From the NCBI GenBank assembly GCA_947646655.1, contig CANSHI010000001.1, positions 1 through 64,000 of the forward strand: a stretch of DNA of 64,000 nt, given 5' to 3'. The notes beneath the pieces are model-generated. The model saw nothing but the letters and a program-made list of their open reading frames with translations. It did not search any database and was not told the DNA's origin. The stretch is from an uncultured bacterium. Lineage in GTDB: Bacteria > Bacillota_I > Bacilli_A > RF39 > UBA660. The translations under genes were made by a program, and so were the position numbers. Below are positions 1 to 64,000 of the stretch, piece after piece (the first letter of the stretch is position 1; the number at the start of each line of letters is the position of its first letter).

Positions 1-55
1 CACTTATCTATGGAATTTACCTCTTCAAAGTGGATTTTACTTTTTCATTTGAGCA

Positions 56-88
56 CGAAAAAGTAATTCACATTAAAGCGAATTACTA
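56..88 (-). terminator. rho-independent terminator of yebC
   Basis: An 8-bp inverted repeat (AGTAATTC / GAATTACT) is followed on the minus strand by a T-run. It overlaps the yebC stop codon. Bases 1-55 show no gene I can support. Confidence 0.75.
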
Positions 89-805
89 GTCCATTTTAAC
101 ATTTGTATAAATTTGAGATACATCTTCGATATCGTTTAACATTTTATAAAGTTTGTTAAAAATTTCTAGATCTTCTCCCTCGAGAGTTACTTTGTCTTTA
201 GGGTACATGCCTATTTCATCTATTTCGTATTCGGCATTTGGAATAAGTGTATCTATGACATCTTTAACTTTCGATGCATCTTTAGCATCAGCACTTACTA
301 TAAGTAGGCCTTCATCGTTTTCTAAATCTTTAATTTCAATTCCAGCATCTAAAAGTGCTTCAAAAAGTTCGCTTTCTTTATCGCTTTTAATGCCGATTAT
401 TGCTAAATGATCATAATTATATGTTACACTGTTTGTCACACCTAAGCTTTTGTGTACTTTATTAAATGCTGCTCTCACTTCTCCGACTGTACGGTTGACA
501 TTGTCTGTAAGAGTCTTAATTACTAAAGTACTCGAACCAGGACCAAATCCTTCGTAAATGACTTCTTTGTAGTCTTCTTGACCCGCACCTTGAGCTTTTT
601 TGATTGCACGTTCGATTATATCATTAGGAACTTGCTGTTTTTTAGCTTTTTCTACTAGTCTTTTAAGTTCAGAATTGGCTTCAATTTCAGGAACACCTTT
701 TTTACAAGCTAAATATATTTCTTTAGCAAAAGTTGTGTAAATTTTTCCTTTAGCGGCACCAGATGCTTGAATGCTCGCCTTTCTTACTTCATACGCTCTT
801 CCCAT
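86..805 (-). CDS. yebC: YebC/PmpR family protein
   Basis: The protein has 239 residues from the ATG at 805 (MGRAYEVRK), the conserved start of the family. In-frame starts 3 (GTG) and 9 codons upstream exist, and the AAAGGA box sits nearest the GTG, so the exact start is open. Family signatures are visible: GRAYEVRK with the following Ala/Gly-rich helix near the N-terminus, NDIIERAIKKAQG around residue 70, and YEGFGPGS around 90. YebC proteins were annotated as transcription regulators (PmpR). More recent work describes them as ribosome-associated factors that help translate proline-rich stretches. The length is normal for the family. The gene has its own terminator overlapping the stop codon. 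Confidence 0.93.
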   Translation of the reverse strand: MGRAYEVRKASIQASGAAKGKIYTTFAKEIYLACKKGVPEIEANSELKRLVEKAKKQQVPNDIIERAIKKAQGAGQEDYKEVIYEGFGPGSSTLVIKTLTDNVNRTVGEVRAAFNKVHKSLGVTNSVTYNYDHLAIIGIKSDKESELFEALLDAGIEIKDLENDEGLLIVSADAKDASKVKDVIDTLIPNAEYEIDEIGMYPKDKVTLEGEDLEIFNKLYKMLNDIEDVSQIYTNVKMD

Positions 806-879
806 AAATATCACGTTTTCCTTTCTATACAATTATATAATGGATGTTACTTTTTTACAACCCTCAATAAAAAAGAGAC

Positions 880-1935
880 TTACAATTTTTTGGCTTCAGT
901 CTCTATCTTTTCTATTTTAGTTCTATCCATTATCATATAGTTTGAAAATTCTTCTGTTGTCATACTCGGAAAAATATATTTTTTAATCATATAAGTTAAA
1001 CATGCAGTTCGTGAAAAACTCATTGTTTCTTTCACTACCGTTTGTCTAGCAGGCGATAAAATGCTTGATAAATAATATATACTTGTTAAGTCGAGATCAG
1101 CATTTCTAAAGGCTCTATTAGCATATAAAACTGTGCCATCAACCGTTTTAATCGTGCCATCATCATTTTTTAAAGGATCTAGTTTGCTTTCTAGAACTTC
1201 ATACTCTTTAAGCAATAAAGGTTCCATTAATTTAATAATTCTTGAAATCGCGGCATCACTTCTTAGATGAAGCAAAGAGGCAATTTCTTTTAATTCCATT
1301 TTAGAACCCGATTTAAGCCCATAATATTTTTCTATTATTACTCTGATTATAGGGTTAAATAGAGCTAATTTTCTATTTAACTCATAACCATCACAATTAA
1401 GTACTTTAAATGTCGGAACATTACTGAGTCTTAATCTTTCTGCTTCTTCTAAATCGATATATTTAGTAAGATATATAAACTTTCTTCTCAGTTCTTTGTT
1501 ATACTTTTGGGATGTCATAAAGTTTGGAATATTTTCTAACGGAGTTATATAAAATTCGTTAAATTTATTAATAATATCATTAGGATTTGTATTGCAACTA
1601 ACTGATTTTTTTGCATCTCCACACCAAACGTCACGCAGTTTATGAAGATATTTAGTAGGCATAAGGTATAATTTATAACCAAAACTAGGATCTAAAAGTA
1701 AGTATTCTACTTTATAGTTTCCGTATGATTTAAAATAATTAACAGCAAATTGTGGGAACGGTAGTCTTAACTGATTAATAATCGACGAGATTTGTGTCGG
1801 TTTTGTTGGATTATAAGGTTCTTTTTTTAATTCTCTAATTAACAGTGCTAATTCTTCGTTAGCTAATATTTCTCTTTTTTCTTCCCATTCACTTATTCCG
1901 TAATATTCAAACATTTCTTGATTAGTTAGTTCCAT
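880..1935 (-). CDS. divergent sigma-factor-like HTH protein
   Basis: I do not recognise this 351-residue protein as a named family. Residues about 195-245 read like sigma-70 region 4: a YYGL segment, then a helix-turn-helix with the pattern KEIASLLHL...AAISRIIKLMEPLL. The N-terminal 190 residues are rich in aromatic and charged residues and have no clear region 2 signature. There is no signal peptide or membrane segment. A promoter-like TTGACA lies about 45 bp upstream of the ATG at 1935, and the start follows GAGGGGATG as a ribosome site. It lies downstream of recA on the same strand. A similar YxGL-plus-HTH arrangement occurs in the protein at 26346-27590, so this lineage may carry a small family of such proteins. 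Confidence 0.6.
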   Translation of the reverse strand: MELTNQEMFEYYGISEWEEKREILANEELALLIRELKKEPYNPTKPTQISSIINQLRLPFPQFAVNYFKSYGNYKVEYLLLDPSFGYKLYLMPTKYLHKLRDVWCGDAKKSVSCNTNPNDIINKFNEFYITPLENIPNFMTSQKYNKELRRKFIYLTKYIDLEEAERLRLSNVPTFKVLNCDGYELNRKLALFNPIIRVIIEKYYGLKSGSKMELKEIASLLHLRSDAAISRIIKLMEPLLLKEYEVLESKLDPLKNDDGTIKTVDGTVLYANRAFRNADLDLTSIYYLSSILSPARQTVVKETMSFSRTACLTYMIKKYIFPSMTTEEFSNYMIMDRTKIEKIETEAKKL

Positions 1936-1990
1936 AAATAAAACATCCCCTCTTCTTGAGAAGGTATGTTATCATATTTTTTGTATATTG

Positions 1991-3070
1991 TCAAATTTCG
2001 TCTTCGGGCATAACTTCGGGTGTTGTGTCTTTAGGCACCGTTTTTTTTACATTATCTCCGTTTATTTCATAATGTGTACGAATTTTGTCTTCTATTTCTT
2101 CTGCTATATCAGGATTTTCTTTTAAAAATATTTTAGCATTTTCTTTCCCTTGCCCAATTTTTTCGCCATTGTAGGAATACCAAGCACCACTCTTTTCGAC
2201 GATGTCGATATCTGATGCGATATCTAGTAATTCTCCTTCACGTGAAATTCCTTCGCCGTACATTATATCTACAGATATATTTCTAAATGGTGGCGCAACT
2301 TTATTTTTAACGACTTTGATATTTGTTTTATTTCCGATGATTTGATCACCATTTTTGATCTGTTCTCCGCGACGTATGTCTAAACGAATTGTCGAATAAA
2401 ATTTAAGTGCTCTTCCACCTGGGGTAGTTTCAGGATTTCCAAACATTACTCCTACTTTTTCACGAAGCTGATTGATAAAAATTGCTGTCGTCTTAGTTTT
2501 ATTAATATTTCCAGATAGTTTTCTTAAAGCTTGTGACATGAGTCTTGCTTGTAAACCGACATGTGAGTCACCCATCTCACCTTCAATTTCGGCTTGTGGA
2601 ACGAGTGCTGCAACGGAGTCTACAACGATTAAGTTGACAGCCTCACTTTTAACGAGTGCATCTACGATTTCTAGAGCTTGTTCTCCTGTATCAGGTTGGC
2701 TCAATAATAATTCGTCTATGTCGACACCTAAGTTTTTACTATAGACAGGATCGAGAGCGTGTTCTGCATCGATAAAAGCCGCTCTTCCACCTTTTTTTTG
2801 ACATTCGGCAATAGCTTCTAGAGCAATAGTCGTTTTACCACTCGATTCAGGTCCAAATATCTCGATAATTCTTCCTTTTGGAAAACCACCTACTCCGAGT
2901 GCAATATCTAGACTTAATGAACCACTAGGAGTCGTTTCAACTTGAATGTGATCCTCGCTACCCAATTTCATAATAGCGCCTTTACCGAACTGTTTTTCTA
3001 TTTGAGCCATTACTTCTTCTAATGTTTTATCTTTCCCTTGTGATTCTTTTATAGTTGCTTTTTTAGCCAT
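1991..3070 (-). CDS. recA: RecA recombinase
   Basis: This is a full-length RecA of 359 residues. RecA forms ATP-dependent filaments on single-stranded DNA for homologous recombination, and in most bacteria also triggers the SOS response. The Walker A motif GPESSGKT is at residues 73-80. The DNA-binding loop region ([22 protein letters not shown]) and the acidic C-terminal tail are also present. The start ATG follows GGAGGTAAAG. A housekeeping promoter (TTGACA-N17-TAAAAT) ends about 20 bp upstream. A second, more distal promoter-like element at 3152-3181 is nearly identical to the one in front of the peptide-export locus at 40.4 kb. Confidence 0.98.
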
Positions 3071-3091
3071 ACTTTACCTCCATATGTATTA

Positions 3092-3120
3092 ATTTTAAAC
3101 TACACTTTTTACTTTGTCAA
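3092..3120 (-). promoter_or_regulatory. recA proximal promoter
   Basis: TTGACA (3120-3115), a 17-bp spacer and TAAAAT (3097-3092) on the minus strand fit a vegetative sigma-A promoter for recA. Confidence 0.75.
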
Positions 3121-3151
3121 TATTTCCTCATATTTTGTCCCTCTAATATAT

Positions 3152-3181
3152 ATTATACCGGATAAATTTGATTTTTCTCAT
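3152..3181 (-). promoter_or_regulatory. distal recA promoter-like element shared with the peptide locus
   Basis: Read on the minus strand, the element is ATGAGAAAAAT, eight variable bases, then TCCGGTATAAT. The last six bases form a perfect -10 box, but there is no TTGACA at the usual distance. The same 30-bp block occurs at 40387-40416 with 27 of 30 bases identical. Conservation beyond a -10 box suggests a regulator site or an alternative-sigma promoter. Confidence 0.55.
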
Positions 3182-3311
3182 AAAAAGAAAGATAAGTTAG
3201 AATTTGTAAACTTGTGAACAATTTTACAATAGTACGTGTACAACAACTATACATGTCAAAAATTCTAGTATTTTGTAGAAAAAAATGTTATAATACCTTT
3301 GGTGGTAAAAA

Positions 3312-4673
3312 ATGAAAACAACAATAGCAATAGTAACTTGTAAATTACTAACATTCGTATGTAAAATAATGGGAAAACTTATCGGGCACGATGGTACAGT
3401 ATATCCTGGAAGTATTGCATTAAAATTCGATAAATTTGTTTTGGACAAAATAGTTTATCCAAAGTATGTGATCGCGGTGACTGGTTCTACTGGAAAAGGT
3501 TCGACTACTAGTATGATCGCACATATTTTAAAATCATCAGGCAAAGAAATATTATGGAATGAAAATGGTTCCAACGTAAAAAATGGGACTGCATCTTTAA
3601 TTTTAAGTCATTCAGGTATATTTTCACATAAACTAAAAACTGATATATTGCTCTTAGAAATGGATGAACAATATTTGGCACAAACTTTTAGAAAATCTGT
3701 TATAACTCATCTTTGTATAACTAATATTATGAGAGACCAACCAGCTAGAAATATACATCCTCAAGTGATTTACGATAAAATCGTCTCTGCTGTAAAGGAA
3801 GATACACATATAATTTTAAATGTCGACGATCCTCTTTTGAATAGAATAAGATATGCTTATGATAATAAAATTACAACTTATGGTATAGCTAAAAATAAGT
3901 ATGATTTGGAAAGTGCCCCTAATTATGCAATAGATTTTGCTTATTGTCCTAGTTGTCAAAGTAAAATCGAATACGAAGCTTACCATTATGGAAATTTAGG
4001 TGTATATAAATGTCCTACTTGTTCTTTTAAACGTAGTGATCCCGATTATGAAGCAAGCGAAATCGACTTGAAAAATAAAACTTTCAAGATAGATAAAGAT
4101 TATTTAAAATTAAATCGAAATGCTTTATTTGCGGTTTACTACACTACTCTTGCATATGCAATCTGTGATATTATTGGAGTACAAAAAGAAGATATTTTAA
4201 AAAATATTAATGACAATATGATGGAAAGTCAAACTATTAAAGAATACAAATTGAATAATCGTAACTTTGAAATTTTGGATGTTAAAAATGAAACTGCCCT
4301 TTCGTTCGTTCAAGCACTTAGCTACATTAAAAATCAATCAGGAAAGAAAACAGTTGTAATGGGTGTCGAAAAAGTTAGCAGAAGATATATTTATAATGAT
4401 CTATCTTGGCTATGGGATATCAATTTTGAAACTTTAAACGATGATACAATCGATAAAATTTATTTGATAGGACTTTTTAAATATGATATCGCAGTTAGAC
4501 TCGACTATGCTCTTATAGATCCAAACAAAATCGTCTTTGTCGATGACGTTAACAATTTGATGAATGAAATTAAAGAATCTAGTGAGGGCGACATATATGC
4601 ACTACTCTACTATGACCTTAAGCCAACCATTAAAGGTTTATTAAAGGAGGAAGACAATGAAAAAAATAATTAA
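3312..4673 (+). CDS. murT: MurT, lipid II isoglutaminyl synthase ligase subunit
   Basis: This 453-residue Mur-ligase-like protein is MurT. With GatD it amidates the alpha-carboxylate of D-Glu in the lipid II stem peptide. The P-loop TGSTGKGS is at residues 57-64. Four cysteines (C212, C215, C234, C237) form the zinc-ribbon insertion typical of MurT. The C-terminal DUF1727-like region keeps the NDLSW segment that supplies the conserved Asp. The start follows GGTGGTAAAAA and a TATAAT box. The gene overlaps gatD by 17 bp, as expected for a two-subunit enzyme. The partner GatD lacks its glutaminase residues, so the ammonia source is uncertain. Confidence 0.93.
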   Translation: MKTTIAIVTCKLLTFVCKIMGKLIGHDGTVYPGSIALKFDKFVLDKIVYPKYVIAVTGSTGKGSTTSMIAHILKSSGKEILWNENGSNVKNGTASLILSHSGIFSHKLKTDILLLEMDEQYLAQTFRKSVITHLCITNIMRDQPARNIHPQVIYDKIVSAVKEDTHIILNVDDPLLNRIRYAYDNKITTYGIAKNKYDLESAPNYAIDFAYCPSCQSKIEYEAYHYGNLGVYKCPTCSFKRSDPDYEASEIDLKNKTFKIDKDYLKLNRNALFAVYYTTLAYAICDIIGVQKEDILKNINDNMMESQTIKEYKLNNRNFEILDVKNETALSFVQALSYIKNQSGKKTVVMGVEKVSRRYIYNDLSWLWDINFETLNDDTIDKIYLIGLFKYDIAVRLDYALIDPNKIVFVDDVNNLMNEIKESSEGDIYALLYYDLKPTIKGLLKEEDNEKNN

Positions 4674-5370
4674 AATTGCTCATCTTTATTATGATCTTTT
4701 AAATCTTTATGGAGAATCAGGTAACATTAAAGCTTTAAAGAGATTTATCGAGAGACAAAATGTCGAATGTGAAATCCACTTTTTAACTTTAGGCGATAAA
4801 ATCGATTTTGAGAAGTATGATCTTTATTATATGGGGCAAGGAAGTGAAGAAGCACAAGTCATGGTTTTAAACGAACTTATGCCACATGTAAAGGAAATTA
4901 AATCTGCTATCGAAGTGGGCAAGATGTTTTTAACAACAGGAAATTCTATGGAACTTTTTGGAATGAGAATACGTGTCAAAGAAGGAAAACCGATTCCATG
5001 TCTTAAAATATTCAGCTTTAATTCGAATGAGGCTGGACATCGTCTAGTTAGTGATCTATTTTATGATTTTGACGAATTGCCAGTAGGCAAAGGTAGTAAA
5101 GTTTTATCTTTCAAAAATTGCAAATGTAATATTATGAATAATGAAAATGAACGACCTTTTAAATATTCCGATAATATCCATTATAAACATTTTTTTGGAG
5201 TCATGTCTGTCGGTCCTCTTCTCATTAGAAATCCTTATTTTACCGATTATTTACTCGAAGAGTTGTTTGATTCTTTAGGATATGATTATGAAGCTCATAC
5301 AGACAGTATCGAATACAAGGCTTATCACGAATTTGTTAAAAATATGATAACAAATCGCAAGTTAGACTAG
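4657..5370 (+). CDS. gatD: GatD-like amidotransferase subunit lacking catalytic residues
   Basis: This 237-residue protein aligns along its length with GatD, the class I glutamine amidotransferase partner of MurT. Conserved scaffold is clear: LNLYGESGNI near residues 16-24, MGQGSEEAQ at 59-67, and GPLL..NP at 186-192. The nucleophile elbow, normally T-I-C-G-G, reads T-T-G-N-S at residues 93-97, so the catalytic Cys is Gly. The catalytic His of the H-G-P motif is Val185. I infer a protein without glutaminase activity, perhaps a structural partner of MurT or a channel for free ammonia. It is translationally coupled to murT. Confidence 0.85.
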   Translation: MKKIIKIAHLYYDLLNLYGESGNIKALKRFIERQNVECEIHFLTLGDKIDFEKYDLYYMGQGSEEAQVMVLNELMPHVKEIKSAIEVGKMFLTTGNSMELFGMRIRVKEGKPIPCLKIFSFNSNEAGHRLVSDLFYDFDELPVGKGSKVLSFKNCKCNIMNNENERPFKYSDNIHYKHFFGVMSVGPLLIRNPYFTDYLLEELFDSLGYDYEAHTDSIEYKAYHEFVKNMITNRKLD

Positions 5371-5388
5371 ATAGTTCTAGTCTTTTTT
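5365..5388 (+). terminator. terminator after murT-gatD
   Basis: The inverted repeat GACTAG-N6-CTAGTC is followed by six T. It begins at the gatD stop codon. Confidence 0.85.
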
Positions 5389-5424
5389 GATATAATTTTG
5401 TTATGATAAGGAAGTGTTTATTAT

Positions 5425-6135
5425 ATGGAACCAATACACATAGTTACAGATAAAAATAATATTGGTGAATTAGTTTTAATGCCCGGCGATCCTTTGAGAG
5501 CAAAATATATCGCGGATAATTTTTTAGAAAATGCGAAGCTTATAAATGAGGTAAGAAATATGCTCGGATTTACTGGAACTTATAAGGGTAAAGTGGTGAG
5601 CGTAATATCTTCTGGTATGGGTATTCCTTCGATCGGCATTTATGCTCATGAATTGGTCAAGTTTTATGGAGTTAAGAAAATAATAAGAATCGGAAGTGCT
5701 GGATCACTAGACCCAAAAGTACATATGAGAGATATAGTTGTTGCAGAGGATGCGCGAAGCTTAAGTACTTTTGCCTTAGCAGCAAGTCAAGATGAGTCAC
5801 ACATAAAATATGCTAGCAAAGACTTAATAGAAGATATAAAAAGTGTTGATAGTAATGCTGTTATACATTACGGCTCTATTTTAACAAGTGATACATTTGA
5901 TCCTTATACTGGTGGAATAGATGAAGTTTTAAATATATTGGATTTTAAAGATCCATTAGCAAGCGAAATGGAAGCTTTTGGCTTGTATCATATAGGAGAA
6001 ATTACAAATACTAAAGTAGCTGCGATGCTTACTATTGTCGATAGTAAATTTGAAAATGTCAATTTGACGAGCGAAGAGAGACAAACGTCACTAAACGATA
6101 TGATAAAGCTTGCACTGGAGGCGATAATTAAATGA
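5425..6135 (+). CDS. deoD: purine-nucleoside phosphorylase, DeoD type
   Basis: This 236-residue protein is a hexameric-type purine-nucleoside phosphorylase. It cleaves (deoxy)inosine, guanosine or adenosine with phosphate to give base plus (deoxy)ribose-1-phosphate. Family motifs are seen: LMPGDPLRAKYIA near residue 18, RIGSAGS around 92 and EMEAFGLY around 180. The catalytic Asp is kept in TIVDSKF, where S-D is more usual. The start follows AAGGAAG. It overlaps the adenosine deaminase gene by 4 bp (ATGA type), so the pair probably forms one purine-salvage transcript. Confidence 0.94.
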   Translation: MEPIHIVTDKNNIGELVLMPGDPLRAKYIADNFLENAKLINEVRNMLGFTGTYKGKVVSVISSGMGIPSIGIYAHELVKFYGVKKIIRIGSAGSLDPKVHMRDIVVAEDARSLSTFALAASQDESHIKYASKDLIEDIKSVDSNAVIHYGSILTSDTFDPYTGGIDEVLNILDFKDPLASEMEAFGLYHIGEITNTKVAAMLTIVDSKFENVNLTSEERQTSLNDMIKLALEAIIK

Positions 6136-7091
6136 AAAAATATGAGAATTTAAAGAAGGTTGAACTACATTGTCACTTAGATGGCTCACTCGATCCCGTT
6201 AGAGTATCTAAATGGACACGTAAAAATGTTTCAGAAATTATAGATAAGTTGAGATTACAAAGACAAGGTGATTTAAACGATTATTTAAAAATGTTTGAGT
6301 ATCCAATAAGTCTTTTGCATAATCGTCAAAGGTTGAAAGAAGCAGCAGAGGTTTTGTGTAGAGATTTAAAAAAAGACTCTGTTATATATGCTGAGATTAG
6401 AATGGATCCCCTTTCACATACTAAGAAAGATTTGAACGTCAAAGATGTCGTCGAAGCAGTTTTAGAAGGTATTAACAATAGTACTTTGAAAGCTAAACTT
6501 ATTTTATGTATGAAACGGGAACGCGAAGAGGCAGAAAATAAGATGGTTATCGATGTCGCTAAGAAATACTTGAAAAAAGGTGTCGCTGCTATAGATCTTT
6601 CGGGAAGTGAAGGAGATTACCCTACTCGATGCTTTAAAAATTTATTTCTATACGCTAAAGAACAAGGTGTACCGTTCGTAATACATGCTGGCGAGGCTGG
6701 AACGAGCGATGATATCAATTGTGCTATATCTTTCGGGGCAAGCCGTATAGGTCATGGAGTTAAAGCTATTACTAGTTTTGAAGTTATGGAAAAATTAAAA
6801 AAATATGATATACCTCTAGAAATATGTTTGACTAGCAATGTCCATACAGGCTTATATCCTAAATATAGCGATCACCCTATCATGAGATTAGTCGATTCAG
6901 GAGTCAAGGTCACAATCAATACAGATAATAGAACGATATCTAATACTACTCTAACCGATGAATATAATTTGCTCAATAAATATTTCGGGTTTACTATTAC
7001 CGATTTTGTAGAAATGAATAGATATGCTGTAAAGCATGCTTTCTTAAGCGATAAAGAAAAAGAAGAACTTTTAAAACAATTAGAGAAATAG
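6132..7091 (+). CDS. add: adenosine deaminase
   Basis: This 319-residue amidohydrolase converts adenosine or deoxyadenosine to inosine and ammonia. Zinc ligands and catalytic residues are visible: ELHCHLDGS at residues 11-19, HAGEAG near 195, the catalytic His in RIGHGV near 218, and INTDNRTIS near 270. The length is slightly short for the family but complete. It is coupled to deoD, which accepts inosine, so the two genes give consecutive steps of purine salvage. A hairpin terminator follows at 7095-7123. Confidence 0.95.
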   Translation: MKKYENLKKVELHCHLDGSLDPVRVSKWTRKNVSEIIDKLRLQRQGDLNDYLKMFEYPISLLHNRQRLKEAAEVLCRDLKKDSVIYAEIRMDPLSHTKKDLNVKDVVEAVLEGINNSTLKAKLILCMKREREEAENKMVIDVAKKYLKKGVAAIDLSGSEGDYPTRCFKNLFLYAKEQGVPFVIHAGEAGTSDDINCAISFGASRIGHGVKAITSFEVMEKLKKYDIPLEICLTSNVHTGLYPKYSDHPIMRLVDSGVKVTINTDNRTISNTTLTDEYNLLNKYFGFTITDFVEMNRYAVKHAFLSDKEKEELLKQLEK

Positions 7092-7094
7092 ATA

Positions 7095-7123
7095 AAGTCT
7101 AAAGTTATTAGGCTTTATTTTTC
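7095..7123 (+). terminator. terminator after add
   Basis: The stem AAAGTCTAA / TTAGGCTTT (one G-U pair) is followed by ATTTTT. Confidence 0.75.
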
Positions 7124-7172
7124 TTGTAATTTTAAAATAGTTGTGTATAATACACTCATTAGGAGTGATTGT

Positions 7173-7658
7173 ATGGAAAAGTTAATTGATATAAATGGTT
7201 ATTGGAATACAACATTTGATAATACTTTTTTGAATAATGATATGTGGTATGGTCAAATTGTATTAAATGAGGATGGAAGATTTGAGGGTATTATTGTAGA
7301 TCAAGAAGATCATTATAAGGGTGAATGTTTAATCGGAGGTATGTGTACAGAAAAATATATGGAATTTATTGTTATAAGTTCTTTTATAGATATTCCTCCT
7401 ATAGTTTATAAAGTACAAAATGTTAAAGATGGCTTTTTGGGACGAGCTTATGAACTTGGAGAAGACGATCAAGAGATCGAAATAGGAAACTCGTTTGTAA
7501 TTGTACAAGACAAAGTTTATTCAACCGATGATGATATTACTAAATATAAGCATAGTATAGATAATTGGAAAGATTTGCTCATGTGCCCAGTATCTGAATT
7601 TGCATATATTGAATTTTTAGATAGTCTAGATTGCAAAAGTAAAAAAACTCAAAAATAA
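7173..7658 (+). CDS. hypothetical acidic protein
   Basis: I do not recognise this 161-residue protein. I chose the ATG at 7173, eight bases after TAGGAGTG, because it sits about 25 bp after a good promoter (TTGTAA-N16-TATAAT). The upstream in-frame ATG at 7143 lies inside that -10 box. The sequence is acidic with several Gly-Gly and aromatic residues (WYGQIVLNEDGRFEG near residue 25) and looks like a small all-beta cytosolic protein. It has no signal peptide, membrane helix or Cys motif. It is monocistronic and followed by AT-rich sequence before the convergent yneF. Confidence 0.7.
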   Translation: MEKLIDINGYWNTTFDNTFLNNDMWYGQIVLNEDGRFEGIIVDQEDHYKGECLIGGMCTEKYMEFIVISSFIDIPPIVYKVQNVKDGFLGRAYELGEDDQEIEIGNSFVIVQDKVYSTDDDITKYKHSIDNWKDLLMCPVSEFAYIEFLDSLDCKSKKTQK

Positions 7659-7759
7659 AAAGACTACTGACCTTTAAAGTATAATTTTAAAAATTGCTCT
7701 AGAGGTTTTTATTTTGTCTTTTAAAAGTGTCTAATATGATTTTTAAAATTTTAGTCAAA

Positions 7760-7795
7760 AAAAACAGAACGAACTTATTTGCTATGTCTGTTTAT
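7760..7795 (-). terminator. terminator after yneF
   Basis: On the minus strand AACAGA and TCTGTT pair across a loop of about 18 bases and are followed by eight T. It lies close to the yneF stop codon. Confidence 0.55.
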
Positions 7796-7993
7796 TTCTC
7801 TCATAACTTGTTTAACTTGCTTTTGGCTAGGTTTTCTACCCATACTGCTCATCATTGCTTCGATCATTTTTTCGTTAATAGGAGGATTTTCTTTCATAAA
7901 TTTTTGCATAAAATGTTTGGCTATTAGAAATCCAATTATCAACCCTACTACTAAACCTGCTACTATTAAAAGTATGTCGTGAACTATTTCCAT
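7775..7993 (-). CDS. yneF: YneF-type UPF0154 membrane protein
   Basis: This 72-residue protein has one N-terminal membrane helix (about residues 7-27, rich in I, L, V and G). A conserved cytosolic tail follows, with PPINEKMIEAMM.SMGRKPSQKQVKQVMR, the signature of the UPF0154/YneF family of Bacilli. Its function is not established. The start follows AAGGAGATG. It lies directly downstream of the SirA-like gene, the same order as yneE(sirA)-yneF in Bacillus subtilis, which supports both assignments. Confidence 0.9.
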   Translation of the reverse strand: MEIVHDILLIVAGLVVGLIIGFLIAKHFMQKFMKENPPINEKMIEAMMSSMGRKPSQKQVKQVMREINRHSK

Positions 7994-8035
7994 AAAATTT
8001 CATCTCCTTAAAAATATTATACTAAACTTGTAATC

Positions 8036-8440
8036 TTAAGACAACCAAAAATAATCTTTAGTGCCAAAATCGATGACAAATAAGTTCGGTATGTTTTTAA
8101 GTGTCTTAAAAAAAGTTGGATTATTGTCGGAACTTTTTAATTTTAAATAAGTTTTATATATAGTTAGTTTAGATGATTCGTCAGTGTAATAGTTATTGAT
8201 GATGTGATTATTGTTAAATTTAGTATAGTAATCTGATTCACGTAATGAATTGAAAATTGAAAGGTTTAATGATCGTACGTCGTTGCGATCGCATACTTCT
8301 TCATAGAGACGTACTGCTAAAGAAATGTCTGTTCGATCCATGGAATGTATGTTATCTAGTGCCTTGTAAAGATTAAATGGTTTATTTTTTGTTATAGTTT
8401 TAAATTCGTTAGTTATTTTAAAAATGTAAAATGTCCTCAT
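8036..8440 (-). CDS. sirA: SirA-like sporulation inhibitor of replication
   Basis: This 134-residue protein starts MRTFYIFKI and ends FKTLKNIPNLFVIDFG then KDYFWLS. This matches the beginning and the FFEVLKK...FLAMDF...YGWL end of Bacillus SirA (YneE). SirA binds DnaA domain I to block new rounds of replication when a cell commits to sporulation. The middle is divergent, with many Asn and Tyr. The assignment rests on the two conserved ends plus synteny with yneF immediately downstream. It agrees with the other sporulation genes in this window. Confidence 0.75.
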   Translation of the reverse strand: MRTFYIFKITNEFKTITKNKPFNLYKALDNIHSMDRTDISLAVRLYEEVCDRNDVRSLNLSIFNSLRESDYYTKFNNNHIINNYYTDESSKLTIYKTYLKLKSSDNNPTFFKTLKNIPNLFVIDFGTKDYFWLS

Positions 8441-8451
8441 ATGTTATCACC

Positions 8452-8482
8452 AAAAAAATCATATCACATAGGATATGATTTT
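8452..8482 (-). terminator. terminator after thiI
   Basis: The nine-bp perfect inverted repeat AATCATATC / GATATGATT is followed by a T-run on the minus strand, ten bases past the thiI stop codon. Confidence 0.85.
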
Positions 8483-8491
8483 CATGTCGAA

Positions 8492-9673
8492 TTATAGGAT
8501 GTCTTCAAACTTTTTATCGTGGGGAGTTATTTTTATTATTTCTTCATTCGCAATTGCAGATTTGAGTAATGGTTCAAAATCAAATAGTTGCTCATATTCT
8601 TCACATTTTTTAATTTCTGGATTAATAACAGGATGGTCGGGTACAAAAATTGTACAACAATCTTCAAATGGCAAGATGCTCGTTTCGTATGTACCTATCT
8701 TTTTAGCTAGACTGATTATTTCAAGCTTATCTAAACAGGCTACTGGACGAATGACAGGTATTTTAACAACTTCATTTATGACATTCATACTCGATAAAGT
8801 TTGGCTTGCAACTTGTCCAATGGACTCGCCATTTATGATAATTTTAGCATTGTTTTTGTGGGCAAGTCGCTCTGAAATGCGATACATCATTCTTCTCATG
8901 ATCGTTATTAAATATTCGTGAGGTATATTTTTGTATATGGCTTCTTGTATTTCTGTAAAGTTTATAACATGAAGTTTAATATAACTCGAGTATGAGGATA
9001 AAGTTTTGGTCAAAGTTTTAACTTTCTCTTTTGCAGCATCACTTGTATGTGGAGGACTTTCAAAGTAGATACCTTCGATTCGAACTCCCCTTTTCATCGC
9101 CAAATATCCAGCAACGGGAGAATCGATTCCACCTGAGAGCATTAAAAGACCTTTTCCTTGAACTCCTACGGGATAGCCACCTAGACTTAGTGTTCCATCG
9201 AAATATATATATGATTTATTAAGTCTAATCTCGACATCGATAAATGTTTCAGGATTATGGACGTCGACTTTAGAATTAGGAACATTTTTAAGTACTACAC
9301 CACCCAAAGTACTACTTATTTCCATACTAGTAAGTGGGTATGTTTTATCACTTCGTTTAGTTCTAATTTTAAACGTCGAAATAGGTTTGTCCACGATTAA
9401 ATTTTTTAAATTATTTTTCAAGTCTTCGATTGCAGTGGTAGTAAATTCATAACCGATTATGATTTCATGAATACCAAATATATATTTTAATCTTTTTTTT
9501 ATTAAATCTAGGTTATCAGAAAAAATGAACATGCGCCCATTGTCATATTCGATCTTGTAGTCTAAATCTTTAAGGGACTCGTCAATATTCTTTTTTAAGG
9601 TTTTAATGAAAAACTTTATATTTCCTTTTTTGGTTGTGAGTTCACCGTATTTAATAATAATTATTTTTTGCAT
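8492..9673 (-). CDS. thiI: tRNA 4-thiouridine synthetase ThiI
   Basis: This 393-residue protein is ThiI, which adenylates tRNA U8 and transfers sulfur to give 4-thiouridine. It has an N-terminal ferredoxin-like and THUMP region (to about residue 165) and then the PP-loop LLMLSGGIDSPVAGYLAMKRG near 176-196. There is no C-terminal rhodanese domain, as in Bacillus ThiI. That form depends on a dedicated cysteine desulfurase, and one is encoded directly upstream with a 4-bp gap. Confidence 0.95.
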   Translation of the reverse strand: MQKIIIIKYGELTTKKGNIKFFIKTLKKNIDESLKDLDYKIEYDNGRMFIFSDNLDLIKKRLKYIFGIHEIIIGYEFTTTAIEDLKNNLKNLIVDKPISTFKIRTKRSDKTYPLTSMEISSTLGGVVLKNVPNSKVDVHNPETFIDVEIRLNKSYIYFDGTLSLGGYPVGVQGKGLLMLSGGIDSPVAGYLAMKRGVRIEGIYFESPPHTSDAAKEKVKTLTKTLSSYSSYIKLHVINFTEIQEAIYKNIPHEYLITIMRRMMYRISERLAHKNNAKIIINGESIGQVASQTLSSMNVINEVVKIPVIRPVACLDKLEIISLAKKIGTYETSILPFEDCCTIFVPDHPVINPEIKKCEEYEQLFDFEPLLKSAIANEEIIKITPHDKKFEDIL

Positions 9674-9677
9674 AATT

Positions 9678-10796
9678 TCACCTAAGTTCTAGGAGTTTAT
9701 TATATACTATATCAAAAGAATATACAAATTTATTTAAGTCGTCAAAACTAGTCAAGTGAGATAGACATATTCGTATACTCGTATCAGCCCTGTTTTCATC
9801 GTTATAAATAGCCATAAGGGTACTAGAACGTTTGCCTTTAGCACAGGCTGTATTACTGCCGACATATATGTCTCTTTTTTCAAGAGAATGAATAAGAGTT
9901 TCTGGTTTAATCGTCATCAAGCTTATATTAAAAATATGAGGTATCGAATAATTGGTTTTGTTAATTTTAATGTTTGGGTATTTAGCTATAGTTGCAGTTA
10001 GTTTATCGTTTAAAAGTTTGACTACAGATTCGTTTTTAGAAACATTTGTAACGGCAAGTCTCAGTGCTTTTGAAAAAGCTACGATTAGAGGTAAACTAGG
10101 CGTTCCACTTCTCAATGTTTCATCACCATGAATAATCGGCTCGAGTCCTATTTTTTCATTTTTGTAAAGCATTCCTATTCCTTTCGGTCCATATATTTTA
10201 TGACCTGAAAAAGAGGCAAGATCGACGTCGTGCAAGTTTACGTTTACTTTGCCGATCGCTTGAGTCATGTCGGAGTGTAAGATAGCAAATTCATTTTGTT
10301 TTTTTATAATTTGTCTCAATGTTTTTAGTGGTTGTCTTACCCCTACTTCACTGTTAACCGCTACGATCGAAACGAGAATGGTTTCGTCAGTTACTTTGTT
10401 TTTTAAGTCTTCGAAGTCTATTAGTCCATCTTCGTTGTTGTCGACATAAGTAATCGTAAAACCTTGAGTAGCAAGATAGTCGCATATCCCATATATCGAC
10501 GGGTGCTCGAGTTTGGATACAACGATGTTTTTACCTCGATTAGAATGTTTAAAAGCGTAGCCAATAATTGCTAGGTTGTTCGCTTCTGTTGCTCCACTTG
10601 TATATATAATTTCATTTGTATTTATATTTAAAATTTCACTTATTTGTTTTGTTGCACTGTTTAATAATTCGTTGGATTTTTGCCCTAGCGAATGCAAAGA
10701 ATTAGGGTTGCCAACATATTCTTTTGTAACTTTTACTAAACTTTCTAATACTTCTTTTGATACAGGAGTAGTTGCAGAATAATCTAGATATATCAT
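9678..10796 (-). CDS. cysteine desulfurase (IscS/NifS-like, NifZ type)
   Basis: This 372-residue fold-type I PLP enzyme takes sulfur from cysteine as a persulfide. The start MIYLDYSATTPVS, the PLP-lysine region SFSGHKIYGPKGIG (near residue 195) and the catalytic Cys in GSNTACAKGKRSS (near 317) are all seen. The short pairing with thiI four bases downstream matches the nifZ-thiI arrangement of Bacilli. Its likely job is therefore sulfur donation for tRNA thiolation rather than bulk Fe-S assembly. Confidence 0.93.
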   Translation of the reverse strand: MIYLDYSATTPVSKEVLESLVKVTKEYVGNPNSLHSLGQKSNELLNSATKQISEILNINTNEIIYTSGATEANNLAIIGYAFKHSNRGKNIVVSKLEHPSIYGICDYLATQGFTITYVDNNEDGLIDFEDLKNKVTDETILVSIVAVNSEVGVRQPLKTLRQIIKKQNEFAILHSDMTQAIGKVNVNLHDVDLASFSGHKIYGPKGIGMLYKNEKIGLEPIIHGDETLRSGTPSLPLIVAFSKALRLAVTNVSKNESVVKLLNDKLTATIAKYPNIKINKTNYSIPHIFNISLMTIKPETLIHSLEKRDIYVGSNTACAKGKRSSTLMAIYNDENRADTSIRICLSHLTSFDDLNKFVYSFDIVYNKLLELR

Positions 10797-10818
10797 TTTT
10801 ACTCACCTACTATTATAG

Positions 10819-10860
10819 TATAACATAAGCAGGGATTTTTTCAAAGAATTTTTGGAATAA
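10819..10860. repeat. dispersed surface-gene flank repeat, copy 1
   Basis: This is an AT-rich block containing TATAACATA and TTTTCAAAGAATTTTTGGA. It resembles 15901-15945 over about 45 bp. Shorter related cores lie at 13962-13983 and 37744-37766. Confidence 0.5.
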
Positions 10861-10913
10861 AAGTAACTTGAACTTCGAATTTTATTTTTAATATCTTTTA
10901 TTTTAATTGAATG

Positions 10914-10937
10914 AAAAAAGTAGCAATTCGCTACTTT
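10914..10937 (-). terminator. terminator downstream of surface gene 11130-13703
   Basis: The perfect stem AAAGTAGC / GCTACTTT is followed by T-rich sequence on the minus strand, about 190 bp past the stop codon. Confidence 0.75.
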
Positions 10938-11129
10938 AAGTGTCGTGAATAAAAGTATTATTTTCTTATAGGAAATAAATTTAAAGTCTTATGTCCTTCT
11001 TTAACTCTATTTTTATAAAATCTTTTATTTGTTCTTATTTCCTCCGTAATCCCCTAAGATAATTTACTTAGTACAGTTCTATAATATACTTTTTTAAAAA
11101 CAAAATCAAATAATTTTGGTATTTAACTT

Positions 11130-13703
11130 TTATTCTAAACGATATGAATCATTCGAATAGCCACTTCCAATCATTGTACTTGCGTATTCTGAACTTAGAT
11201 TGATTACTGGTGCAACTCCTCCTGAAGCTGCAATGCCTTCATGCCATAATGCCCCATTATTATTGACAAGAAAGCCGAAAACATTGTTGCCGCGGAAGTC
11301 GTTAGGTGAAAGTGACCAGTACCAATTACCTTTAAATAAGTAATAAGTATTGTTTGCTGTACCATATTTTCCACTTCCCGCTGCCACTATTTCATCTGCA
11401 GTTATTAGTCCTACCTTTTGTTCTAGACGACCATTTCCTCTAGCAGTGTCATTCATTGTAAAAGCATCATTTTTTTCACTGCATGTAAATTTAGGTTTGG
11501 GGTTGTCTTTAACGTTTATGATTGTCCCATTATTGCCTGTCATTATTCTTTCCATAGCTCCATATCCTGTAATGTTTGTTCCGTATCCTAGTCCTGTATC
11601 ACTTGTCCACAATGTTTCGCTCTTTCCAGGTGTCGTTCTATCATTACAAAATATATTATCACTTACATACTCATCATATCCTTTATCTGCTATGTTTGTT
11701 TTATACCAATTTTCTAATGCTATTTTGATTGGTGAACTGGATGTATTTGTTTGTGCTTCTACTTTACTTGTACTTGCTCCCGTTCCATTTGGGCTAAACA
11801 TGTAGCCAGTATATTTTGCATCATTATAATAAGAATTGAATGACTGATTTATTAATGCCAATCTATCAGTGCTAGCTTCCCCATTTTGATGGGGACTTGT
11901 TCCATCATATATAAGTCGGAGTGAGCCATCACCATTAATTCTTATGATTCTCCAATAGTACCCTGCAAATTTGACATAATTATTATCTACAGACCCTCTA
12001 AAGTAATAACTTGTACCATAATCGTCTTCCATGGCATAGATACCATCATTTTTTGTAGCAGATATTCCAAAGAGAGGATCATCTTCATTTACATTTTTGG
12101 GAACTTTATTATTTTTTATAGCTTTTACTGCATCAGGTACTTTAAATTCTTGCTCTTCAAATCGATATGGATTACCAGATGTTCCATTTCCAACAATTCT
12201 ATCAATATAATCAGCTTTTATATTTATGACCGGTGCAACGCCATTATTGGAATATGATCTATCATTGCTAATACTATAGTAGTCTATGTAAGAATACAAA
12301 AAAGACGTCAAACCAGTTTTATAATCTCCAAAGTAATCTGGAGTCATCGTCCATTGCCAAACTCCTTTATATAAGTAAAATTGTGTATTTGATGGTTTAT
12401 ACCATTCTTGAGAATAGCCACTTCCCGCTAAAACAAATTCATCAAATGAAAGCAATCCAACAGGGTATGTAAGAGCTCCATTTCCCTTATCTGTATCGTT
12501 AACCGTGAATTTATCATTCTTTTGTTCACATTTTATACTGTTGTTGTTATTATTATATCTAGTGCTAAATACGGTAGCATTATTTCCATACCCTAATCCT
12601 GTATTTTTGACAAGTCCTGCATCTAAAGATAAATCATCTGATGTTTTTCTATCATTACAAAATATATTATCTGCAATATAGATGTCATAATTTCTATCGA
12701 CTATATTTGATTTATACCATGCATCAAGTGCTACTTTTATTTCTGAATCTGTTTCATTTCTTTGAGCTTGTTCTTTACTAGTTGATGCTTCCCCATTCAA
12801 TCCCCCATACATATATCCCACATATTTGGCATCATCACTTGTCGTATTCCATTTAGAGTTAAAAGCTACCCGATCAGCATTTACTGTTCCATTAGAATAA
12901 GCCATATTTCCATCATAAACTAGTCTTAAACTGCCATCGCCATTTATCCTAGCAATTCTCCAATAGTACCCAGCAAATTTGACATAATTATTTTCTACAG
13001 CTCCTCTAAAATAGTAACTTATCCCATAGTCATCTTCTATTGAATATAGTCCATCCGCTGTCTCATCAGTCACAGCTGCATCCTTAAAATTAGGACTACC
13101 TACCTTTGGGTTTAATCCTAGTGCATATAATGTATCTAAAGCACGATTCCCTTTCTCAACTAGCTTGAAGTTTGACATAAATATTGCATTAAAATCATTA
13201 GTCTGATCTACATCTTCTAAATAGTTTAAAGTTATAGTTAGATTATAGTAATATTTTTGTTTAGAAGGAATAGCTAACACATTAGATAGTGTCCTAGAAG
13301 TATTTGTTTCACTTTTTGGCACATTTGTCTTTGTCACTATCTCACTGTATTCGCCATCTTCTGTTTCAGAGTAACTTAATGTATATGTAAGAGATCCTAT
13401 TGTATAAGTATTTATTAAATTATCGAAATACATTACTGCTGTGGCATCCAAAGTACCAGTGTTCTCTATTGTAAAAGTTTTAACTATATTACTACCAAAT
13501 TCTAATTCTCCTTTTATACTAGGATTACCATCTTCGAATACTAATGAAAGAGTACCAGTTTCTGCCGAAATATTTTGATTTTTTGTATTACCTAAAATAT
13601 TTATAAAAGAATAAGTACTTGCAAAACCCAAGAAGACCAGTCCACTTATGATTATAACTAAAATAATTCTTTTTTTATTTTTTAGATAATTTAAGTTACT
13701 CAT
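11130..13703 (-). CDS. surface protein: TasA-like domain plus two Trp/Gly-rich lectin-like modules
   Basis: This is an 857-residue secreted protein. The ATG at 13703 lies 11 bases after AAAGGA. Residues 1-35 form a SipW-type signal: a basic start, a hydrophobic helix, then STYSF. A TasA/camelysin-like beta region follows to about 185 (TGTLSLVFEDG, FTIENTGTLDA, LTITLNYLEDVDQT). Two tandem copies of a roughly 300-residue module follow (about 190-530 and 535-855). Each has YYFRG, NNYVKFAGYYWRI, INGDGSLRLVYDG, a CNDR motif, GLGYG, CxxKND, a W-T/S-x-x-P motif and a final GVAPVIN. The module ending resembles C-type-lectin-like/DUF6273-type domains. I infer an adhesin or fibre-associated protein. 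It is the only family member with two modules. Confidence 0.8.
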   Translation of the reverse strand: MSNLNYLKNKKRIILVIIISGLVFLGFASTYSFINILGNTKNQNISAETGTLSLVFEDGNPSIKGELEFGSNIVKTFTIENTGTLDATAVMYFDNLINTYTIGSLTYTLSYSETEDGEYSEIVTKTNVPKSETNTSRTLSNVLAIPSKQKYYYNLTITLNYLEDVDQTNDFNAIFMSNFKLVEKGNRALDTLYALGLNPKVGSPNFKDAAVTDETADGLYSIEDDYGISYYFRGAVENNYVKFAGYYWRIARINGDGSLRLVYDGNMAYSNGTVNADRVAFNSKWNTTSDDAKYVGYMYGGLNGEASTSKEQAQRNETDSEIKVALDAWYKSNIVDRNYDIYIADNIFCNDRKTSDDLSLDAGLVKNTGLGYGNNATVFSTRYNNNNNSIKCEQKNDKFTVNDTDKGNGALTYPVGLLSFDEFVLAGSGYSQEWYKPSNTQFYLYKGVWQWTMTPDYFGDYKTGLTSFLYSYIDYYSISNDRSYSNNGVAPVINIKADYIDRIVGNGTSGNPYRFEEQEFKVPDAVKAIKNNKVPKNVNEDDPLFGISATKNDGIYAMEDDYGTSYYFRGSVDNNYVKFAGYYWRIIRINGDGSLRLIYDGTSPHQNGEASTDRLALINQSFNSYYNDAKYTGYMFSPNGTGASTSKVEAQTNTSSSPIKIALENWYKTNIADKGYDEYVSDNIFCNDRTTPGKSETLWTSDTGLGYGTNITGYGAMERIMTGNNGTIINVKDNPKPKFTCSEKNDAFTMNDTARGNGRLEQKVGLITADEIVAAGSGKYGTANNTYYLFKGNWYWSLSPNDFRGNNVFGFLVNNNGALWHEGIAASGGVAPVINLSSEYASTMIGSGYSNDSYRLE

Positions 13704-13750
13704 AAAAAACAAAGTCCTTTCTGCGCTAGCGTAGTGCTATCTTAATAAAT

Positions 13751-13779
13751 ATTATACCTTTAAAATGTACATTTTTCAA
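13751..13779 (-). promoter_or_regulatory. surface-gene promoter with palindromic spacer
   Basis: TTGAAA (13779-13774), a 17-bp spacer and TATAAT (13756-13751) lie on the minus strand. The perfect 14-bp palindrome AAAATGTACATTTT (13762-13775) spans the spacer and the edge of the -35 box, an operator-like position. Confidence 0.65.
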
Positions 13780-13873
13780 TCAATATTTAATATCTAATTT
13801 TAATATATAAGAAGTTAAGTTTTGCAACCAGAAAGAAGATATTTTCTTCACTCAGTATAACAACTATTACATT

Positions 13874-13901
13874 AAAAAAGAACATTTTCTACAAAATGTC
13901 C
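13874..13901 (-). terminator. terminator downstream of surface gene 14110-15594
   Basis: The stem GACATTTT / AAAATGTTC is followed by six T on the minus strand, about 210 bp past the stop codon. The layout is like that of the neighbouring paralog. Confidence 0.7.
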
Positions 13902-13961
13902 TAAAATATTTTTTATTTAACTATTCTTCTTTCTCTAATAATATAAAACAGCGTTTGGGAG

Positions 13962-13983
13962 TTTTCAAAGGATTTTTTGAAAA
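13962..13983. repeat. dispersed surface-gene flank repeat, core copy 2
   Basis: This is a 22-bp imperfect palindrome: TTTTCAAA, a short centre, TTTGAAAA. Related cores lie near 10838, 15921 and 37744. Confidence 0.45.
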
Positions 13984-14109
13984 TAGGGATAAATATGCTT
14001 AGTCTATTGCTCTTAAAATATAAAGTAAAAGTAGACGTTATATTATCTCGATCTTTATTCTAAATTATTTTAAATAGCTGAAAGCTAGCAAATTTTTTTT
14101 ATAAGAAAA

Positions 14110-15594
14110 TTATTTTAAAATATAAGGTTCTTCTTTTGTTCCTATTCCCGATTTTAATTGTATATCATTACGAAGATAAACAGTAGGAAATATTTTCCTG
14201 TAATAGCTTGTGTTACGACTATCTTCATAACCATATTGGACATCATTTCCATCTCTTAACCTTCCAGATAATGAGATAAATAAGACTCTGTCTTGTGCTG
14301 TTGTTGTTGCAAAAATTGTCCAATAACTGCTTTCTTTACTTAGCCAACTAAGAGTGCGTTTGACACAATTATATCCATTATTATAGCAAGTATTTTCAAT
14401 GTTATAAGCGTAAGTATAAGAATAATCACTAGGGTATATTAAACCGACATTAGATAAAATATTGGTATCATTTTTAGAATATACTAGCGTACCTCTTTCT
14501 CTATTATAATAATCATCTGCTCCTAAATTTTGGTCACTAGAAGAACCAGCTAAATACCATTTAGTTAAAGCAATTTGATCTCTAGCAGTTTTTGATAATC
14601 CTTTAACAGATGTCGTTATAAATGGGTTTTGAGCATTATCTAAGTTTACCCATTTGTAATCAAAAGTCCCCCCTTGTTCAACATAATTTCCATTTAACAT
14701 ATTTTGTATAGAACTTTTTACCCAGTTATTGTTTGTTGTTTTGGTTTCCTTAGCATCCCAGGGGAATCCTCCTATAGGAGTGTCACTCATTATTTTTACT
14801 CTTTGTTCTTTTTTTCCGTTTTCCCCTTCTACTGTAAATACACCAATTATTCTCCAAATTTCATTATTAAATTCGATATAATTTTTTGGTTCATTACCAA
14901 TGTATCTAAAATCAGTTCTTTCTTCATCTGTCCAACCTGTAGTTTGTGAAGTTTCACTATGAGTAAATGTAAAAACTTCTCCTTTATTTCCTAGACTATA
15001 TTCCTTTACATTTTCATCGTTTGCTTTAGAGAGAATAATTTGATTTAAATAGTCTTTACTGTCTTCCTCTAAAAGGAAACGTGTACTGAGTATGGCATTT
15101 AAATCTTGGGTTTGATCGACGTCATTTAAATAGTTGAGAGTTATAGTAAGTTTATAATAGTAAGTTGTTTTTGGTGGAATGGTAAGGTTATCTGCAAGAG
15201 TTTGGGTACTCATTTCTTTGCTTGTAGGTACATTTTTATTTGTAATTAGATCAATATACTCTTCAGTTTCGTTTTCCCTATAGCTAAGTGAATAAGTTAA
15301 AGAACCTTCTAGATAAGTATTTATTAATTCTTCGAAATTTATTTTATTATAAGATGAAATTGTTCCTTTATTTTCTATAACAAATTGTTTTTCTGCACTA
15401 GTACCAAATTCTAAAGATTTATTAAAACCGGGGTCGCCATCACTAAATGTGATTTCTAATGTTCCTGTTTGAACTTTGATCTCTTCTTTTTGGCTTGTAG
15501 CATCAATATTAAAAAAAGAGTATGTTAAAGAAATTAATGTAACAGAAATAGCTATTATAAAGCTACTAATAAGAAATAAGTTTTTTTTATTCAT
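14110..15594 (-). CDS. surface protein: TasA-like domain plus one lectin-like module
   Basis: This is a 494-residue secreted protein. Residues 1-30 form a signal with a hydrophobic helix. A TasA-like region runs to about 185 (TGTLEITFSDGDPGFNKSLEFG, FVIENKGT, LTITLNYLNDVDQT). The C-terminal module belongs to a different subgroup from the gene before it. It has KGEVFTFTH, NYIEFNNEIWRIIGVF, VGLIYPSDYSYTYAY, a Cys pair (near 400 and 408) and a final FPTVYLR. The closest relative in the window is the broken gene at 15966-17579. The start follows TTGAGGTGAATTAA. The upstream region is a copied gpmI end, so this gene may have been placed here by duplication. Confidence 0.8.
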   Translation of the reverse strand: MNKKNLFLISSFIIAISVTLISLTYSFFNIDATSQKEEIKVQTGTLEITFSDGDPGFNKSLEFGTSAEKQFVIENKGTISSYNKINFEELINTYLEGSLTYSLSYRENETEEYIDLITNKNVPTSKEMSTQTLADNLTIPPKTTYYYKLTITLNYLNDVDQTQDLNAILSTRFLLEEDSKDYLNQIILSKANDENVKEYSLGNKGEVFTFTHSETSQTTGWTDEERTDFRYIGNEPKNYIEFNNEIWRIIGVFTVEGENGKKEQRVKIMSDTPIGGFPWDAKETKTTNNNWVKSSIQNMLNGNYVEQGGTFDYKWVNLDNAQNPFITTSVKGLSKTARDQIALTKWYLAGSSSDQNLGADDYYNRERGTLVYSKNDTNILSNVGLIYPSDYSYTYAYNIENTCYNNGYNCVKRTLSWLSKESSYWTIFATTTAQDRVLFISLSGRLRDGNDVQYGYEDSRNTSYYRKIFPTVYLRNDIQLKSGIGTKEEPYILK

Positions 15595-15627
15595 TTAATT
15601 CACCTCAAACTAATCTTTAATTAAATA

Positions 15628-15897
15628 TTAATGTTTAATTAAATTTTTTCCTGTCATGGAAGCGAGTTTAATTAAGCCTAATAAATCGATTATAATTGGT
15701 GCGATATCCGCTAAGACTCCATCATGTAAAGTTAAGTCCTTTTTAGTTATTATAAATGGGACGGGATTTGTCGTATGGCTAGTTACTGGATTGTGAAAGT
15801 TATCCCACATAATATCGCAGTTTCCATGATCAGCAGTAATGATAAGTGTGCCCTTTTTTTCTTCTATTTTTTCATATAATCGCTTTAGACAAGAATT
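15628..15897 (-). pseudogene. duplicated 3' fragment of gpmI
   Basis: About 270 bp match the last 85-90 codons of gpmI (17803-19320). They include LIITADHGNCDIMWDNFHNP and DLTLHDG..ADIAP, with scattered substitutions. Homology stops abruptly at about 15897, so there is no N-terminal part or active-site Ser. It cannot encode a working mutase. It marks an old segmental duplication of gpmI 3' end plus surface gene. Its last codons differ from those of the full gpmI copy. Confidence 0.85.
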
Positions 15898-15900
15898 GTA

Positions 15901-15945
15901 ATATAACATACGGGGGAAGATTTTCAAAGAATTTTTGGATGAAAG
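15901..15945. repeat. dispersed surface-gene flank repeat, copy 3
   Basis: ATAACATA, then TTTTCAAAGAATTTTTGGA, match copy 1 at 10819-10860. The copy sits exactly between the gpmI fragment and the next surface gene, at the duplication junction. Confidence 0.5.
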
Positions 15946-15965
15946 AGCTTTTAAAATTATTTTAT

Positions 15966-17579
15966 TTACTTTATTTGATATGGATTATTACTTGCTCCTG
16001 TGCCTGAAATGAATTCTATATCTGGTCGAAGATAAACACTTGGGCGAACATTATAAGTGCTTGAAATAGTACTACTTAAAACATTACCATTCTTTTCTAT
16101 ACGTACTATTGCATTACTATTTTTTGAACCTGATGTTATGGTCCATTGTATATTAGAATTAAATAACCAGCTATTATTTGCACCGGTTGAATTGTTCGAA
16201 TTACAGTAATAAGCATTTGTATAACAATCATCGTCTACACCATAAGCATACGTATAAATATAATCACTTGGATAAATTAATCCTATGTTAGCACTGGTTT
16301 TGCAACTATGACCTGAATATACAACTGTTCCTCTTTCAAAGCTATAATATTCCCTAGCTCCTAGGCCCGCATTTGTGTTTGTGCCTCCTAAATACCATAT
16401 AACAGGTGCTATTTGATTTTTAGAAATATCAGTTAGTCCAGTTGAAGAATAACTTCCATTTCTATTATAGTAGTCTATGTTTAGGGTCGAGTAAAGACTG
16501 GAATTAGGCCAATTATTTTGTTTATTAGAATCCCAAATTATATTTCCTATCGATGTATTTCTAATAATTTTAATTCTATCTTCCCATTCGTTATTTTCGG
16601 TTTGAACTTTGAAAACTCCTATAATTCTCCATATTTCATCATTAAATTTAACATAATTATTCGGTGTGTTTCCAATGTATCTATAATCTGTTAGGCCTGG
16701 TGTTTGAGAAGTGGTTGGATGTGTAAATGTAAACATCTCTCCTTTATTTCCACTATTATAGTCTGTTATGCTTGAGTCATTGGCTTTAGATATTAGCTTT
16801 TGTGTGGACATTTCTTGCCAAAAGGCATATAGTGTTTGATTATTTCTAATGGTTACTATTGTTTCACAAGTAATTTCTGTGCCTTTTCCAGCTGGTTCAG
16901 TGAACCACCCTCCAAATGTAAATCCCTTTCTAATAGGTACTGGTAAGTCTCAATAAGTTGTATTTTCGATTACTTCTTTAGTTGTATCAGTGTTAATTCC
17001 ATCTTTGAAAGTTATTAGATATTTTGCTAGCCCTTGTTCTAATTTGAAGTGTGTCGAAAAAAAGGCATCTAAATCTGCTGTTTGGTCGATTTCTTCTAGA
17101 TAATTTAATATTATTGTTAGCTTATAATAATATTTTGTTCTTGCTGGAATAACAAGACTGTCTGTTAAAATGTGGGAATTGAAATTTTCACTTCTCGGTA
17201 CATTTTCATTTGTTACTATTTCTTGATATATTCCTTTTTCAGTCTCAGAGTAACTTAGTGTGTATGTCAAAGAGCCTTCTATATAAGTGTTTACTAAATC
17301 TTCAAAGTTTATCTTAGCAAAAGCTTTTAAACTTCCTGTATTCTCTATAGTGAAAGTTTTCTCTGCACTTTCTCCAAAGTTTAATTCTTTATTAAACCCA
17401 TTATTACCGTCACTGAAAGTAAGCGCCATTGTTCCTGTCTCTACTGTTACTTCTTGATTTTTATTTTGGCCTACTTGACCTATGAAATAAGCATATGATC
17501 CGAGGAATCCTACTAACATAAGGGAACATGCTATAATTCCTGTTACTATTCCTTTTTTTATATTTTTATTTTGTTCCAT
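15966..17579 (-). pseudogene. surface protein gene interrupted by an in-frame TGA
   Basis: The two open parts (17579-16950 and 16949-15966) are in the same frame and separated by a single TGA at 16952-16950. Read through, they give a 537-residue protein. It has a SipW-type signal (SYAYFIGQVGQNKN), a TasA-like domain to about 190, and one InlB B-repeat (GFTFGGWFTEP...TLYAFW) at about 210-255. A lectin-like module of the KGEMFTFTH / YVKFNDEIWRIIGVF / GLIYPSDYIYTYAY type follows. The stop replaces the Gly usually found in the TYGD start of the repeat, so GGA to TGA is the simplest cause. The N-terminus and promoter are closest to the gene at 36089-37663. It is translated at most as a 209-residue TasA-like fragment. 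Confidence 0.75.
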
Positions 17580-17614
17580 ATTATTAAATATTCCCTTCAG
17601 TTTATCCTATGTCC

Positions 17615-17644
17615 ATTGTAACACCCCCCCCCTAAGTTTGTCAA
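17615..17644 (-). promoter_or_regulatory. promoter with a poly-G spacer (9 G), candidate phase switch
   Basis: On the minus strand TTGACA (17644-17639) and TACAAT (17620-17615) are separated by 18 bp. The spacer contains an uninterrupted run of nine G (17632-17624). Slippage would change the spacer length. The promoter drives the interrupted surface gene 15966-17579. Confidence 0.7.
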
Positions 17645-17654
17645 GCGATCTCTT

Positions 17655-17815
17655 TTAAAAGCAAATGAAGTGGTAAAGTAGAAGTAGACACGAGGGGGAC
17701 TAAAGTAGACAAGGTATTAAAAAAGTAGATATAACCTCGTGGTTAAGAGATAATAATAAAAAATAAAGGATGTGTTGTTATGTATACACAATACTTAAAG
17801 ATTTAGAAAGTCTGT
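17655..17815 (+). mobile_element. possible insertion-sequence end (remnant)
   Basis: Three iterated motifs (AAAGTAGAAGTAGACAC, AAAGTAGACAAGG, AAAGTAGATATAA) and an inverted CACGAGG/CCTCGTG pair precede a short frame. That frame has a ribosome site and starts ATGTATACACAATAC, then stops after eight codons. Iterated terminal repeats ahead of a transposase start are typical of IS21-like left ends. The segment abuts gpmI and supplies its last few codons. The call is tentative because no transposase body remains. Confidence 0.3.
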
Positions 17816-19320
17816 TTTCTTATTAAACTGTCTCCAGTCATCGAAGCGGGTTTAATTAACCTTAATAAATCGATCATAGTTGGTGCGATATCCGCTAAGA
17901 TGCCATCGTGTAAAGTTAAATCCTTTTTAGTTATTATAAATGGGACGGGATTTGTCGTATGGCTAGTTACTGGATTGTGAAAGTTATCCCACATAATATC
18001 GCAGTTTCCATGATCAGCAGTAATGATAAGTGTGCCCTTTTTTTCTTCTATTTTATCATATAATCGCTTTAAGCAAATATCAAGATGTTCAACAGCTCGA
18101 ATGGCACTTTCATAGTTTCCTGTATGACCAACCATGTCGCCATTTGCATAATTAAGAATAACGACATCATAAACTTCTTCATCCAGTTTTTCAATGAGGG
18201 TATCTGTTATTTTACTTGCTGACATTTCTGGTAAGTGGTCATATGTTGCTACTTTAGGTGATGGGATGAGAATTTTATCCATATGAGCATAATCTTTTTC
18301 TTTACCACCGTCAAAAAAATAAGTGACATGAGCATATTTTTCGGTTTCGGCTATGCGAAGCTGTGTTAAGTTATTTCTTTCTAAATATTCACCTAAGGTA
18401 AGATCTAATTTTTGATGCGAAAAAGCGTGGGGAGCTTTAACCGTGTCTGTTACAGGGAACATAGTCACAACTTTTAAATTAGTTAATTCTTTTGTTTCTA
18501 ATGGAGAGGCGGATGGATTAGTTATTGCTGTAAAGAGTTCTCTTAATCGGTCTGGTCGAAAGTTAAAGGTTATAATGCCATCACCATTTTTAAGCGGTGT
18601 TCCCCCTTCAATTAGTCCTGGTATAATAAATTCATCTGTAATGGATTTATCCCAGTTTTCTCGAATTAAATCTTCGGACTTTTTATATGTCGGACCTTCC
18701 CCATTAACAATTACATTGTATGCTAATTTTATGCGGTCGTAGTTATTGTCTCTATCCATTGCATAATAGCGGCCACTTATGGTCGAGATAGTACCTAGAT
18801 TTAATTTTTTAAGTTTTTCTTCTAAAAGCTTCATATATTTAATGCTACTGTGAGGATCTGTATCTCGTCCATCTAGAAATAAATCGAGGTAAACATTTTT
18901 CAAATTATGCTCTTTACACATTTCTAAAAGAGCAAAAAGATGATCGATATGGGAGTGTACTCCACCATCCGATAATAAGCCCATGATGTGTAAATTTGAA
19001 TCGCTGGTTTTTATATGATTAATAGTTTTTATGATTTCTTCATTGGCAAAAAAACTTTTATCTTTAATACAATGATTTATCATTTCAAGCGGTTGGTAGA
19101 CGATACGTCCAGCGCCTATATTCGTATGTCCCACTTCGCTATTCCCCATTTGACCATCAGGAAGTCCAACATATGTACCACTTGCTTGAAGTATCGAATG
19201 AGGGTAATTATTCCAAAGATAATCATAAGTAGGAGTTTTTGCGTTTTTAAAAGCGTTTCCATCAGAAATCTCTCTTATTCCACATCCATCTAAAATACAA
19301 AGTACTAGCGGTTTTTTCAT
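17803..19320 (-). CDS. gpmI: 2,3-bisphosphoglycerate-independent phosphoglycerate mutase
   Basis: This 505-residue GpmI interconverts 3- and 2-phosphoglycerate. It belongs to the alkaline-phosphatase superfamily and uses two Mn ions. The ATG at 19320 follows AGAGAGTGAAGCTT; a GTG three codons upstream overlaps that ribosome site. The metal-binding Asp is in VLCILDGCG (near residue 11) and the phosphoserine in MGNSEVGHTNIG (near 61). The distal metal sites are in NYANGDMVGHTG and ITADHGNCD. The last codons (after SLIR) come from unrelated sequence, probably an IS end, so the C-terminus is rewritten. The 3' end was also duplicated downstream (15628-15897). Confidence 0.93.
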   Translation of the reverse strand: MKKPLVLCILDGCGIREISDGNAFKNAKTPTYDYLWNNYPHSILQASGTYVGLPDGQMGNSEVGHTNIGAGRIVYQPLEMINHCIKDKSFFANEEIIKTINHIKTSDSNLHIMGLLSDGGVHSHIDHLFALLEMCKEHNLKNVYLDLFLDGRDTDPHSSIKYMKLLEEKLKKLNLGTISTISGRYYAMDRDNNYDRIKLAYNVIVNGEGPTYKKSEDLIRENWDKSITDEFIIPGLIEGGTPLKNGDGIITFNFRPDRLRELFTAITNPSASPLETKELTNLKVVTMFPVTDTVKAPHAFSHQKLDLTLGEYLERNNLTQLRIAETEKYAHVTYFFDGGKEKDYAHMDKILIPSPKVATYDHLPEMSASKITDTLIEKLDEEVYDVVILNYANGDMVGHTGNYESAIRAVEHLDICLKRLYDKIEEKKGTLIITADHGNCDIMWDNFHNPVTSHTTNPVPFIITKKDLTLHDGILADIAPTMIDLLRLIKPASMTGDSLIRKQTF

Positions 19321-19412
19321 AAGCTTCACTCTCTCTATAAATCATTATAACATTAAAAGATAAAAACTTAAAATGAAAGATTTTTAAAATTGTAAAGAAA
19401 AAAGATAAATAG

Positions 19413-20163
19413 TTAGTTATTATCTTCTTTCAAACAAAATAGTGCATAAATTGGTATCGACTTGATTTTCTTTTTAGGATCAAAGCCAAAGTTTTTGGTA
19501 CTTATTCGATAGCTTACTTCGGGGTTATATGTTTCTCTATAGACATCTAGGCTTTTTGATTGAGTGTTATCCCCTGCTTTAGCTTCAAGTGGTATGATTT
19601 TGCTATCTTTGTATAGAAGAAAATCGACTTCGCTTGTGGCATCGTTTTTCCAATAATATAATGAATAACCTAAACTAGTTAATTCACTAGCTACATAATT
19701 TTCTGTTAATGGGCCTTGAAAATACCTAAATTGTCTAATAAGATATCGGATGGTTTAATTTCGGATAAAACTGAAAGAAGTCCTACATCATTTATAAATA
19801 TTTTAAAGAAGTCATCTTTTGAATAAGCTTTGAGAGGGATAGTCGGCAAACTTACTTGAAAAGATTGTAATATCAAATTAGATTCTAAAAGCCAGTCAAG
19901 TGCCAATTCATAATCACGACTTCGAGCATTTTTATCAATTTTTGAGTATTGAAATTTTTTTGACTGATTAGTTAATTGAGTTGATATCGAATCATATATA
20001 TTTTTTATCTTTTTCGTTTCTGATTTATTTTTTACATATCGTTGCATGTCATCAAAATAAGATATTATTATACTTTCTAAAATCGATTTATCATACTTAG
20101 TTGTATCAAATTCACTTTCAATAAAGGATTTAGTCGATTCTGGCATGCCACCACATACTAAGT
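19413..20163 (-). pseudogene. DUF4143/AAA_14-type ATPase, C-terminal remnant
   Basis: This frame begins at KYLVCGGMPE, the middle of the family. It continues through YDKSILESIIISYFDDMQRY, runs out of frame near 19720, and resumes as FQGPLTENYVASEL...DFLLYKDSKIIPLEAKAG, the nuclease-like C-terminal domain, to a stop at 19413. There is no P-loop domain on this piece. The missing middle part lies on the same strand at 21591-21790, beyond a ~1.4-kb insertion. Gene and frame are broken twice. Confidence 0.8.
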
Positions 20164-20237
20164 ATTTTTACATCAAAAGTTTAGTTTTTAGTGAAAATTT
20201 CCTTATTTTAAAAGATGTCAATCAAATATCATGATTG

Positions 20238-20261
20238 TTTTACTACTAATTTACTACTTTT
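20238..20261. repeat. direct repeat of the insertion, left copy
   Basis: A 24-bp block (TTTTACTAC, three bases, TTTACTACTTTT) is repeated at 21435-21458 with two mismatches. The copies bracket the toxin-antitoxin and Nudix cargo. Confidence 0.6.
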
Positions 20262-20287
20262 ATTTAAAAATCAAGCCTAAAAGTCTT

Positions 20288-20432
20288 TTGACAAAAACAA
20301 TAAAATATGTTATTATGAATATGTCAAGGAAACTTGCATAAAATAAAAAAGGAATACCTAGTTTTGACGAGTTAGGTACTATTCCAAAAATATTTGTTTT
20401 AGTACCGACTTATACAGTTGGTACTATTTTTA
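20288..20432 (+). ncRNA. candidate antisense RNA (antitoxin) convergent to the 30-aa peptide
   Basis: A perfect promoter, TTGACA-N17-TATTAT (20288-20316), predicts a transcript from about 20323. It has a hairpin (20351-20385) and a terminator (TAGTACC / GGTACTA then T-run, ending near 20432). No open reading frame is present. It overlaps the 3' end of the opposite-strand peptide mRNA by roughly 90 nt, the geometry of RatA/TxpA-type and SR4/BsrG-type loci. Confidence 0.6.
20345..20385 (-). terminator. terminator of the toxin mRNA
   Basis: On the minus strand GGAATA.TACCTA pairs with TAGGTATTCC and is followed by six T. The stem is strong and the loop is within the antisense RNA region. Confidence 0.7.
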
Positions 20433-20502
20433 TTAAAATGATTAAAATCACAATAATAAGGAGTATTATGATAGTACAAAGATATTTCTCTGATTTTCTC
20501 AT
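20410..20502 (-). CDS. 30-residue hydrophobic peptide, candidate type I toxin
   Basis: The ATG at 20502 follows the near-perfect ribosome site GGAAGGAGGTGAAATT. The product starts MRKSEKYLC, continues with about 16 consecutive aliphatic residues (10-24) and ends IKIVPTV: one membrane helix with basic flanks. Upstream lies TTGTTT-N17-TATAAT (20602-20574). The 5' leader contains CTCCTTTAC, which could pair with the ribosome site. A convergent RNA overlaps its 3' end. These are the hallmarks of type I toxins such as TxpA, BsrG or Fst, though the sequence matches none that I recognise. Confidence 0.6.
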   Translation of the reverse strand: MRKSEKYLCTIIILLIIVILIILIKIVPTV

Positions 20503-20573
20503 AATTTCACCTCCTTCCACTTTTATAAAGTAAAGGAGAATAGTACCCAAACTAACTAAATATTCCTATAGAT

Positions 20574-20602
20574 ATTATACTATTAATAGCATATAAAAAC
20601 AA
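20574..20602 (-). promoter_or_regulatory. promoter of the 30-residue peptide
   Basis: TTGTTT (20602-20597), a 17-bp spacer and TATAAT (20579-20574) lie on the minus strand. The predicted leader is about 65 nt and carries an anti-Shine-Dalgarno stretch. Confidence 0.6.
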
Positions 20603-20643
20603 GCGAACAAATGAAGAATTATATAAAGATATTGGAGGTTTGC

Positions 20644-21231
20644 ATGAAAAGTAACTTATTAAAAATTTTAGATGATTATTTGTTATTATTTCCTGAAGAA
20701 AAAGAAAGACAATCTAGGATATTGGATTATCTAAAAAAATCAAAGGATAAAGATATAATTGATTGGAATAACTTTAAGGGTCATATAGTTGCTGGAGGTT
20801 TTATTTATGCAAAAGAAGAACATAAATTTTTAGTTTTATTCCATAAAGATTTAAAAATGTTTTTATATCCAGGTGGACATGTTAATGATAATGAAAAAAA
20901 ACCATTGCAGACTGCTAAAAGAGAAATTATAGAAGAAACAGGTTTAAATAGATTTAAACAATTAAAATTATCTGAAAATGAACAAATTCCAATTGATATT
21001 GATACTCATTTAATTGAATATAACGAAAGATTAAACTTACCAGAACATTATCATTTTGATTTTAGATATTTATTTATAGTAGATAAGATTTCTAGAATAA
21101 AAATTGAGCAAAACGAACTATCTAGCTATAAATGGATAGATATTAATGAATTAGAAAATGATTTAAATTATGGAAAAATAGTAAATAAAATTAAAAAAAT
21201 ATTAGTAATAAAAGATGTAAATGATTTTTAA
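20644..21231 (+). CDS. Nudix hydrolase
   Basis: This 195-residue protein has the full Nudix box at about residues 81-103 (GGHVNDNEKK...REIIEETGL). It therefore hydrolyses a nucleoside diphosphate linked to another moiety; the substrate is unknown. The ATG at 20644 follows TGGAGGTTTGC and is preferred over the in-frame ATG 11 codons upstream. An N-terminal helical extension of about 45 residues precedes the core. Codon use is very AT-rich and lacks the GTCGAT/ATCGAT-style codons common in the neighbouring chromosomal genes. This fits arrival with the insertion. Confidence 0.85.
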   Translation: MKSNLLKILDDYLLLFPEEKERQSRILDYLKKSKDKDIIDWNNFKGHIVAGGFIYAKEEHKFLVLFHKDLKMFLYPGGHVNDNEKKPLQTAKREIIEETGLNRFKQLKLSENEQIPIDIDTHLIEYNERLNLPEHYHFDFRYLFIVDKISRIKIEQNELSSYKWIDINELENDLNYGKIVNKIKKILVIKDVNDF

Positions 21232-21289
21232 AAACAACTTTAATTTAAAAATTATATTATTAAAAAAGTTACTACATGCTACGTGCTAC

Positions 21290-21398
21290 ATAATAAGGGT
21301 AATACTATCCTTATTATGGCGAGGACTTTAGTGGCTACGCCACTAGTCTCGCTCATAAGTTATATTTGATACTATGACATTTGCTATAGTATCTTTTT
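21290..21398 (+). other. three tandem hairpins, the last a terminator
   Basis: Hairpin 1: ATAATAAGG / CCTTATTAT. Hairpin 2: a long stem GCGAG...TAGTGGC / GCCACTA...CTCGC. Hairpin 3: GATACTAT / ATAGTATC followed by TTTTT, a terminator for the Nudix gene. The first two are stronger than a terminator needs and may be recombination or RNA structures. Confidence 0.6.
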
Positions 21399-21434
21399 AA
21401 TATTTTAAAATTAATACTTTAAATAATTTCTGAA

Positions 21435-21458
21435 TTTTACTACCAGTTTACTACTTTT
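21435..21458. repeat. direct repeat of the insertion, right copy
   Basis: This matches 20238-20261 at 22 of 24 bases. Confidence 0.6.
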
Positions 21459-21590
21459 GAAGGTGAAAATATGAAAAGTTATAGCAATTTATAAAAATAT
21501 TCTTTAAAAACAAAAATACTTTAAACGCTTATAAATACAGATTATAATGCTATTTAAGAACTTATAAAAAGATGATCACGAAAATGCAAT

Positions 21591-21790
21591 ATTTTTTATA
21601 TAAAAAGATGGCTTTTTCATGTATAGATGTCAATAAGGGTTTATTATCTTTAAAAGCATTTTCAATTTGTTCTATAAGACTATTTTGATTACAAGCCTGC
21701 AAAAATTCGTGAAAATTCATGGGATACAAAGTTTTTATCCAAACTTTTCCTACTGGGAACGATATTTTAGAACGTTTTAGTTTAACTCAC
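21591..21790 (-). pseudogene. DUF4143/AAA_14-type ATPase, middle remnant
   Basis: On the minus strand this reads LKRSKISFPVGKVWIKTLYP, then MNFHEFL, then IHEKAIFLYKKY. That is the segment of the ATPase family directly before the YLVxGGMPE region found at 20163. It lacks a start and the P-loop domain. The frame is lost upstream of 21790. It is the other half of the gene interrupted by the insertion at 20164-21590. Confidence 0.75.
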
Positions 21791-21823
21791 TGTACTTCTA
21801 TTTTTGCATAAAGTCAATATATT

Positions 21824-21873
21824 TCACGTTTTTCTAAGGACTTTTTGCCAAAATTCTCACGTTTTTCTAAGGA
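21824..21873. repeat. two exact 17-bp direct repeats upstream of the dehydratase genes
   Basis: TCACGTTTTTCTAAGGA occurs at 21824-21840 and again at 21857-21873, 33 bp apart (about three helical turns). It lies 60-110 bp before the start of the next operon and could be a regulator site. Confidence 0.5.
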
Positions 21874-21933
21874 AGATTAAATTTATCATTAAAATTTGAC
21901 TTGAAAATATACTTAAATGAGATGATAAAATTT

Positions 21934-22851
21934 ATGAATGAAATAACAGTAGGAATACCTGCAACACTTTTGTATTATAAGTATAAAGAATTATGGTTAA
22001 ACTTTTTTGGTAAATTAGGAATAAAAGTAGTTTTAAGCCCAGAGACCGATAAAGAAATTTTAGACTCTGGTATAAAGCACAGTTTGGATGAGGCATGTCT
22101 TGCCATGAAAATATATATGGGGCATGTAGCGTATTTAAAAGATAAATGCGATTATATTTTAGTTCCAAGGCTCGAATCTGTCAAAAAATGTGAGAAGTTG
22201 TGTACTAATTTTGCAGCATTGTACGATTTGACGAGAGCTACGAGCGATGTCAAAATAATTCATTATAACGTCGATGTCGATAAAAATAAATCGGAAGAAG
22301 AGGCATTTATCAAGCTTGGTAAAAGTTTGGGTTTTTCACGAGTCGAATCTAAAAGTGCCTATCTTTTAGCTAAACAAAATGAAAGAATTTTGAAAAAAGC
22401 TAAACTCGATACTCAGTTAAACAAGATTAAAAATAGCAAAAAGATAAAAATATTATTAGCAGGTCATCCTTATAATTTGTACGATAAGTTTATCGGTGGT
22501 CAAATTGTGGAAGTATTAGAAAAATGTGAGGCGGATATTTTTTATTCAGATATATATGATGATGTACATGTACCTCGCGATATGCCAAAAATTAGTAAGG
22601 CCAATTATTGGACTTATAACAGAGAGATGATCGCTTCAATTGCTTACTATGAACCTCAAGTCGATGGCATTATATTGGTAACTTCTTTTCCGTGTGGTCC
22701 CGACTCTTTAAGCAATGAGATGATTTTGAGAAACGTGCATATTCCTATTACGAATTTAATCATGGATGAAGAAAATTCTACTACTGGTTTAGAGACAAGA
22801 ATCGAATCGTTTATCGATATAATTGAAGAAAGGAAAAAGATCAATGAGTAA
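21934..22851 (+). CDS. 2-hydroxyacyl-CoA dehydratase-like protein (DUF2229 type)
   Basis: This 305-residue protein is of the kind called acyl-CoA dehydratase activase-related. IGIPA-like N-terminus TVGIPATLLYYKY, DEACLAMKIYMGHV near residue 50, LVPRLES near 72 and FPCGPDS near 250 are typical. In many Bacillota this domain, the next protein and the activase are fused into one very large protein. Here they are three separate overlapping or adjacent genes. The ATG at 21934 fits the family start. The substrate is unknown; no CoA-handling gene lies nearby. Confidence 0.8.
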   Translation: MNEITVGIPATLLYYKYKELWLNFFGKLGIKVVLSPETDKEILDSGIKHSLDEACLAMKIYMGHVAYLKDKCDYILVPRLESVKKCEKLCTNFAALYDLTRATSDVKIIHYNVDVDKNKSEEEAFIKLGKSLGFSRVESKSAYLLAKQNERILKKAKLDTQLNKIKNSKKIKILLAGHPYNLYDKFIGGQIVEVLEKCEADIFYSDIYDDVHVPRDMPKISKANYWTYNREMIASIAYYEPQVDGIILVTSFPCGPDSLSNEMILRNVHIPITNLIMDEENSTTGLETRIESFIDIIEERKKINE

Positions 22852-23911
22852 AAAAGAAGTGCTTAGTTTCCCTCATTTAGGCGACTATTATATTCCTATA
22901 AAATTTTTGTTATCACATATAAGTGATTATGAAGTAAAAGAAGCTCCTCCTATTACTAAGAAAACGATCGAACTCGGTACAAAGTATTCTCCTGATTTTG
23001 TGTGTGTACCTTTTAAGTATAATTTAGGCAACTTTATAGAAACTTTAGACAATGGAGCGAGTATTCTTTTCCAGGCGGGCGGTGGCTGTAGGTATGGTTA
23101 TTATCCCGAGGTGCAAGAAAAAATATTAAAAGATTTAGGTTACGATTTTAAGATGATGACTATCGGTGAATCGGGAATAATAAATTTTAAAAGTTTGAAG
23201 AATGTTGTAAAAAAATTGGGCCATTGTGGTATGACAAAGGCTTTATATTATACTTTCTTATCAGTTTTAATGGTTCGGTTTATGGATAAAGTGGATGTTT
23301 ATATTAGAAAAAATATCGGTTTTGAAGTGAAGAAAAACAGTTTTTTAGAATTGAAAAAAGAAATGCTTCAGGAGTTTTCAAAGTGTAAGGGGTATTTTTC
23401 TCTATTTAAAACTTATCGGAAATATATGAAATTGTTTAAGAAGCTAAAAGTCGATAAGCCGAAGAATTGCTTGAGGGTGGGAATAATTGGAGAACTTTAT
23501 ACTTCGATGGAACCTTATGCTAGCTACTTTTTAGAGATGGAATTGGCCAATATGAATATCGAAGTTACAAGATTTACTAATGTCACTTACCTACTTTATC
23601 AAAAAAAATTGCAGGAAAAAAAGATGTTACGTAAGATAAAAAATTATTGTAAATATACTTTGGGTGCTGACGGGATGGATAATGTTTATAGGTCTAAATA
23701 TTTAATAGATAAAGGGTTCGATGGTATTATACATATAAAACCTTTTGGTTGTACTCCTGAGATTGGGGCAATACCTATTATAAGAAAAGTTTGTAGTGAG
23801 GCTGGGATGCCGATTATTTTCTTCTCTTTCGATTCCCAAACGAGTGAGACAGGAATTAAAACGAGATTAGAAGCATTTTATGACATGTTAAAGATAAGGA
23901 AAGGTGATTAG
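22844..23911 (+). CDS. 2-hydroxyacyl-CoA dehydratase-like subunit
   Basis: This 355-residue protein starts MSKKEVLSFPHLGDYYIPI after GAAAGGAAAAAG. It overlaps the preceding gene by 8 bp (translational coupling). CVPFKYNLGNFIETLDNGA near residue 55, FQAGGGCRYGYY near 80 and HIKPFGCTPEIGA near 295 match the C-terminal part of activase-related large proteins. The conserved cysteines probably bind an iron-sulfur cluster with its partners. It abuts the activase gene with no gap. Confidence 0.8.
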   Translation: MSKKEVLSFPHLGDYYIPIKFLLSHISDYEVKEAPPITKKTIELGTKYSPDFVCVPFKYNLGNFIETLDNGASILFQAGGGCRYGYYPEVQEKILKDLGYDFKMMTIGESGIINFKSLKNVVKKLGHCGMTKALYYTFLSVLMVRFMDKVDVYIRKNIGFEVKKNSFLELKKEMLQEFSKCKGYFSLFKTYRKYMKLFKKLKVDKPKNCLRVGIIGELYTSMEPYASYFLEMELANMNIEVTRFTNVTYLLYQKKLQEKKMLRKIKNYCKYTLGADGMDNVYRSKYLIDKGFDGIIHIKPFGCTPEIGAIPIIRKVCSEAGMPIIFFSFDSQTSETGIKTRLEAFYDMLKIRKGD

Positions 23912-24877
23912 ATGCAAGCTTATTTAGGGGTGGACATAGGTTCTATTTCTACTAAAGGAGTAATAATAAACGACTCGAATGAAATTTTGGCAGAGAGTTA
24001 TATATGGACGAAAGGAAATCCTATTGAAGCGGTGAAACAGTTAATCGATAATCTTAAAAGTCAAGTGGATCCAAAAGATTTAAGAATTGTTGGGATTGGA
24101 ACAACTGGTTCAGCAAGAAAATTAGTAGGAACGATGTTAGGTGCTAATGTTGTAAAAAATGAGATAACAGCCCATGCTGTTGGTACTTTGTCTTTGTATC
24201 CCGATGTGCGAACAATTTTTGAGATCGGTGGCCAAGATTCAAAGATCATTTTAATCGAAAATGGTGTGGTTGTCGATTATGCGATGAATACTTTGTGTGC
24301 AGCGGGAACAGGAGCTTTTTTGTCGAGTCAGGCAGCTAGACTGGGTGTTGATGTCGAAAATTTTGGAAGTATCGCTTTGACAAGTAAAAATCCTACAAAA
24401 ATAGCCGCGAGATGCACCGTCTTTGCAGAAAGCGACTTGGTGCATAAAGCTCAAATGGGCTATCGGAAAGAAGATATTATTGCTGGCCTTTGTAACAGTG
24501 TCGTATCTAATTATTTAAACAATGTCGGAAAAGGTAAAAAGATCAAAACTCCGATCATTTTTCAAGGTGGCGTTAGTAAAAATATTGGTGTTAAAAAGGC
24601 ATTTGAGGAAGAAGTAGGAAGCGAAGTTATAGTTGATAAAAATGGACACTTAATGGGAGCTTTGGGTGTAGCCATACTTTCTAAGAATGCTTTAAATAAA
24701 ACGGATTTTAACTTTTCTGTTTCGGAAGATAATTTTGAAACTAAGGGAGTCGAATGTAAGGGATGCCCGAATAGATGTGAGATCATATGTGTTAGTAGAA
24801 ATGATCAAATGATCGATGCTTGGGGCAATCGTTGTAGTAAAGGTGATTTACTGAGCAAACAAAATAGAGGACTATGA
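23912..24877 (+). CDS. BcrAD/BadFG-type ATPase, acyl-CoA dehydratase activase
   Basis: This 321-residue ASKHA-fold ATPase resembles HgdC-type activators, which use ATP to drive electron transfer to a dehydratase. The phosphate loop GVDIGSISTKG is at residues 5-15. The cluster ligands are the Cys in NTLCAAGTGAF and the Cys in AARCTVFAESD, the usual pair for a [4Fe-4S] shared by a homodimer. The C-terminal 45 residues add a Cys-rich tail (ECKGCPNRCEIIC and NRCSKG) not found in short activators, perhaps a second cluster. It is last in the three-gene set and followed by a bidirectional terminator. Confidence 0.88.
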   Translation: MQAYLGVDIGSISTKGVIINDSNEILAESYIWTKGNPIEAVKQLIDNLKSQVDPKDLRIVGIGTTGSARKLVGTMLGANVVKNEITAHAVGTLSLYPDVRTIFEIGGQDSKIILIENGVVVDYAMNTLCAAGTGAFLSSQAARLGVDVENFGSIALTSKNPTKIAARCTVFAESDLVHKAQMGYRKEDIIAGLCNSVVSNYLNNVGKGKKIKTPIIFQGGVSKNIGVKKAFEEEVGSEVIVDKNGHLMGALGVAILSKNALNKTDFNFSVSEDNFETKGVECKGCPNRCEIICVSRNDQMIDAWGNRCSKGDLLSKQNRGL

Positions 24878-24892
24878 GCTAGTCCTCTATTT
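24862..24892. terminator. bidirectional terminator between activase and der
   Basis: AAATAGAGGACTA / TAGTCCTCTATTT is a 13-bp perfect stem with a five-base loop, placed between convergent genes. Confidence 0.9.
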
Positions 24893-24893
24893 G

Positions 24894-26204
24894 TTATTCT
24901 TCACCTGTTTTGTTTTTAAATTGAATGATGATCGGTGTTCCTTCTAATTCAAAATTGTTCCGCAAAGTATTTTCTAAATATCTTTGATAGCTAAAGTGCA
25001 CTAAACCTTTGTTATTGACATTAAAGGTGAATTTTGGTGGTTTAGAGCCTGATTGATGAACGAAGTAAATTTTCAGTCTTCTACCTTTATAACTTGGTGC
25101 AGGATGTAAAAGTACTGCCTCCCCTATCACTTCATTTAAAACGCTTGTTTTAAATTCGCGTGTTGCATTTTCATATGCAGAGATGATTTCTGGCATGAGT
25201 GTGTGTATGCGCTTTTTAGTTTTAGCACTTAAAAAGACGATTTTGGCATATGTTGCAAATTGAAATTCATTTTTAATTCTCAACTTCCACTCTTTTAAGG
25301 CATTATCTTGATCTTTTATTGTATCCCATTTGTTGACACATATTACTAAACATTTGCCAGCTTCTATCGCATAAGAAGCGATATGTTTGTCGTGTTCTAT
25401 TATTCCTTCTTCGGCATTGATAACGAGAACACAGACGTTGGATTCTTCGACGGCTTTAAGAGTTCTTAGCAAGCTAAACTTTTCTACCGATTCAAAAATT
25501 CTACCTTTTTTTCGAAGTCCTGCCGTATCTACCACTATATAAGGTTTTCCATCATAATTAAATTTAGTATCGACGGCATCTCTTGTCGTACCTGCTATAT
25601 CTGATACGATCGATCTCTCTTCATTTAATAAGGCATTAGTTAAGGAGCTTTTACCTGTATTAGGTCTACCTATAAATGAGAATCTTAGAATGCCATCATC
25701 AGGAAGTGTAGGATTTTCGTTAAAATCGGCCGTTATTTCATCTAGTAATTCTGTAATACCTAATTTATGTTCGGCACTTATCGGAAGTACTAATTCAAAA
25801 CCTAGTTCATAAAAGGAATAAATATTGTCTTTTCTTTGTTCATTGTCTATTTTGTTAACTGCAACGATTATCTTTTTATCAGATTTATTTAAAATATTTG
25901 CAATAGCACGATCATTTTCTGTAAGATCGGTTAGACCATCGACGACAAAAACACAGACATCGGATTCAGCTATAGCTGCTTCGGCTTGTATTTTTATGCG
26001 ATCATTAAAAGATTCGTTAGATAGATCGATCCCACCGGTGTCGATTAAATGAAATGTTTTATTTTTATGAGTTACTTTCCCGTATATTCGGTCACGAGTT
26101 ATACCCGCTTCATCCATTATAATTGACTTTTTTTCTCCTATAAGTCGATTAAAAAGTGAACTTTTACCTGTATTAGGTCTTCCTATCAGTGAGACTGTAT
26201 TCAT
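24894..26204 (-). CDS. der: ribosome-assembly GTPase Der (EngA)
   Basis: This 436-residue protein has two tandem GTPase domains, with P-loops GRPNTGKSSLFN (near residue 8) and GRPNTGKSSLTN (near 177). Each is followed by its own DTGG or DTAG and NKxD (VNKID, VNKWD) motifs. A KH-like C-terminal domain follows (KIYFVHQSGSKPPKF). Der is needed for 50S subunit maturation. The length and order are standard. Confidence 0.97.
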   Translation of the reverse strand: MNTVSLIGRPNTGKSSLFNRLIGEKKSIIMDEAGITRDRIYGKVTHKNKTFHLIDTGGIDLSNESFNDRIKIQAEAAIAESDVCVFVVDGLTDLTENDRAIANILNKSDKKIIVAVNKIDNEQRKDNIYSFYELGFELVLPISAEHKLGITELLDEITADFNENPTLPDDGILRFSFIGRPNTGKSSLTNALLNEERSIVSDIAGTTRDAVDTKFNYDGKPYIVVDTAGLRKKGRIFESVEKFSLLRTLKAVEESNVCVLVINAEEGIIEHDKHIASYAIEAGKCLVICVNKWDTIKDQDNALKEWKLRIKNEFQFATYAKIVFLSAKTKKRIHTLMPEIISAYENATREFKTSVLNEVIGEAVLLHPAPSYKGRRLKIYFVHQSGSKPPKFTFNVNNKGLVHFSYQRYLENTLRNNFELEGTPIIIQFKNKTGEE

Positions 26205-26345
26205 AAGATTGGCCCCTTTCTTATGAAATTATTTTAGCATAGATAATATAGAAAATCTACTACTTAAGTAAAAATCCACGGTAAAAAAGATTGCATATAT
26301 TGCAACTTTATGCTAGTATATCACTCATTAAATGAGGGGATTTAT

Positions 26346-27590
26346 GTGAGAAAAGTTGGCTATTTTGATAAAGTAAATGATTCTGAAATAGAAGAAATCA
26401 ATTTTACAGAGTTATTGAGTGAACCTATTTCAAACGAAGAATTAGATAAGTTATTTGAAAGAATGCATAAAGGTGATGTTAGTGCACGTGGTGAAATCAT
26501 CGATAGGCACTTATATATAGTTAAGGAGCTTGTAGATCAAAACTGTGATGATCCTTCTAGTGATGAATATCAAACTTTATTTAGTAATGGTGTTATAAAT
26601 TTAATTTATGCAGTCGATCATTTTTCTAAAGATAGAGGTTGCTCTTTTCTAAAATACGCGAAGTACTTGTGTCACTTCAGTGTTTTTAGTGGACTCTGTG
26701 GAAAAAATAAAGCTTTAGATTGGCACGAAGAAGAAAATTGTGTGCTTGTAGATGCTAATAAAATGAGTCTTAAGCAAAATTTTAATGTAGATGATTATTT
26801 GGAATATAGCGAATTAATAGAGAATCTTTATAGAGCGATAAGTTTATTAAATGATGTCGAAAGAAAATGTATAGAATATAGATTTATAGAAAATCTTAAA
26901 ATGGATGAGATTAAACAAGAAGTCGGTCTAGATGAGTCGACGATTAGGGTTAAAATAAGAGAAGCTATCAATAAACTAAAATATATTTTATATTGTTTAG
27001 AAAATGGAAATGAAGATAGATTGACAATTGTAATCGATAAGCTTTTAGAAAGTAATAAACAATATTTAGAAGTCGATATTAAGCTATTAAATTTTGAAGA
27101 AATGGCTATGTTTAGAAAAGCTGTCAGTTTATTATCACCTAAGCATCGGGATATAGTAAAAAAATATGTTGGATTAGATGAGCAGGCATTGAGAAAAAGT
27201 GATATAGCCAAAATATATCGTTGCGGAAGAAGTGAAATTCAGAGAATAATCGATGGGAGTTTTATAAAACTTAAAAGTATTTTAAGAACAATTGTATTTT
27301 TTGAAAATTTGACCTCCCCTTTTGAATTTAAGTTCATAGAATGGTTATTAGCAGATATCGAAGAAGCGAAATGGAAATATCATTTGCTGACTCGAGCTCA
27401 AAAAGATGTATTTGAATCTATTTTAGATGAACTTCATAATGATGAAGCACGTGTGGCTAAATTGTATTTCGGTATAGAAAACGGAACTTGCGAAAATATA
27501 GATAAAGTCATCGTTAAAAAGGTTTTGTTAGAAGCTTCCAAAAGATTTTTATATTATAAAAGCGTAGATGAAACAAGTAAACATATATAA
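26346..27590 (+). CDS. sigma-70-like protein with two region-4-like HTH segments
   Basis: This is a 414-residue protein from the GTG at 26346, six bases after GAGGGG. An upstream in-frame ATG at 26310 lies in the promoter region (TATGCTAGTATAT). Residues about 40-110 resemble sigma region 2 (MHKGDVSARGEIIDRHLYIV and ...FSKDRGCSFLKYAKYLC). Residues about 165-205 hold a region-4-like HTH (LNDVERKCIEYRF...MDEIKQEVGLDESTIRVKIREAINKL). A second copy at about 255-310 reads LLSPKHRDIVKKYVGLDE...SDIAKIYRCGRSEIQRIIDG. I know no named sigma factor with this duplicated arrangement. Its role could be a specialised sigma factor or a degenerate regulator. Confidence 0.6.
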   Translation: MRKVGYFDKVNDSEIEEINFTELLSEPISNEELDKLFERMHKGDVSARGEIIDRHLYIVKELVDQNCDDPSSDEYQTLFSNGVINLIYAVDHFSKDRGCSFLKYAKYLCHFSVFSGLCGKNKALDWHEEENCVLVDANKMSLKQNFNVDDYLEYSELIENLYRAISLLNDVERKCIEYRFIENLKMDEIKQEVGLDESTIRVKIREAINKLKYILYCLENGNEDRLTIVIDKLLESNKQYLEVDIKLLNFEEMAMFRKAVSLLSPKHRDIVKKYVGLDEQALRKSDIAKIYRCGRSEIQRIIDGSFIKLKSILRTIVFFENLTSPFEFKFIEWLLADIEEAKWKYHLLTRAQKDVFESILDELHNDEARVAKLYFGIENGTCENIDKVIVKKVLLEASKRFLYYKSVDETSKHI

Positions 27591-27595
27591 AATTA

Positions 27596-27622
27596 AAAGA
27601 AAGCAATTTGGGCTTTCTTTAT
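27596..27622. terminator. bidirectional terminator between the sigma-like gene and engB
   Basis: AAAGAAAGC / GCTTTCTTT stem between convergent genes. Confidence 0.8.
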
Positions 27623-28206
27623 TCGTTTAAGTAACTTTCAATAATGTTGTAAATCTCTTGTTTCCCCTTTTTGTTGAGGCTTGAGAAAAATACATAGTCA
27701 TCGCCATCTTCTAGCTTTATAGATTCTTTTAGGATAGCGATTTGTTTATCACGTGCGTTCATCTTTACTTTATCGAACTTTGTTGCAACAATGGTAACAG
27801 GAATTTTGTAAAATTTTAAATAATTATACATAAGTACATCGTCTTCAGTTGGTTTAAGCCTAAAGTCTATAAGTAAAAAAACTCTCTTTAAGGTGTACCT
27901 ATTTTTTAAGTAATCTTCGATCATTAAGCCGAATTTTTTTTGAGTCGGTTTATCTACTTTAGCGTATCCGTAGCCTGGAACGTCTACTAAATAAAATGAT
28001 TCATTGACATGATAGAAGTTCAATGTTTGAGTTTTACCAGGAGTGCTACTAGTATGAGCAAAATTTTTTCTATTTATAATTGTATTTATAAAGCTACTCT
28101 TCCCAACATTACTTCTACCGAGAAGCAAAAATTCTGGATTTTCAGGGCTGGGATATTGTTCTTTCCTAACAGCAATATTGGATAGTTCTGCTGTAATTAT
28201 TTTCAT
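27619..28206 (-). CDS. engB: ribosome-biogenesis GTPase EngB (YsxC)
   Basis: This 195-residue GTPase acts in late 50S assembly. The ATG at 28206 (MKIITAELS) follows GAGGTGTAAAG. The P-loop LLGRSNVGKSSFIN is near residue 28, STPGKTQTLNFY is switch I, VDVPGYGYAK is switch II, and ATKFDK supplies the base contact. The length is normal. Confidence 0.95.
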   Translation of the reverse strand: MKIITAELSNIAVRKEQYPSPENPEFLLLGRSNVGKSSFINTIINRKNFAHTSSTPGKTQTLNFYHVNESFYLVDVPGYGYAKVDKPTQKKFGLMIEDYLKNRYTLKRVFLLIDFRLKPTEDDVLMYNYLKFYKIPVTIVATKFDKVKMNARDKQIAILKESIKLEDGDDYVFFSSLNKKGKQEIYNIIESYLNE

Positions 28207-28320
28207 AAACTTTACACCTCGCATAATAAATTATATAAAAATGTGTCAAAAAAAGCAAATAAAATTACAAACTTATAGAAAAAAATAACAAAGTTTAGTA
28301 TAATGGTGTCGGTGATTAAA

Positions 28321-28878
28321 TTGAATTATCCCCTTAAGACTAGAGCCAAATATGAGAAAAGTGTAGTCGATTATAGAAATCGTGGAATGAGTTTAGAGAG
28401 TCTTATAAATCGCGCTAATGAGTATTATTTAGAAGAAGATGTCGCGGTCATTTATAAGAAACCTACTCCAATCGGAATAATAGATGTCGATTACTCTAGA
28501 AATAAAATAACGAATGCATATTTTAAGGATAAATCAACATTTGATTATAATGGAATATATCGTGGAAAATATATCGATTTTGAAGCTAAAGAGTCTCACT
28601 CTAAAACTTCTTTTCCGCTTAGTAATATTCACAAACACCAGTTTACTCACTTGAGGCAAATATTGAAACATGGCGCTATCAGTTTTTTAATAGTAAATAT
28701 TAGAAATGAATATTATTTATTAAAGGGAGAGGATCTAATAGATTTTATAAGTTCTAATACTAGGAAAAGTATTCCTTATGATTTTTTCAGGGAGAATTGT
28801 GTAAGAATCGAAGAAAAATTAAGACCTACACTCGACTATTTAAAAGTTGTCGATGTGGTTTATTTTAAAGGAGAATGA
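28321..28878 (+). CDS. recU: Holliday-junction resolvase RecU
   Basis: This 185-residue RecU cuts Holliday junctions. I prefer the TTG at 28321 (MNYPLKTRAKYEK), five bases after GGTGAT. The in-frame ATG at 28303 overlaps the TAGTATAAT -10 box and so is probably not in the mRNA. Active-site features are seen: the Asp in GIIDVDY, the Asp in STFDYNG, and the E-x-K in YIDFEAKES. It sits four bases upstream of ponA, the classic recU-ponA pair of Bacilli. Confidence 0.9.
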   Translation: MNYPLKTRAKYEKSVVDYRNRGMSLESLINRANEYYLEEDVAVIYKKPTPIGIIDVDYSRNKITNAYFKDKSTFDYNGIYRGKYIDFEAKESHSKTSFPLSNIHKHQFTHLRQILKHGAISFLIVNIRNEYYLLKGEDLIDFISSNTRKSIPYDFFRENCVRIEEKLRPTLDYLKVVDVVYFKGE

Positions 28879-28882
28879 AAAA

Positions 28883-31537
28883 ATGGCAAAGAAGAAAAAT
28901 ATGGCAGCTAAGGTAAAGATGAAAGCAAAAGAAAGTTTTAAAAATATAGAACAAAATATAAAGAAAAATAACAAGAAGGATATGGCTACTGTTACGCAAA
29001 ATACGAGTTCAAAAAAGAAACGTGGTAAAGTTGGTAAAATCGCTTTAATCACTATTATGTCGATGGCGGTTTTAGTCGCTTTGGCGGGATTATCTTTTTG
29101 TATTTATATTATTGTAAAAGCCCCTGAGTTCGACGTTACAAGATTATATAAATCTTCTTCATCTATCATTTATGATGTCAAGGGAGAGGTTATTGCTGAA
29201 CTTGGAGCACAGAAGCGTGAAAATGTTACATATGATAGGCTTCCTGATGTTTTAGTAGATGCAATTATTGCTACGGAAGATGCGAAATTTTTTAGACATA
29301 GTGGAATAGATCTTTTACGTTTCGGTAAAGCTGTAGCTGGCCAATTGGTCGGTCAAAGTGATGCTGGTGGTGGATCGACTTTGACAATGCAGATCGTAAA
29401 GAATACTTATAATGGTACTGAATCGAGAGGTATTAAAGGTATTATTCGTAAATTTACTGATATATATATGTCTGTATTTAAAGTTGAAAAAACATATACT
29501 AAACAAGAAATAATAGAATTTTATGTCAATCAGGCATTTTTAGGAAGTGGCGCTTATGGTGTATCACAGGCAGCTTCAACTTTCTTTAATAAAGATATCG
29601 AAGATTTAAATTTGAGTGAAGCAGCGTTGATCGCGGGATTGTTTCAGGCCCCTACTGCTTATGACCCTTATGTGAATCCTGAAAAAGCTCAAGCTAGAAG
29701 AGATCGTGTACTTTCTTTGATGGTAAGACATGGGTATATAACTAAAGAAGAAGAAGCGGCTGCTAAAGCTATAAATGTAACTGATATGCTTTCAGGGTAT
29801 AGTTATTCTTATTCTAAATATCAAGGTATAGTAGATACAGTGGCAGCTGATGTTTATAAAAAAACTGGTTATGATCCTTATGTTACTTCGATGAATGTTT
29901 ATACAACGTTTGACTTAGGTAAACAAGATGTCATAGATAAGATTTATGCTGGTGAATATAAAATTAAATGGCCAAATGACGTTTTACAATGTGGAATTGC
30001 GATTACTGATGTTCATACTGGTGCAGTAGTTGCAATAGGAACTGGTAGAAATAAAAAAGGTGAAAAACAGTTCAATTATGCAACTAGCACTAATAGACAC
30101 CCTGGTTCAACAGCTAAACCGATATTCGACTACGGGCCTGCAATCGAATATGAAGGTTGGGGAACAGGAACTATGTTAATAGACGATGTATATTCTTATA
30201 CAGGTGGTGTTGGGCTTCATAATGTCGATCGTAAATATGAAGGTATAATGACAGCAAAGGTTGCACTGGCGAGAAGTAGAAATATACCTGCTCTACAAGC
30301 GTTTCAGGCGACTAGTCAAGAAAACAAATATGAATTTGTAACGAATTTGGGTATTAGACCAGAATTATATAATAATGAAATTTTAGAAAGTAGTTCAATT
30401 GGTGCCTTTAATGGTGTCAGTCCTCTTGAAATGTCTGCTGCTTATGCGGCTTTTGGACGAGGTGGATATTATATAGAACCTTATACTTTTACTAAAGTCG
30501 AATATAACGATTCAAATGAATCTTATACGCATACACCTTCTAGAACTAAAGTTATGAGTGAGGAAACTGCTTTCATGATAAGTGATATGTTAAAGTATGC
30601 TGTTACTAATAATATAGTAAGAGCAGGTGGTGCTAAAGGTGATGTAGCTGGTAAGACTGGTACATCTAGTGTCGATCAAAATAAAATCAATCAGTTGAAT
30701 TTACGTAATGATCCAATCAACGACTCATGGCAAGTTGTGTATTCTCCTGATTATTCCATAGCTTATTGGCTCGGATATGATACGATTTCTAAAGAACATT
30801 ACTTGACTATAAATGGAGCTGCTGGTTTAAGAAATAGTATTGGTAATGCTATATCTCCTAGAATAATTACTAAGGCTTCTTATTGGGATCAACCTAGTGG
30901 AATTACTGCTGTAACAATTGAACGCGAATCCAATATGCTAGCAAGTGAGTTTACGCCTGATGACTTAAAAACAACTGAGTATTATAAAAAAGGTACAGAA
31001 CCTACTGAGGTATCTCCTAGATTCAAACAATTAGATGATGTATCAAATTTAACTTATACTACTATGGGTAACCAAGTTACATTATCATGGACACCGATCA
31101 GTACTCCTCAAGCTATAGATGAAACTTACTTACGTGAATTTTTTGAAAAGAACTATGGTAACAATAGCAAATGGATAGATAAATATTACAATAGAAGATT
31201 GGAATATAACAATGCTCATATCGGTTCTTTAACTTATGAAATCTTTGTTAGAAATGAAAATGGAAATGTTTATAGTATCGGTACTACCCCATCAAATTCA
31301 TTTACTACTAGTATTACAAATGCTTCTAGTGCTACATTCATTGTTAAGAGTACTTATACATTATATAGAGGAAATGCCAGTCCTGGTCGAGAGGTTTCGG
31401 TAAAGGTTAATCCTTCATTTACTCCTTCTATTCCAGGAGCTGATGATAATACTGATGACGATGACGATTCAGATAATAATGGAAATAATAATAACGATAA
31501 TAATAATAATCAAAATGATGAAAATGAAGCTAATTAA
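28883..31537 (+). CDS. ponA: class A penicillin-binding protein 1A/1B
   Basis: This 884-residue bifunctional peptidoglycan synthase starts at the ATG after AAAGGAGAATGAAAA. A basic cytosolic tail of about 48 residues, one membrane helix (about 50-75) and a GT51 glycosyltransferase domain (EDAKFFRHSGID) come first. The transpeptidase domain has S409-TAK, SRN at 465-467 and KTG at 591-593. An Fn3-like domain follows (about 720-850). The last 40 residues are a D/N-rich low-complexity tail, which is unusual in its Asn richness. It lies directly after recU. Confidence 0.96.
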   Translation: MAKKKNMAAKVKMKAKESFKNIEQNIKKNNKKDMATVTQNTSSKKKRGKVGKIALITIMSMAVLVALAGLSFCIYIIVKAPEFDVTRLYKSSSSIIYDVKGEVIAELGAQKRENVTYDRLPDVLVDAIIATEDAKFFRHSGIDLLRFGKAVAGQLVGQSDAGGGSTLTMQIVKNTYNGTESRGIKGIIRKFTDIYMSVFKVEKTYTKQEIIEFYVNQAFLGSGAYGVSQAASTFFNKDIEDLNLSEAALIAGLFQAPTAYDPYVNPEKAQARRDRVLSLMVRHGYITKEEEAAAKAINVTDMLSGYSYSYSKYQGIVDTVAADVYKKTGYDPYVTSMNVYTTFDLGKQDVIDKIYAGEYKIKWPNDVLQCGIAITDVHTGAVVAIGTGRNKKGEKQFNYATSTNRHPGSTAKPIFDYGPAIEYEGWGTGTMLIDDVYSYTGGVGLHNVDRKYEGIMTAKVALARSRNIPALQAFQATSQENKYEFVTNLGIRPELYNNEILESSSIGAFNGVSPLEMSAAYAAFGRGGYYIEPYTFTKVEYNDSNESYTHTPSRTKVMSEETAFMISDMLKYAVTNNIVRAGGAKGDVAGKTGTSSVDQNKINQLNLRNDPINDSWQVVYSPDYSIAYWLGYDTISKEHYLTINGAAGLRNSIGNAISPRIITKASYWDQPSGITAVTIERESNMLASEFTPDDLKTTEYYKKGTEPTEVSPRFKQLDDVSNLTYTTMGNQVTLSWTPISTPQAIDETYLREFFEKNYGNNSKWIDKYYNRRLEYNNAHIGSLTYEIFVRNENGNVYSIGTTPSNSFTTSITNASSATFIVKSTYTLYRGNASPGREVSVKVNPSFTPSIPGADDNTDDDDDSDNNGNNNNDNNNNQNDENEAN

Positions 31538-31560
31538 AAAGACTATTGTTTAGTCTTTTT
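31536..31560. terminator. bidirectional terminator between ponA and nth
   Basis: AAAAGACTA / TAGTCTTTT hairpin overlapping both 3' ends. Confidence 0.85.
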
Positions 31561-32157
31561 ACATTGGCCTTTAAATGGGCATCTTTCACATTCTGGATTT
31601 TTTGCTTTACAAGTATGTCTACCAAAAAGAACTAATTGAACATGGACTTTAGCCCATTTCTCTTTTGGGAAAAAATCCATTAGTTTATGTTCGATTTTAA
31701 GGACGTCATCATCATCTTCGGTAAGCATCAATATTTTGGAAACGCGAGTTATATGGGTATCGACAGCAAGGGCAGGCTCATTAAACAATTCGGCAAAAAG
31801 AACGTTGCAAGTTTTATGCCCTACTCCAGGTAAACTCTCTATATATTCGCGATCAAAAGGAACTTGACCATTTTGTTCTTCGATTAATTTTGTACAAATT
31901 TTTTTTATGTATTCACTTTTTCTTTTTTGAGTACCTACTGGTTTAATAATCGATTCGATTAAACTCGTATCCATATTGGCGAGTTCATATATGCTGTATT
32001 TAAAAAGCTCTTTTGTTACAGAGTTTACTCTTTCATCGGTTGTTTGAGCACTTAACATGACAGCTAAAAGTAATTCATAATCTTTTGTATAATTTAAGGG
32101 ACACTTAGGATTTGGAATGAGTTTATCTAACTCTTTTAATATGTAACTACTCGTCAT
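31543..32157 (-). CDS. nth: endonuclease III
   Basis: This 204-residue base-excision-repair glycosylase/AP lyase removes oxidised pyrimidines. The helix-hairpin-helix LPGVGHKTCNV carries the catalytic Lys, and VDTHI the catalytic Asp. The C-terminal cluster C-x6-C-x2-C-x5-C (CKAKNPECERCPFKGQC) binds [4Fe-4S]. It overlaps dnaD by 11 bp, the dnaD-nth order of Bacilli. Confidence 0.96.
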   Translation of the reverse strand: MTSSYILKELDKLIPNPKCPLNYTKDYELLLAVMLSAQTTDERVNSVTKELFKYSIYELANMDTSLIESIIKPVGTQKRKSEYIKKICTKLIEEQNGQVPFDREYIESLPGVGHKTCNVLFAELFNEPALAVDTHITRVSKILMLTEDDDDVLKIEHKLMDFFPKEKWAKVHVQLVLFGRHTCKAKNPECERCPFKGQCKKTKQ

Positions 32158-32797
32158 CTTCTAACCAATTATAATCAAAAAAGTCTTCATCTTTTCTGAT
32201 TCGTGGTGCCTTTCTTTTTTTCAAGTATAAATCAACTTCTTTCTCCGTTTTAAAGCCCTTTTTGACCCATTCATTTAAGATGGCATCGATATACCTAAGT
32301 GTGAAGGAACCGTTAAAGATTGCCTCTTTTAGGGCTAGTCTAATCAGTTCTTCTTTTATTCCTTTGTCCAACCAGTTATTTATAAGTTCGAACTCCACTG
32401 AAGATAATGGACGTGCAAATTCTTGTTCAAAAGCATTAAATATGCTAGTACTAGAGTCTTTTTTTTCTTTTTCACTCATATCATAAGCGATAGATTCGTA
32501 AAATTTAGTGAGATCGATTAACTCTTCTACTTTGCCATCTTTATTTTTAACCATTTTAATATTAATTAAGTTTTTATTAGTAATATTAGCGAATGCTTGC
32601 ATAATCGAAAGTTCTTCCATACCAAATTTTTGAGAAATTTCATCAATATCTAGTATCGGATGATTGTTGTTGCCACAGAAGTAGATGATTAAAAGAGCTT
32701 CATCTAACGTTAAATTGTTTTTTTTGATAGTTTTTAGAATGTCTTCGCCGATGACGAAGTTTTGTTTTTGATATAATTTAACGATAGTGTCACCCAT
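32147..32797 (-). CDS. dnaD: primosomal protein DnaD
   Basis: This 216-residue replication-restart and initiation protein has an N-terminal winged helix (about residues 10-100, LTLDEALLIIYF...IDEISQKFGM). A C-terminal DnaD/DnaB_2 domain follows (about 125-200, FNAFEQEFARPLSSVEFELINNW, YIDAILNEW). It ends in an acidic tail. It is coupled to nth. Confidence 0.93.
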   Translation of the reverse strand: MGDTIVKLYQKQNFVIGEDILKTIKKNNLTLDEALLIIYFCGNNNHPILDIDEISQKFGMEELSIMQAFANITNKNLINIKMVKNKDGKVEELIDLTKFYESIAYDMSEKEKKDSSTSIFNAFEQEFARPLSSVEFELINNWLDKGIKEELIRLALKEAIFNGSFTLRYIDAILNEWVKKGFKTEKEVDLYLKKRKAPRIRKDEDFFDYNWLEDDE

Positions 32798-32803
32798 TTA
32801 TAA

Positions 32804-33877
32804 TCACTTCCATTTCTGTATTATATATTCTCTTAAAATGTTAAACTCATTAGATAGATTACCACTTAATATGTTATTAATCAAGTCTTGTTTGACTGTT
32901 TTTATATCATATCTTGAAGTATTTTGTAATTTTTGAATTTCATGATATGAAATATTTAGTTCTCTCTCATCATGGATAGGCATTTTTTCGTAGAGATCTT
33001 TTATTTGTGATGTAGAATAATTAAGGAGTACTCCTGCTTCCATGACAGTTTCAAGAGGATATTTAAAAATTTCAATTTCTGAGATAGATCCTTGTTCGAT
33101 TATGGAACGGATATTTTGTATTTTTTTCTTCTCTTTTTTGGTAAAAGGATAATTAGAAGAATACTCAAGTTGTGCCCATACTGACTCTATTTTATTTGTA
33201 GGCTGGAATTTATTTGGCATTTTAATTTCTAATAGTTTTAGAAAGCCAGTTTTTTCCAGTGTTTTAATACCTTTTAGAGCGTTTTTACTTATAAATATTT
33301 TATCTAGTTCTTCTCTTTTTCGAACATATGATAAATCATCGATTAGATCTTTAAGCTGTATTATTGAGGCAAATGTTTCTTCTTCTATTTTAAACCCATA
33401 AATAATAGAAAATCTTAATGCCCTCAAAATTCTTAAAGGGTCTTCTTTAAATTTAACTTTTGGATCACCAATTGTTTTTATTAATTTATTTTTAAGATCT
33501 TCAATTCCACCGCAGTAGTCAATATAATTGCCTGTTTTATCGATAGCTATAGCATTAATAGTAAAGTCTCTTCTTTCAACATCTTCCTTTAAAGAAGCTA
33601 TATACTCAAATTGAGGGCGACGATCATTATAAGTTATATCACGCCTAAAAGTGGTTATATCAATCGAGTAATTTTCTTCTTGAAAATGTATTGATCCGTA
33701 ATTATCTTTTTGAGTTTCAATATTAAAGATATTCTTTATTTCTTTAGGGGTTGCAGAGGTAGCTATATCGATATCAAAAGAGTTTATTTTTAAAATTTTA
33801 TCTCGAACAAAACCTCCAATAACATATGCTTTGTGACCATGATTTTCAAGTTTATTAACATATTCTAACCACTTCAA
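32804..33877 (-). CDS. cca: CCA-adding tRNA nucleotidyltransferase / poly(A) polymerase family
   Basis: This 357-residue class II nucleotidyltransferase has GGFVRDKIL near residue 21 and the catalytic DIDIATSATP near 36. RRDFTINAIAID is near 110, and the RALRFSI helix is near 155. It adds CCA to tRNA 3' ends. It is a little shorter than Bacillus Cca, with a divergent C-terminal part. A six-base gap separates it from dnaD. Confidence 0.92.
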   Translation of the reverse strand: MKWLEYVNKLENHGHKAYVIGGFVRDKILKINSFDIDIATSATPKEIKNIFNIETQKDNYGSIHFQEENYSIDITTFRRDITYNDRRPQFEYIASLKEDVERRDFTINAIAIDKTGNYIDYCGGIEDLKNKLIKTIGDPKVKFKEDPLRILRALRFSIIYGFKIEEETFASIIQLKDLIDDLSYVRKREELDKIFISKNALKGIKTLEKTGFLKLLEIKMPNKFQPTNKIESVWAQLEYSSNYPFTKKEKKKIQNIRSIIEQGSISEIEIFKYPLETVMEAGVLLNYSTSQIKDLYEKMPIHDERELNISYHEIQKLQNTSRYDIKTVKQDLINNILSGNLSNEFNILREYIIQKWK

Positions 33878-34002
33878 TTTATCATCCTTCTTACTTCAAG
33901 CATATTTATTATATCATTTAATTTTTATGCTCTCAAGTAAAATCGAAATATTATGATTAAAATAGATAAGACAAAAAGGAATTAAATTTTAATAGTTTGA
34001 TC

Positions 34003-34027
34003 AAAAAAGATTTCAAAACTGAAATCC
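34003..34027 (-). terminator. terminator of the surface gene 34045-35945
   Basis: GGATTTCAG / TTGAAATC stem followed by six T on the minus strand, just past the stop codon. Confidence 0.85.
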
Positions 34028-34044
34028 TTTTCCTAAAATAATAA

Positions 34045-35945
34045 CTAATCTGCTAATCTATAAGGATCAGTGGCAGTTCCAGTTCCTATCATCGATAAAG
34101 CTGTGTCAGAAGTTAGATTTATTACAGGAACTATACCGCCTGTCTCGTCACTATATAATGTAGATGTAGTGTAATCATAGGCGAATACCATAAATGAAGA
34201 TGCAAATTGCTCTTTGGGTGTCATTGTCCAAAATTCTTTTCCTTTATTAAGATAAAAGTTACTTGTAAGTTCAGAGCCACCAGCTATAAGGACTTCATCT
34301 GCTGATAAAGTCGCGATTGGATACTGCAATTTTCTGTTTCCTACTTCAGAATCAACAGTAAATAAATCTTGTTTTCTGTTACATGTTAATATTGGTGTAA
34401 GTTCTTCATTATTGATTAAAGTCCTTATCGTATTTATTTTAGGCTCTAATCTTTGTTTAGTATTATATTCTTGGTTTTCATTTAGACTTCTGTCATTACA
34501 AAAACCTGAATCAGCTAAATACTCTCTTAAGTTAATAGGAATATTTGTTTCGTACCAATTGTCTAATTCTTTTTTTATAGCTGAATCTTCAATATTAGAA
34601 TGTGCTTCTTCTATTGAAGTAGATGCGGTTTCTCCAGCTGGTCCATACATGTATCCTACATATTTTCTATCATTCCTATTAGTATTATATTGTTTATTTA
34701 ATAAAGCCACTCTGTCTTCACTTTTATCATTATTTTCATGTGCACTTGTTCCATCGTATGCGATCCTTAGCGATCCGTCTCCATTGATTCTTACTATTCG
34801 CCAAAATTTATCGGCAAATTTAACATAATTATTTTGAGTTTCTCCTCTATAATAATATGAAGTACCAAAATCGTCTTGCATCGAGTAAACACTTGACTTA
34901 TCTTCTGACTCAAAATTTTCAATTAAAGCAAATATACCAGCCCAAATATACGCGGTTTCGCCTTCGTTTAAATAAATCTTTATACGACTACTTTCATCAA
35001 CATTACCTAGACTTATACATTCAGAAGTATTTCCTAACTTTTTTATAAATACATCATCTAAATAAAGTTCAAAGGGAACAGATTCATATAAATAATTTGA
35101 ATAACAGAGACTCATATTACCAGATTTATTTGGAGAGAATATAGTGCTATATTCCCAATATCTACTTCCTATCTCCATGGTTAGCAGTTTTTTATCATCA
35201 ATATATTTTATATTATCGCCGTTTGCAATTTCTGATATATCAATATTTTTTAGCTCAATAAGTTTTTCATTATGATCAAATATAGGAGATAACCCAAAAA
35301 TTGGCTTACCGTCTTTTACTCCACTTGGAGTCTGTCCAGCTTTTATTGCACTTATAGCACTTTTCATTTCAAATGGTTCTTTTGATATTTCTTTTTTATC
35401 TCCTATTACAAATTGTGAAAAGAATAATGCATCTAAATCGGCAGTTTGGTCTATATTTAAATTATTTAACGTTATTATTAACTTATAGTATTTTATAGTA
35501 TTGGCTTTAATCGAGATTGCACCGATTAAAGTATGTTCACTTTTTACAGTACTCAGTGGAACATTTTTATTTTCGACTAATGGCGAGTACGGCCCATCTT
35601 CTGTCTCAGACTCTTCTAGAGTATAAGTAAGTGATCCTAAAATATAAGTGTTGACTAAATCTTTAAAATTCATGCTAACAATTGCATCAACTGATCCATT
35701 ATTTTCTAAAGTAAATGTTTTTTCAGCACTTGATCCAAAATCGAGGTTCCCTTTAAATGAGTCATTTCCATCGTTAAAAGTTATGGCAATGTTTCCCGTG
35801 TGAATAGTTAACTCTTCATTTCTTGAATTGTTTTCTATTTGAAAGTAAGCGTACGACCATAGTACACCAATCAAGATTAATGAGCAGACTATTATGCCTA
35901 AAGTTATCCCTTTTCTAATTTTTTTTGTTTTCCTTCATTTTCCAT
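34045..35945 (-). pseudogene. surface protein gene frameshifted at an A8 tract (possible phase switch)
   Basis: The ATG at 35945 has a good ribosome site (AAGGAGACTG) and a perfect promoter, but its frame stops after 13 codons. The downstream frame reads KKIRKGITLG, then a hydrophobic helix, then LWSYAYFQIEN, which is the normal N-terminus of this family. Restoring it needs one extra A in the eight-A run at 35926-35919. If in frame, the product is about 633 residues: SipW-type signal, TasA-like domain, an inserted beta region of about 150 residues (WEYSTIFSPNKSGNMSLCYS), then the lectin-like module (YYYRG, RINGDGSLRIAYDG, CNDRS, WTMTP, GIVPVIN). As assembled it is OFF unless slippage or a weak internal start rescues it. 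Confidence 0.75.
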
Positions 35946-35984
35946 AAAAAACAGTCTCCTTTTTTTTAGTCTCCTATTGTATTA

Positions 35985-36013
35985 ATTATATATTTAATAC
36001 TAGCTTTTGTCAA
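35985..36013 (-). promoter_or_regulatory. promoter of the frameshifted surface gene
   Basis: TTGACA (36013-36008), a 17-bp spacer and TATAAT (35990-35985): a consensus promoter, so transcription is not the limiting step for this gene. Confidence 0.85.
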
Positions 36014-36054
36014 ACCATTTCTAAAGGATCCGTAATAATAAGCATTGCAAAATG

Positions 36055-36080
36055 AAAAAAAGATTTCAATTTTGAAATGT
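36055..36080 (-). terminator. terminator of surface gene 36089-37663
   Basis: ATTTCAA / TTGAAAT stem and a seven-T run on the minus strand, eight bases past the stop codon. Confidence 0.8.
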
Positions 36081-36088
36081 CTCTTTTT

Positions 36089-37663
36089 CTATGGTTCTAT
36101 GTCTTTATCTCTATAAGGATTTGAGATTGTTCCATCTCCAATTAAAGTATTTACATATTCGGAAGTTAAGGAAATTACTGGAGCAATGCCACCTGGGCCA
36201 CTCGTACCATAATTGCTACTTAGTCCCCCATCGGTATAGATAAGAAGCATACTAGCAGTCCCATCATAATAACCAGGAGAGAACGACCAATACCATGCCC
36301 CTTTATATAAATAATAATTTTTATTTGCTGTACTGAACTTTCCGCTTCCCCCTGCTACTATCTCATCTGCTGTTACTAGTCCTACTTTCTCTCCTAAATT
36401 TCCATTTCCTTTTTCTACGTCTTCCTTTGTAAATGCATCATTCTTATTCGCACATATAAAGCTAGGCTGTAAAATCTTTACTGCTTCACTCCAGTACGCT
36501 CCTATTCTTGAACTTGAACCATATCCTGTTACATTTTCACCGTACCCTAATCCTGTATCAATATCCAATCCTGTTGCCTCTTTCCCTGGTGTGGTTCTAT
36601 CATTACAAAATATGTTATCACTTATATATTTGTCATATCCTTTATCTGCTATATTCGTCTTATACCAATTTTCCAATTGTATCTTTATATTTGTTTCCGT
36701 CTCGTTTCTTTGCGCTTCTTCTTTACTTGTACTCGCCTCTCCGTTTGCTCCTCCATACATATATCCTACATACTTTGTATCCGAAGTGTTCGCTGTATTC
36801 CATGCTACATTTTGTAATGCTAATCTATTCGTATCATTCGTTCCATTTTCATATGCACTTGTTCCATCATATATTATTCTTAAACTTCCGTCTCCATTTA
36901 CTCGTATTATTCTCCAGTAAAACCCTGCAAACTTCACATAGTTATCATCTACCGCTCCTCTATAATAATAGCTTGTTCCATAGTCGTCTTCCATTGTATA
37001 CAAGGCATTTGCTGTCTCGTTGGTTGTCGCAGGACTTGAAAATACTGGAGTGCCCTCTTTTACATTTTTTCCTAGCTTTGTAAGAGTCTGTTCAGATGTT
37101 ACGGAATCTTCTAGTATTCCTTCTGTAATTTTAAATTGTGTCTCTAACTTAGCTTGTAAATCTGCTGTCTGATCAAAATCTGTATATTTTAAATTTATTA
37201 TGAGCTTATAATATTTTTTTACTCCCGCTGGGATCGTTATTCCACTTACTAGACCTTTGTCTTTCGTCTCTTTTGACACTGGAACATTTTTATTTGAAAC
37301 TATTTCAGTAAACTCTCCATCTTCTGTATCAGACTCTAAAAAAGTATACGTCATAGATCCTTCTAAGTAGGTGTTTAACAAATTCATCCAACTGACACTT
37401 ACTACTCCGTCTTTTGTTCCAGTATTCTCTATTGTAAAAGTTTTCTCTGCACTCTCTCCAAAGTCTAATTCTCTATTGAATCCATTAGTCCCATCACTAA
37501 ATATTAATTCCATTGTTCCAGTTTGTACTTTCACTTCTTGATTTTTATTTTGTCCTACTTGCCCTATGAAAAAAGCATAAGATCCTAAGAATCCTACTAA
37601 TATTAAAGCACATGTGATTAAACCAATTATTACGCCCTTTTTTACATTTTTATTTTTTTCCAT
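36089..37663 (-). CDS. surface protein: TasA-like domain plus lectin-like module, poly-G promoter
   Basis: This is a 524-residue intact member of the family. It has a basic start, a hydrophobic helix and GSYAFFIGQVGQNKN (SipW-type signal, about 1-35). The TasA-like domain runs to about 175 (TGTMELIFSDGTNGFNRELDFG, TFTIENTGTKDG, LIINLKYTDFDQT). A linker (SEQTLTKLGKNVKEG) leads to one lectin-like module (about 215-515: YYYRGAVDDNYVKFAGFYWRI, RVNGDGSLRIIYDG, CNDRTTPGK, GLGYG, CANKNDAF, WSFSP, GIAPVIS). The N-terminus and promoter closely match the interrupted gene at 15966-17579. Expression is probably switched by the G11 tract in its promoter. Confidence 0.82.
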   Translation of the reverse strand: MEKNKNVKKGVIIGLITCALILVGFLGSYAFFIGQVGQNKNQEVKVQTGTMELIFSDGTNGFNRELDFGESAEKTFTIENTGTKDGVVSVSWMNLLNTYLEGSMTYTFLESDTEDGEFTEIVSNKNVPVSKETKDKGLVSGITIPAGVKKYYKLIINLKYTDFDQTADLQAKLETQFKITEGILEDSVTSEQTLTKLGKNVKEGTPVFSSPATTNETANALYTMEDDYGTSYYYRGAVDDNYVKFAGFYWRIIRVNGDGSLRIIYDGTSAYENGTNDTNRLALQNVAWNTANTSDTKYVGYMYGGANGEASTSKEEAQRNETETNIKIQLENWYKTNIADKGYDKYISDNIFCNDRTTPGKEATGLDIDTGLGYGENVTGYGSSSRIGAYWSEAVKILQPSFICANKNDAFTKEDVEKGNGNLGEKVGLVTADEIVAGGSGKFSTANKNYYLYKGAWYWSFSPGYYDGTASMLLIYTDGGLSSNYGTSGPGGIAPVISLTSEYVNTLIGDGTISNPYRDKDIEP

Positions 37664-37699
37664 AGTTATTTAACATTCCCTTCAGTATATCCTATACTC

Positions 37700-37731
37700 A
37701 TTATACCACCCCCCCCCCCGGGTGTTGTCAA
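37700..37731 (-). promoter_or_regulatory. promoter with a poly-G spacer (11 G), candidate phase switch
   Basis: On the minus strand TTGACA (37731-37726) and TATAAT (37705-37700) are both perfect. They are separated by 20 bp that include 11 consecutive G (37719-37709). Loss of three G would give the optimal 17-bp spacing. The promoter serves surface gene 36089-37663. Confidence 0.8.
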
Positions 37732-37743
37732 GGGTGAATTAAT

Positions 37744-37766
37744 TTTGAAAGGATTTTTTGAAATTT
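37744..37766. repeat. dispersed surface-gene flank repeat, core copy 4
   Basis: TTTTGAAAGGATTTTTTGAA, close to the core at 13962-13983. It lies between the peptide locus and the surface-gene promoter. Confidence 0.4.
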
Positions 37767-37796
37767 AAATCATTTTATATAAGAAAGATTAGCAAA

Positions 37797-37818
37797 GAAA
37801 AAAGGAGATATCCTCCTT
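37797..37818 (-). terminator. terminator of the peptide-export operon
   Basis: AAGGAG-N5-CTCCTT followed by T-run on the minus strand, starting at the stop codon of the last peptide gene. Confidence 0.8.
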
Positions 37819-37985
37819 CAGTTGCAATAGTTTTTGTTTTTAATCCTGCTGATAGACGATCCTATCGTTCTTCCTAAATCGACTAATACTGTTACTAGCC
37901 TCGCAATTGAATTAAAAAGTGTTGTGCTTATTCCTTTGGAAGCACCTCCTATTACTCTTATTAGTTCTTCATTAGATAATACCAT
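37818..37985 (-). CDS. double-glycine-leader peptide B (class II bacteriocin-like)
   Basis: This is a 55-residue peptide. The start ATG follows AAGAAAGGAAAATTTAC. The leader MVLSNEELIRVIGG is a standard double-glycine leader (L, E-L, I/V then GG). It predicts a 41-residue mature peptide that starts ASKGIS, has an amphipathic helix (SIARLVTVLVDLGRTIGSSI) and a basic end with one Cys (KNKNYCN). It lies 18 bases after peptide A and ends the operon. A two-peptide (class IIb) bacteriocin is the best guess. A signalling peptide is possible. Confidence 0.7.
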   Translation of the reverse strand: MVLSNEELIRVIGGASKGISTTLFNSIARLVTVLVDLGRTIGSSISRIKNKNYCN

Positions 37986-38003
37986 GTAAATTTTCCTTTC
38001 TTT

Positions 38004-38162
38004 TTATTTTATTTTTCGCATATTACATTTAGTCGGGTTTAAATAGCCATCGATAAATCCTGCGATTAGAGATACCAAAGCTCCAATGCCTGCTACAAGT
38101 CCATAAACCCAGCCTGATCCTCCACCTTGGATGTTTGCAAGCTCATTTTCTGTTAATTTCAT
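38004..38162 (-). CDS. double-glycine-leader peptide A (class II bacteriocin-like)
   Basis: This is a 52-residue peptide whose ATG follows AGAAAGGATGGAACAT. It overlaps the end of the transporter gene by 20 bp. The leader MKLTENELANIQGG is a canonical double-glycine leader. The mature part of 38 residues has a W-V-Y start, then GLVAGIGALVSLIAGFIDGY with GxxxG spacing typical of class IIb helix-helix partners, and a basic tail with one Cys (PTKCNMRKIK). The C39 transporter immediately upstream would cleave after GG and export it. Confidence 0.75.
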   Translation of the reverse strand: MKLTENELANIQGGGSGWVYGLVAGIGALVSLIAGFIDGYLNPTKCNMRKIK

Positions 38163-40185
38163 ATGTTCCATCCTTTCTAAAGTTTACAATAGTTTTAAAC
38201 GTTTTTTCTTTGTTGCGGTGCGTGATGTAGATTAAAGACATATTTTCGATCGATAATAGATTTTTAAGAATAGATTCTTCCATATTTTCATTAACACTGG
38301 ACAAAGTCTCATCGATAATTAGTATTTGAGGTTTTTTGTAGAGCGCTCTTGCTAAGATAAGTCGAGCTCGCTCTCCGCCTGACAGATTGGATGCACCCTC
38401 TAGTACTGTGGTATGTTCTTTATCTCTACGTTTATTTATAACTTCATCTAATAATGTAATATTAGAAATATATTGAAATCTATCCATATCATAGTCATCT
38501 AAAGTGACATTTTCTAAAATCGATTTTCTAAATATTTTTTCTTCTTGACCTATGTATATCAAATAAGACCTTAAAGAATCGATTGAAATGTCCTTAATGT
38601 TTTTATCATTGAGGGTTATATACCCTTCGTATTTATCTAATAGACCACATAGGCATTTTACTAAAGTACTCTTTCCTATTCCACTTGGGCCTTTGATTAA
38701 AATCTTCTCGCCTTTTTTAAATTGGAAATTAAAGTTTCTAAGTTGATAATGTATTCGATCATATGAGAACGATAAGCTTTTAATTTTAAGATCTGTAAAA
38801 GGTTTATTGTAATTTGGGATAATTCTTTCTTCTCGGACATCATTAAATTCACATATGTTTCTGAATATAGCTTTTCCTTTGAGAAAATATTCGAAGGTAG
38901 TAGTTAAACCTTCAAACGAGAGGAAAAATAAGGAAAATATAGATTCATATGTTATGAGGTCTAAGAAAGTAAATGATTCGCTGATACTTAAATAGCCAAC
39001 TAAACCGATACATAAAATACCAATGTCAAATAATAAAGTTTTAATAAATTTTATACGATGATTAGTTGAATTACTATTTAGACGAACATTTGTATAATTT
39101 TTAAGGGTATCTGTTATGTATTTTAAAAAGAAATTTGTGGCATTTAAATTTTTGATACTTTCTAAACCGTCTAAGTATTCAACTAGTGTTCCCGAATAAT
39201 CATTGTATGTTTTCAAACATTTTTTCTCATTTTTATATAAAATATTTTGTGTAAAAATTGTAATAAAGGTGTATAATATTAGTATAGTCGAATATATGAA
39301 TGTCAATTTTGTAGACAGTATAAGTAAAATCGGATACAAAATGACGATTGTCAATAGATCTAAACTATTGATTATGAAAAGTCTTATGAGTAAGTCTTTT
39401 ATAAAAGTCATATCTTCGATTTTTTTTACTATTTCACCGACTCGTTTATTATGTAAATATTTAATCGGTAATTTAAAAATATGAGATGTAAAATTTTTTA
39501 GAGACTCATCATCAATATATTTTATAACTTTTTCTAACACATTTTCTTTAAAGAGAGTCATGCTGTTGGCAAAAATTCGGCATAAAATTAATACACACGT
39601 TATGAAAATAGGACTTGCTATTTTTAAATTTAAAAGTTTTAGTTGAAAACTAGTTATTAAATTTAATAATAAAATTAATATACAAGAAAATGCAACAATG
39701 ACTATACTGATCTTTTTCTCTTTGATTAGAGGAAAAAATGTTTTGATCAATGATTTACTTTTTTTGAATTTAGGAATTTCACCACGAGAAGTAACAACGA
39801 TCGTGTTTTTTGTAAAAATTTTTCTAAATTCCTCTACAGAATATATTTTTTTACCGTATTCGGGATCCATGGTTAGGATAGTATTTTCTTTTATTTCATA
39901 TATGACAAGAAAATGTTCATAACCATTTTTTAATATATGACCTATTATAGGAAGCTTATTTTTATCAATTTTGTCTAAAGAGATCTTTAAACCATAAGCA
40001 TCAAACCCATATTTTTTTAAGGCTTCTACTAGATTTAGAGCGGATGTTCCTGATGTCGTTGTATTTGTATCTTCTAAAACCAATTCGAGAGGTACATAGC
40101 CGTCATAAAAAGATACAATACTTTGAATACACTTAGCTCCGCATGAAGAAATGTCATCTTGGATAAATATGTCTTTATTTTTCAT
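38143..40185 (-). CDS. peptidase-C39 ABC transporter for double-glycine peptides
   Basis: This 680-residue export ATPase is of the LagD/ComA/NukT type. The N-terminal C39 peptidase has Cys15 in SSCGAKC, His91 in GYEHFLV and Asp107 in MDPEYG. Six membrane helices lie between about 155 and 430. The ATPase has a Walker A near 498-505 (GPSGIGKST), LSGGERARLILARAL, and ILIIDETLSS. It cleaves leaders after GG and exports the peptides. The ATG follows GAGGTGGTGATTTT. No HlyD-like accessory gene is present, and no immunity gene is recognisable downstream. Confidence 0.93.
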   Translation of the reverse strand: MKNKDIFIQDDISSCGAKCIQSIVSFYDGYVPLELVLEDTNTTTSGTSALNLVEALKKYGFDAYGLKISLDKIDKNKLPIIGHILKNGYEHFLVIYEIKENTILTMDPEYGKKIYSVEEFRKIFTKNTIVVTSRGEIPKFKKSKSLIKTFFPLIKEKKISIVIVAFSCILILLLNLITSFQLKLLNLKIASPIFITCVLILCRIFANSMTLFKENVLEKVIKYIDDESLKNFTSHIFKLPIKYLHNKRVGEIVKKIEDMTFIKDLLIRLFIINSLDLLTIVILYPILLILSTKLTFIYSTILILYTFITIFTQNILYKNEKKCLKTYNDYSGTLVEYLDGLESIKNLNATNFFLKYITDTLKNYTNVRLNSNSTNHRIKFIKTLLFDIGILCIGLVGYLSISESFTFLDLITYESIFSLFFLSFEGLTTTFEYFLKGKAIFRNICEFNDVREERIIPNYNKPFTDLKIKSLSFSYDRIHYQLRNFNFQFKKGEKILIKGPSGIGKSTLVKCLCGLLDKYEGYITLNDKNIKDISIDSLRSYLIYIGQEEKIFRKSILENVTLDDYDMDRFQYISNITLLDEVINKRRDKEHTTVLEGASNLSGGERARLILARALYKKPQILIIDETLSSVNENMEESILKNLLSIENMSLIYITHRNKEKTFKTIVNFRKDGTYEINRK

Positions 40186-40204
40186 AAAATCACCACCTCA
40201 ATAA

Positions 40205-40258
40205 TTAAAAGAATATTGTTACTAATAATTTAATAATTTTCATTACTTTGAAAAACAT
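40205..40258 (-). CDS. 17-residue cationic hydrophobic peptide 2
   Basis: MFFKVMKIIKLLVTIFF, preceded by the strong site AAAAGGAGGTAAATAAA. It aligns without gaps with peptide 1 (9 of 17 identical, the rest mostly conservative). Lysines at 4, 7 and 10 lie on one helical face and the rest is hydrophobic. There is no leader. It lies 19 bases upstream of the transporter start. It could be a leaderless membrane-active or signalling peptide. Too short for homology to decide. Confidence 0.6.
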   Translation of the reverse strand: MFFKVMKIIKLLVTIFF

Positions 40259-40295
40259 TTTATTTACCTCCTTTTCTAGATTGCTTTATTTCTTA

Positions 40296-40349
40296 TTAGA
40301 AGAAAAACATTACGATATATTTAACAATTTTTATAATTTTGTAAAACAT
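40296..40349 (-). CDS. 17-residue cationic hydrophobic peptide 1
   Basis: MFYKIIKIVKYIVMFFF, preceded by GGAAAGGAGATG. It is the first gene after the shared promoter element and is followed by TAATAA. Its length, Lys spacing and FF end are the same as in peptide 2, 37 bp downstream. The conserved pattern with different codons argues that both are translated genes rather than chance frames. Confidence 0.6.
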   Translation of the reverse strand: MFYKIIKIVKYIVMFFF

Positions 40350-40386
40350 ATTAATTACATCTCCTTTCCTTACCTCTCTACTCATT

Positions 40387-40416
40387 ATTATACCGGACAG
40401 ATTTTATTTTTCTCAT
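40387..40416 (-). promoter_or_regulatory. promoter-like element of the peptide-export operon, shared with recA
   Basis: On the minus strand it reads ATGAGAAAAAT, eight bases, then TCCGGTATAAT. It is 27/30 identical to 3152-3181 upstream of recA. The TATAAT lies about 38 bp before the start of the first 17-residue peptide. No standard -35 box is present. Confidence 0.6.
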
Positions 40417-40574
40417 GCATTTTAAAAAAAAGTGGCATTTGTGCATACAAATGTACTTAAACAAGATACTTATAATATTTTGACAAAAAACTAAATTTTA
40501 AAGTTTGTATTATTGAACACTTTTATTTCTTTTATTTGACAAAATGAGTAATTGGCAAATAACTTGTTATACAC

Positions 40575-40599
40575 AAAAAAACACTCCTCTTGGGAGTGT
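40575..40599 (-). terminator. terminator of cotZ
   Basis: ACACTCC / GGAGTGT stem followed by seven T on the minus strand. Confidence 0.85.
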
Positions 40600-40629
40600 A
40601 ACTTAAGTCATATTTCTTCTAAAAATTAA

Positions 40630-41055
40630 TTACAAGCATTCAACACATGTATCGTTTAAACATCTTATACTACAAACACAGTCAAGGTTGATAGTAAAGA
40701 AACTGTTTGTACTTACATATGGATAAAGACCTGTATCTTCTGTGTTTGGTGCCAATACTCTAAATGTTGCTGCGTTACATTCTAGTTTTTCTATTCTGAA
40801 TACATTAGAACATTGTGATGGATCTGTACAAGTTGTAATATCTTTGCTTATTGGCATAGATATTGGATTTTGTCCACTTGCGCAGCATGAATACAACATT
40901 ATAGGTCTAGTGTTACAGACACAACAAGTTGTACCGCAGCCAAGAACTGGTTTATCACATGATTCTAAGCAAGCCTCAGGGCCAGAAGCGTTTTGTTGTA
41001 AGATAAGTATTACTTGTAATATTTCAGCTATACCACTATTTTCATTATTAGACAT
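40630..41055 (-). CDS. CotY/CotZ-type spore coat protein
   Basis: This 141-residue protein has 16 cysteines. The start GIAEILQVILILQ, then NTRPIMLYSCC, NVFRIEKLECNAATFRVL and TNSFFTINLDCVCSIRCL match the CotY/CotZ family that forms the disulfide-linked crust or exosporium base layer of spores. A Cys-rich stretch (GCGTTCCVC) replaces the usual Cys-His region. It is expressed from a sigma-K-like promoter at 41085-41111, which fits late mother-cell synthesis. Confidence 0.88.
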   Translation of the reverse strand: MSNNENSGIAEILQVILILQQNASGPEACLESCDKPVLGCGTTCCVCNTRPIMLYSCCASGQNPISMPISKDITTCTDPSQCSNVFRIEKLECNAATFRVLAPNTEDTGLYPYVSTNSFFTINLDCVCSIRCLNDTCVECL

Positions 41056-41084
41056 AATAATTCACCCTTTCATATCTTTCATTA

Positions 41085-41111
41085 TAATTTATGTTTAATT
41101 TTAGAAATAGT
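41085..41111 (-). promoter_or_regulatory. sigma-K-type promoter of cotZ
   Basis: On the minus strand AC (41111-41110), exactly 16 bp, then CATAAATTA (41093-41085). This matches AC-N16-CATAnnnTA, 30 bp upstream of the start codon. Confidence 0.7.
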
Positions 41112-41169
41112 TCAAAAAAACGTATATTTTTTTGTATTTTTATTGTATAATTGTCTAGGTGATAAATAT

Positions 41170-41484
41170 ATGAATTGGATTCAGTATATGATTATAGGTG
41201 TGGTTTTATTAATAATCGTTTTAGTGGCGATTAAGTTTACTGGAAAACATTTCGATGAGGAAATGAACAAACTTATAAAGTATTTAGGTGGTAAGGATAA
41301 TATTATAGATTGTACTGTGAGTATGTCGAGATTTAAAGTGACTTTGAAAGATATTAGTAAGGCCAATAAAGAAGGCATACAAAGATTAGGTGCTAAGGGG
41401 ATCGTAGAAATCGATAATCAATTGAAAATAGTTTTCGATAAAGATTCTAGAGCATTAAAAAAATACATTAAAGATATGCGTTAA
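41170..41484 (+). CDS. membrane-anchored PTS EIIB-like protein without the active Cys
   Basis: This 104-residue protein starts at the ATG after TAGGTGAT. Residues 1-24 form one membrane helix. Residues 38-104 fold like the glucose-family EIIB domain: LGGKDNI, then MSRFKVTLKD, GAKGIVEI.NQLKIVF. In phosphorylating EIIB proteins the motif is C-x-T-R-L, with the Cys carrying phosphate. Here the aligned position is Ser (VSMSRF), so it should not transfer phosphate. I infer a regulatory or structural relic. It is monocistronic, with a hairpin at the 3' end shared with the convergent gene. Confidence 0.7.
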   Translation: MNWIQYMIIGVVLLIIVLVAIKFTGKHFDEEMNKLIKYLGGKDNIIDCTVSMSRFKVTLKDISKANKEGIQRLGAKGIVEIDNQLKIVFDKDSRALKKYIKDMR

Positions 41485-41496
41485 TGTATTTTTTTT
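41458..41496. terminator. bidirectional terminator
   Basis: AAAAAATACATTAA / TTAATGTATTTTTT is a 14-bp stem overlapping the ends of both convergent genes. Confidence 0.9.
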
Positions 41497-41900
41497 CTAG
41501 TTAAAATTACTTTTAAGCAAAATATACTATATACCCCTATAAGACCTGCGGTTATTGGAAGTAAGTACATAACATAGGCATCTCTCAATTCGTATGGGTT
41601 AGCTGGGTTTAGATGTATTTTTACTGTTTTACCAACTTTTTTATTAAATTTGAAGATGACTTTTAATTGGTTAGTATAATTAACATTTTTGTACTTATAA
41701 TCGATATTGATAGAGTTATGTGGTGATTTTTCATTGTTTTCGTTTTCTATTATAGTGGCTTCCACTTTGACAAAATTTTTAGTCTTTACGTACTTATAAA
41801 CACAATAGCTGCTAAGTAGTAAACAAACTAATAAAGAGCATAGTCCACAAATCATAAATGTTTTATTTGTGATACGACGTTTAATTTTAAGTTTTATCAT
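41481..41900 (-). CDS. DUF3592-like membrane protein
   Basis: This 139-residue protein has two membrane helices (about 15-37 and 110-130). They flank an extracytoplasmic beta region with VKVEATIIENE, IDYKYKNVNYTNQL, GKTVKIHLNPANPYE, the layout of DUF3592 proteins. Its function is unknown. It is the last gene of the valS operon, 11 bases after the acetyltransferase. Confidence 0.7.
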   Translation of the reverse strand: MIKLKIKRRITNKTFMICGLCSLLVCLLLSSYCVYKYVKTKNFVKVEATIIENENNEKSPHNSINIDYKYKNVNYTNQLKVIFKFNKKVGKTVKIHLNPANPYELRDAYVMYLLPITAGLIGVYSIFCLKVILTRKKIH

Positions 41901-41911
41901 TTTATTCTCCT

Positions 41912-42412
41912 TTATAATTGCTTCTTATAATATTCGACTTCAATTTTTGTGCCGTCAGGATAGACTTCATAGTCCGTTTTTATATATTCATTGAAACCAT
42001 AGTGAGCATATATTTCTTTATTTTTAAGTTCGGTTGGTTCGACTCCAAGTGTTACTTTAGTGTATCCACGCCTCTTTAAATCTTCGAGCATAAATTTAAA
42101 TAGTTGACTGAAATAGCCTTTTCCTTGAAAGTCTGGTATCGTTCTAAAGGCAGATAAGTAAGCAGTATTACTATCGACAAGAGATTCATGATTTTGAACG
42201 ATTGTAGGCGATAACATGGCTGTTGCTTCACATATGATTTGCCCATTTAATATTCCATAATAAGGTATAGTAAGATCTTTTTGGAAATTATCTAGAGCCT
42301 CTCTTTTCCAAACTATCCAGTTTTCAGGATCTTTGCTGTATTTAATTTCATAGTCCCATTTTTGGTTCATCTCTTCAATAGTAGGTATTTTACATATTAA
42401 TTCATTTTCCAT
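41912..42412 (-). CDS. GNAT-family acetyltransferase
   Basis: This 166-residue GNAT protein has the acetyl-CoA loop in IPDFQGKGYFSQLF (near residue 97), the beta5 strand TKVTLGVEP and the terminal NKEIYAHYGFNEYIKT. The substrate is unknown. It lies in the valS operon, seven bases after the SPFH gene. Confidence 0.85.
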   Translation of the reverse strand: MENELICKIPTIEEMNQKWDYEIKYSKDPENWIVWKREALDNFQKDLTIPYYGILNGQIICEATAMLSPTIVQNHESLVDSNTAYLSAFRTIPDFQGKGYFSQLFKFMLEDLKRRGYTKVTLGVEPTELKNKEIYAHYGFNEYIKTDYEVYPDGTKIEVEYYKKQL

Positions 42413-42419
42413 GTCTCAC

Positions 42420-43181
42420 CTATTGAATTAGTGAGGATATGTCAAATATATTGTCGCTTCCAGTAACTTTAGGCATAACTCCATCCCACTTATCGATAAA
42501 TTCTTTCATGATGAGTTCTTTTGTCAAACTTTTTTGTAAAAGATCGTTAGCTTTTTTTGTTGCCTCGGCATCGACTATTTTTTTCTCGGCTTCGAGTTTT
42601 GATTTTTCTAAGTTTTGTTCTGCCACTTGTTTGGCTTCGATTGCTTTAGTATATTCTTCTGTAAAATTGAAGTCTGTAAGGTTAAAGTCTTCAATTATTA
42701 TTCCATATTTTTGTACTTTGTCTTGAATAGCTTTTAAGCAACTTAGAGAAACGGCTGTTCTATTTACAGTAATTTCTTCGGCATTATATTGGGCAATGGC
42801 ACTTTTTATGCTTTCTTTAATAGCTGGTTGTAAAACTGTTTCTTCATAAGTATCCCCTACTTCTCTATAAAGTGTAGAAGCACTTTCGGCACTTATTCGG
42901 TAGTTTACTGCAACTGTAGTGTTAACTATTTGTAAGTCTTTGGTAGAAGCTTCACTGTTCAATTCAGATTTTTGCACTTTAATATTTATTTTGGCAATTT
43001 TTTCGACTAGAGGAATTTTTAAGTTAACTCCTTCACTCATCGAAGTATCAGTAATCTTGCCAAAACGCATTCTTAAGCCAACTTCTCCACTTTTTACTGT
43101 CGTAAAGCAGGAAAATAATAGTATGATACCAAAAATGGCTAATGCTCCTAAAATTAATATTTTTCTTATTTTTTTATCCAT
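42420..43181 (-). CDS. SPFH/Band-7 (prohibitin-like) membrane protein
   Basis: This 253-residue protein has an N-terminal membrane helix (about 8-27). The SPFH domain follows (about 28-190; VKSGEVGLRMRFGKI, NLKIPLVEKIAKI, AVNYRIS), then a helical coiled coil rich in A, E and K (about 185-220). Such proteins form cage-like membrane oligomers. The specific role here is unknown. It lies in the valS operon. Confidence 0.88.
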   Translation of the reverse strand: MDKKIRKILILGALAIFGIILLFSCFTTVKSGEVGLRMRFGKITDTSMSEGVNLKIPLVEKIAKINIKVQKSELNSEASTKDLQIVNTTVAVNYRISAESASTLYREVGDTYEETVLQPAIKESIKSAIAQYNAEEITVNRTAVSLSCLKAIQDKVQKYGIIIEDFNLTDFNFTEEYTKAIEAKQVAEQNLEKSKLEAEKKIVDAEATKKANDLLQKSLTKELIMKEFIDKWDGVMPKVTGSDNIFDISSLIQ

Positions 43182-43197
43182 AATTTTTTCTTCTTTC

Positions 43198-43611
43198 TTA
43201 TACTGAATATTTTCCTGGTTTAATTAGAAAATCGTCAGTATTGTATTTAAAACCTAAGGTTTGATAAAAGTCTTTTCTTTTGTCCGTTTGGACTAACCAT
43301 TCTGAGTTTGGGTATTCTTGAAAGCATCTTTCGACCATCGTTTTGCCAATGTTCTTTCTTTGATATTCAGGAAGTACAGCGACGTCGTAAAGTATCGAAC
43401 GAAAGTGCTTATCACTTAAGACACGGGCACATCCGACTAACTTATCTTCGTGCCAGGCTGAGATTACAAAAGTTGAGTTCAAAAATCCAATGTTGAAATT
43501 ATTAATCATTTCGGCTGTTGTCGTCTCCTCTTTAGCCCAGCCAACACTTAAGAAAAGGTTGTACAATTCCTCGTTTGGTAAATTTTTAATAGTTTTATAT
43601 TGTATATTCAT
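43198..43611 (-). CDS. GNAT-family acetyltransferase
   Basis: This 137-residue compact GNAT has WHEDKLVGCARVLSDK near residue 54, the CoA-binding VLPEYQRKNIGKTMVERC near 78 and FYQTLGFKYNTDDF near the end. It resembles YoaA/AAC-like small GNATs. The substrate is unknown. It directly follows valS (9-bp gap). Confidence 0.85.
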   Translation of the reverse strand: MNIQYKTIKNLPNEELYNLFLSVGWAKEETTTAEMINNFNIGFLNSTFVISAWHEDKLVGCARVLSDKHFRSILYDVAVLPEYQRKNIGKTMVERCFQEYPNSEWLVQTDKRKDFYQTLGFKYNTDDFLIKPGKYSV

Positions 43612-43620
43612 GTTGCCTTC

Positions 43621-46143
43621 TTATTTGTTCAACTTAAGCAGTTCTTCTTTTTCCAAAGCTAGTTTCGATTTTTCGGCTTCTACTAGGGCGGCAGGTGCTT
43701 TAGAACAATAAGCTTCGTTGGAAAGTAGTTTTTCTCTGCGTTCGATAGAAGCTTCAAGTTCTTTTATTCTTTTTTCTATAGCTTCTGATTCTTTTCTGTC
43801 ATCTTTTTCATATGTAACTGTTATACTAAAGTTTTTATGTAGACATGTATAAGAAGCATTGAATTTTTCACTGTGCTCTTTTTTATCATGAAGTTTTAGC
43901 ATATTGTCGATTAGTGAATAGTCGGCATCTGTGTTATACTCTACTTTGAAATCTTTACCGATAGCATTTTCTAATTTTAAAGTTCTAAATACTTTGATAA
44001 ATTCTATTACGTCTTCCATTTCTTCGATATCGAAGTCAAATTCTTTCTCGTATTTTGGATAGCTTGAGAGCATAACGGTTTCACTATCTTTAAAAGGGAG
44101 CATATTGTATATTTCGTCTGTAACGAATGGCATGAATGGTGAAATCATTTTTACGATGCTACTTAGTACTTTATATAAAACAGATTTTGTCGTAACATCT
44201 TCACTAGTAAACTTAGAAAATTCGATGTAATTGTCACAGAAGTCGTTCCAAATAAAGCTGTAAAGTGCAGTTCCTGCATTATTAAATTCGTACTTATCTA
44301 GGGATTTTTGTACCTGTTTAATAGTTTGGTTTAATTTAGATAAAATCCACTTGTCTTCTTTTTTAAGGTTTTCTAACGAGTAGTCGGATTCTTTTAGGTC
44401 TTCGATATTCATCAAAACAAAACGGGATGCATTCCACATTTTATTGATAAAATTCCAAGTACTTTTTACTTTTTCTTCGTCATACTTTAAGTCTATACCA
44501 ACACTGACATCGGTTGTCAAATAATAACGTAGAGCATCAGCACCATATTTTTCGATAACATCCATCGGGTCGACACCATTTCCTAAAGACTTGCTCATCT
44601 TACGGCCCTCTTTATCACGAATTAGACCGTGGATTATGCAATCTTTAAAAGGACGAGTGTTTGTGAAGTGGAGGCCTTGGAAAGTCATACGATTTACCCA
44701 AAAAGGAATAATGTCATAGCCTGTTACTAAACAGTCGTTTGGGTAATATCTTTTTAAATCTTCTGTTTCTTTAGGCCAACCGAGTGTTGAGAAAGGCCAA
44801 AGGGCACTTGAGAACCAGGTGTCTAAGACGTCCTCGTCTTGTGTCCATCCTTCTTCTTCTGGTGGATTTATGCCGACGTATATTTCTTCACCTTTGTACC
44901 AAGCTGGAATGCGGTGTCCCCACCATAATTGACGAGAAATACACCAGTCATATGTTATTTCCATCCAGTGGTTCATAATTTTTTCATATCTCGCAGGGAA
45001 AAAATTTACTTTGGTATCTTTGTTTTGCTGATTTTTAAGTACAGCATCGGCGAGAGGTCTCATTTTAACGAACCACTGTTTAGAAAGATATGGTTCAACC
45101 ATGGCATCTGTTCTTTCGGAATGTCCTACATTGTGTGTTATTTCTTCTATCTCAATGAGTAAATCTTTTTCTTTTAATTCTTCTACTACGGCTTTACGAC
45201 ATTCAAAACGGTTCATTCCAGCATATTTACCACATAATTCATTCATAGTTGCATCAGGATTCATAATAATGATTTTTTCTAGTCCATGTCTGTTACCTAC
45301 TTCAAAATCGTTAGGATCATGGGCTGGAGTTATTTTTACTACTCCTGTTCCAAATTCCATATCGGCATGTTCATCTCCTACAATAGGGATAGGTTTTTCT
45401 AGGACAGGTAAAATAACTTTTTTACCTATTAAATGTTTGTATCTTTTGTCTTCTGGATTTACGGCAACTGCAGTATCTCCAAAAAGGGTTTCAGGTCTCG
45501 TAGTGGCAACTTCTAAGTATTCGTCTGTACCTTCTATAAAATATTTTATATGGTAAAATGCTCCTTTTACATCTTTATATATTACTTCTTCATTAGAAAG
45601 AGCAGTCATGGCTTCAGGGTCCCAGTTGATAATTCTTTCGCCACGATAAATCAGCCCTTCATTGTAAAGACGGACAAAAACATCTTTAACTGCTTCTGAA
45701 AGTCCTTCATCTAAAGTAAATCTTTCTTTATTGTAGTCTAGAGATAAGCCGAGTTTAGCCCATTGTTTATGAATATTTTCTGCGTATTCGTCTTTCCAAC
45801 TCCAAGCGTATTTAAGCCATTCTTCGCGAGAAAGTGAACGTGGATCGATACCTTCATTTTTAAGTTTTTTATCAACTTTTGCTTGAGTTGCAATGCCTGC
45901 ATGGTCCATGCCTGGAAGCCAGAGAGCATCATAGCCACACATTCTTTTATAACGAATAAGTATATCTTGAATTGTCGTATCCCAAGCGTGGCCTAAATGC
46001 AATTTACCTGTAACGTTTGGTGGTGGAATAACTATCGTATAAGGTTTTTTAGTCATATCTCCTGATTTAAAGTACTCTTGCTTTTTCCAGTTTTCGTATT
46101 TTCCTTCTTCTACACTTAAGTGGTTGTATTTTGTATCTAACAT
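43621..46143 (-). CDS. valS: valyl-tRNA synthetase
   Basis: This 840-residue class I synthetase has [15 protein letters not shown] (HIGH box, near residue 42), an editing CP1 domain ([15 protein letters not shown]) and [11 protein letters not shown] (KMSKS, near 515). It ends with the valine-specific C-terminal coiled coil ([22 protein letters not shown]). The ATG at 46143 follows AAAGGATG; an ATG three codons earlier lies inside that site. A T-box leader precedes it. It heads an operon with two acetyltransferases, an SPFH protein and a DUF3592 protein. Confidence 0.97.
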
Positions 46144-46159
46144 TTTTTTCATCCTTTCT

Positions 46160-46374
46160 TAAACAAAAAAAGTTATAACTCACGAGGGCATGACTACTCA
46201 CACTGTACCACCTCGGATTTATAACTTTATAGTTAATCTCATTAAAACTTAACGCGTATATCACGATTTTTCTTCGTCTTTCAACCTTCAAGGTATCGTC
46301 TTACTAGTTTGCACCAAACACTAGCTCTCTATAAAAACTACTTCCCCTACTCCTAAAGAGTCATAAGAAAACCT
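46160..46374 (-). promoter_or_regulatory. T-box riboswitch of valS
   Basis: The leader of about 215 nt contains the T-box core GAGGTGGTAC (plus-strand complement at 46205-46214). It also contains a stem I region (AGAGAGCTAGTGTTTGGTGC) and a large terminator ending in GTTATAACTTTTTTT. The antiterminator would form when uncharged tRNA-Val pairs with the T-box. I could not place the specifier codon with certainty. Confidence 0.85.
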
Positions 46375-46380
46375 GACTAC

Positions 46381-46409
46381 ATTATATAATAGATTATAGT
46401 TTTATACAA
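46381..46409 (-). promoter_or_regulatory. valS operon promoter
   Basis: TTGTAT (46409-46404), a 17-bp spacer and TATAAT (46386-46381), positioned to transcribe the T-box leader. Confidence 0.8.
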
Positions 46410-46468
46410 GAAAAAATTTAGAAGATTTTTGAAATTGAACAGTTTATTACGAAATTTATGATGAATTT

Positions 46469-47101
46469 CTACCTTATTTTTTTCTTGAAATCTAAAGATT
46501 TCTCATCTGATTTGCTAGAATTATCATGGACGGTTTCTTCTTCTCTATCCATATTTTCAGGTATTTGCTCTAATTCTTCATACTCAATGTTGTCAATGTT
46601 ATTTAAAGTAAACACTGGTTGGTCTTCTCCAGTAGAATGTACCATCTCTTTCGTTTTTTCATCTGTGTTTGCTAAAACTTTTTGATTTTCTTTTGCTTTC
46701 TCATTTATTTTTTTTTGGGTATTTAACAGCATTCTATTTATAATCTTTAATGCATATGTGCTATCTGACATCCTATAAATTTCAGATATTAAACATAATC
46801 CAAGCACACTAATACATATTCCTGATATTATTGGTATACTAGAACCACATATTAAATTTATTAAATTACATGCAATTAGAATAAAACTCCATATTGCATC
46901 CTTCCAAGATTTTGAGAATCTTTTTTCTTGTTTCCTCATAAGTTCATCTGATTGTGAAGCTTGTGTTTTCATTGTTTCAAGTAAACATATTTCATCTCTT
47001 GCAGTATATGGTATGATATCATTTTTTCCATTTGCAAAACTAATTGTTATTTGATTATCTTTAACTGTATAATTTAACACAAATGCTTTATAATTTTCCA
47101 T
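46469..47101 (-). CDS. membrane protein of unknown function
   Basis: I do not recognise this 210-residue protein. It has a beta-rich N-terminal part (about 1-40, with DEICLLETMKTQ), then a basic helix. Two membrane helices lie at about 69-86 and 89-108 (IWSFILIACNLINLI and IISGICISVLGLCLI). A long acidic and lysine-rich cytosolic tail follows. The start follows GAGGGAG. A promoter (TTGCAT-N16-TATACT) lies about 110 bp upstream, leaving a long leader with an ATTTAAGTC/GACTTAAAT inverted repeat. Confidence 0.65.
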   Translation of the reverse strand: MENYKAFVLNYTVKDNQITISFANGKNDIIPYTARDEICLLETMKTQASQSDELMRKQEKRFSKSWKDAIWSFILIACNLINLICGSSIPIISGICISVLGLCLISEIYRMSDSTYALKIINRMLLNTQKKINEKAKENQKVLANTDEKTKEMVHSTGEDQPVFTLNNIDNIEYEELEQIPENMDREEETVHDNSSKSDEKSLDFKKKIR

Positions 47102-47290
47102 AAAAATACTCCCTCAATAATATATTTTTTTAAGTTTTAAATACTAAGATTTAAGTCGTAAAATATCGTTAAGCAAGCACGAAAGACTTAAATTTATGAA
47201 TAGTATAGCACAAAATTAAAATAATGCAAGAGGTTTCTCTCACATCATTTTCATTTCTACAGAATGATTTTTGATAATATAACTATAAAT

Positions 47291-47758
47291 TTAGAACGGC
47301 AATTTGCGTATAATTAAGTTCAAAGCTTCTGCATTGAAGTTTGTAGGTCCAGTTATAGAAACTGTTACTCTAAGAGTAATAGGGTTTTGAAATTGGTAAA
47401 CGGTAGTTTGGGAAAAGTGTATTACTTGTGAACCATCTATCCATTGACCTGACATTCCAGGCATATTTGTTATAACTCCTGCATCATCTTGTCTCAGATT
47501 TACATGTATTTCTTGATTGGCAGAATTTCTGTTTATTTTTCCACAAAAGGTAATTTCGTAGAAACCTGCTTCATTTATCGTGACAGAATTGCTGTCGAGT
47601 CTATAATCTGTTGATGTACTAGGTAATGTAATATTAGAATTAATAGAGACATTGCCTGCTGAGGTAGCATTATTAAATTTAACAAAACAAAGACTAGATA
47701 ATCCAGGTTGTCCTGCTGGAATAACGAAGTCTAAAACATATTCTTGATTTGAGTTCAT
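47291..47758 (-). CDS. BclA C-terminal-domain-like (TNF/C1q-like) protein
   Basis: This 155-residue protein reads as a jelly-roll. DSNSVTINEAGFYEITFCGKI is the typical middle strand of BclA/ExsF-type exosporium tips, followed by IHVNLRQDD and YQFQNPITLRVTV. The short stretch IPAGQPGLSS may be a leftover of a collagen-like stalk, which is otherwise missing. There is no signal peptide. I infer a spore surface trimer. The promoter is unclear: a TATAAT-like box lies about 30 bp upstream but no clear sigma-K site. Confidence 0.65.
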   Translation of the reverse strand: MNSNQEYVLDFVIPAGQPGLSSLCFVKFNNATSAGNVSINSNITLPSTSTDYRLDSNSVTINEAGFYEITFCGKINRNSANQEIHVNLRQDDAGVITNMPGMSGQWIDGSQVIHFSQTTVYQFQNPITLRVTVSITGPTNFNAEALNLIIRKLPF

Positions 47759-47839
47759 ATTAAAAAATCACTACCCTTTAGTAGAATTATATTATTTAAA
47801 TGGGAATTATATTTCAATCAAAGGGTAAAATAAGTAAAA

Positions 47840-47864
47840 TAAAAAGAACTTTAAAGTTCAATTT
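47840..47864 (-). terminator. terminator of tyrS-miaA
   Basis: GAACTTTAAAGTTC palindrome followed by TTTTT on the minus strand. Confidence 0.75.
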
Positions 47865-47866
47865 AA

Positions 47867-48715
47867 TCATTTTTCTAAATATTTTATTACTTCTTGAATA
47901 GTCTCATTAAAATTGTCATAGTTTACTTCGAACCAGTTAACATTCATTTGATGATTAAACCATGTATACTGTCGTTTAGCATATTTTCTACTTTTTTGTT
48001 TAATAAGATCTATAGCTTCTTCTAATGTTAAATTTTTTTCTAAGAAGTCAATCAATTCTTTGTAGCCTATCGCCGTAGTTAAGGCTTTAGTCTTACCATA
48101 TTTTTTATAAAGGGATTCTACCTCTTTTAACAAACCTTCTTGCATCATTTCATCGACCCGTTTGTTTATTTTTGAGTATAGTGTTTCTCTATTTGTTGTA
48201 AGTCCAATGATGTGAATGTTGTCATATAAAGCTTCGTCTTTTAAAGAATGATTGCCTGTAGAATTTAATCTCGAAATCATGCGACGTCTATTATTGATAT
48301 GGATACCTTCTAAATCGTTTTTTTCTTTTAGCATGGCATAAAGTTCTTCATTAGAGTATTCATCGTATTGTTTTGTCTCACGAGTCTCAAATTCATAGTT
48401 ATATAGGCCCGCTTTTAAGTAAAGGCCTGTTCCCCCTACTAAAATGACATTTTTATTTTTATGGTGCTTTAAAAGGTTTCTTAAATCTTTTTGATAATCG
48501 TATACAGTGTAATTTTCTGCAGGAGATACGATATCGAAGAGAAAATGTTCTTGTCCTAAGTTTTCTTCTTCGGTGTATTTAGCAGTTCCGATATTCATTT
48601 CCTTATATACTTGCATGGCATCACAATTAACGATTATGGCATCGTACTTTATCGAAAGCTCTTCACTAAGTTTTGTCTTACCTACTCCTGTAGGACCAAC
48701 TATACATATAATCAT
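47867..48715 (-). CDS. miaA: tRNA dimethylallyltransferase
   Basis: This 282-residue MiaA prenylates A37 of tRNAs that read UNN codons. GPTGVGKTKLS is at residues 6-16, NCDAMQVYKEMNIGTAK at 31-47, and the tRNA-binding ITTAIGYKE-like stretch (LTTAIGYKELIDFL) is near 213. The start codon overlaps the tyrS stop by one base, so translation is coupled. The length is slightly short. Confidence 0.95.
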   Translation of the reverse strand: MIICIVGPTGVGKTKLSEELSIKYDAIIVNCDAMQVYKEMNIGTAKYTEEENLGQEHFLFDIVSPAENYTVYDYQKDLRNLLKHHKNKNVILVGGTGLYLKAGLYNYEFETRETKQYDEYSNEELYAMLKEKNDLEGIHINNRRRMISRLNSTGNHSLKDEALYDNIHIIGLTTNRETLYSKINKRVDEMMQEGLLKEVESLYKKYGKTKALTTAIGYKELIDFLEKNLTLEEAIDLIKQKSRKYAKRQYTWFNHQMNVNWFEVNYDNFNETIQEVIKYLEK

Positions 48716-49896
48716 TATTTGAAAGTTACTTTCTTAAATATTTTCTTGCCTTTTTGTATTACAACTGTTTTAGATTCGATTATAGCTTTAGGATCTGTTA
48801 TTTTTTCATTATCAACGGATATTCCACCTTGTTCTACTAAGCGTCTAGCTTCACTTTTAGAAGGGCAGAAATTGCCTGTCACTAAAATATCTAAAATGTT
48901 AGATCCGACTGGTAAGTCTATTTGCTCTTCAGGTAAGTTATCGCTGTTTCCCGAAAAGACTTCTTCACTCATAGTACGAGCTTTGATAGCTTCTTCTTCG
49001 CCATGAACAAATTTTGTAACTTCGAATGCAAGGGCTTTATGGGCATCTCTATTTTCGGGATGCTCTTTATGTTTCGCTTCAAGGTTTTCGATTTCTTCAC
49101 GAGATAAGAAAGTGAAATATTTTAAATAAGTTATAACCATGTCGTCTTCTGAATTGATGAAGAATTGATAAAACTCATATGGACTAGTTTTCTCTTTGTC
49201 GAGCCAAATGGCCTTTCCTTCGCTTTTACCGAATTTAGTCCCATCTTTTTTAGTTACTAGAGGCATAGTGAATGCGTAAGCTTCTTTTTCGAGTTTTTTT
49301 CTGATAAGCTCTACTCCACTTGTTATGTTACCCCATTGGTCTTGTCCGGCAACTTGAAGAATACAGTTCTTTTCCTTATATAAATGATAAAAATCCATCG
49401 CCTGCATAATTTGATATGAAAATTCTGTATAAGTTATTCCTTCATCTAAGCGACGTTTAACGATGTCTTTGTTAATCATGTATGCAACATTGAAGTATTT
49501 TCCATAGTCTCTTAAAAATGATATGAAATCTAAGTCTTTGCTCCAATCGTAGTTGTTAACTATTTCGTAGTCCCCAAAAACTTTTTTAAATTGAGACGAT
49601 AGTTTTTCGACGTTTTTTGCAACCTCATCATATGAAATTATACTTCTCTCTTTAGAGGGACGTGGGTCGCCGATTAGTCCTGTGGCACCTCCAACTAAAA
49701 TAAGAGGACGATGTCCATGTGCACTTAGACGTTTACAAATTAAGAAACTAGAAAGATGCCCGATATGTAGTGAGTCGCCAGTTGGATCTGTTCCTATATA
49801 AAAAGTTACAGGTTCTCCATTGATGATTTTTTCTACTTCAGGGCTAGTAATATCTTTGACTAATCCTCTCCACTTTAATTCTTCAAATAAAGTCAT
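48715..49896 (-). CDS. tyrS: tyrosyl-tRNA synthetase
   Basis: This is a 393-residue class I synthetase. The HIGH motif is in LHIGHL (near residue 40) and the KMSKS equivalent is KFGKSEG (near 222). A C-terminal S4 RNA-binding domain is present (SEARRLVEQGGISVDNEKI). The length is between the TyrS and TyrZ types. No T-box leader is visible in the 76-bp upstream region; a plain promoter serves it. It is coupled to miaA. Confidence 0.96.
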   Translation of the reverse strand: MTLFEELKWRGLVKDITSPEVEKIINGEPVTFYIGTDPTGDSLHIGHLSSFLICKRLSAHGHRPLILVGGATGLIGDPRPSKERSIISYDEVAKNVEKLSSQFKKVFGDYEIVNNYDWSKDLDFISFLRDYGKYFNVAYMINKDIVKRRLDEGITYTEFSYQIMQAMDFYHLYKEKNCILQVAGQDQWGNITSGVELIRKKLEKEAYAFTMPLVTKKDGTKFGKSEGKAIWLDKEKTSPYEFYQFFINSEDDMVITYLKYFTFLSREEIENLEAKHKEHPENRDAHKALAFEVTKFVHGEEEAIKARTMSEEVFSGNSDNLPEEQIDLPVGSNILDILVTGNFCPSKSEARRLVEQGGISVDNEKITDPKAIIESKTVVIQKGKKIFKKVTFK

Positions 49897-49921
49897 AATA
49901 CTCTCTCCTTTTTGTAAGTTA

Positions 49922-49950
49922 ATTATATTCTATTTTGAAGGTGTTGTCAA
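49922..49950 (-). promoter_or_regulatory. tyrS promoter
   Basis: TTGACA (49950-49945), a 17-bp spacer and TATAAT (49927-49922). Confidence 0.85.
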
Positions 49951-49972
49951 AGGGTATGACTTTTAAAGTTCG

Positions 49973-50875
49973 TTATCGTCTTTGAAGATTTTTTTCATAT
50001 TGCTTTTTGATTGTGAGAATTTTATTTAGGCTATCTTTGGGAATATGACTTTTTTCAGCTATTTCTTCTAAAGAATTTTCGCTTAGTTTGTACCCTTGTT
50101 CCATTAACAGCTTTATTTCACTTAAATAGTTTATAATAGCGTTGGGGTCTTCTTGATTGCCATAATTTTCACCAGTAGAATCCGTATAGTTTTGTTGAAC
50201 ATGATATGGATGAATCGATCTATTTAAATGTGTTTCGACTTTTTTGTGAGCTTCATTTATAGCATTTAACCAGGCTTTACATAACTCTATTAGATTTCTT
50301 TTATCTATTTTTTTATTGGGATATAAATCAAAGTCTTTTGGGATTAGCGGTTTAGCGTAGACTATAGCATTTTGGTGAAATGGAATTTGAGGTTCTAAAA
50401 AAATGGGAAGTAGTGGTTTATTACTTAATGCTGCAATATAAAAAGCACCAAGTGGAATCGTTTTCTCGTGATAATCTGTAAATTCAAGCATCAGTTTTGG
50501 ATCGACATGTCGACCGTCTGGAAATATTAAAAGAGAGTGATTATTATCTTTCAAACGTTTTAATTCAGTTTTGATTTCAGAAAGTTGGACTTTATCGCGG
50601 GTTATAGGAAAGATATGTAAAGGCTGTAAATATTTAGCTATTTTAGGAAAGTTATTCCAAAATTCTTTGAACATAAAAGTATCTAATTCAAATTTTTTAC
50701 TCAGTAATGACCATATTAAATACCTATCGAGATTATTTGTATGATTAGGAGCAAAGATGTAAGATTGTAAGTTTAAATTTTCTTTTTGAATTTCTATAGG
50801 ATTAAAAAGTAAACGCATTAATGTGTTAGTTAAGTTTGTATATATGGGATTAATTTTATTGTAAGATTCTTGCAT
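49973..50875 (-). CDS. PlsC-like 1-acylglycerol-3-phosphate acyltransferase
   Basis: This 300-residue protein has the acyltransferase signature NHTNNLD (H-x4-D, near residue 44) and FPDGRHVD near 118, in place of the usual FPEG. PLGAFYIA and LPIFLEP follow. It probably acylates lysophosphatidic acid or a similar lipid. The last 80 residues are a helical extension with low similarity to standard PlsC. Confidence 0.78.
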   Translation of the reverse strand: MQESYNKINPIYTNLTNTLMRLLFNPIEIQKENLNLQSYIFAPNHTNNLDRYLIWSLLSKKFELDTFMFKEFWNNFPKIAKYLQPLHIFPITRDKVQLSEIKTELKRLKDNNHSLLIFPDGRHVDPKLMLEFTDYHEKTIPLGAFYIAALSNKPLLPIFLEPQIPFHQNAIVYAKPLIPKDFDLYPNKKIDKRNLIELCKAWLNAINEAHKKVETHLNRSIHPYHVQQNYTDSTGENYGNQEDPNAIINYLSEIKLLMEQGYKLSENSLEEIAEKSHIPKDSLNKILTIKKQYEKNLQRR

Positions 50876-51000
50876 CTTATTCCTCTTTCTAAGTAATTTG
50901 ATTAAGAGTATTATATAATGTCCATAGCAATTGTCAACGATTTTTTAAGTGAACATTATATGAAGAACAAATCTTTTTAAAATAATTTTATAATGTAATA

Positions 51001-51027
51001 ACAATTTTTAAACTTTACCATAAACTA
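51001..51027 (+). promoter_or_regulatory. sigma-K-type promoter of the yjcZ-like gene
   Basis: AC (51001-51002), exactly 16 bp, then CATAAACTA (51019-51027). This is a match to AC-N16-CATAnnnTA, 26 bp before the start codon. Confidence 0.7.
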
Positions 51028-51052
51028 TATTAGGAGTTAGGAGGTAATACGC

Positions 51053-51265
51053 ATGTATTATTATGGTTATAATAATGGTTATGCCGGAGCTAACAGTGGT
51101 TATTACCAAAATCCTTGTTGCGGTGGCAACCAAGGGTTTGTAGGTTATACTCAAGGTGGATATGGCTTCGGTGCTGCACTTTGGATAGTGTTATTCATCT
51201 TACTTGTAATTATCATTGGTGCAGGATGGTCATTCGGTAATAATAACCAAGGACCAAGACGTTAA
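51053..51265 (+). CDS. YjcZ-like small sporulation membrane protein
   Basis: This 70-residue protein has a Gly/Tyr/Asn-rich N-terminal half (YGYNNGYAG, CCGG, GGYGFG). One membrane helix follows (about 43-60, ALWIVLFILLVIIIGAGW), which matches the YjcZ/YczN-type consensus FALIVVLFILLIIVG. It ends in a short polar tail. The ribosome site TTAGGAGG and a sigma-K promoter support late mother-cell expression. It lies 80 bp upstream of sigK. Confidence 0.78.
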   Translation: MYYYGYNNGYAGANSGYYQNPCCGGNQGFVGYTQGGYGFGAALWIVLFILLVIIIGAGWSFGNNNQGPRR

Positions 51266-51288
51266 AAGTGATTTATTTCACTTTTTCT
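51264..51288 (+). terminator. terminator of the yjcZ-like gene
   Basis: AAGTGA-N6-TCACTT followed by TTTC-rich sequence. Confidence 0.8.
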
Positions 51289-51347
51289 TTTGGTACTTTT
51301 TAGACATTTTTCTACAAATTATTTAATATATTTTAGAAGGTGATAAA

Positions 51348-52040
51348 ATGCTAGGATTATTATTTGGTTTATTAAAGTCGATGTCTTTGTTTGCTGGTTC
51401 TTACTCTGTAAATGTATTTCCTGATCCATTAAGTGAGGCAGAGGAAGAAAAATGTATCGAGGGATTGATGAACGGTGACAAAGATTGCCGTAATAAGTTA
51501 ATAGAGCATAATTTAAGACTTGTTGCGCATATCGTCAAAAAGTTCGATTCTAAAGGAAATATGACTGACGATTTAATCAGTATTGGTACAATTGGTCTTA
51601 TTAAAGGTATAGATTCTTATGAACCATCTAAAAATGTTAAGATTACGACTTATGCTAGTAGGTGTGTGCAAAATGAAATTTTGATGCATTTCAGATCTAA
51701 TAAGAAAACTAATGGCGATGTAAGTTTATCTGATTCGATCGGTTATGATAAAGAAGGTAATGAGGTAAGTTTGATCGATGTCATAAAAGATGATTCGGAG
51801 GATATTGTCGAGGAATTGCATTTACAAGAGACTTTAAATAAGTTACAAAAATATATGGACATTTTAACCCCCAGGGAGAAGAAAATATTGGAAAAGAGAT
51901 ATGGGTTAAACAATACTAAAGAGGAAACACAGAAAGAAATTGCCAAAAATATGAAGATATCGAGAAGCTATGTTTCTAGAATTGAAAAAAGAGCTTTAAC
52001 AAAGATTTTAAAAGAATTTATAAAAAATCAGCAAAACTAG
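51348..52040 (+). CDS. sigK: sporulation sigma factor pro-sigma-K
   Basis: This 230-residue protein is sigma-K, the late mother-cell sigma factor. Residues 1-20 form the hydrophobic pro-sequence (MLGLLFGLLKSMSLF) normally removed by SpoIVFB. Region 2 is NKLIEHNLRLVAHIVKKF, DDLISIGTIGLIKGID and TYASRCVQNEILMHFRS. The KGDVSL-like linker (NGDVSLSDSIG) and the region 4 HTH (LTPREKKILEKRYGL and KEIAKNMKISRSYVSRIEKRAL) follow. The gene is uninterrupted, so no skin-type excision is needed. It explains the sigma-K promoters found at cotZ and the yjcZ-like gene. Confidence 0.94.
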   Translation: MLGLLFGLLKSMSLFAGSYSVNVFPDPLSEAEEEKCIEGLMNGDKDCRNKLIEHNLRLVAHIVKKFDSKGNMTDDLISIGTIGLIKGIDSYEPSKNVKITTYASRCVQNEILMHFRSNKKTNGDVSLSDSIGYDKEGNEVSLIDVIKDDSEDIVEELHLQETLNKLQKYMDILTPREKKILEKRYGLNNTKEETQKEIAKNMKISRSYVSRIEKRALTKILKEFIKNQQN

Positions 52041-52072
52041 ATAAGAAAATAAGTGCATAATAATAAGAGTTA

Positions 52073-52106
52073 ACACCTAAATTCAACTGAAAATTAGGGT
52101 GTTTTT
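52073..52106 (+). terminator. terminator of sigK
   Basis: ACACCTAAATT / AATTAGGGTGT stem followed by TTTTT. Confidence 0.85.
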
Positions 52107-52123
52107 AATTTTTATGTAAATAA

Positions 52124-52139
52124 AAAAAGACCTTTGTCT

Positions 52140-52141
<2 letters not shown>
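52124..52141 (-). terminator. terminator of the gene at 52140-52448
   Basis: AAAGAC / GTCTTT hairpin overlapping the stop codon, then T-run on the minus strand. Confidence 0.65.
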
Positions 52142-54596
<2,455 letters not shown>

Positions 54597-54701
54597 ATAT
54601 TTCACTTCTTCCGTGTATTTCTTTTCGATTATAACATATTTTTTTAAAAATGAATACAGACCTTATAAATTTTTATTCTTTTATTGCTTTTCTTTACATA
54701 T

Positions 54702-54727
54702 AAAAATATGGGCTTATTTCCCATATT
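54702..54727 (-). terminator. terminator of surface gene 54779-56107
   Basis: AATATGGG / CCCATATT stem followed by TTT on the minus strand. Confidence 0.75.
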
Positions 54728-54778
54728 GATCTAAAGAGTGACATTTTTTATTTTACTATTTTTTACGTTCCTGCAATC

Positions 54779-56107
54779 CTAAGCTTCAAACGGATTACCC
54801 ATAGTGCCATTTCCACTCATTGTACTTACGTATTCTGCACTTAGCGAGATGACTGGGGCGATGCTGCCTGCGCCACCGACGTGAGTATAGCCTAGATGCC
54901 CATAAGAATTGACAATAAAAACATCAGCATTACCACTAGCACTCATATAATAAGGAGAAAGTGACCAATACCATGGTCCTTTAAACAAGTAATAACTGCT
55001 ATTGGATGTTCCATACTTTCCACTTCCTGCTGCTACTACTTCATCGGCAGTTATCATTCCTACTTTTTGTTCTAGTTTTCCATTTCCTTTTTCTATATCT
55101 TCCTTTGTAAATGCATCATTCTTCTGAGCACATGTGAACTTGGGTTGTACCTTATTTGCATCTGTATTCCACACATTACTTCTCGCTGTTGCTCCATATG
55201 CTGTTGCTTTGGCTCCGTATCCTAATCCTGTATCATTACTCCATCCTGTTTCAGTCTTCCCTGGTATCGTTCTATCATTACAAAATATATTGTCACTTAC
55301 GTATCCATCATACCCTTTATCCGCTATATTCGTCTTATACCAGTTCTCTATTTGAGTCTTTACATTTGTATTTGTTTCATTTGTTTGGGCTTCTTCTTTA
55401 CTACTACTTGAACTACCATTTGTCCCTCCATACATATATCCTACATACTTTGCATCATTATAGTTTGTATTCCATGCTATACTTTGTAACGCTAATCTAT
55501 TTGTACTATTCGCTCCATTTCCATGTGCACTCGTTCCATCATATATTATTCTCAAACTTCCGTCTCCATTGATCCTTATAATCCTCCAAAAGTATCCTGC
55601 AAACTTCACGTAATTATCCCCTGTTGCTCCTCTATAGTAATAGCTAGTTCCATAATCGTCTTCCATTGCATACAAGCCGTCAGCTGTCTCATCTGTTGTT
55701 GCTGTACTTCCAAATGCTGGAGTTCCTTCTTTAGCTGTTTTTCCTAGCTTTGTTAAAGTTTTTTCAGATGATGATAAATCTTTATCAAAGTATAATGAAC
55801 AATTACTTTTATGTTCTACGCTTAATGATATTTTTTTTGTACTTAAATCTTGACTTAGTTCTCCTCCATTTGTACAAGTACTCTTTTCTATATTTAATAT
55901 ATATCCTTCTGTTGGAAACTGTGTGGTTTCACTTTTAATATATCCTGTTTCACTATTCTCATCTTCTATATATAATGCCAGTGTTTTACTATTCGAGGCT
56001 TGTGATAAGTAATTATCTAGGTTATTACTTAATAGATTTCCCAAGGATAAAACACTCACTGTAATTCCTAAAATAGAAGCAATTATTATTATTTTCTTTT
56101 TATTCAC
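54779..56107 (-). CDS. surface protein with a variant N-terminus plus lectin-like module
   Basis: This 442-residue secreted protein has a signal helix at residues 1-30 (MNKKKIIIIASILGITVSVL). The TasA-like domain of its paralogs is missing. A roughly 80-residue beta region takes its place (TLALYIEDE, STCTNGGELS, TKKISLSVE, CSLYFD), with two Cys. The rest (about 115-440) is the shared linker TLTKLGKTAKEG and one lectin-like module. It has YYYRGATGDNYVKFAGYFWRI, CNDRTIPGK, GLGYG, CAQKNDAF, WSLSP and SIAPVIS. The module is very close to those at 36089 and 56182, which suggests domain shuffling or gene conversion. Confidence 0.78.
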   Translation of the reverse strand: MNKKKIIIIASILGITVSVLSLGNLLSNNLDNYLSQASNSKTLALYIEDENSETGYIKSETTQFPTEGYILNIEKSTCTNGGELSQDLSTKKISLSVEHKSNCSLYFDKDLSSSEKTLTKLGKTAKEGTPAFGSTATTDETADGLYAMEDDYGTSYYYRGATGDNYVKFAGYFWRIIRINGDGSLRIIYDGTSAHGNGANSTNRLALQSIAWNTNYNDAKYVGYMYGGTNGSSSSSKEEAQTNETNTNVKTQIENWYKTNIADKGYDGYVSDNIFCNDRTIPGKTETGWSNDTGLGYGAKATAYGATARSNVWNTDANKVQPKFTCAQKNDAFTKEDIEKGNGKLEQKVGMITADEVVAAGSGKYGTSNSSYYLFKGPWYWSLSPYYMSASGNADVFIVNSYGHLGYTHVGGAGSIAPVISLSAEYVSTMSGNGTMGNPFEA

Positions 56108-56181
56108 TTTATTATGTCCTTTCTTTTTCTTGTATAAGAATATTAGAGCTAGCTAAGTACAAAAAAGATTATTAATTCTTT

Positions 56182-58833
56182 TTACTTCACTTCATAAGGA
56201 CTCGTTGTTGTTCCATTTCCACTCATTTTTTTCACGTATTCTGCACTTAGTGAGATAACAGGAGCGACACCACCTTTGCCATAGACATTATTATTGATCA
56301 AAGATCCATTATCAATAACATGAAACATAATAGCATCGTCACGAGAAGAATTTGGTGAGAGCGACCAATACCATGATATTTTATATAGATAATAACTTGT
56401 ATTTCGGGTGTTATACTTTCCACTCCCAGCTGCTACTATCTCATCAGCTGTTATCATTCCGACCTTTTGTCCTAACTTTCCATTTCCTTTTTCTGTATCT
56501 TCTTTTGTAAATGCATCATTCTTATTCTAACATGTAAATCTCGGCTGTACTTTATTATAATTCACTGGTTGTGATCCACTTCTTGCATATGCTCCATATG
56601 CTGTTGCATTTGTCCCATATCCTAATCCTGTATCATTACTCCATCCTGTTGCATTCTTTCCTGGCGTACTTCTATCATTACAATATATAGTATCACTTAC
56701 ATATGCATCATATCCTTTATCTGCTATATTCGTCTTATACCAATTCTCTATTGCTGTCTTTATTTCTGAATTTGCTGTATTTGTTTGAGCTTGACTTTTG
56801 CTTGTACTTGCCCCTGTTCCACTTGGTCCATACATATATCCTACATATTTTGCATCATCATAGTTCGCATTATATACTTGACTTGTTATTGCCAATCTAT
56901 TTGTACTATTTGATCCATTTGCATGTGCACTCGTTCCATCATATATTATTCTCAAACTTCCATCTCCATTTATTCGGATTATCCTCCAATAGAATCCTGC
57001 AAATTTGACGTAGTTATCTTCTACTGCTCCTCTATAATAATAACTTGTGCCATAATCATCGGCCATTGAATACAAGCCATCGGCTGTCTCATCTGTTGTT
57101 GCAGGATCTGCAAAACTTGGGTTTTCACTTTTGACACTTTTATTTAGTTTTGCTAGCGTTGAAGCACTGTCACTCACTTTACTCCATTTTGCATATAATG
57201 TTTGATTTTCACTCAATTCGACTTTACTACTCGCTGTTACTTGTACGCCTCCTGTTGCTGTTGTATACCAACCCATAAATTTGTATCCTGTATACGTCGG
57301 TACAGGCATATCCCCATATGTTCCATCATAACTTACTATTTTACTCTCGCTACTTACTGTTCCTCCATTCGCATTGAATGTTACTGTATACGTCTTGGCT
57401 GTATAATTTGCTACTACTGTTATTTCTTCTGTTCCCATCGTTATTTTGTTATCTTCTACTACTTCTCCACCTACTGTCCAGTTTGTAAAATTGTATCCTG
57501 TTTTTTCTGGGGTACTTAATATGTTTTCTGCTTCATAGTACATCTCTTCGCTTAAGTTTCCTGCATATGTTCCACCTTGTGTATCTAATGTTAATGTATA
57601 TTTATTTCTTTCATAATTGTACTCTACTTTGTTTAATACCGGTGGATAAGATTCCTCTGCTTGTATTGTTAAACTGTTTGTACTCGGTACTCCGAATCCT
57701 ATATAACTTTTTACAGTTGGAGTTACTGTCGTATTATACTCTGCTTCCCCTTCATCTGTATCGGCATCTACCAAAGTATATCCTTTTCCATCGATGTTCA
57801 TCTTACTATGATATACTATATATTTATACTTATTTACTGTCCATTTGGCTGTTATGCTTATGTTCTCTGTTTCTCTTACTGTAAACTTATTCCCTTCTAT
57901 TGTTCCTCCTGTTACTTCCCAGCCTGCAAATGTATATCCTTCTCTACTTGGTGTATTTAATGTTATTGTACTTCCATATTCTACTTCTTGTGTTGTCTCT
58001 TCTCCATTTATATTTATTGTTACTGGATACTTATTCGCATTCCATTTAGCTCTTAGTATTGTGTTTCCTATTCCCATTGTAAATGTATTCTCATTCATAC
58101 TAGAGGCTATTCCATTTACTTCCCATCCTCCAAATGTGTATCCTTCTCTTGTTGGATTACTTATTTCTTTTGTCTCATCTTTATTTAATTGATATTCTTG
58201 GGCACTTGTAAAATCTTCCCATGTTCCTCCATTCGGATCTACTGTCAGTCCATAATATCTATATTTTGATACTTCTCCTAATATGAAGTTTGTTTGGAAT
58301 GTTGCCTTTAAATCACTTGTCTGATCGAAGTCTGTATAGTTTAATGTTATTACTAGATTGAAATAATATGTCTCTCCTGCGGGTACTGATATTTCATTCG
58401 ATAATCCTTGTGTGATCGGAGTTTCTGTGACGGGGACATTACTGTTTTCATTTAAGACTGTATACTCTCCTTCTTCACTGTCTGAATATTCTAATCGGTA
58501 AGTTAAGCTTCCATTTAAATATGTATTTATTAAGTTGTCCCATTCCAAACTTACTGAGCCTGTTACTGTACCCGTATTTTCTAATGTAAACTTCTTTGTG
58601 ACAGATTTTCCAAACTCTAACTCGGCATTTATTCCATTGTCATTATCACTAAATGTGAGTGCCAACTCTGCTCCTTTTACTGTTACTTCTTCATTTTTAT
58701 TATTTTCTACTACGTTTACATAAAATGCATATGATCCGAGGAATCCTACTAACATGATTGATCCTATTATGAAGGCTAATGTTATTCCTCTTTTACCGTT
58801 TTTATTTTTTTTGCTTTGATCATCGTTATTCAT
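56182..58833 (-). pseudogene. large surface protein gene with InlB repeats, interrupted by an in-frame TAG
   Basis: Read through the TAG at 56529-56527, the frame encodes 883 residues. It has a SipW-type signal (GSYAFYVNVVENNKN), a TasA-like domain to about 190 and a stretch of InlB B-repeats/MucBP-like beta units (about 200-545; GYTFGGWEV, NTILRAKW, GYTFAGWEV, KFMGWYTTATGG, TLYAKW). The lectin-like module follows. The stop follows FTC in the F-x-C-x-x-KND motif, where paralogs have Ala, Ser, Glu or Asn. One substitution (GAG or TCG to TAG) would explain it. A truncated 768-residue product lacking the last 114 residues may be made. Confidence 0.75.
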
Positions 58834-58866
58834 AAGTCAGTCTCCTAGCTTTAGTTTTACTATTAA

Positions 58867-58895
58867 ATTATATACGTTTTGCGTATATTTTGCAA
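58867..58895 (-). promoter_or_regulatory. surface-gene promoter with an inverted repeat in the spacer
   Basis: TTGCAA (58895-58890), a 17-bp spacer and TATAAT (58872-58867). The spacer is filled by the perfect inverted repeat ATATACG-N5-CGTATAT (58888-58870), a likely operator. Confidence 0.7.
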
Positions 58896-58927
58896 GTTAA
58901 TAATATGTCATATAGTTTGTATTAATT

Positions 58928-58957
58928 AAAAAAAACAGCTAAAATATCGAGCTGTTT
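58928..58957 (-). terminator. terminator of folD-glyA
   Basis: AAACAGCT / AGCTGTTT stem and eight T on the minus strand. Confidence 0.85.
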
Positions 58958-58972
58958 AAATATAATTGTTTC

Positions 58973-60193
58973 TTATTTTAAAGGATATTTATTTGTTATT
59001 TTTTCTACTCTATTTCGGGCATCGTCTAAAATATCATCGGAAGCAGAATTTTTTAGGACTTCTGCGATGATATGCCCTATTTCTATAAAGTCTTCTTCTT
59101 TGAGACCGCGAGTTGTCATAGCAGGAGTCCCAAGTCTTATACCACTTGTTATAAATGGTTTTTCAGTATCAAAAGGAATAGTATTTTTGTTTACTGTAAT
59201 GTTTACTTTGTCTAATAAAGCTTCAGCTTCTTTTCCTGTTAAATGAACACTTGATAAAGTATCTACTAACATTAAGTGATTGTCTGTTCCACCCGATATA
59301 ATTCTAAATCCTTCTTCTTCAAGAGTTTTAGCTAATGCATGGGCATTACTAATGATTTGACAAGCGTAATCTTTAAATTCTGGTTTAAGTGCTTCAGAAA
59401 AACATTCAGCTTTAGCTGCGATTACGTGCATGAGAGGTCCACCTTGGATACCTGGGAAAATAGTGGAATTAATTTTTTTCGCTATTTCTTCATTATTTGT
59501 AAGGATTAATCCTCCGCGGGGTCCTCTTAATGTTTTATGTGTTGTCGATGTAACTACATCGGCATATTCAATCGGAGATGGGTGGACTCCCGCCGCAACT
59601 AAACCTGCTATATGAGCCATGTCGACGACAAGATATGCTCCTACTTCGTCGGCAATTTCTCTAAATTTTTGAAAGTCGATCACTCGAGAGTAAGCACTAG
59701 CTCCAGCGATAATCATTTTAGGTTTATGGACTTTGGCTTTTCGTTTCAATTCTTCATAATCGATAATTTCTGTTCTTTGATTTACTGAATAATCGATGAT
59801 CTCATAATCTCTACCACTAAAGTTTAAGGGATGACCATGAGTAAGATGTCCACCGTCAGATAGGTTCATTCCCATTACACAGTCCCCTTTTGCAAGAAGT
59901 GCTCTGTAAACAGCCATATTGGCTTGAGAACCAGAATGAGGTTGAACGTTGGCAAATTGACATTTAAAAAGTTCGCAGGCATATTGAATCGCTAAGTTTT
60001 CGATTGAGTCTACATTTTCACATCCACCATAATATCTTTTGCCTGGATAGCCTTCGGCATACTTATTAGTAAAAATGCTACCTTGTAAATCTAATATGCT
60101 TTTTGATACATAGTTTTCACTCGCGATTAACTCTATATTATTTTGTTGTCTTTGTTTTTCTTTTTCTAAAGCTTCTTTAATTTTTTTATCCAT
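58973..60193 (-). CDS. glyA: serine hydroxymethyltransferase
   Basis: This 406-residue PLP enzyme interconverts serine plus THF and glycine plus methylene-THF. [11 protein letters not shown] is near residue 20, [11 protein letters not shown] near 90, and the PLP lysine is in [16 protein letters not shown] near 222. The ATG at 60193 follows AAAGGAATG and overlaps the folD stop by 8 bp. The next C1 enzyme is thus made from the same transcript. Confidence 0.97.
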
Positions 60194-61019
60194 TATTTTC
60201 ATTCCTTTTCATATCTATTAAATTGCCCATTATTAAGGCGATCGTCATGGGTCCTATTCCACCTGGAACAGGAGTTATGTAAGAGGCGTGTTTGCTAGTT
60301 TCTTCAAAAGCAAAATCGCCATATATTTTATTATCGACTCTAGTTATTCCGACATCGATTCCAACAAAACCATCACTTACCATGGATTCTTTAATCAAAT
60401 CTTTTTTTCCAACAGCACTTATAATGATATCTGCATTTTTAGTATGAGTACTCAGATTTTTGGTGTATTCGTCACATACTGTAACAGTAGAACCTCTATT
60501 AGCAAGTGCTAGAGAAAGAGGTTTACCTACGATGTCTCCTCTACCTATAATAGTTACGTTTTTGCCTTTAAGGGGAATATTATAAAATTTTAAAAGCATC
60601 AATATTCCTTTAACTGTACAAGGTAAAATGCTTTCTTTATTGTGATATAAGTTAATTATATTGGCACTGACTAACCCATCCACATCTTTGGCTGGAAGAA
60701 TGCGTTCTGAAAGTTTTTCAAAATCGAGTAAAGGTGTGGGACTTTGAATGATTATGCCTGTTGTGGATGGATCAGAATTTAGTTTGTCGATCAGATCGCA
60801 TACAACGTTTTCTTTTGTGCCTTCTTCTAAGTGGTGAAGTTCTGTTTCAATGCCGATCATTTTAGCATATTTTATTTTATTTTTCACGTATATTAAGCTG
60901 GCTGGATCATCACCAATTAATATGATATCTAATTTGATTTTTAAGTTTTCTTCTAATATAGTTTTTTTGTATTGTTCTAATAATTGATCTCTATATTTTT
61001 TTCCGTCTAATATAATCAA
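60186..61019 (-). CDS. folD: methylenetetrahydrofolate dehydrogenase/cyclohydrolase
   Basis: This 277-residue bifunctional FolD makes 10-formyl-THF. The catalytic Lys is in [18 protein letters not shown] (near residue 54). IIQSPTPL is near 95, PAKDVDGLV near 115, the NADP-binding [16 protein letters not shown] near 160, and [13 protein letters not shown] near the end. It is slightly divergent from the YVxxK / GRSxxVGxP consensus (GRGD instead of GRSN). It lies five bases downstream of ruvB. Confidence 0.95.
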
Positions 61020-61023
61020 AGTA

Positions 61024-62052
61024 TCATTCCCCTTCTATCGTATCAAAAAGGCTGTAGGTATGATTGATTCCTAAGTGCTCATAAGCTTTTTCAGTTGCAA
61101 TTCTTCCACTTCTAGTTCTCTTAACAAAGCCTTCTTGTAAAAGAAATGGTTCTACTACGTCTTCGATTGTCGTAACTTCTTCACCTATCGAAGTGGCAAT
61201 AGTTTCAAGGCCAACTGGACCACCATTAAATTTTTGTATCAAACTTTTTAAATATTCGATATCGATCTCATCTAAACCATAACTATCAACTTTAAGTCTA
61301 TCTAAAGACTTTTTAGTAATATTTATGTCTACAGTCTCAAGACCTTCTACCATGGTAAAGTCTCTTACTCTTTTGTAGAGACGATTAGCTATACGTGGTG
61401 TTTTACGGCTTCTTTTGGCCAGTTCGTGTGCTGCTTCATCGGTTATATCGATTCCCACTATTCGACTCGTTCTTTTAATAATATCTGATAATTCTTCATG
61501 AGAATAATAGTTTAATTTACAAATGATTCCGAATCTATCTCTTAAAGGACTCGATAAGTCACCACTTCTAGTAGTTGCTCCTACTAATGTGAAGGGAGGC
61601 AAGTTTATTTTAATACTTTTAGTGCTTCCTTCTGCTCCAATAATGATGTCTAGTTGAAAATCTTCCATTGCAGGATACAATATTTCCTCGACAGCGCGTG
61701 GCATACGGTGTATTTCGTCGATAAATAAAACATCACCAGGTTCGAGATTCGATAAGACTGCAGCAAGATCACCACTTTTTTCTATCGAAGGACCAGAAGC
61801 TGTTTTAATGTTTACTCCTAGTTCATTAGCAATTATATGCGCTAAAGTTGTTTTTCCAAGTCCTGGAGGCCCATAAAGTAAGACGTGATCTAGAGATTCT
61901 TCTCTCATTTTCGCTGCCTCGACAAATACTTTGACATTTTCTTTTACATCGGTTTGCCCGACATACGAATCGAAGCTTTGTGGTCTGATGTTATTTTCAA
62001 AATCATCCCCTAGGATTCGTTCATTGTTTAATATTTCTTCTTTTTCGTGCAT
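61024..62052 (-). CDS. ruvB: Holliday-junction branch-migration ATPase RuvB
   Basis: This 342-residue AAA+ motor has a Walker A in [16 protein letters not shown] (near residue 63), Walker [24 protein letters not shown], sensor motifs in [18 protein letters not shown], and a C-terminal winged helix ([19 protein letters not shown]). It forms hexamers with RuvA. It follows ruvA by 23 bp. Confidence 0.97.
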
Positions 62053-62075
62053 TTAGGCACCTCCTTTTTGATAAG

Positions 62076-62633
62076 TTATTTTAATAATAGTTTTAAAGCA
62101 TCTTTAACTTGTTCTTCAATAGTTTTGGATTTATCGACATTTGGTACAATTTTACTGATATCTGCTGTCTTATATCCAAGTGACTCTAAAACACTTATGA
62201 GTTCGAAGGAATCATTATTAGATGTAGTAGTAATATCTATACTGCCAAGTTTTCCTTTTAGATCGAGCACGATCTGTTTAGCGAGTTTATCTCCCACTTT
62301 AGGGAATTTTTTTAGATAAAGGACATTTTCTCTATCGATTGCATCCACTATACCCGATACGCTTCCAGTTGCAAAAAATCCGATTCCTACTTTAGTTCCT
62401 AAGCCTTTAACGTTTAAAAGTTTTAAAAATAAGTCTCTCTCTTCACGCGTTTTAAATCCAAATAAAGCTTCGATATCTTCTTTTACTTGATGGTAAACAA
62501 AAACAGTTGTTTCTTCACCTTCTTGAAAGCTATATGGATTTGCAACATATATTTTATATCCGATACCATTTGTTTCTAATGCAATTGAATCGCTTTCTAT
62601 AAATTGTACTGTCCCTTTTAAGTAGTTATACAT
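62076..62633 (-). CDS. ruvA: Holliday-junction DNA helicase subunit RuvA
   Basis: This 185-residue RuvA has an N-terminal OB fold (YNYLKGTVQFIESDSIALETNGIGYKIYV). Two helix-hairpin-helix units follow (LLNVKGLGTKVGIGF and KFPKVGDKLAKQIVLDLKGKL), then a C-terminal RuvB-binding domain (about 140-185). The length is a little short. It forms an operon with ruvB, folD and glyA on the minus strand. Confidence 0.95.
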   Translation of the reverse strand: MYNYLKGTVQFIESDSIALETNGIGYKIYVANPYSFQEGEETTVFVYHQVKEDIEALFGFKTREERDLFLKLLNVKGLGTKVGIGFFATGSVSGIVDAIDRENVLYLKKFPKVGDKLAKQIVLDLKGKLGSIDITTTSNNDSFELISVLESLGYKTADISKIVPNVDKSKTIEEQVKDALKLLLK

Positions 62634-62660
62634 ATTTTATTCACCCATAAACATTATACA

Positions 62661-62715
62661 TTATTTTGGACATAAAAAAAAGCCCCCTAAGGTTTTATCA
62701 GTAAGAGACTTTTTT
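62661..62715 (-). terminator. terminator of the unknown gene upstream of ruvA
   Basis: On the minus strand AAGTCTC pairs (with G-U pairs) to GGGGGCTT, followed by an eight-T run. Confidence 0.6.
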
Positions 62716-64000
62716 AACTACCTAAAGATTGTTGCTTTTGAATCAATTTCTTTCTGTTCTCGTTAAGTAAGCCTAGATCATATTCGTGATCGTAATTTCT
62801 TAGAGCATCCTCAAAGGCATTCTCACAAGACGGGAAATGAGTTGAGACTGCGCTGTTACCTTCTGCGATTTGTCCTTTACTCGTTATACAAGATAAGAAA
62901 GGACTGTAACAGTGGTATCCGTTATCCATATCAGAATCAGATGGATTTTTGCAAGTTAGATTGAAATCGGCAAATGAATTATCACTTGTAGCATTATATT
63001 TTCTTATTTGTCTCATCAGGTTAGGAGTAAGTCTGAATTTAAATTGATCATTTTCTTTACTAGTAAGTATTTGATAACTTTCAGAATCTTTTTTCATTTT
63101 TTCGATTGCTTTATTAGCTCCCGCCGTTTTCCAGTTATATCCAAGTGGTTCATTGTTGGGATGGTTTATATCAGCAGTATCTACTGGTCTATAAAAATAG
63201 TTTAATCTTTCATCTGGAATATATATGTCATTGATAACATTATAAGTACATTTATATGGTGTAAGACCTTTAGATATAGAGGCATCCCGTTCAGGCAATA
63301 TACCCCCGACATCGATAGTATACTTATATTCGTCTTCTACAGTGTTGATGTTTACTGGTATCGAAAGTTCAGGTAGTTTTAAATTGTTAGCAGCTGTAGT
63401 TGTCACTATTCCAGAAGGCACTATTGTATATATAGGAGTCATCGAAATCTGACCTGAAAATTCCCATACTTTTTTCATCCATGTTGATGCAGGAACTCCA
63501 TGTTTACTGTCAGTACATTGGCCTGTTTCTAAATCACAATTAGGAAGATTTATATCATGATTAGCCGCTGGCTCGGATCCACCATTACCAAAGTCGGAGT
63601 CAGGTTCTCCTGTTCCATATGATACGTTTGAGTTAGTTGCATTTTGTGTAACTGACTTTGTTCCATTGTTTAGTTCAGATTTAGGTTTACCACCATTAAA
63701 CACGTAATTGTCTTCATCGTTGTAATTAAAGCTAAAGGAAGGATCCATATTGTAATCTTTTTTATCACTTGTCATGCCAGCAGCACTGATCGCTAGATTG
63801 CTTACTTTTAAGTTCATGACATTTTGTAGCCAACTATAACATTTATTATAGTTGTTAACATGGCCTACCAAGCTTTCAAGAGCGGCTTTATAGGAGTTTT
63901 TAAGCGTTTCTTTATTCGCTTCTAGTTCTTGTAATTGTGCTTCTAGTTCTTCCAATGTTATTGATCCTGGAGGTAGCAGTCCAGTTTCAGGATCAGGTAC
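62714..64000 (-). CDS. unknown, probably secreted protein, 5' end outside the window
   Basis: The frame is open to the window edge, giving at least 428 C-terminal residues. No start is assigned. The visible part begins with a Pro-rich stretch (VPDPETGLLPPGSI), then a coiled coil (EELEAQLQELEANKETL). An Asn/Ser/Gly/Asp-rich linker follows (about 90-155) and then a large beta-rich region with Cys pairs (CDLETGQC, CTYN, CKNPSD, CYSPFLSC). A short coil closes it. The Asn-rich linker and Cys content resemble extracellular proteins. I do not recognise the family. It is separate from the lectin-like surface family. Confidence 0.6.
   Translation of the reverse strand, partial: VPDPETGLLPPGSITLEELEAQLQELEANKETLKNSYKAALESLVGHVNNYNKCYSWLQNVMNLKVSNLAISAAGMTSDKKDYNMDPSFSFNYNDEDNYVFNGGKPKSELNNGTKSVTQNATNSNVSYGTGEPDSDFGNGGSEPAANHDINLPNCDLETGQCTDSKHGVPASTWMKKVWEFSGQISMTPIYTIVPSGIVTTTAANNLKLPELSIPVNINTVEDEYKYTIDVGGILPERDASISKGLTPYKCTYNVINDIYIPDERLNYFYRPVDTADINHPNNEPLGYNWKTAGANKAIEKMKKDSESYQILTSKENDQFKFRLTPNLMRQIRKYNATSDNSFADFNLTCKNPSDSDMDNGYHCYSPFLSCITSKGQIAEGNSAVSTHFPSCENAFEDALRNYDHEYDLGLLNENRKKLIQKQQSLGS

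Follow-up and report, generated by a model that had tools for sequence, protein, structure and literature searches.

A genus-wide promoter upstream of recA in uncultured Bacilli, best read as a drifted sigma-H promoter

What kind of promoter does recA share with a peptide-export operon, and which sigma factor is likely to read it? The question arises from a promoter-like block that occurs twice in the window, by which we mean the whole 64,000-nucleotide stretch of DNA analysed here.

Two copies of the block in the window

The pair described in the initial annotation is real: positions 3152-3181 and 40387-40416, both on the minus strand, are identical at 27 of 30 bases, and each block lies upstream of the gene named for it (recA; the C39 exporter) in the same direction, as had been stated. 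Such identity is far beyond chance, and a 22-letter pattern that occurs twice in the window was absent from 100 shuffles. The conserved stretch runs about 13 bases farther downstream (TAGAGGG), so that the whole element spans about 43 bp, not 30. The block had been described as ending in TATAAT but having no -35 box. The first part stood, TATAAT being perfect in both copies, but the second did not, since ATGAGA is found at 18 bp and agrees with TTGACA at 4 of 6 positions; a sigma-70 scan of 3181-3152 gave 10 of 12 matches. The housekeeping promoter that recA was said to have nearer its start was found as well. The features are as follows.

880..1935, minus strand: 351-aa protein that follows recA and has a sigma-region-4-like helix-turn-helix stretch (seen by eye)
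1991..3070, minus strand: recA (Pfam RecA, 9.4e-142)
3092..3120, minus strand: second, housekeeping-type recA promoter (TTGACA-17-TAAAAT, 11 of 12 matches, read from 3120 to 3092)
3139..3181, minus strand: putative sigma-H-type recA promoter, ATGAGAAAAAT-N8-TCCGGTATAAT plus start-of-transcript element TATATTAGAGGG (profile R1, E 1.7e-11)
38143..40185, minus strand: C39-peptidase ABC peptide exporter, 680 aa (Pfam Peptidase_C39 1.5e-27, ABC_tran 9.7e-29)
40205..40258, minus strand: short ORF MFFKVMKIIKLLVTIFF with a strong ribosome-binding site
40296..40349, minus strand: short ORF MFYKIIKIVKYIVMFFF, first behind the promoter, with a strong ribosome-binding site
40374..40416, minus strand: second promoter copy, before the peptide-export operon (profile R1, E 2.9e-11)

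A regulon promoter across the genus

The genome to which the window belongs contains 7 matches to the motif at up to three mismatches (4 exact, 2 with one, 1 with three), and the reversed pattern, used as a control, has none there. An offset pattern with 11 N in place of 10 brought in a chance match and a further true site, C3:104532, whose spacer is longer. When a degenerate form was run against 84,980 species genomes, a collection that may omit the window's own genome, it was found in 23 stretches, all in three MAGs of the genus, and viral contigs gave no match. A scan of 60 genomes at up to two mismatches showed the motif in 4, each of them one of the nine genus members in that set. Diverged forms were recognised upstream of recA in G001, G004, G006 and G008, and on reading no clear motif was seen upstream of recA in G007.

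We then have a profile, R1, of 45 positions, built from 29 sites of eight genus genomes, G007 being absent from the training. Over 15 genomes it found at least 78 sites at E ≤ 1e-3, in all nine genus members, and none at that threshold in six sister-genus genomes among the 150 candidates scored per genome, the best matches there having E values from 0.003 to 0.09. The sites number at least 9 in G000, 6 in G001, 13 in G002, 12 in G003, 3 in G004, 13 in G005, 2 in G006, 18 in G007 and 2 in G008, which are lower bounds because 150 first-look candidates were scored per genome. Matches in the eight training genomes are expected by construction because R1 was trained on them; the sites of G007, at least 18, all lie outside the training set. 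The block is thus one copy of a genus-wide regulon promoter and not a mere pair.

The promoter varies from species to species. TATAAT is replaced by AATAAT in most G003 sites and before several dnaG genes, and by TAGAAT in many G005 sites. Inside a species, the promoters of unrelated genes are identical over about 39-45 bp, and they differ between species: in G003 the first 39 bp, spacer included, are the same before comEA, radC, the C39 exporter and two Rpn-like genes, and the G007 promoters of radC and comEA have a stretch of at least 45 bp in common. Within species, the spacer and the transcript start show more conservation than a sigma promoter needs, and either one sigma exerting strong selection or the copying of short tracts could account for this. 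Inspection by eye gave no ComK-type or dyad reading of the motif.

As first genes, the 78 R1 sites have recA (8), dnaG (8), comEA (5), SPOR/radC (5, one of them with a DUF421 gene in between), the C39 exporter (4, plus 1 different ABC protein matching the same reference), pre-sigF (3), Rpn-like (18), BRO (6), YhcG (3), RhuM (1), AAA-PDDEXK (1) and SpaA-type (2) genes, 5 unclassified genes and 8 contig ends. The promoter precedes recA in 8 of the 9 genus genomes and dnaG likewise in 8 of 9. Weaker sites (E > 1e-3, outside the 78) lie before dnaG of G007, the exporter of G004 and pre-sigF of G006, and by eye a form of the motif precedes comEA of G001; in G002 comEA begins close to where a contig ends, and the search for comEA gave no match in G006 and G008. 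Family checks on representatives returned ComEC (Competence, 1.1e-50), RadC, DnaG, DUF421, YhcG_C, Bro-N, RhuM and AAA-ATPase_like. Genes of the PilB/PilT type (pilus ATPases) were considered as members and rejected, having no R1 site. None of dprA, ssbB, comF, comG, cinA, radA and coiA was identified as the first gene of the 78 sites, with a reference set that lacks these genes and would count them as unclassified. The suggestion that a regulon similar to that of streptococci but distinct in sequence could exist here has thus proved sound: genome-wide, the matches precede genes of competence, DNA uptake and recombination (recA, comEA-comEC, radC, dnaG and nuclease-type genes), and the shuffles, the reversed control and the wide genome scans were clean of the many random or coding matches that would have spoken against it.

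"Rpn-like" is a working label, because Pfam gave no Rpn match for four such proteins and NCBIfam TIGR01784 scored below its cut-off in 3 of the 4 and missed that of L206. Rpn proteins have reportedly been linked to RecA-independent transfer and to phage defence (PMC5350276, PMC10327210). The mobile nuclease-type genes behind the promoter may act in recombination or defence, or may only serve themselves.

ORFs of 17-22 codons for basic hydrophobic peptides, with strong ribosome-binding sites, open all five exporter operons read, ahead of the C39 exporter in the window (40205-40349, minus strand) and at L178, L180, L207 and L214; judged by their sequences, they are candidate pheromones or leaderless bacteriocins. 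Between comEA and comEC, an ORF of 74-83 aa that we could assign to no family was seen in all five operons read (L011:6779-7021, minus strand).

Sigma-H promoters of the sister genera and the likely reader

In the sister genera, the orthologous promoters of dnaG, comEA and sigF carry the canonical sigma-H -35 box AAAGGAAAT in some upstream regions. In other genera of the family, AAAGGAAATT stands 50-57 bp before the dnaG start in 5 of 8 genomes, and in most of these, as in the genus, a TAGAGGG-like element comes next. A profile of 11 outgroup sites recovered at E < 0.01 only its own 11 training sites in 87 loci; because it gave no independent site, a matrix trained on five outgroup dnaG promoters only was scored on held-out upstreams against 300 shuffles. 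It found the box in 5 of 19 comEA upstreams at no more than 1/300 shuffles (a sixth reached 8/300), in 1 of 4 sigF upstreams, and in none of 28 sister recA upstreams (lowest 13/300 shuffles). The distance from these outgroup boxes is 48-65 bp to comEA and 118 bp to the start of the sigF operon, and no clear canonical box was seen in 14 of 19 comEA, 3 of 4 sigF and 3 of 8 dnaG upstreams of the sister genera. The sigF-operon promoter of G079, AAAGGAAATTGAAAAGTTTTATCGAATAATATATGTGAAGGG, aligns without gaps to the G003 form, ATGAGAAAAATGAAAGTTTTCCGGAATAATAATAGTAGAGGG, with GAAT at the same position.

The two boxes of a sigma-H promoter are spaced by 11 or 12 bases. In PMC8510167 they are given as RNAGGAWWW and RNNGAATWW. 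The window copies agree in their spacing of 11 and depart from the -35 box at two positions (AG swapped to GA) and from the -10 box at the first letter and at one GAAT base (GTAT for GAAT), GAAT being retained in G003 and in several dnaG copies. The best reading of the block is that it is the genus's drifted version of the sigma-H promoter of the sister genera.

It had been proposed that one of the odd sigma-like proteins in the window reads the block. This was not borne out, the best candidate being a SigH-family sigma outside the window, at G000:C2:121456-122070. The frame at 51348-52040 was rejected as reader, being SigK (306.7 bits against a cut-off of 298.65). So was the protein at 880-1935, for which Pfam and NCBIfam gave no match: a similar protein lies behind recA in G005, and none does in G004, G006 and G008, where RNase Y-like proteins (named from sequence, by eye) take that place.

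The SigH-family gene follows mrnC and rlmB in G000, G005 and G001, names that we take from the sequences and from the gene order of B. subtilis, and its identification relies on this mrnC-rlmB-sigH order and on the best family match; the best solved relative of the protein is 3mzy, a sigma-H factor. The NCBIfam spore_sigH equivalog TIGR02859, still among the best families, scored 81.6 bits, far under its curated cut-off of 294.8, and we therefore write SigH-family and not SigH equivalog. Of the 9 genus members, 7 have the gene; G004 and G007 yielded neither sigH nor rlmB, and because this neighbour is missing too, the locus is probably unassembled there. Within the genus, SigH is 50-57% identical to that of G000 and RecA 80-92%, and as judged from these sequences SigH is fast-evolving. 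Its recognition helix reads K-Q-(I/V)-Y-N...RAR in all 7 proteins found, with a genus-specific change from IDN to IYN at a position that, from sigma-70 structures, presumably faces the -35 box. In place of the Y, 6 of 8 sister genera have D, G021 has E and G076 has H. The canonical dnaG box occurs in 5 of the 6 sister genera with D (G034 has D and only a weak form of the box) and in neither of the two without it (G021, G076), a match that is a correlation and not a count of independent events because the genera are related.

Other readers and origins have to be weighed. The perfect TATAAT of both window copies and the sigma-70 score of 3181-3152 would also be expected of an ordinary sigma-A promoter, with ATGAGA as a weak -35 at 18 bp and an activator bound to the conserved ATGAGAAAAAT. 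We consider this unlikely: the AATAAT and TAGAAT forms show that TATAAT is not preserved elsewhere in the genus, the conserved positions all fall between about -36 and +6 and include no separate activator site, no dyad was seen by eye, and the orthologous promoters of the sister genera are sigma-H-like. Nor do we give much credit to the idea, which seems quite improbable, that the motif is read by a different sigma-70-like protein, such as the one of 1174 aa on G000:C18 or those of 415 and 406 aa on C14. These large proteins do carry sigma regions, and SigH was missing from G004 and G007, but similar large frames occur in motif-less sister genera (G076, G020, G015), at the classified sites none immediately follows the motif, and it is SigH that has the genus-specific helix change. 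The long proteins are encoded at L237:308-3832 (minus strand; 1174 aa), L234:6858-8105 (plus strand; 415 aa) and L234:10476-11696 (minus strand; 406 aa), and their sigma parts also match, below the cut-off, a model of MzaA-type defence sigmas.

The block might instead be a mobile promoter repeat of the Rpn-like, BRO and YhcG families that was dropped before host genes, and with 29 of the 78 sites before such genes, 8 of 78 at contig ends and the 39-bp identity among host and Rpn-like promoters of G003, this has something to commend it. The dnaG promoters nevertheless stand at the same place as the canonical ones of the sister genera, and inspection of the printed flanks by eye revealed neither a flanking duplication nor an end structure, so that we regard a mobile repeat as very improbable.

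recA between LexA and a competence-like regulon

A LexA box (up to two mismatches) was found in 26 of 28 recA upstreams of the sister genera, 69-102 bp before the start, and in none of 9 in the genus, where the best matches are at shuffle level (L081, too short, is excluded from the count). A LexA-type protein, encoded by an open frame of 167-174 codons, turned up in 6 of 9 genus members, and the Ala-Gly cleavage site, the Ser motif and the Lys are absent in all six, whereas 13 of 14 aligned LexA proteins of sister genera are intact; the LexA search in G032 gave no match. As found at L360, L351, L354, L362, L346 and L358, LexA is cut down to its DNA-binding domain and a short tail. LexA/SOS control of recA, present in the sister genera, thus seems from the sequences to be lost in the genus, and because both the box and the self-cleavage domain of LexA have gone, recA appears to have exchanged SOS control for that of a competence-like sigma-H regulon. 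Outside the genus, G072 has lost the LexA peptidase, and its recA has lost the LexA box and shows no sigma-H site, so SOS loss is possible without sigma-H rewiring. That loss (L070, L363) is perhaps independent.

The explanation that we favour, and hold as a whole to be quite probable, is that a drifted sigma-H promoter is read by SigH and governs a competence-like programme into which recA has moved from LexA. It builds on what is visible in the genomes, namely the regulon, the canonical promoters of the orthologous genes, the helix change and the loss of LexA box and peptidase, from which we infer that SigH reads the block and that the programme is natural transformation. The SigH-family (SigH/ComX) sigma of the genus would recognise ATGAGAAAA at -35 and, after 11 bp, CCGGTATAA at -10, with TAGAGGG at the transcript start; the promoter would descend from the canonical sigma-H promoter (AAAGGAAAT...GAAT) retained in the sister genera, the -35 box and the -35 recognition helix of SigH drifting jointly. 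Basal RecA would come from the separate TTGACA housekeeping promoter nearer the gene, and active SigH would give extra RecA together with ComEA/ComEC DNA import, RadC, the primase DnaG and the peptide operon, the programme also taking in the short peptides with their exporter and the mobile nuclease-type genes. In this course of events recA, once under LexA, would have entered the regulon while LexA lost its self-cleavage domain. More tentatively, a shift of -35 specificity through a few helix residues may have moved the whole regulon, its promoters changing in concert, as SOS was dismantled and recA, mobile nucleases and a peptide signal with its exporter were recruited; this fuller scenario is possible rather than probable.

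If the explanation is true, an alternative sigma and its promoters have drifted jointly, with before and after forms visible in sister genera, and the genus probably joins the streptococci as another group in which recA has gone over from SOS to a competence sigma. These uncultured Bacilli would then be predicted to be transformable, and a candidate pheromone is pointed to. In the open-access literature we found no paper on this recA/sigma-H rewiring, and a search on sigma/promoter co-evolution gave nothing useful.

The streptococcal cin box is TACGAATA, which differs from the genus motif. Streptococcal SigX (ComX) is a SigH-family sigma whose core regulon, as listed in PMC5069739, includes recA, radC, comEA and comEC, and all four, or their operons, have sites here. 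However, dprA, ssbB, comG and comF were not identified at genus sites, and unlike the SigX regulon that of the genus includes dnaG and nuclease-type genes, in an organism that has sporulation sigmas. Because the motif is not the cin box and the other core genes were not identified as first genes at the 78 sites, we regard the regulon as like that of SigX and not as a member of it. The two-promoter arrangement of the window's recA is shared with pneumococcus, where, according to PMC11708029, recA is transcribed from both a competence promoter and a constitutive one and the competence boost of recA raises MMS tolerance. In Lactobacillus sakei, sigH lies in a B. subtilis-like context and activates comEA and other com operons, but recA is little activated (PMC3364868), whereas here 8 of 9 genomes have the promoter at recA. 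The form of the Bacillus sigma-H -35 box, at the same spacing, is seen in the sister genera, whereas in the genus AGGA has become GAGA; in the genus, the com genes carry the promoter directly.

In B. subtilis, the sigF and dnaG-rpoD operons are sigma-H targets. Here pre-sigF and sigF lie behind the promoter in some species, and sporulation through sigF could therefore be a downstream branch; no motif was found upstream of sigF in G000. A secreted-looking protein of 380-445 aa, of no known family, precedes sigF-spoVA at L209, L223, L170 and L198, and at the same position in the sister genera (L246, L248, L250) there is a SpoIIAA-like gene.

Follow-up and report, generated by a model that had tools for sequence, protein, structure and literature searches.

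The window, a 64,000-nucleotide stretch of DNA from an uncultured bacterium of the order RF39, encodes a compact peptide export operon in which a peptidase-containing ABC exporter is followed by two short double-glycine peptides, A and B, and this pair recurs, conserved in sequence, across nearly the whole family. On balance, A and B probably represent a class IIb-like membrane-active pair that is vertically inherited as a core trait of the family, and not a strain-variable bacteriocin. The parts are of a known kind, a PCAT exporter combined with a two-peptide double-glycine system. New, and absent from the open-access literature searched, are the family-wide, fixed and conserved pair, the near-invariant C-terminal cysteines of both peptides, a third small protein (C) that seems to mimic B, and a set of upstream 17-residue peptides (17-mers); no paper describing this two-peptide system in RF39-type bacteria was found in this literature. 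The order RF39 (class Bacilli) is described as a group of uncultured bacteria with thin walls and small genomes, which mostly dwell in the gut and some of which sporulate (PMC10868615, PMC7301438). The host genome measures approximately 1.4 Mb, and the family comprises at least 148 sampled genera with genomes of 0.4-1.8 Mb.

All parts of the locus listed by the initial annotation are present on the minus strand. Two 17-mers, MFYKIIKIVKYIVMFFF (no. 1; 40296..40349) and MFFKVMKIIKLLVTIFF (no. 2; 40205..40258; 53% identical to no. 1), each with its own Shine-Dalgarno sequence, precede a C39 peptidase-containing ABC transporter of 680 aa (38143..40185), which is followed by peptide A (38004..38162; 52 aa, mature part GSGWVYGLVAGIGALVSLIAGFIDGYLNPTKCNMRKIK) and peptide B (37818..37985; 55 aa, mature part ASKGISTTLFNSIARLVTVLVDLGRTIGSSISRIKNKNYCN). 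The exporter and A do overlap, by 20 nt and not by the 29 nt originally annotated, since A most likely starts at 38162, which agrees better with Shine-Dalgarno spacing and the leader length of the family than 38171 does. An intrinsic terminator hairpin with an 8-pair stem and a T-tract (37801..37819) lies directly 3' of B, a separate terminator (40599-40581) serves the gene upstream of the operon, and a TATAAT box (40392-40387) stands ahead of the first 17-mer; on these grounds, the two 17-mers, exporter, A and B are likely to form a single self-contained transcription unit, as predicted from terminators and -10 box. This box is part of a promoter-like site (40387..40416; ATGAGA, 18 nt, TATAAT) with a strong -10 and a weak -35 element, which is a consensus match only; promoter-like sites show no enrichment over shuffled sequences, and the region contains 4 terminator-like sites where 0.5 would be expected. 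The unit includes no recognisable immunity gene and no gene for a HlyD-like protein, the terminator-bounded unit contains no modification enzyme of the kind sought as a test for lantibiotics and other modified RiPPs, and an Rfam search of the region returned no RNA element. A near-palindrome, ATTTGTGCATACAAAT, at 40437-40452, upstream of the -10 box of the operon, is a possible operator. The gene directly upstream (40630-41055, minus strand) encodes a CotZ-like spore coat protein according to Pfam, in a host lineage with small genomes.

The exporter matches the Pfam families Peptidase_C39, ABC_membrane and ABC_tran far above cut-off, and its closest solved relatives in the PDB are PCAT1 (first, E 1e-63) and ComA (second). 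It combines in one chain a C39 peptidase, whose Cys, His and Asp align with the catalytic residues of PCAT1, with a TMD and an NBD, which is the composition of a PCAT. The window's genome contains no second full-length homologue of the exporter, the other 12 matches being partial and of ABC type. PCAT1-type exporters act as single-chain homodimers. The lack of a HlyD-like partner, pointed out by the initial annotation, is real and extends to the window's genus; such accessory export proteins are usual, though not universal, in class IIb systems, and the absence is not odd by itself, because the best matches of the exporter are the stand-alone PCAT1 and ComA. Like the PCAT1-CtA system, the locus combines a stand-alone C39-ABC exporter with double-glycine substrates, and PCAT1 is its closest solved relative, but the two are distant in sequence and the mature parts of their substrates are unrelated, the A and B profiles matching CtA at the leader only (E 0.2-0.7). 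The ComA/ComC, Rtg and Blp loci of streptococci likewise pair a PCAT exporter with double-glycine peptides; in contrast to these, no adjacent sensor or regulator was seen here, and the substrates are two conserved membrane-type peptides instead of a pheromone.

Both peptides begin with a double-glycine leader of the form M..L...EL..I.GG, followed by mature parts of the originally proposed 38 (A) and 41 (B) residues with net charges of +3 and +5, respectively. As also claimed, A and B of the window each carry one Cys near the C-terminus of the mature part. The earlier assignment of GxxxG-type motifs to one peptide was mistaken, as they occur in both (A: GLVAG and GFIDG; B: GRTIG). These features are shared throughout the family: GxxxG was found in 59 of 61 mature A and 61 of 61 mature B peptides (shuffle expectation 0.46 and 0.24), and a Cys is located within the last eight residues of 60 of 61 A and 61 of 61 B peptides. 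In alignments of 50 peptides each, G, P and Cys residues are invariant in A, and GxxxG and Cys are invariant in B. A check against bacteriocin models, which the initial annotation had called for, gave a divided outcome: peptide A scores 26.1 bits with the NCBIfam class IIb model TIGR03949 (lactobin A/cerein 7B; cut-off 21.5), whereas peptide B of the window does not match TIGR03949 and stays below the cut-off of every NCBIfam bacteriocin model touched. Family-wide, 41 of 50 A and 8 of 50 B peptides match TIGR03949 at E <= 0.01. Neither profile has a significant match among PDB chains. The locus shares with class IIb bacteriocins (TIGR03949; lactococcin G/enterocin 1071 families) an adjacent pair of short cationic peptides with double-glycine leaders, GxxxG in both and a dedicated C39-ABC exporter in the same unit. 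It differs from them in that the pair is near-universal in one family, single-copy and under purifying selection, in the near-invariant single C-terminal Cys of both peptides, and in that the window's genus has neither a linked immunity gene nor an accessory protein. One locus of a relative (L055) contains a second A/B-type pair in tandem downstream of the exporter (genome G053), in which the Cys is moved in both peptides, to the inside of the helix in B2 and next to GxxxG in A2, which hints at coupled cysteines.

An exporter search of 117 relatives identified a full-length homologue in nearly every family genome. Among the 71 loci taken for comparison, approximately 62 contain A and directly then B behind the exporter, and most of the loci without the pair are cut by contig ends or derive from other families. 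The B profile was detected in 223 of 243 family genomes and 141 of 148 genera, nearly always in one copy, including 8 of 9 genomes of the window's genus and 162 of 171 good genomes (about 95%; good genomes having a completeness of 90% or more and a contamination of 5% or less). In samples of 395 genomes from the class and 295 from the phylum, full-length B matches are confined to the family, and genomes outside it match the leader part only. The gene rpsU, often as rpsU-yqeY, neighbours the operon in 25 loci, and cca does so in the window's genus; in 9 of 9 testable cases, the same-genus partner gave the best exporter match. These conserved neighbours and same-genus matches argue for vertical descent, and the operon is apparently an inherited core trait of the family. 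A horizontal or plasmid origin was also considered and is disfavoured by synteny and distribution, with no B homologue identified on plasmids. A scan for relatives returned none from viral contigs and only distant ABC proteins from genome contigs. One species of the window's genus (G007) encodes two exporter and A/B loci of different subtypes (L051 and L052). Furthermore, another family with small genomes (f4; G072, G650 and others) encodes ORFs of 70-140 aa whose start matches the leader region of B and which are perhaps other double-glycine substrates.

Directly downstream of the operon, the window encodes two tandem large secreted or surface proteins (34045-37663, minus strand), which stand between the operon and cca, the gene that adjoins the operon in other species of the genus. 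The N-terminus of the nearer protein faintly resembles Peptidase_M73/camelysin. Poly-G tracts of 9-12 G located by a TATAAT box (window 37700-37731, minus strand; G000:C1:117132, C13:20420, C19:7192 and C18:7069) precede five paralogous surface proteins of approximately 480-524 aa with a camelysin-like N-terminus, and in three of the five genes TTGACA and TATAAT flank the tract, the spacers measuring 19-21 nt. To judge from this arrangement, the sites look like a set of phase-variable promoters. A further poly-G tract of 9 bases is located at 17624-17632 of the window (minus strand).

Loci of relatives contain additional genes that are lacking in the window. Approximately 35 of 64 loci have a gene between the exporter and A whose product measures about 120-170 residues and carries a TM segment at its N-terminus. 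This protein has neither a Pfam match nor a HlyD family assignment and is possibly a short adaptor-type accessory. Gene C, identified in approximately 26 of 58 loci, encodes 34-62 residues and overlaps the end of B, usually by 13 or 16 nt and in the same relative frame. Its product has a basic N-terminus, a TM segment and an invariant GxxxG that is mostly followed by R, and its profile matches that of B exactly over the GxxxG..R segment (probability 89%, E 2e-6; one extra Met in the first row of the C alignment leaves the result unaffected). C-profile matches were found in 97 of 243 genomes and 69 of 148 genera, some of the weaker ones being B itself or unrelated TM proteins, and where positions were compared, C lies directly behind B. 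C matches no known immunity family in Pfam or NCBIfam. The simplest reading of its similarity to B is that C is a membrane-held mimic of B, which may pair with A or cap the complex, making it an immunity candidate. The window's genus is without both C and the TM protein, and homologues of either are absent from the window's genome, which gave only weak TM-type matches; an immunity or accessory gene moved elsewhere in this genome was searched for and not found. The statement of the initial annotation that the operon has no recognisable immunity gene is borne out, unlike in class IIb systems, for which linkage of immunity and structural genes is described as invariable (PMC5093712).

In place of these genes, the window's genus has the 17-mers, which are candidates for the linked immunity function that the operon otherwise lacks. 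One or two ORFs of 17-22 codons with Shine-Dalgarno sequences lie 60-185 nt upstream of the exporter in 7 of 7 genus loci with enough upstream sequence, against a shuffled-region expectation of 0.03, and position, size and Shine-Dalgarno sequence of 17-mer no. 1 are conserved in the genus. No comparable short upstream peptides were seen in other genera. Comparing the 17-mers of two close species reveals three codon changes that are synonymous and two that are nonsynonymous. The peptides are both cationic and hydrophobic, and their helical moments are moderate (0.3-0.5). Phenol-soluble modulins of the PSM alpha type are leaderless, short, cationic, and amphipathic to hydrophobic. The 17-mers resemble them in all these respects, a likeness of composition only, but their operon contains no Pmt exporter. 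They may serve in producer protection, as further leaderless membrane-active peptides, or in regulation.

Mature A and B are under purifying and not diversifying selection. Across 20 same-genus pairs, pN/pS was lowest in mature B (0.29), followed by mature A (0.37), the exporter (0.40) and the leaders (approximately 0.5), ratios that are rough as synonymous differences are near saturation in many pairs. Distances among mature A peptides correlate with those among mature B peptides (Mantel r 0.54, and 0.50 with exporter distance removed; p 0.0005), as expected for partners, and this co-divergence is an indirect hint that both peptides may be needed for antibacterial activity. Conservation of this kind across a family is unlike an arms race and fits a signal or a self-directed role equally well. 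The main rival explanation, to which we assign a minor share of the probability, holds that A and B serve as a conserved pair in communication or development rather than as a weapon, with a function in quorum sensing, differentiation or sporulation, and that a conserved receptor accounts for their conservation. In its favour, the pair is near-universal, single-copy and under purifying selection, about half of the loci have no adjacent immunity candidate, and PCAT exporters also export signals (PMC7018657). On the other hand, no recurrent sensor or regulator gene was identified beside the locus in the stretches read, peptide A scores as a class IIb bacteriocin, and two peptides that co-diverge and combine GxxxG with long hydrophobic stretches are more in keeping with membrane insertion than with receptor ligands.

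The proposal of the initial annotation that the locus is likely a class IIb bacteriocin holds with regard to its anatomy and the TIGR03949 fit of A, but a plain bacteriocin leaves a near-universal, single-copy, conserved pair unexplained. That it is an ordinary strain-level class IIb bacteriocin, whose immunity gene was lost in the window genome or missed, appears improbable. The anatomy and the TIGR03949 match speak for it, as does the usual linkage between immunity and structural genes in class IIb systems (PMC5093712), yet the immunity-less gene order recurs in the genus loci and in many other genera, homologues of C or of the accessory protein are absent elsewhere in the genome and plasmids carry no homologue of B, and the distribution is near-universal and partly syntenic instead of patchy.

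Under the favoured reading as a class IIb-like membrane-active pair, the C39 domain would recognise the EL..I.GG leaders of A and B and cut after GG, and the ABC exporter would release both peptides, as suggested by the intact domains and catalytic residues. Once secreted, A, which is hydrophobic and of membrane-spanning length, and B, which is amphipathic and cationic, would meet via their conserved GxxxG faces and might be locked by a disulfide between the near-invariant C-terminal cysteines, although this bond is a guess. The pair would then insert into the membranes of nearby bacteria and cause them to leak, giving it a pore-forming, antibacterial function that would be old and kept by purifying selection in a small-genome family. 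In about half of the genera, C would probably keep the producer safe, either as a pairing partner of A or as a block on the A-B complex; in the window's genus, which is without C, this role could fall to the 17-mers, to target specificity or to something else. Weighing against this reading, many loci, that of the window among them, carry neither C nor another immunity gene that can be recognised, an unusual situation for a killing peptide. We see little chance that the pair instead acts on the envelope of the producer or its siblings or on host epithelium (fratricide, adhesion or nutrient release), with the killing of others as a side effect: predictions for RF39-type bacteria include a dependence on scavenged muropeptides and nutrients (PMC10868615, PMC7301438), and an obligatory immunity gene is lacking, but nothing in the locus suggests a host or self target.

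A more specific version of the favoured reading, which we put forward tentatively and regard as rather doubtful in its full extent, is a fixed, vertically inherited and disulfide-linkable two-peptide membrane attack system in nearly the whole family, with protection, where present, by a small membrane protein mimicking B and with tandem 17-mers as its genus-level replacement. The system is small enough to be synthesised: A and B have about 40 mature residues each, the candidate immunity protein has about 50, and the 17-mers are shorter still. As a rule, bacteriocins are patchily distributed, change fast and come with immunity genes. Conservation of the pair in approximately 95% of good genomes of a large uncultured family would imply that membrane attack, or whichever other function the peptides have, belongs to the basic biology of the lineage. 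If a fixed family-wide attack system is indeed present, antagonism would be a fixed way of living for these bacteria, for example by freeing nutrients from their neighbours, and not a strain-variable weapon.

Follow-up and report, generated by a model that had tools for sequence, protein, structure and literature searches.

What two reading frames of only 17 codons are doing at the head of a peptide-export locus, and whether they are genes at all, is the question raised by the 64,000-nucleotide stretch of DNA analyzed here (the window). Both frames lie on the minus strand. The first, pepA (40296..40349), starts with ATG at 40349, ends with TAA at 40296 and reads ATG TTT TAC AAA ... TTC TAA, encoding the 17-residue peptide MFYKIIKIVKYIVMFFF. 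The second, pepB (40205..40258; ATG 40258, TAA 40205), reads ATG TTT TTC AAA ... TTT TAA and encodes MFFKVMKIIKLLVTIFF, also 17 aa. A Shine-Dalgarno (SD) sequence stands before each: AAAGGAG for pepA (40361..40367, minus), with a slightly long spacer, and AAAAGGAGG for pepB (40267..40275, minus). The original prediction had described the two frames, their strong ribosome sites and the features shared by the peptides, namely length, Lys at positions 4, 7 and 10 and an FF end, and all of these could be read directly from the sequence and its translations. The 64-kb window holds 190 frames of 15-19 aa that start with ATG; an AGGAG/GGAGG site precedes three of them, two of which are pepA and pepB.

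The next gene encodes a C39 peptidase/ABC exporter of 680 aa (38143..40185, minus); Pfam matches to C39, ABC_membrane and ABC_tran confirmed the exporter that had been predicted downstream of the frames. Its Cys15, His91 and Asp107 align with the C39 catalytic positions, and the Asp107 position is Asn in two relatives (L014 and L015). The stop codon of pepB is 19 nt from the exporter start codon, and the exporter has an SD of its own, GAGGTGGTG (40191..40199, minus). Upstream of pepA, there is a putative promoter-like stretch recognized by consensus match only, GAGAAAAAT-N10-CGGTATAAT (40387..40414, minus), whose position is matched and whose sequence is largely matched in the genus loci. The upstream CotZ-like gene ends in a terminator-like hairpin (40581-40599); therefore, pepA and pepB open a new transcription unit. 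On the basis of this hairpin and the promoter-like stretch (40414-40387) before them and the exporter after them, the two frames are the first cistrons of the export operon, as had been claimed. The CotZ-like gene directly upstream in the window genome (40630-41055, minus) encodes a spore coat protein, and in several relatives a SpoIIIAH-like gene, by our own reading of the sequence, is divergently upstream of the operon. A palindrome, CATTTGTATGCACAAATG, lies immediately before the promoter (40436-40453, minus); it is a candidate operator and was not seen at the corresponding place in relatives.

Nine congeneric genomes, including that of the window, were compared, and eight of them carry the exporter. 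One contig (L012) begins inside the exporter and hence was outside the upstream comparison. Frames of the 17-mer type precede the exporter in all six relatives with readable upstream DNA, as well as in the window. The peptides of the relatives are MRLITLVRIIVRYMWLFF (L009), MKFFTILKIIGLILYKFF and MFSKLVRILGFILYTFF (both L010), MGLTLIIKIIKFVLFFI (L011), MTKWRVILRFLSFLLSFY (L013), MRFYAILKFIKFLLMFI (L014) and MKIYAILKFIKFLLMFI (L015). Two of the seven readable loci have two peptides and the rest have one, and each tandem copy has its own SD. Of the conserved pair expected upstream of C39 exporters, the frames themselves were recovered throughout the readable loci of the genus, and the pairing was not the rule. 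The peptides share a design of 17-18 residues: central K/R in a hydrophobic run, an aromatic or Ile end, and no acidic residue. Asp, Glu, Asn, Gln, His, Pro and Cys account for none of the 156 residues in the genus peptides, an absence also found in 4 of 189 control frames. Sequence identity among the 17-mers is low, but the pattern of hydropathy and K/R is kept, which favours a physical constraint by the membrane.

Each peptide was scored on a profile built without its own locus. Among 5000 composition shuffles, 0, 71, 170, 2, 30, 8, 82, 0 and 0 reached the score of the nine peptides, respectively. The BLOSUM score per residue pair was 1.72 in frame 0, against -0.97 and -0.08 in the shifted frames. 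Different codons were used in 92 of the 180 identical residue pairs of the genus peptides, and these pair counts are not independent, as the sequences are related. Such a synonymous-codon comparison in relatives had been proposed along with the original prediction, as had a search of relatives, in which all six readable congeners proved to have the frames. On the full genus profile, the pair scored 44.5 and 40.4, and all other small frames of the window scored 11.4 or less. Searching the nine genus genomes with the profile gave nine places with E < 0.01, all before this exporter; elsewhere in these genomes there were no further copies at E < 0.1, the next best being 0.139. Because the profile was built from the same peptides, this search shows the absence of further copies, and across the nine genomes the linkage of the 17-mers to this operon is exclusive. 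Synonymous codons, frame contrast and leave-one-out profiles support, as far as sequence can tell, a translated family. Chance frames in the 5' leader would be a natural thought for such short frames in an AT-rich genome, but the rarity of the SD (3/190), the conservation in the genus, the shuffles and the frame contrast strongly disfavour this explanation, which we find scarcely credible. pepA and pepB are probably tiny, unannotated genes heading a peptide-export operon, and the claim that they are too short for annotation yet true genes is borne out by their conservation within the genus.

How far does this association reach? The exporter is present in 291 of 386 family genomes, covering 129 of 150 genera. 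In a sample of the order, 50 of 60 genomes carry it, and those listed are all members of this one family. No 17-mer-like frame was found at the 115 loci of the family outside the genus with a usable exporter start; an SD-preceded small frame lies near the exporter at two of them, neither resembling the 17-mers. These loci retain the exporter, the Gly-Gly peptides and the promoter. The original prediction had taken loss of the frames from an otherwise conserved operon as evidence against it; this is the situation outside the genus (0/115), and inside it the frames are kept (6/6). In a maximum-likelihood tree, the genus exporters fall on one side of a branch with a support of 100/100, and therefore one gain of the 17-mers explains the data; judged from these sequences, the 17-mers look like a single genus-level gain. 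Genome G002 also has a second, divergent C39 exporter (L016, 29% identity), which is accompanied by P1/P2-type peptides of its own and lacks a 17-mer. The family-wide form of the promoter-like element is AAAGGAAAT...TAATA. Outside the genus, the AAAAGGAAAT...TAATA element is conserved, in most cases 45-55 nt upstream of the start of the exporter, and it resembles a SigH-type -35 region; it may mark a shared regulon.

The operon contains two further small genes, which the original prediction had overlooked. P1, MKLTENELANIQGG|GSGWVYGLVAGIGALVSLIAGFIDGYLNPTKCNMRKIK (38004..38162, minus), overlaps the exporter end and is followed by P2, MVLSNEELIRVIGG|ASKGISTTLFNSIARLVTVLVDLGRTIGSSISRIKNKNYCN (37818..37985, minus). 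Both are double-glycine precursors with leaders ending in Gly-Gly and with GxxxG-like motifs, P2 carries a conserved GRxxGSS-like motif, and each usually has a single Cys near the C terminus (window and loci L009-L079). Against the NCBIfam model TIGR03949 (class IIb bacteriocin, lactobin A/cerein 7B family), P1 scored 26.3 bits, above the cut-off of 21.5 bits. P2 matched none of the named families at its cut-off and is conserved across the family. Both peptides are present at every genus locus, and profile searches recovered counterparts at almost every exporter locus in the family. P1 and P2 are likely the substrates of the exporter, and the operon of C39 exporter, P1 and P2 would make and export a class IIb-like two-peptide product with putative antimicrobial activity. 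In one part of the family, a third double-glycine peptide, lacking the C-terminal Cys of P1 and P2, lies before P1 (L019, L031, L033, L047, L049, L052, L053, L058, L076 and L079). In the genus relatives, P2 is followed by cca, from which it is separated in the window by two TasA-like genes. A G-tract of 11 (37709-37719) separates the TTGACA -35 from the -10 in the promoter of 36089-37663 (minus), and a G-tract of 9 (17624-17632) does so in that of 16950-17579 (minus). These promoters, with TATAAT/TACAAT as the -10, precede TasA/camelysin-like surface protein genes, and both are candidates for phase variation.

A class IIb locus comprises at least five genes, including a dedicated immunity gene and an accessory gene (PMC6957408). 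The present operon resembles those of lactococcin G, carnobacteriocin XY and the lactobin A/cerein 7B family in its dedicated C39 ABC exporter and in two small, adjacent double-glycine precursors with GxxxG-like motifs, of which P1 passes TIGR03949. It differs from them in that this genus has neither an accessory gene nor a recognized immunity gene, in the one Cys near the C terminus of P1 and of P2, in its nearly family-wide occurrence, and in the 17-mers, which have no counterpart there. In most genera, the exporter and P1 are separated by an accessory frame of ~135 residues with a single hydrophobic stretch at its N terminus; the window's genus and several other genera lack this frame. The 17-mers as a general stand-in for this protein were considered and rejected, since roughly a dozen loci, those of the sister clade among them, have neither the accessory gene nor 17-mers. 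In that clade (L061 and L066-L069), the exporter, P1 and P2 are present and the accessory gene and 17-mer are both absent; thus, neither function is obligatory there. At L018 and L023, P2 is followed by a leaderless frame of ~50 residues that contains a hydrophobic stretch and an LG[RK]IVGT motif similar to that of P2; its product is possibly an immunity protein or a P2 decoy in that lineage.

We believe that the 17-mers are membrane microproteins that serve the producer itself, by protecting it or as an accessory to the exporter, and give this reading a probability of about 0.45. pepA and pepB would be translated into cationic hydrophobic peptides of 17 residues that stay with the producer at its cytoplasmic membrane, where the aromatic end would lie within the bilayer and the K/R residues would face the cytoplasm. 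There, they may shield the cell against P1 and P2 or assist the exporter, as a genus-specific addition to the conserved operon. Two copies with separate SDs in two lineages suit a product that is needed in quantity, and the constraint on residue pattern and the exclusive linkage to this operon also speak for this reading. From the promoter to the end of P2, no immunity candidate gene other than the 17-mers was recognized, and class IIb clusters normally have a dedicated immunity protein (PMC6957408). This absence and the class IIb match of P1 favour, by analogy, the immunity reading. Of the three functions offered in the original prediction, the missing immunity or regulatory element is the best and is still putative. 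Some immunity proteins are small and cross the membrane once, among them CbnZ of carnobacteriocin XY (42 aa), and those named range from 42 to 154 aa (PMC6957408). CbnZ resembles the 17-mers as a short hydrophobic protein in a two-peptide operon; the 17-mers, whose role in immunity is putative, differ in length (17 against 42 aa) and precede the exporter instead of following the precursors. Against the immunity reading, 17 residues are far below 42-154 aa and barely span the membrane. Against action in the producer membrane more generally, the sister clade does without 17-mers, and five of the nine peptides show no significant helical amphipathicity. We offer only doubtfully the strongest form of the idea, that no smaller immunity (or exporter-accessory) proteins are known than the 17-mers, which would be single-helix, genus-specific and protective of producers against a membrane-acting two-peptide product found across an uncultured Bacilli family.

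Translation of the frames may also matter in cis. As translated leaders, they would gate or deliver exporter translation through coupling, and possibly stalling, with the peptide as a by-product. At every locus, 8-20 nt separate the end of the last 17-mer from the start of the exporter. The 17-mer also sits where the exporter's own SD lies elsewhere in the family; outside the genus, the exporter is behind a GAAGGGAGG site, with an AAGGAA-type element typically 45-55 nt before its start. The exporter SD is absent in L014 and weak or overlapping in L010, L013 and L015, and therefore the exporter probably depends on re-initiation there, but it is kept in the window, L009 and L011. No special RNA folding was found in eight leader segments (z from -1.07 to +1.20), so the mechanism would be coupling and not a hairpin switch. 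Likewise, no switchable structure of the attenuator kind was seen before the exporter (z never below -1.1), and an Rfam search of 36-42 kb of the window gave no match. Resistance-gene leader peptides, such as the Erm leaders, are comparable as short frames with a strong SD directly before a gene. At the 17-mers, however, no switching hairpin was found, copies occur in tandem, and a residue pattern is constrained while identities vary. Stalling peptides need set residues, and coupling needs no two tandem copies. We regard a translated leader as the main rival reading, a tentative but real possibility, and it and a product acting in the producer membrane can both be true together.

Two further proposals for the peptides were less successful. 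Leaderless bacteriocins and phenol-soluble modulins are leaderless cationic peptides beside an ABC exporter. The 17-mers, being cationic, hydrophobic, leaderless and adjacent to an exporter, could similarly be secreted membrane-active peptides, a third and fourth component of the product that leaves through this or another ABC exporter; the helical moment is reached by few shuffles in four of nine peptides (WINa, L010b, L011 and WINb). Yet they are shorter and more hydrophobic than those peptides, with almost no polar uncharged residue, and the exporter beside them contains a C39 domain and is served by Gly-Gly precursors in the operon. A leader ending in Gly-Gly, Gly-Ala or Gly-Ser is absent in all nine 17-mers. 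Without Gly-Gly they are not ordinary C39 substrates, so C39-dependent export is unlikely, the original proposal of leaderless membrane-active peptides is weakened, and secretion as a whole is improbable. A signalling role as SHP/LCP-type peptides, sensed by a receptor in the cytoplasm, is more improbable still. The leaderless communication peptides that work with RopB are likewise very short, leaderless and hydrophobic (PMC10518010), but the 17-mers are linked to an exporter and no regulator gene is shared next to the operon at the genus loci. A search for the Rgg C-terminal family (TIGR01716), the receptor family covered, gave no match in the window's genome (~93% complete), with a positive control, which weakens the original signalling proposal. 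Both the secreted component and the pheromone are less likely than a membrane product or a translated leader. In the literature, only analogues of such 17-residue peptides were found.

Overall, the sequence evidence indicates that this class IIb-like export operon begins with two conserved micropeptide genes, pepA and pepB, that are specific to the genus. Peptides as simple as the 17-mers can be synthesized and assayed against synthetic P1 and P2. Among the aligned genus relatives, identity to the exporter of the window ranges from 56% down to 35-36%, and genes of 17 codons can be kept across lineages that far apart. The analysis also uncovers a two-peptide export system in most of an uncultured Bacilli family, in which one precursor matches the class IIb model and the other matches none, with putative helper genes in this genus that are too small for annotation.
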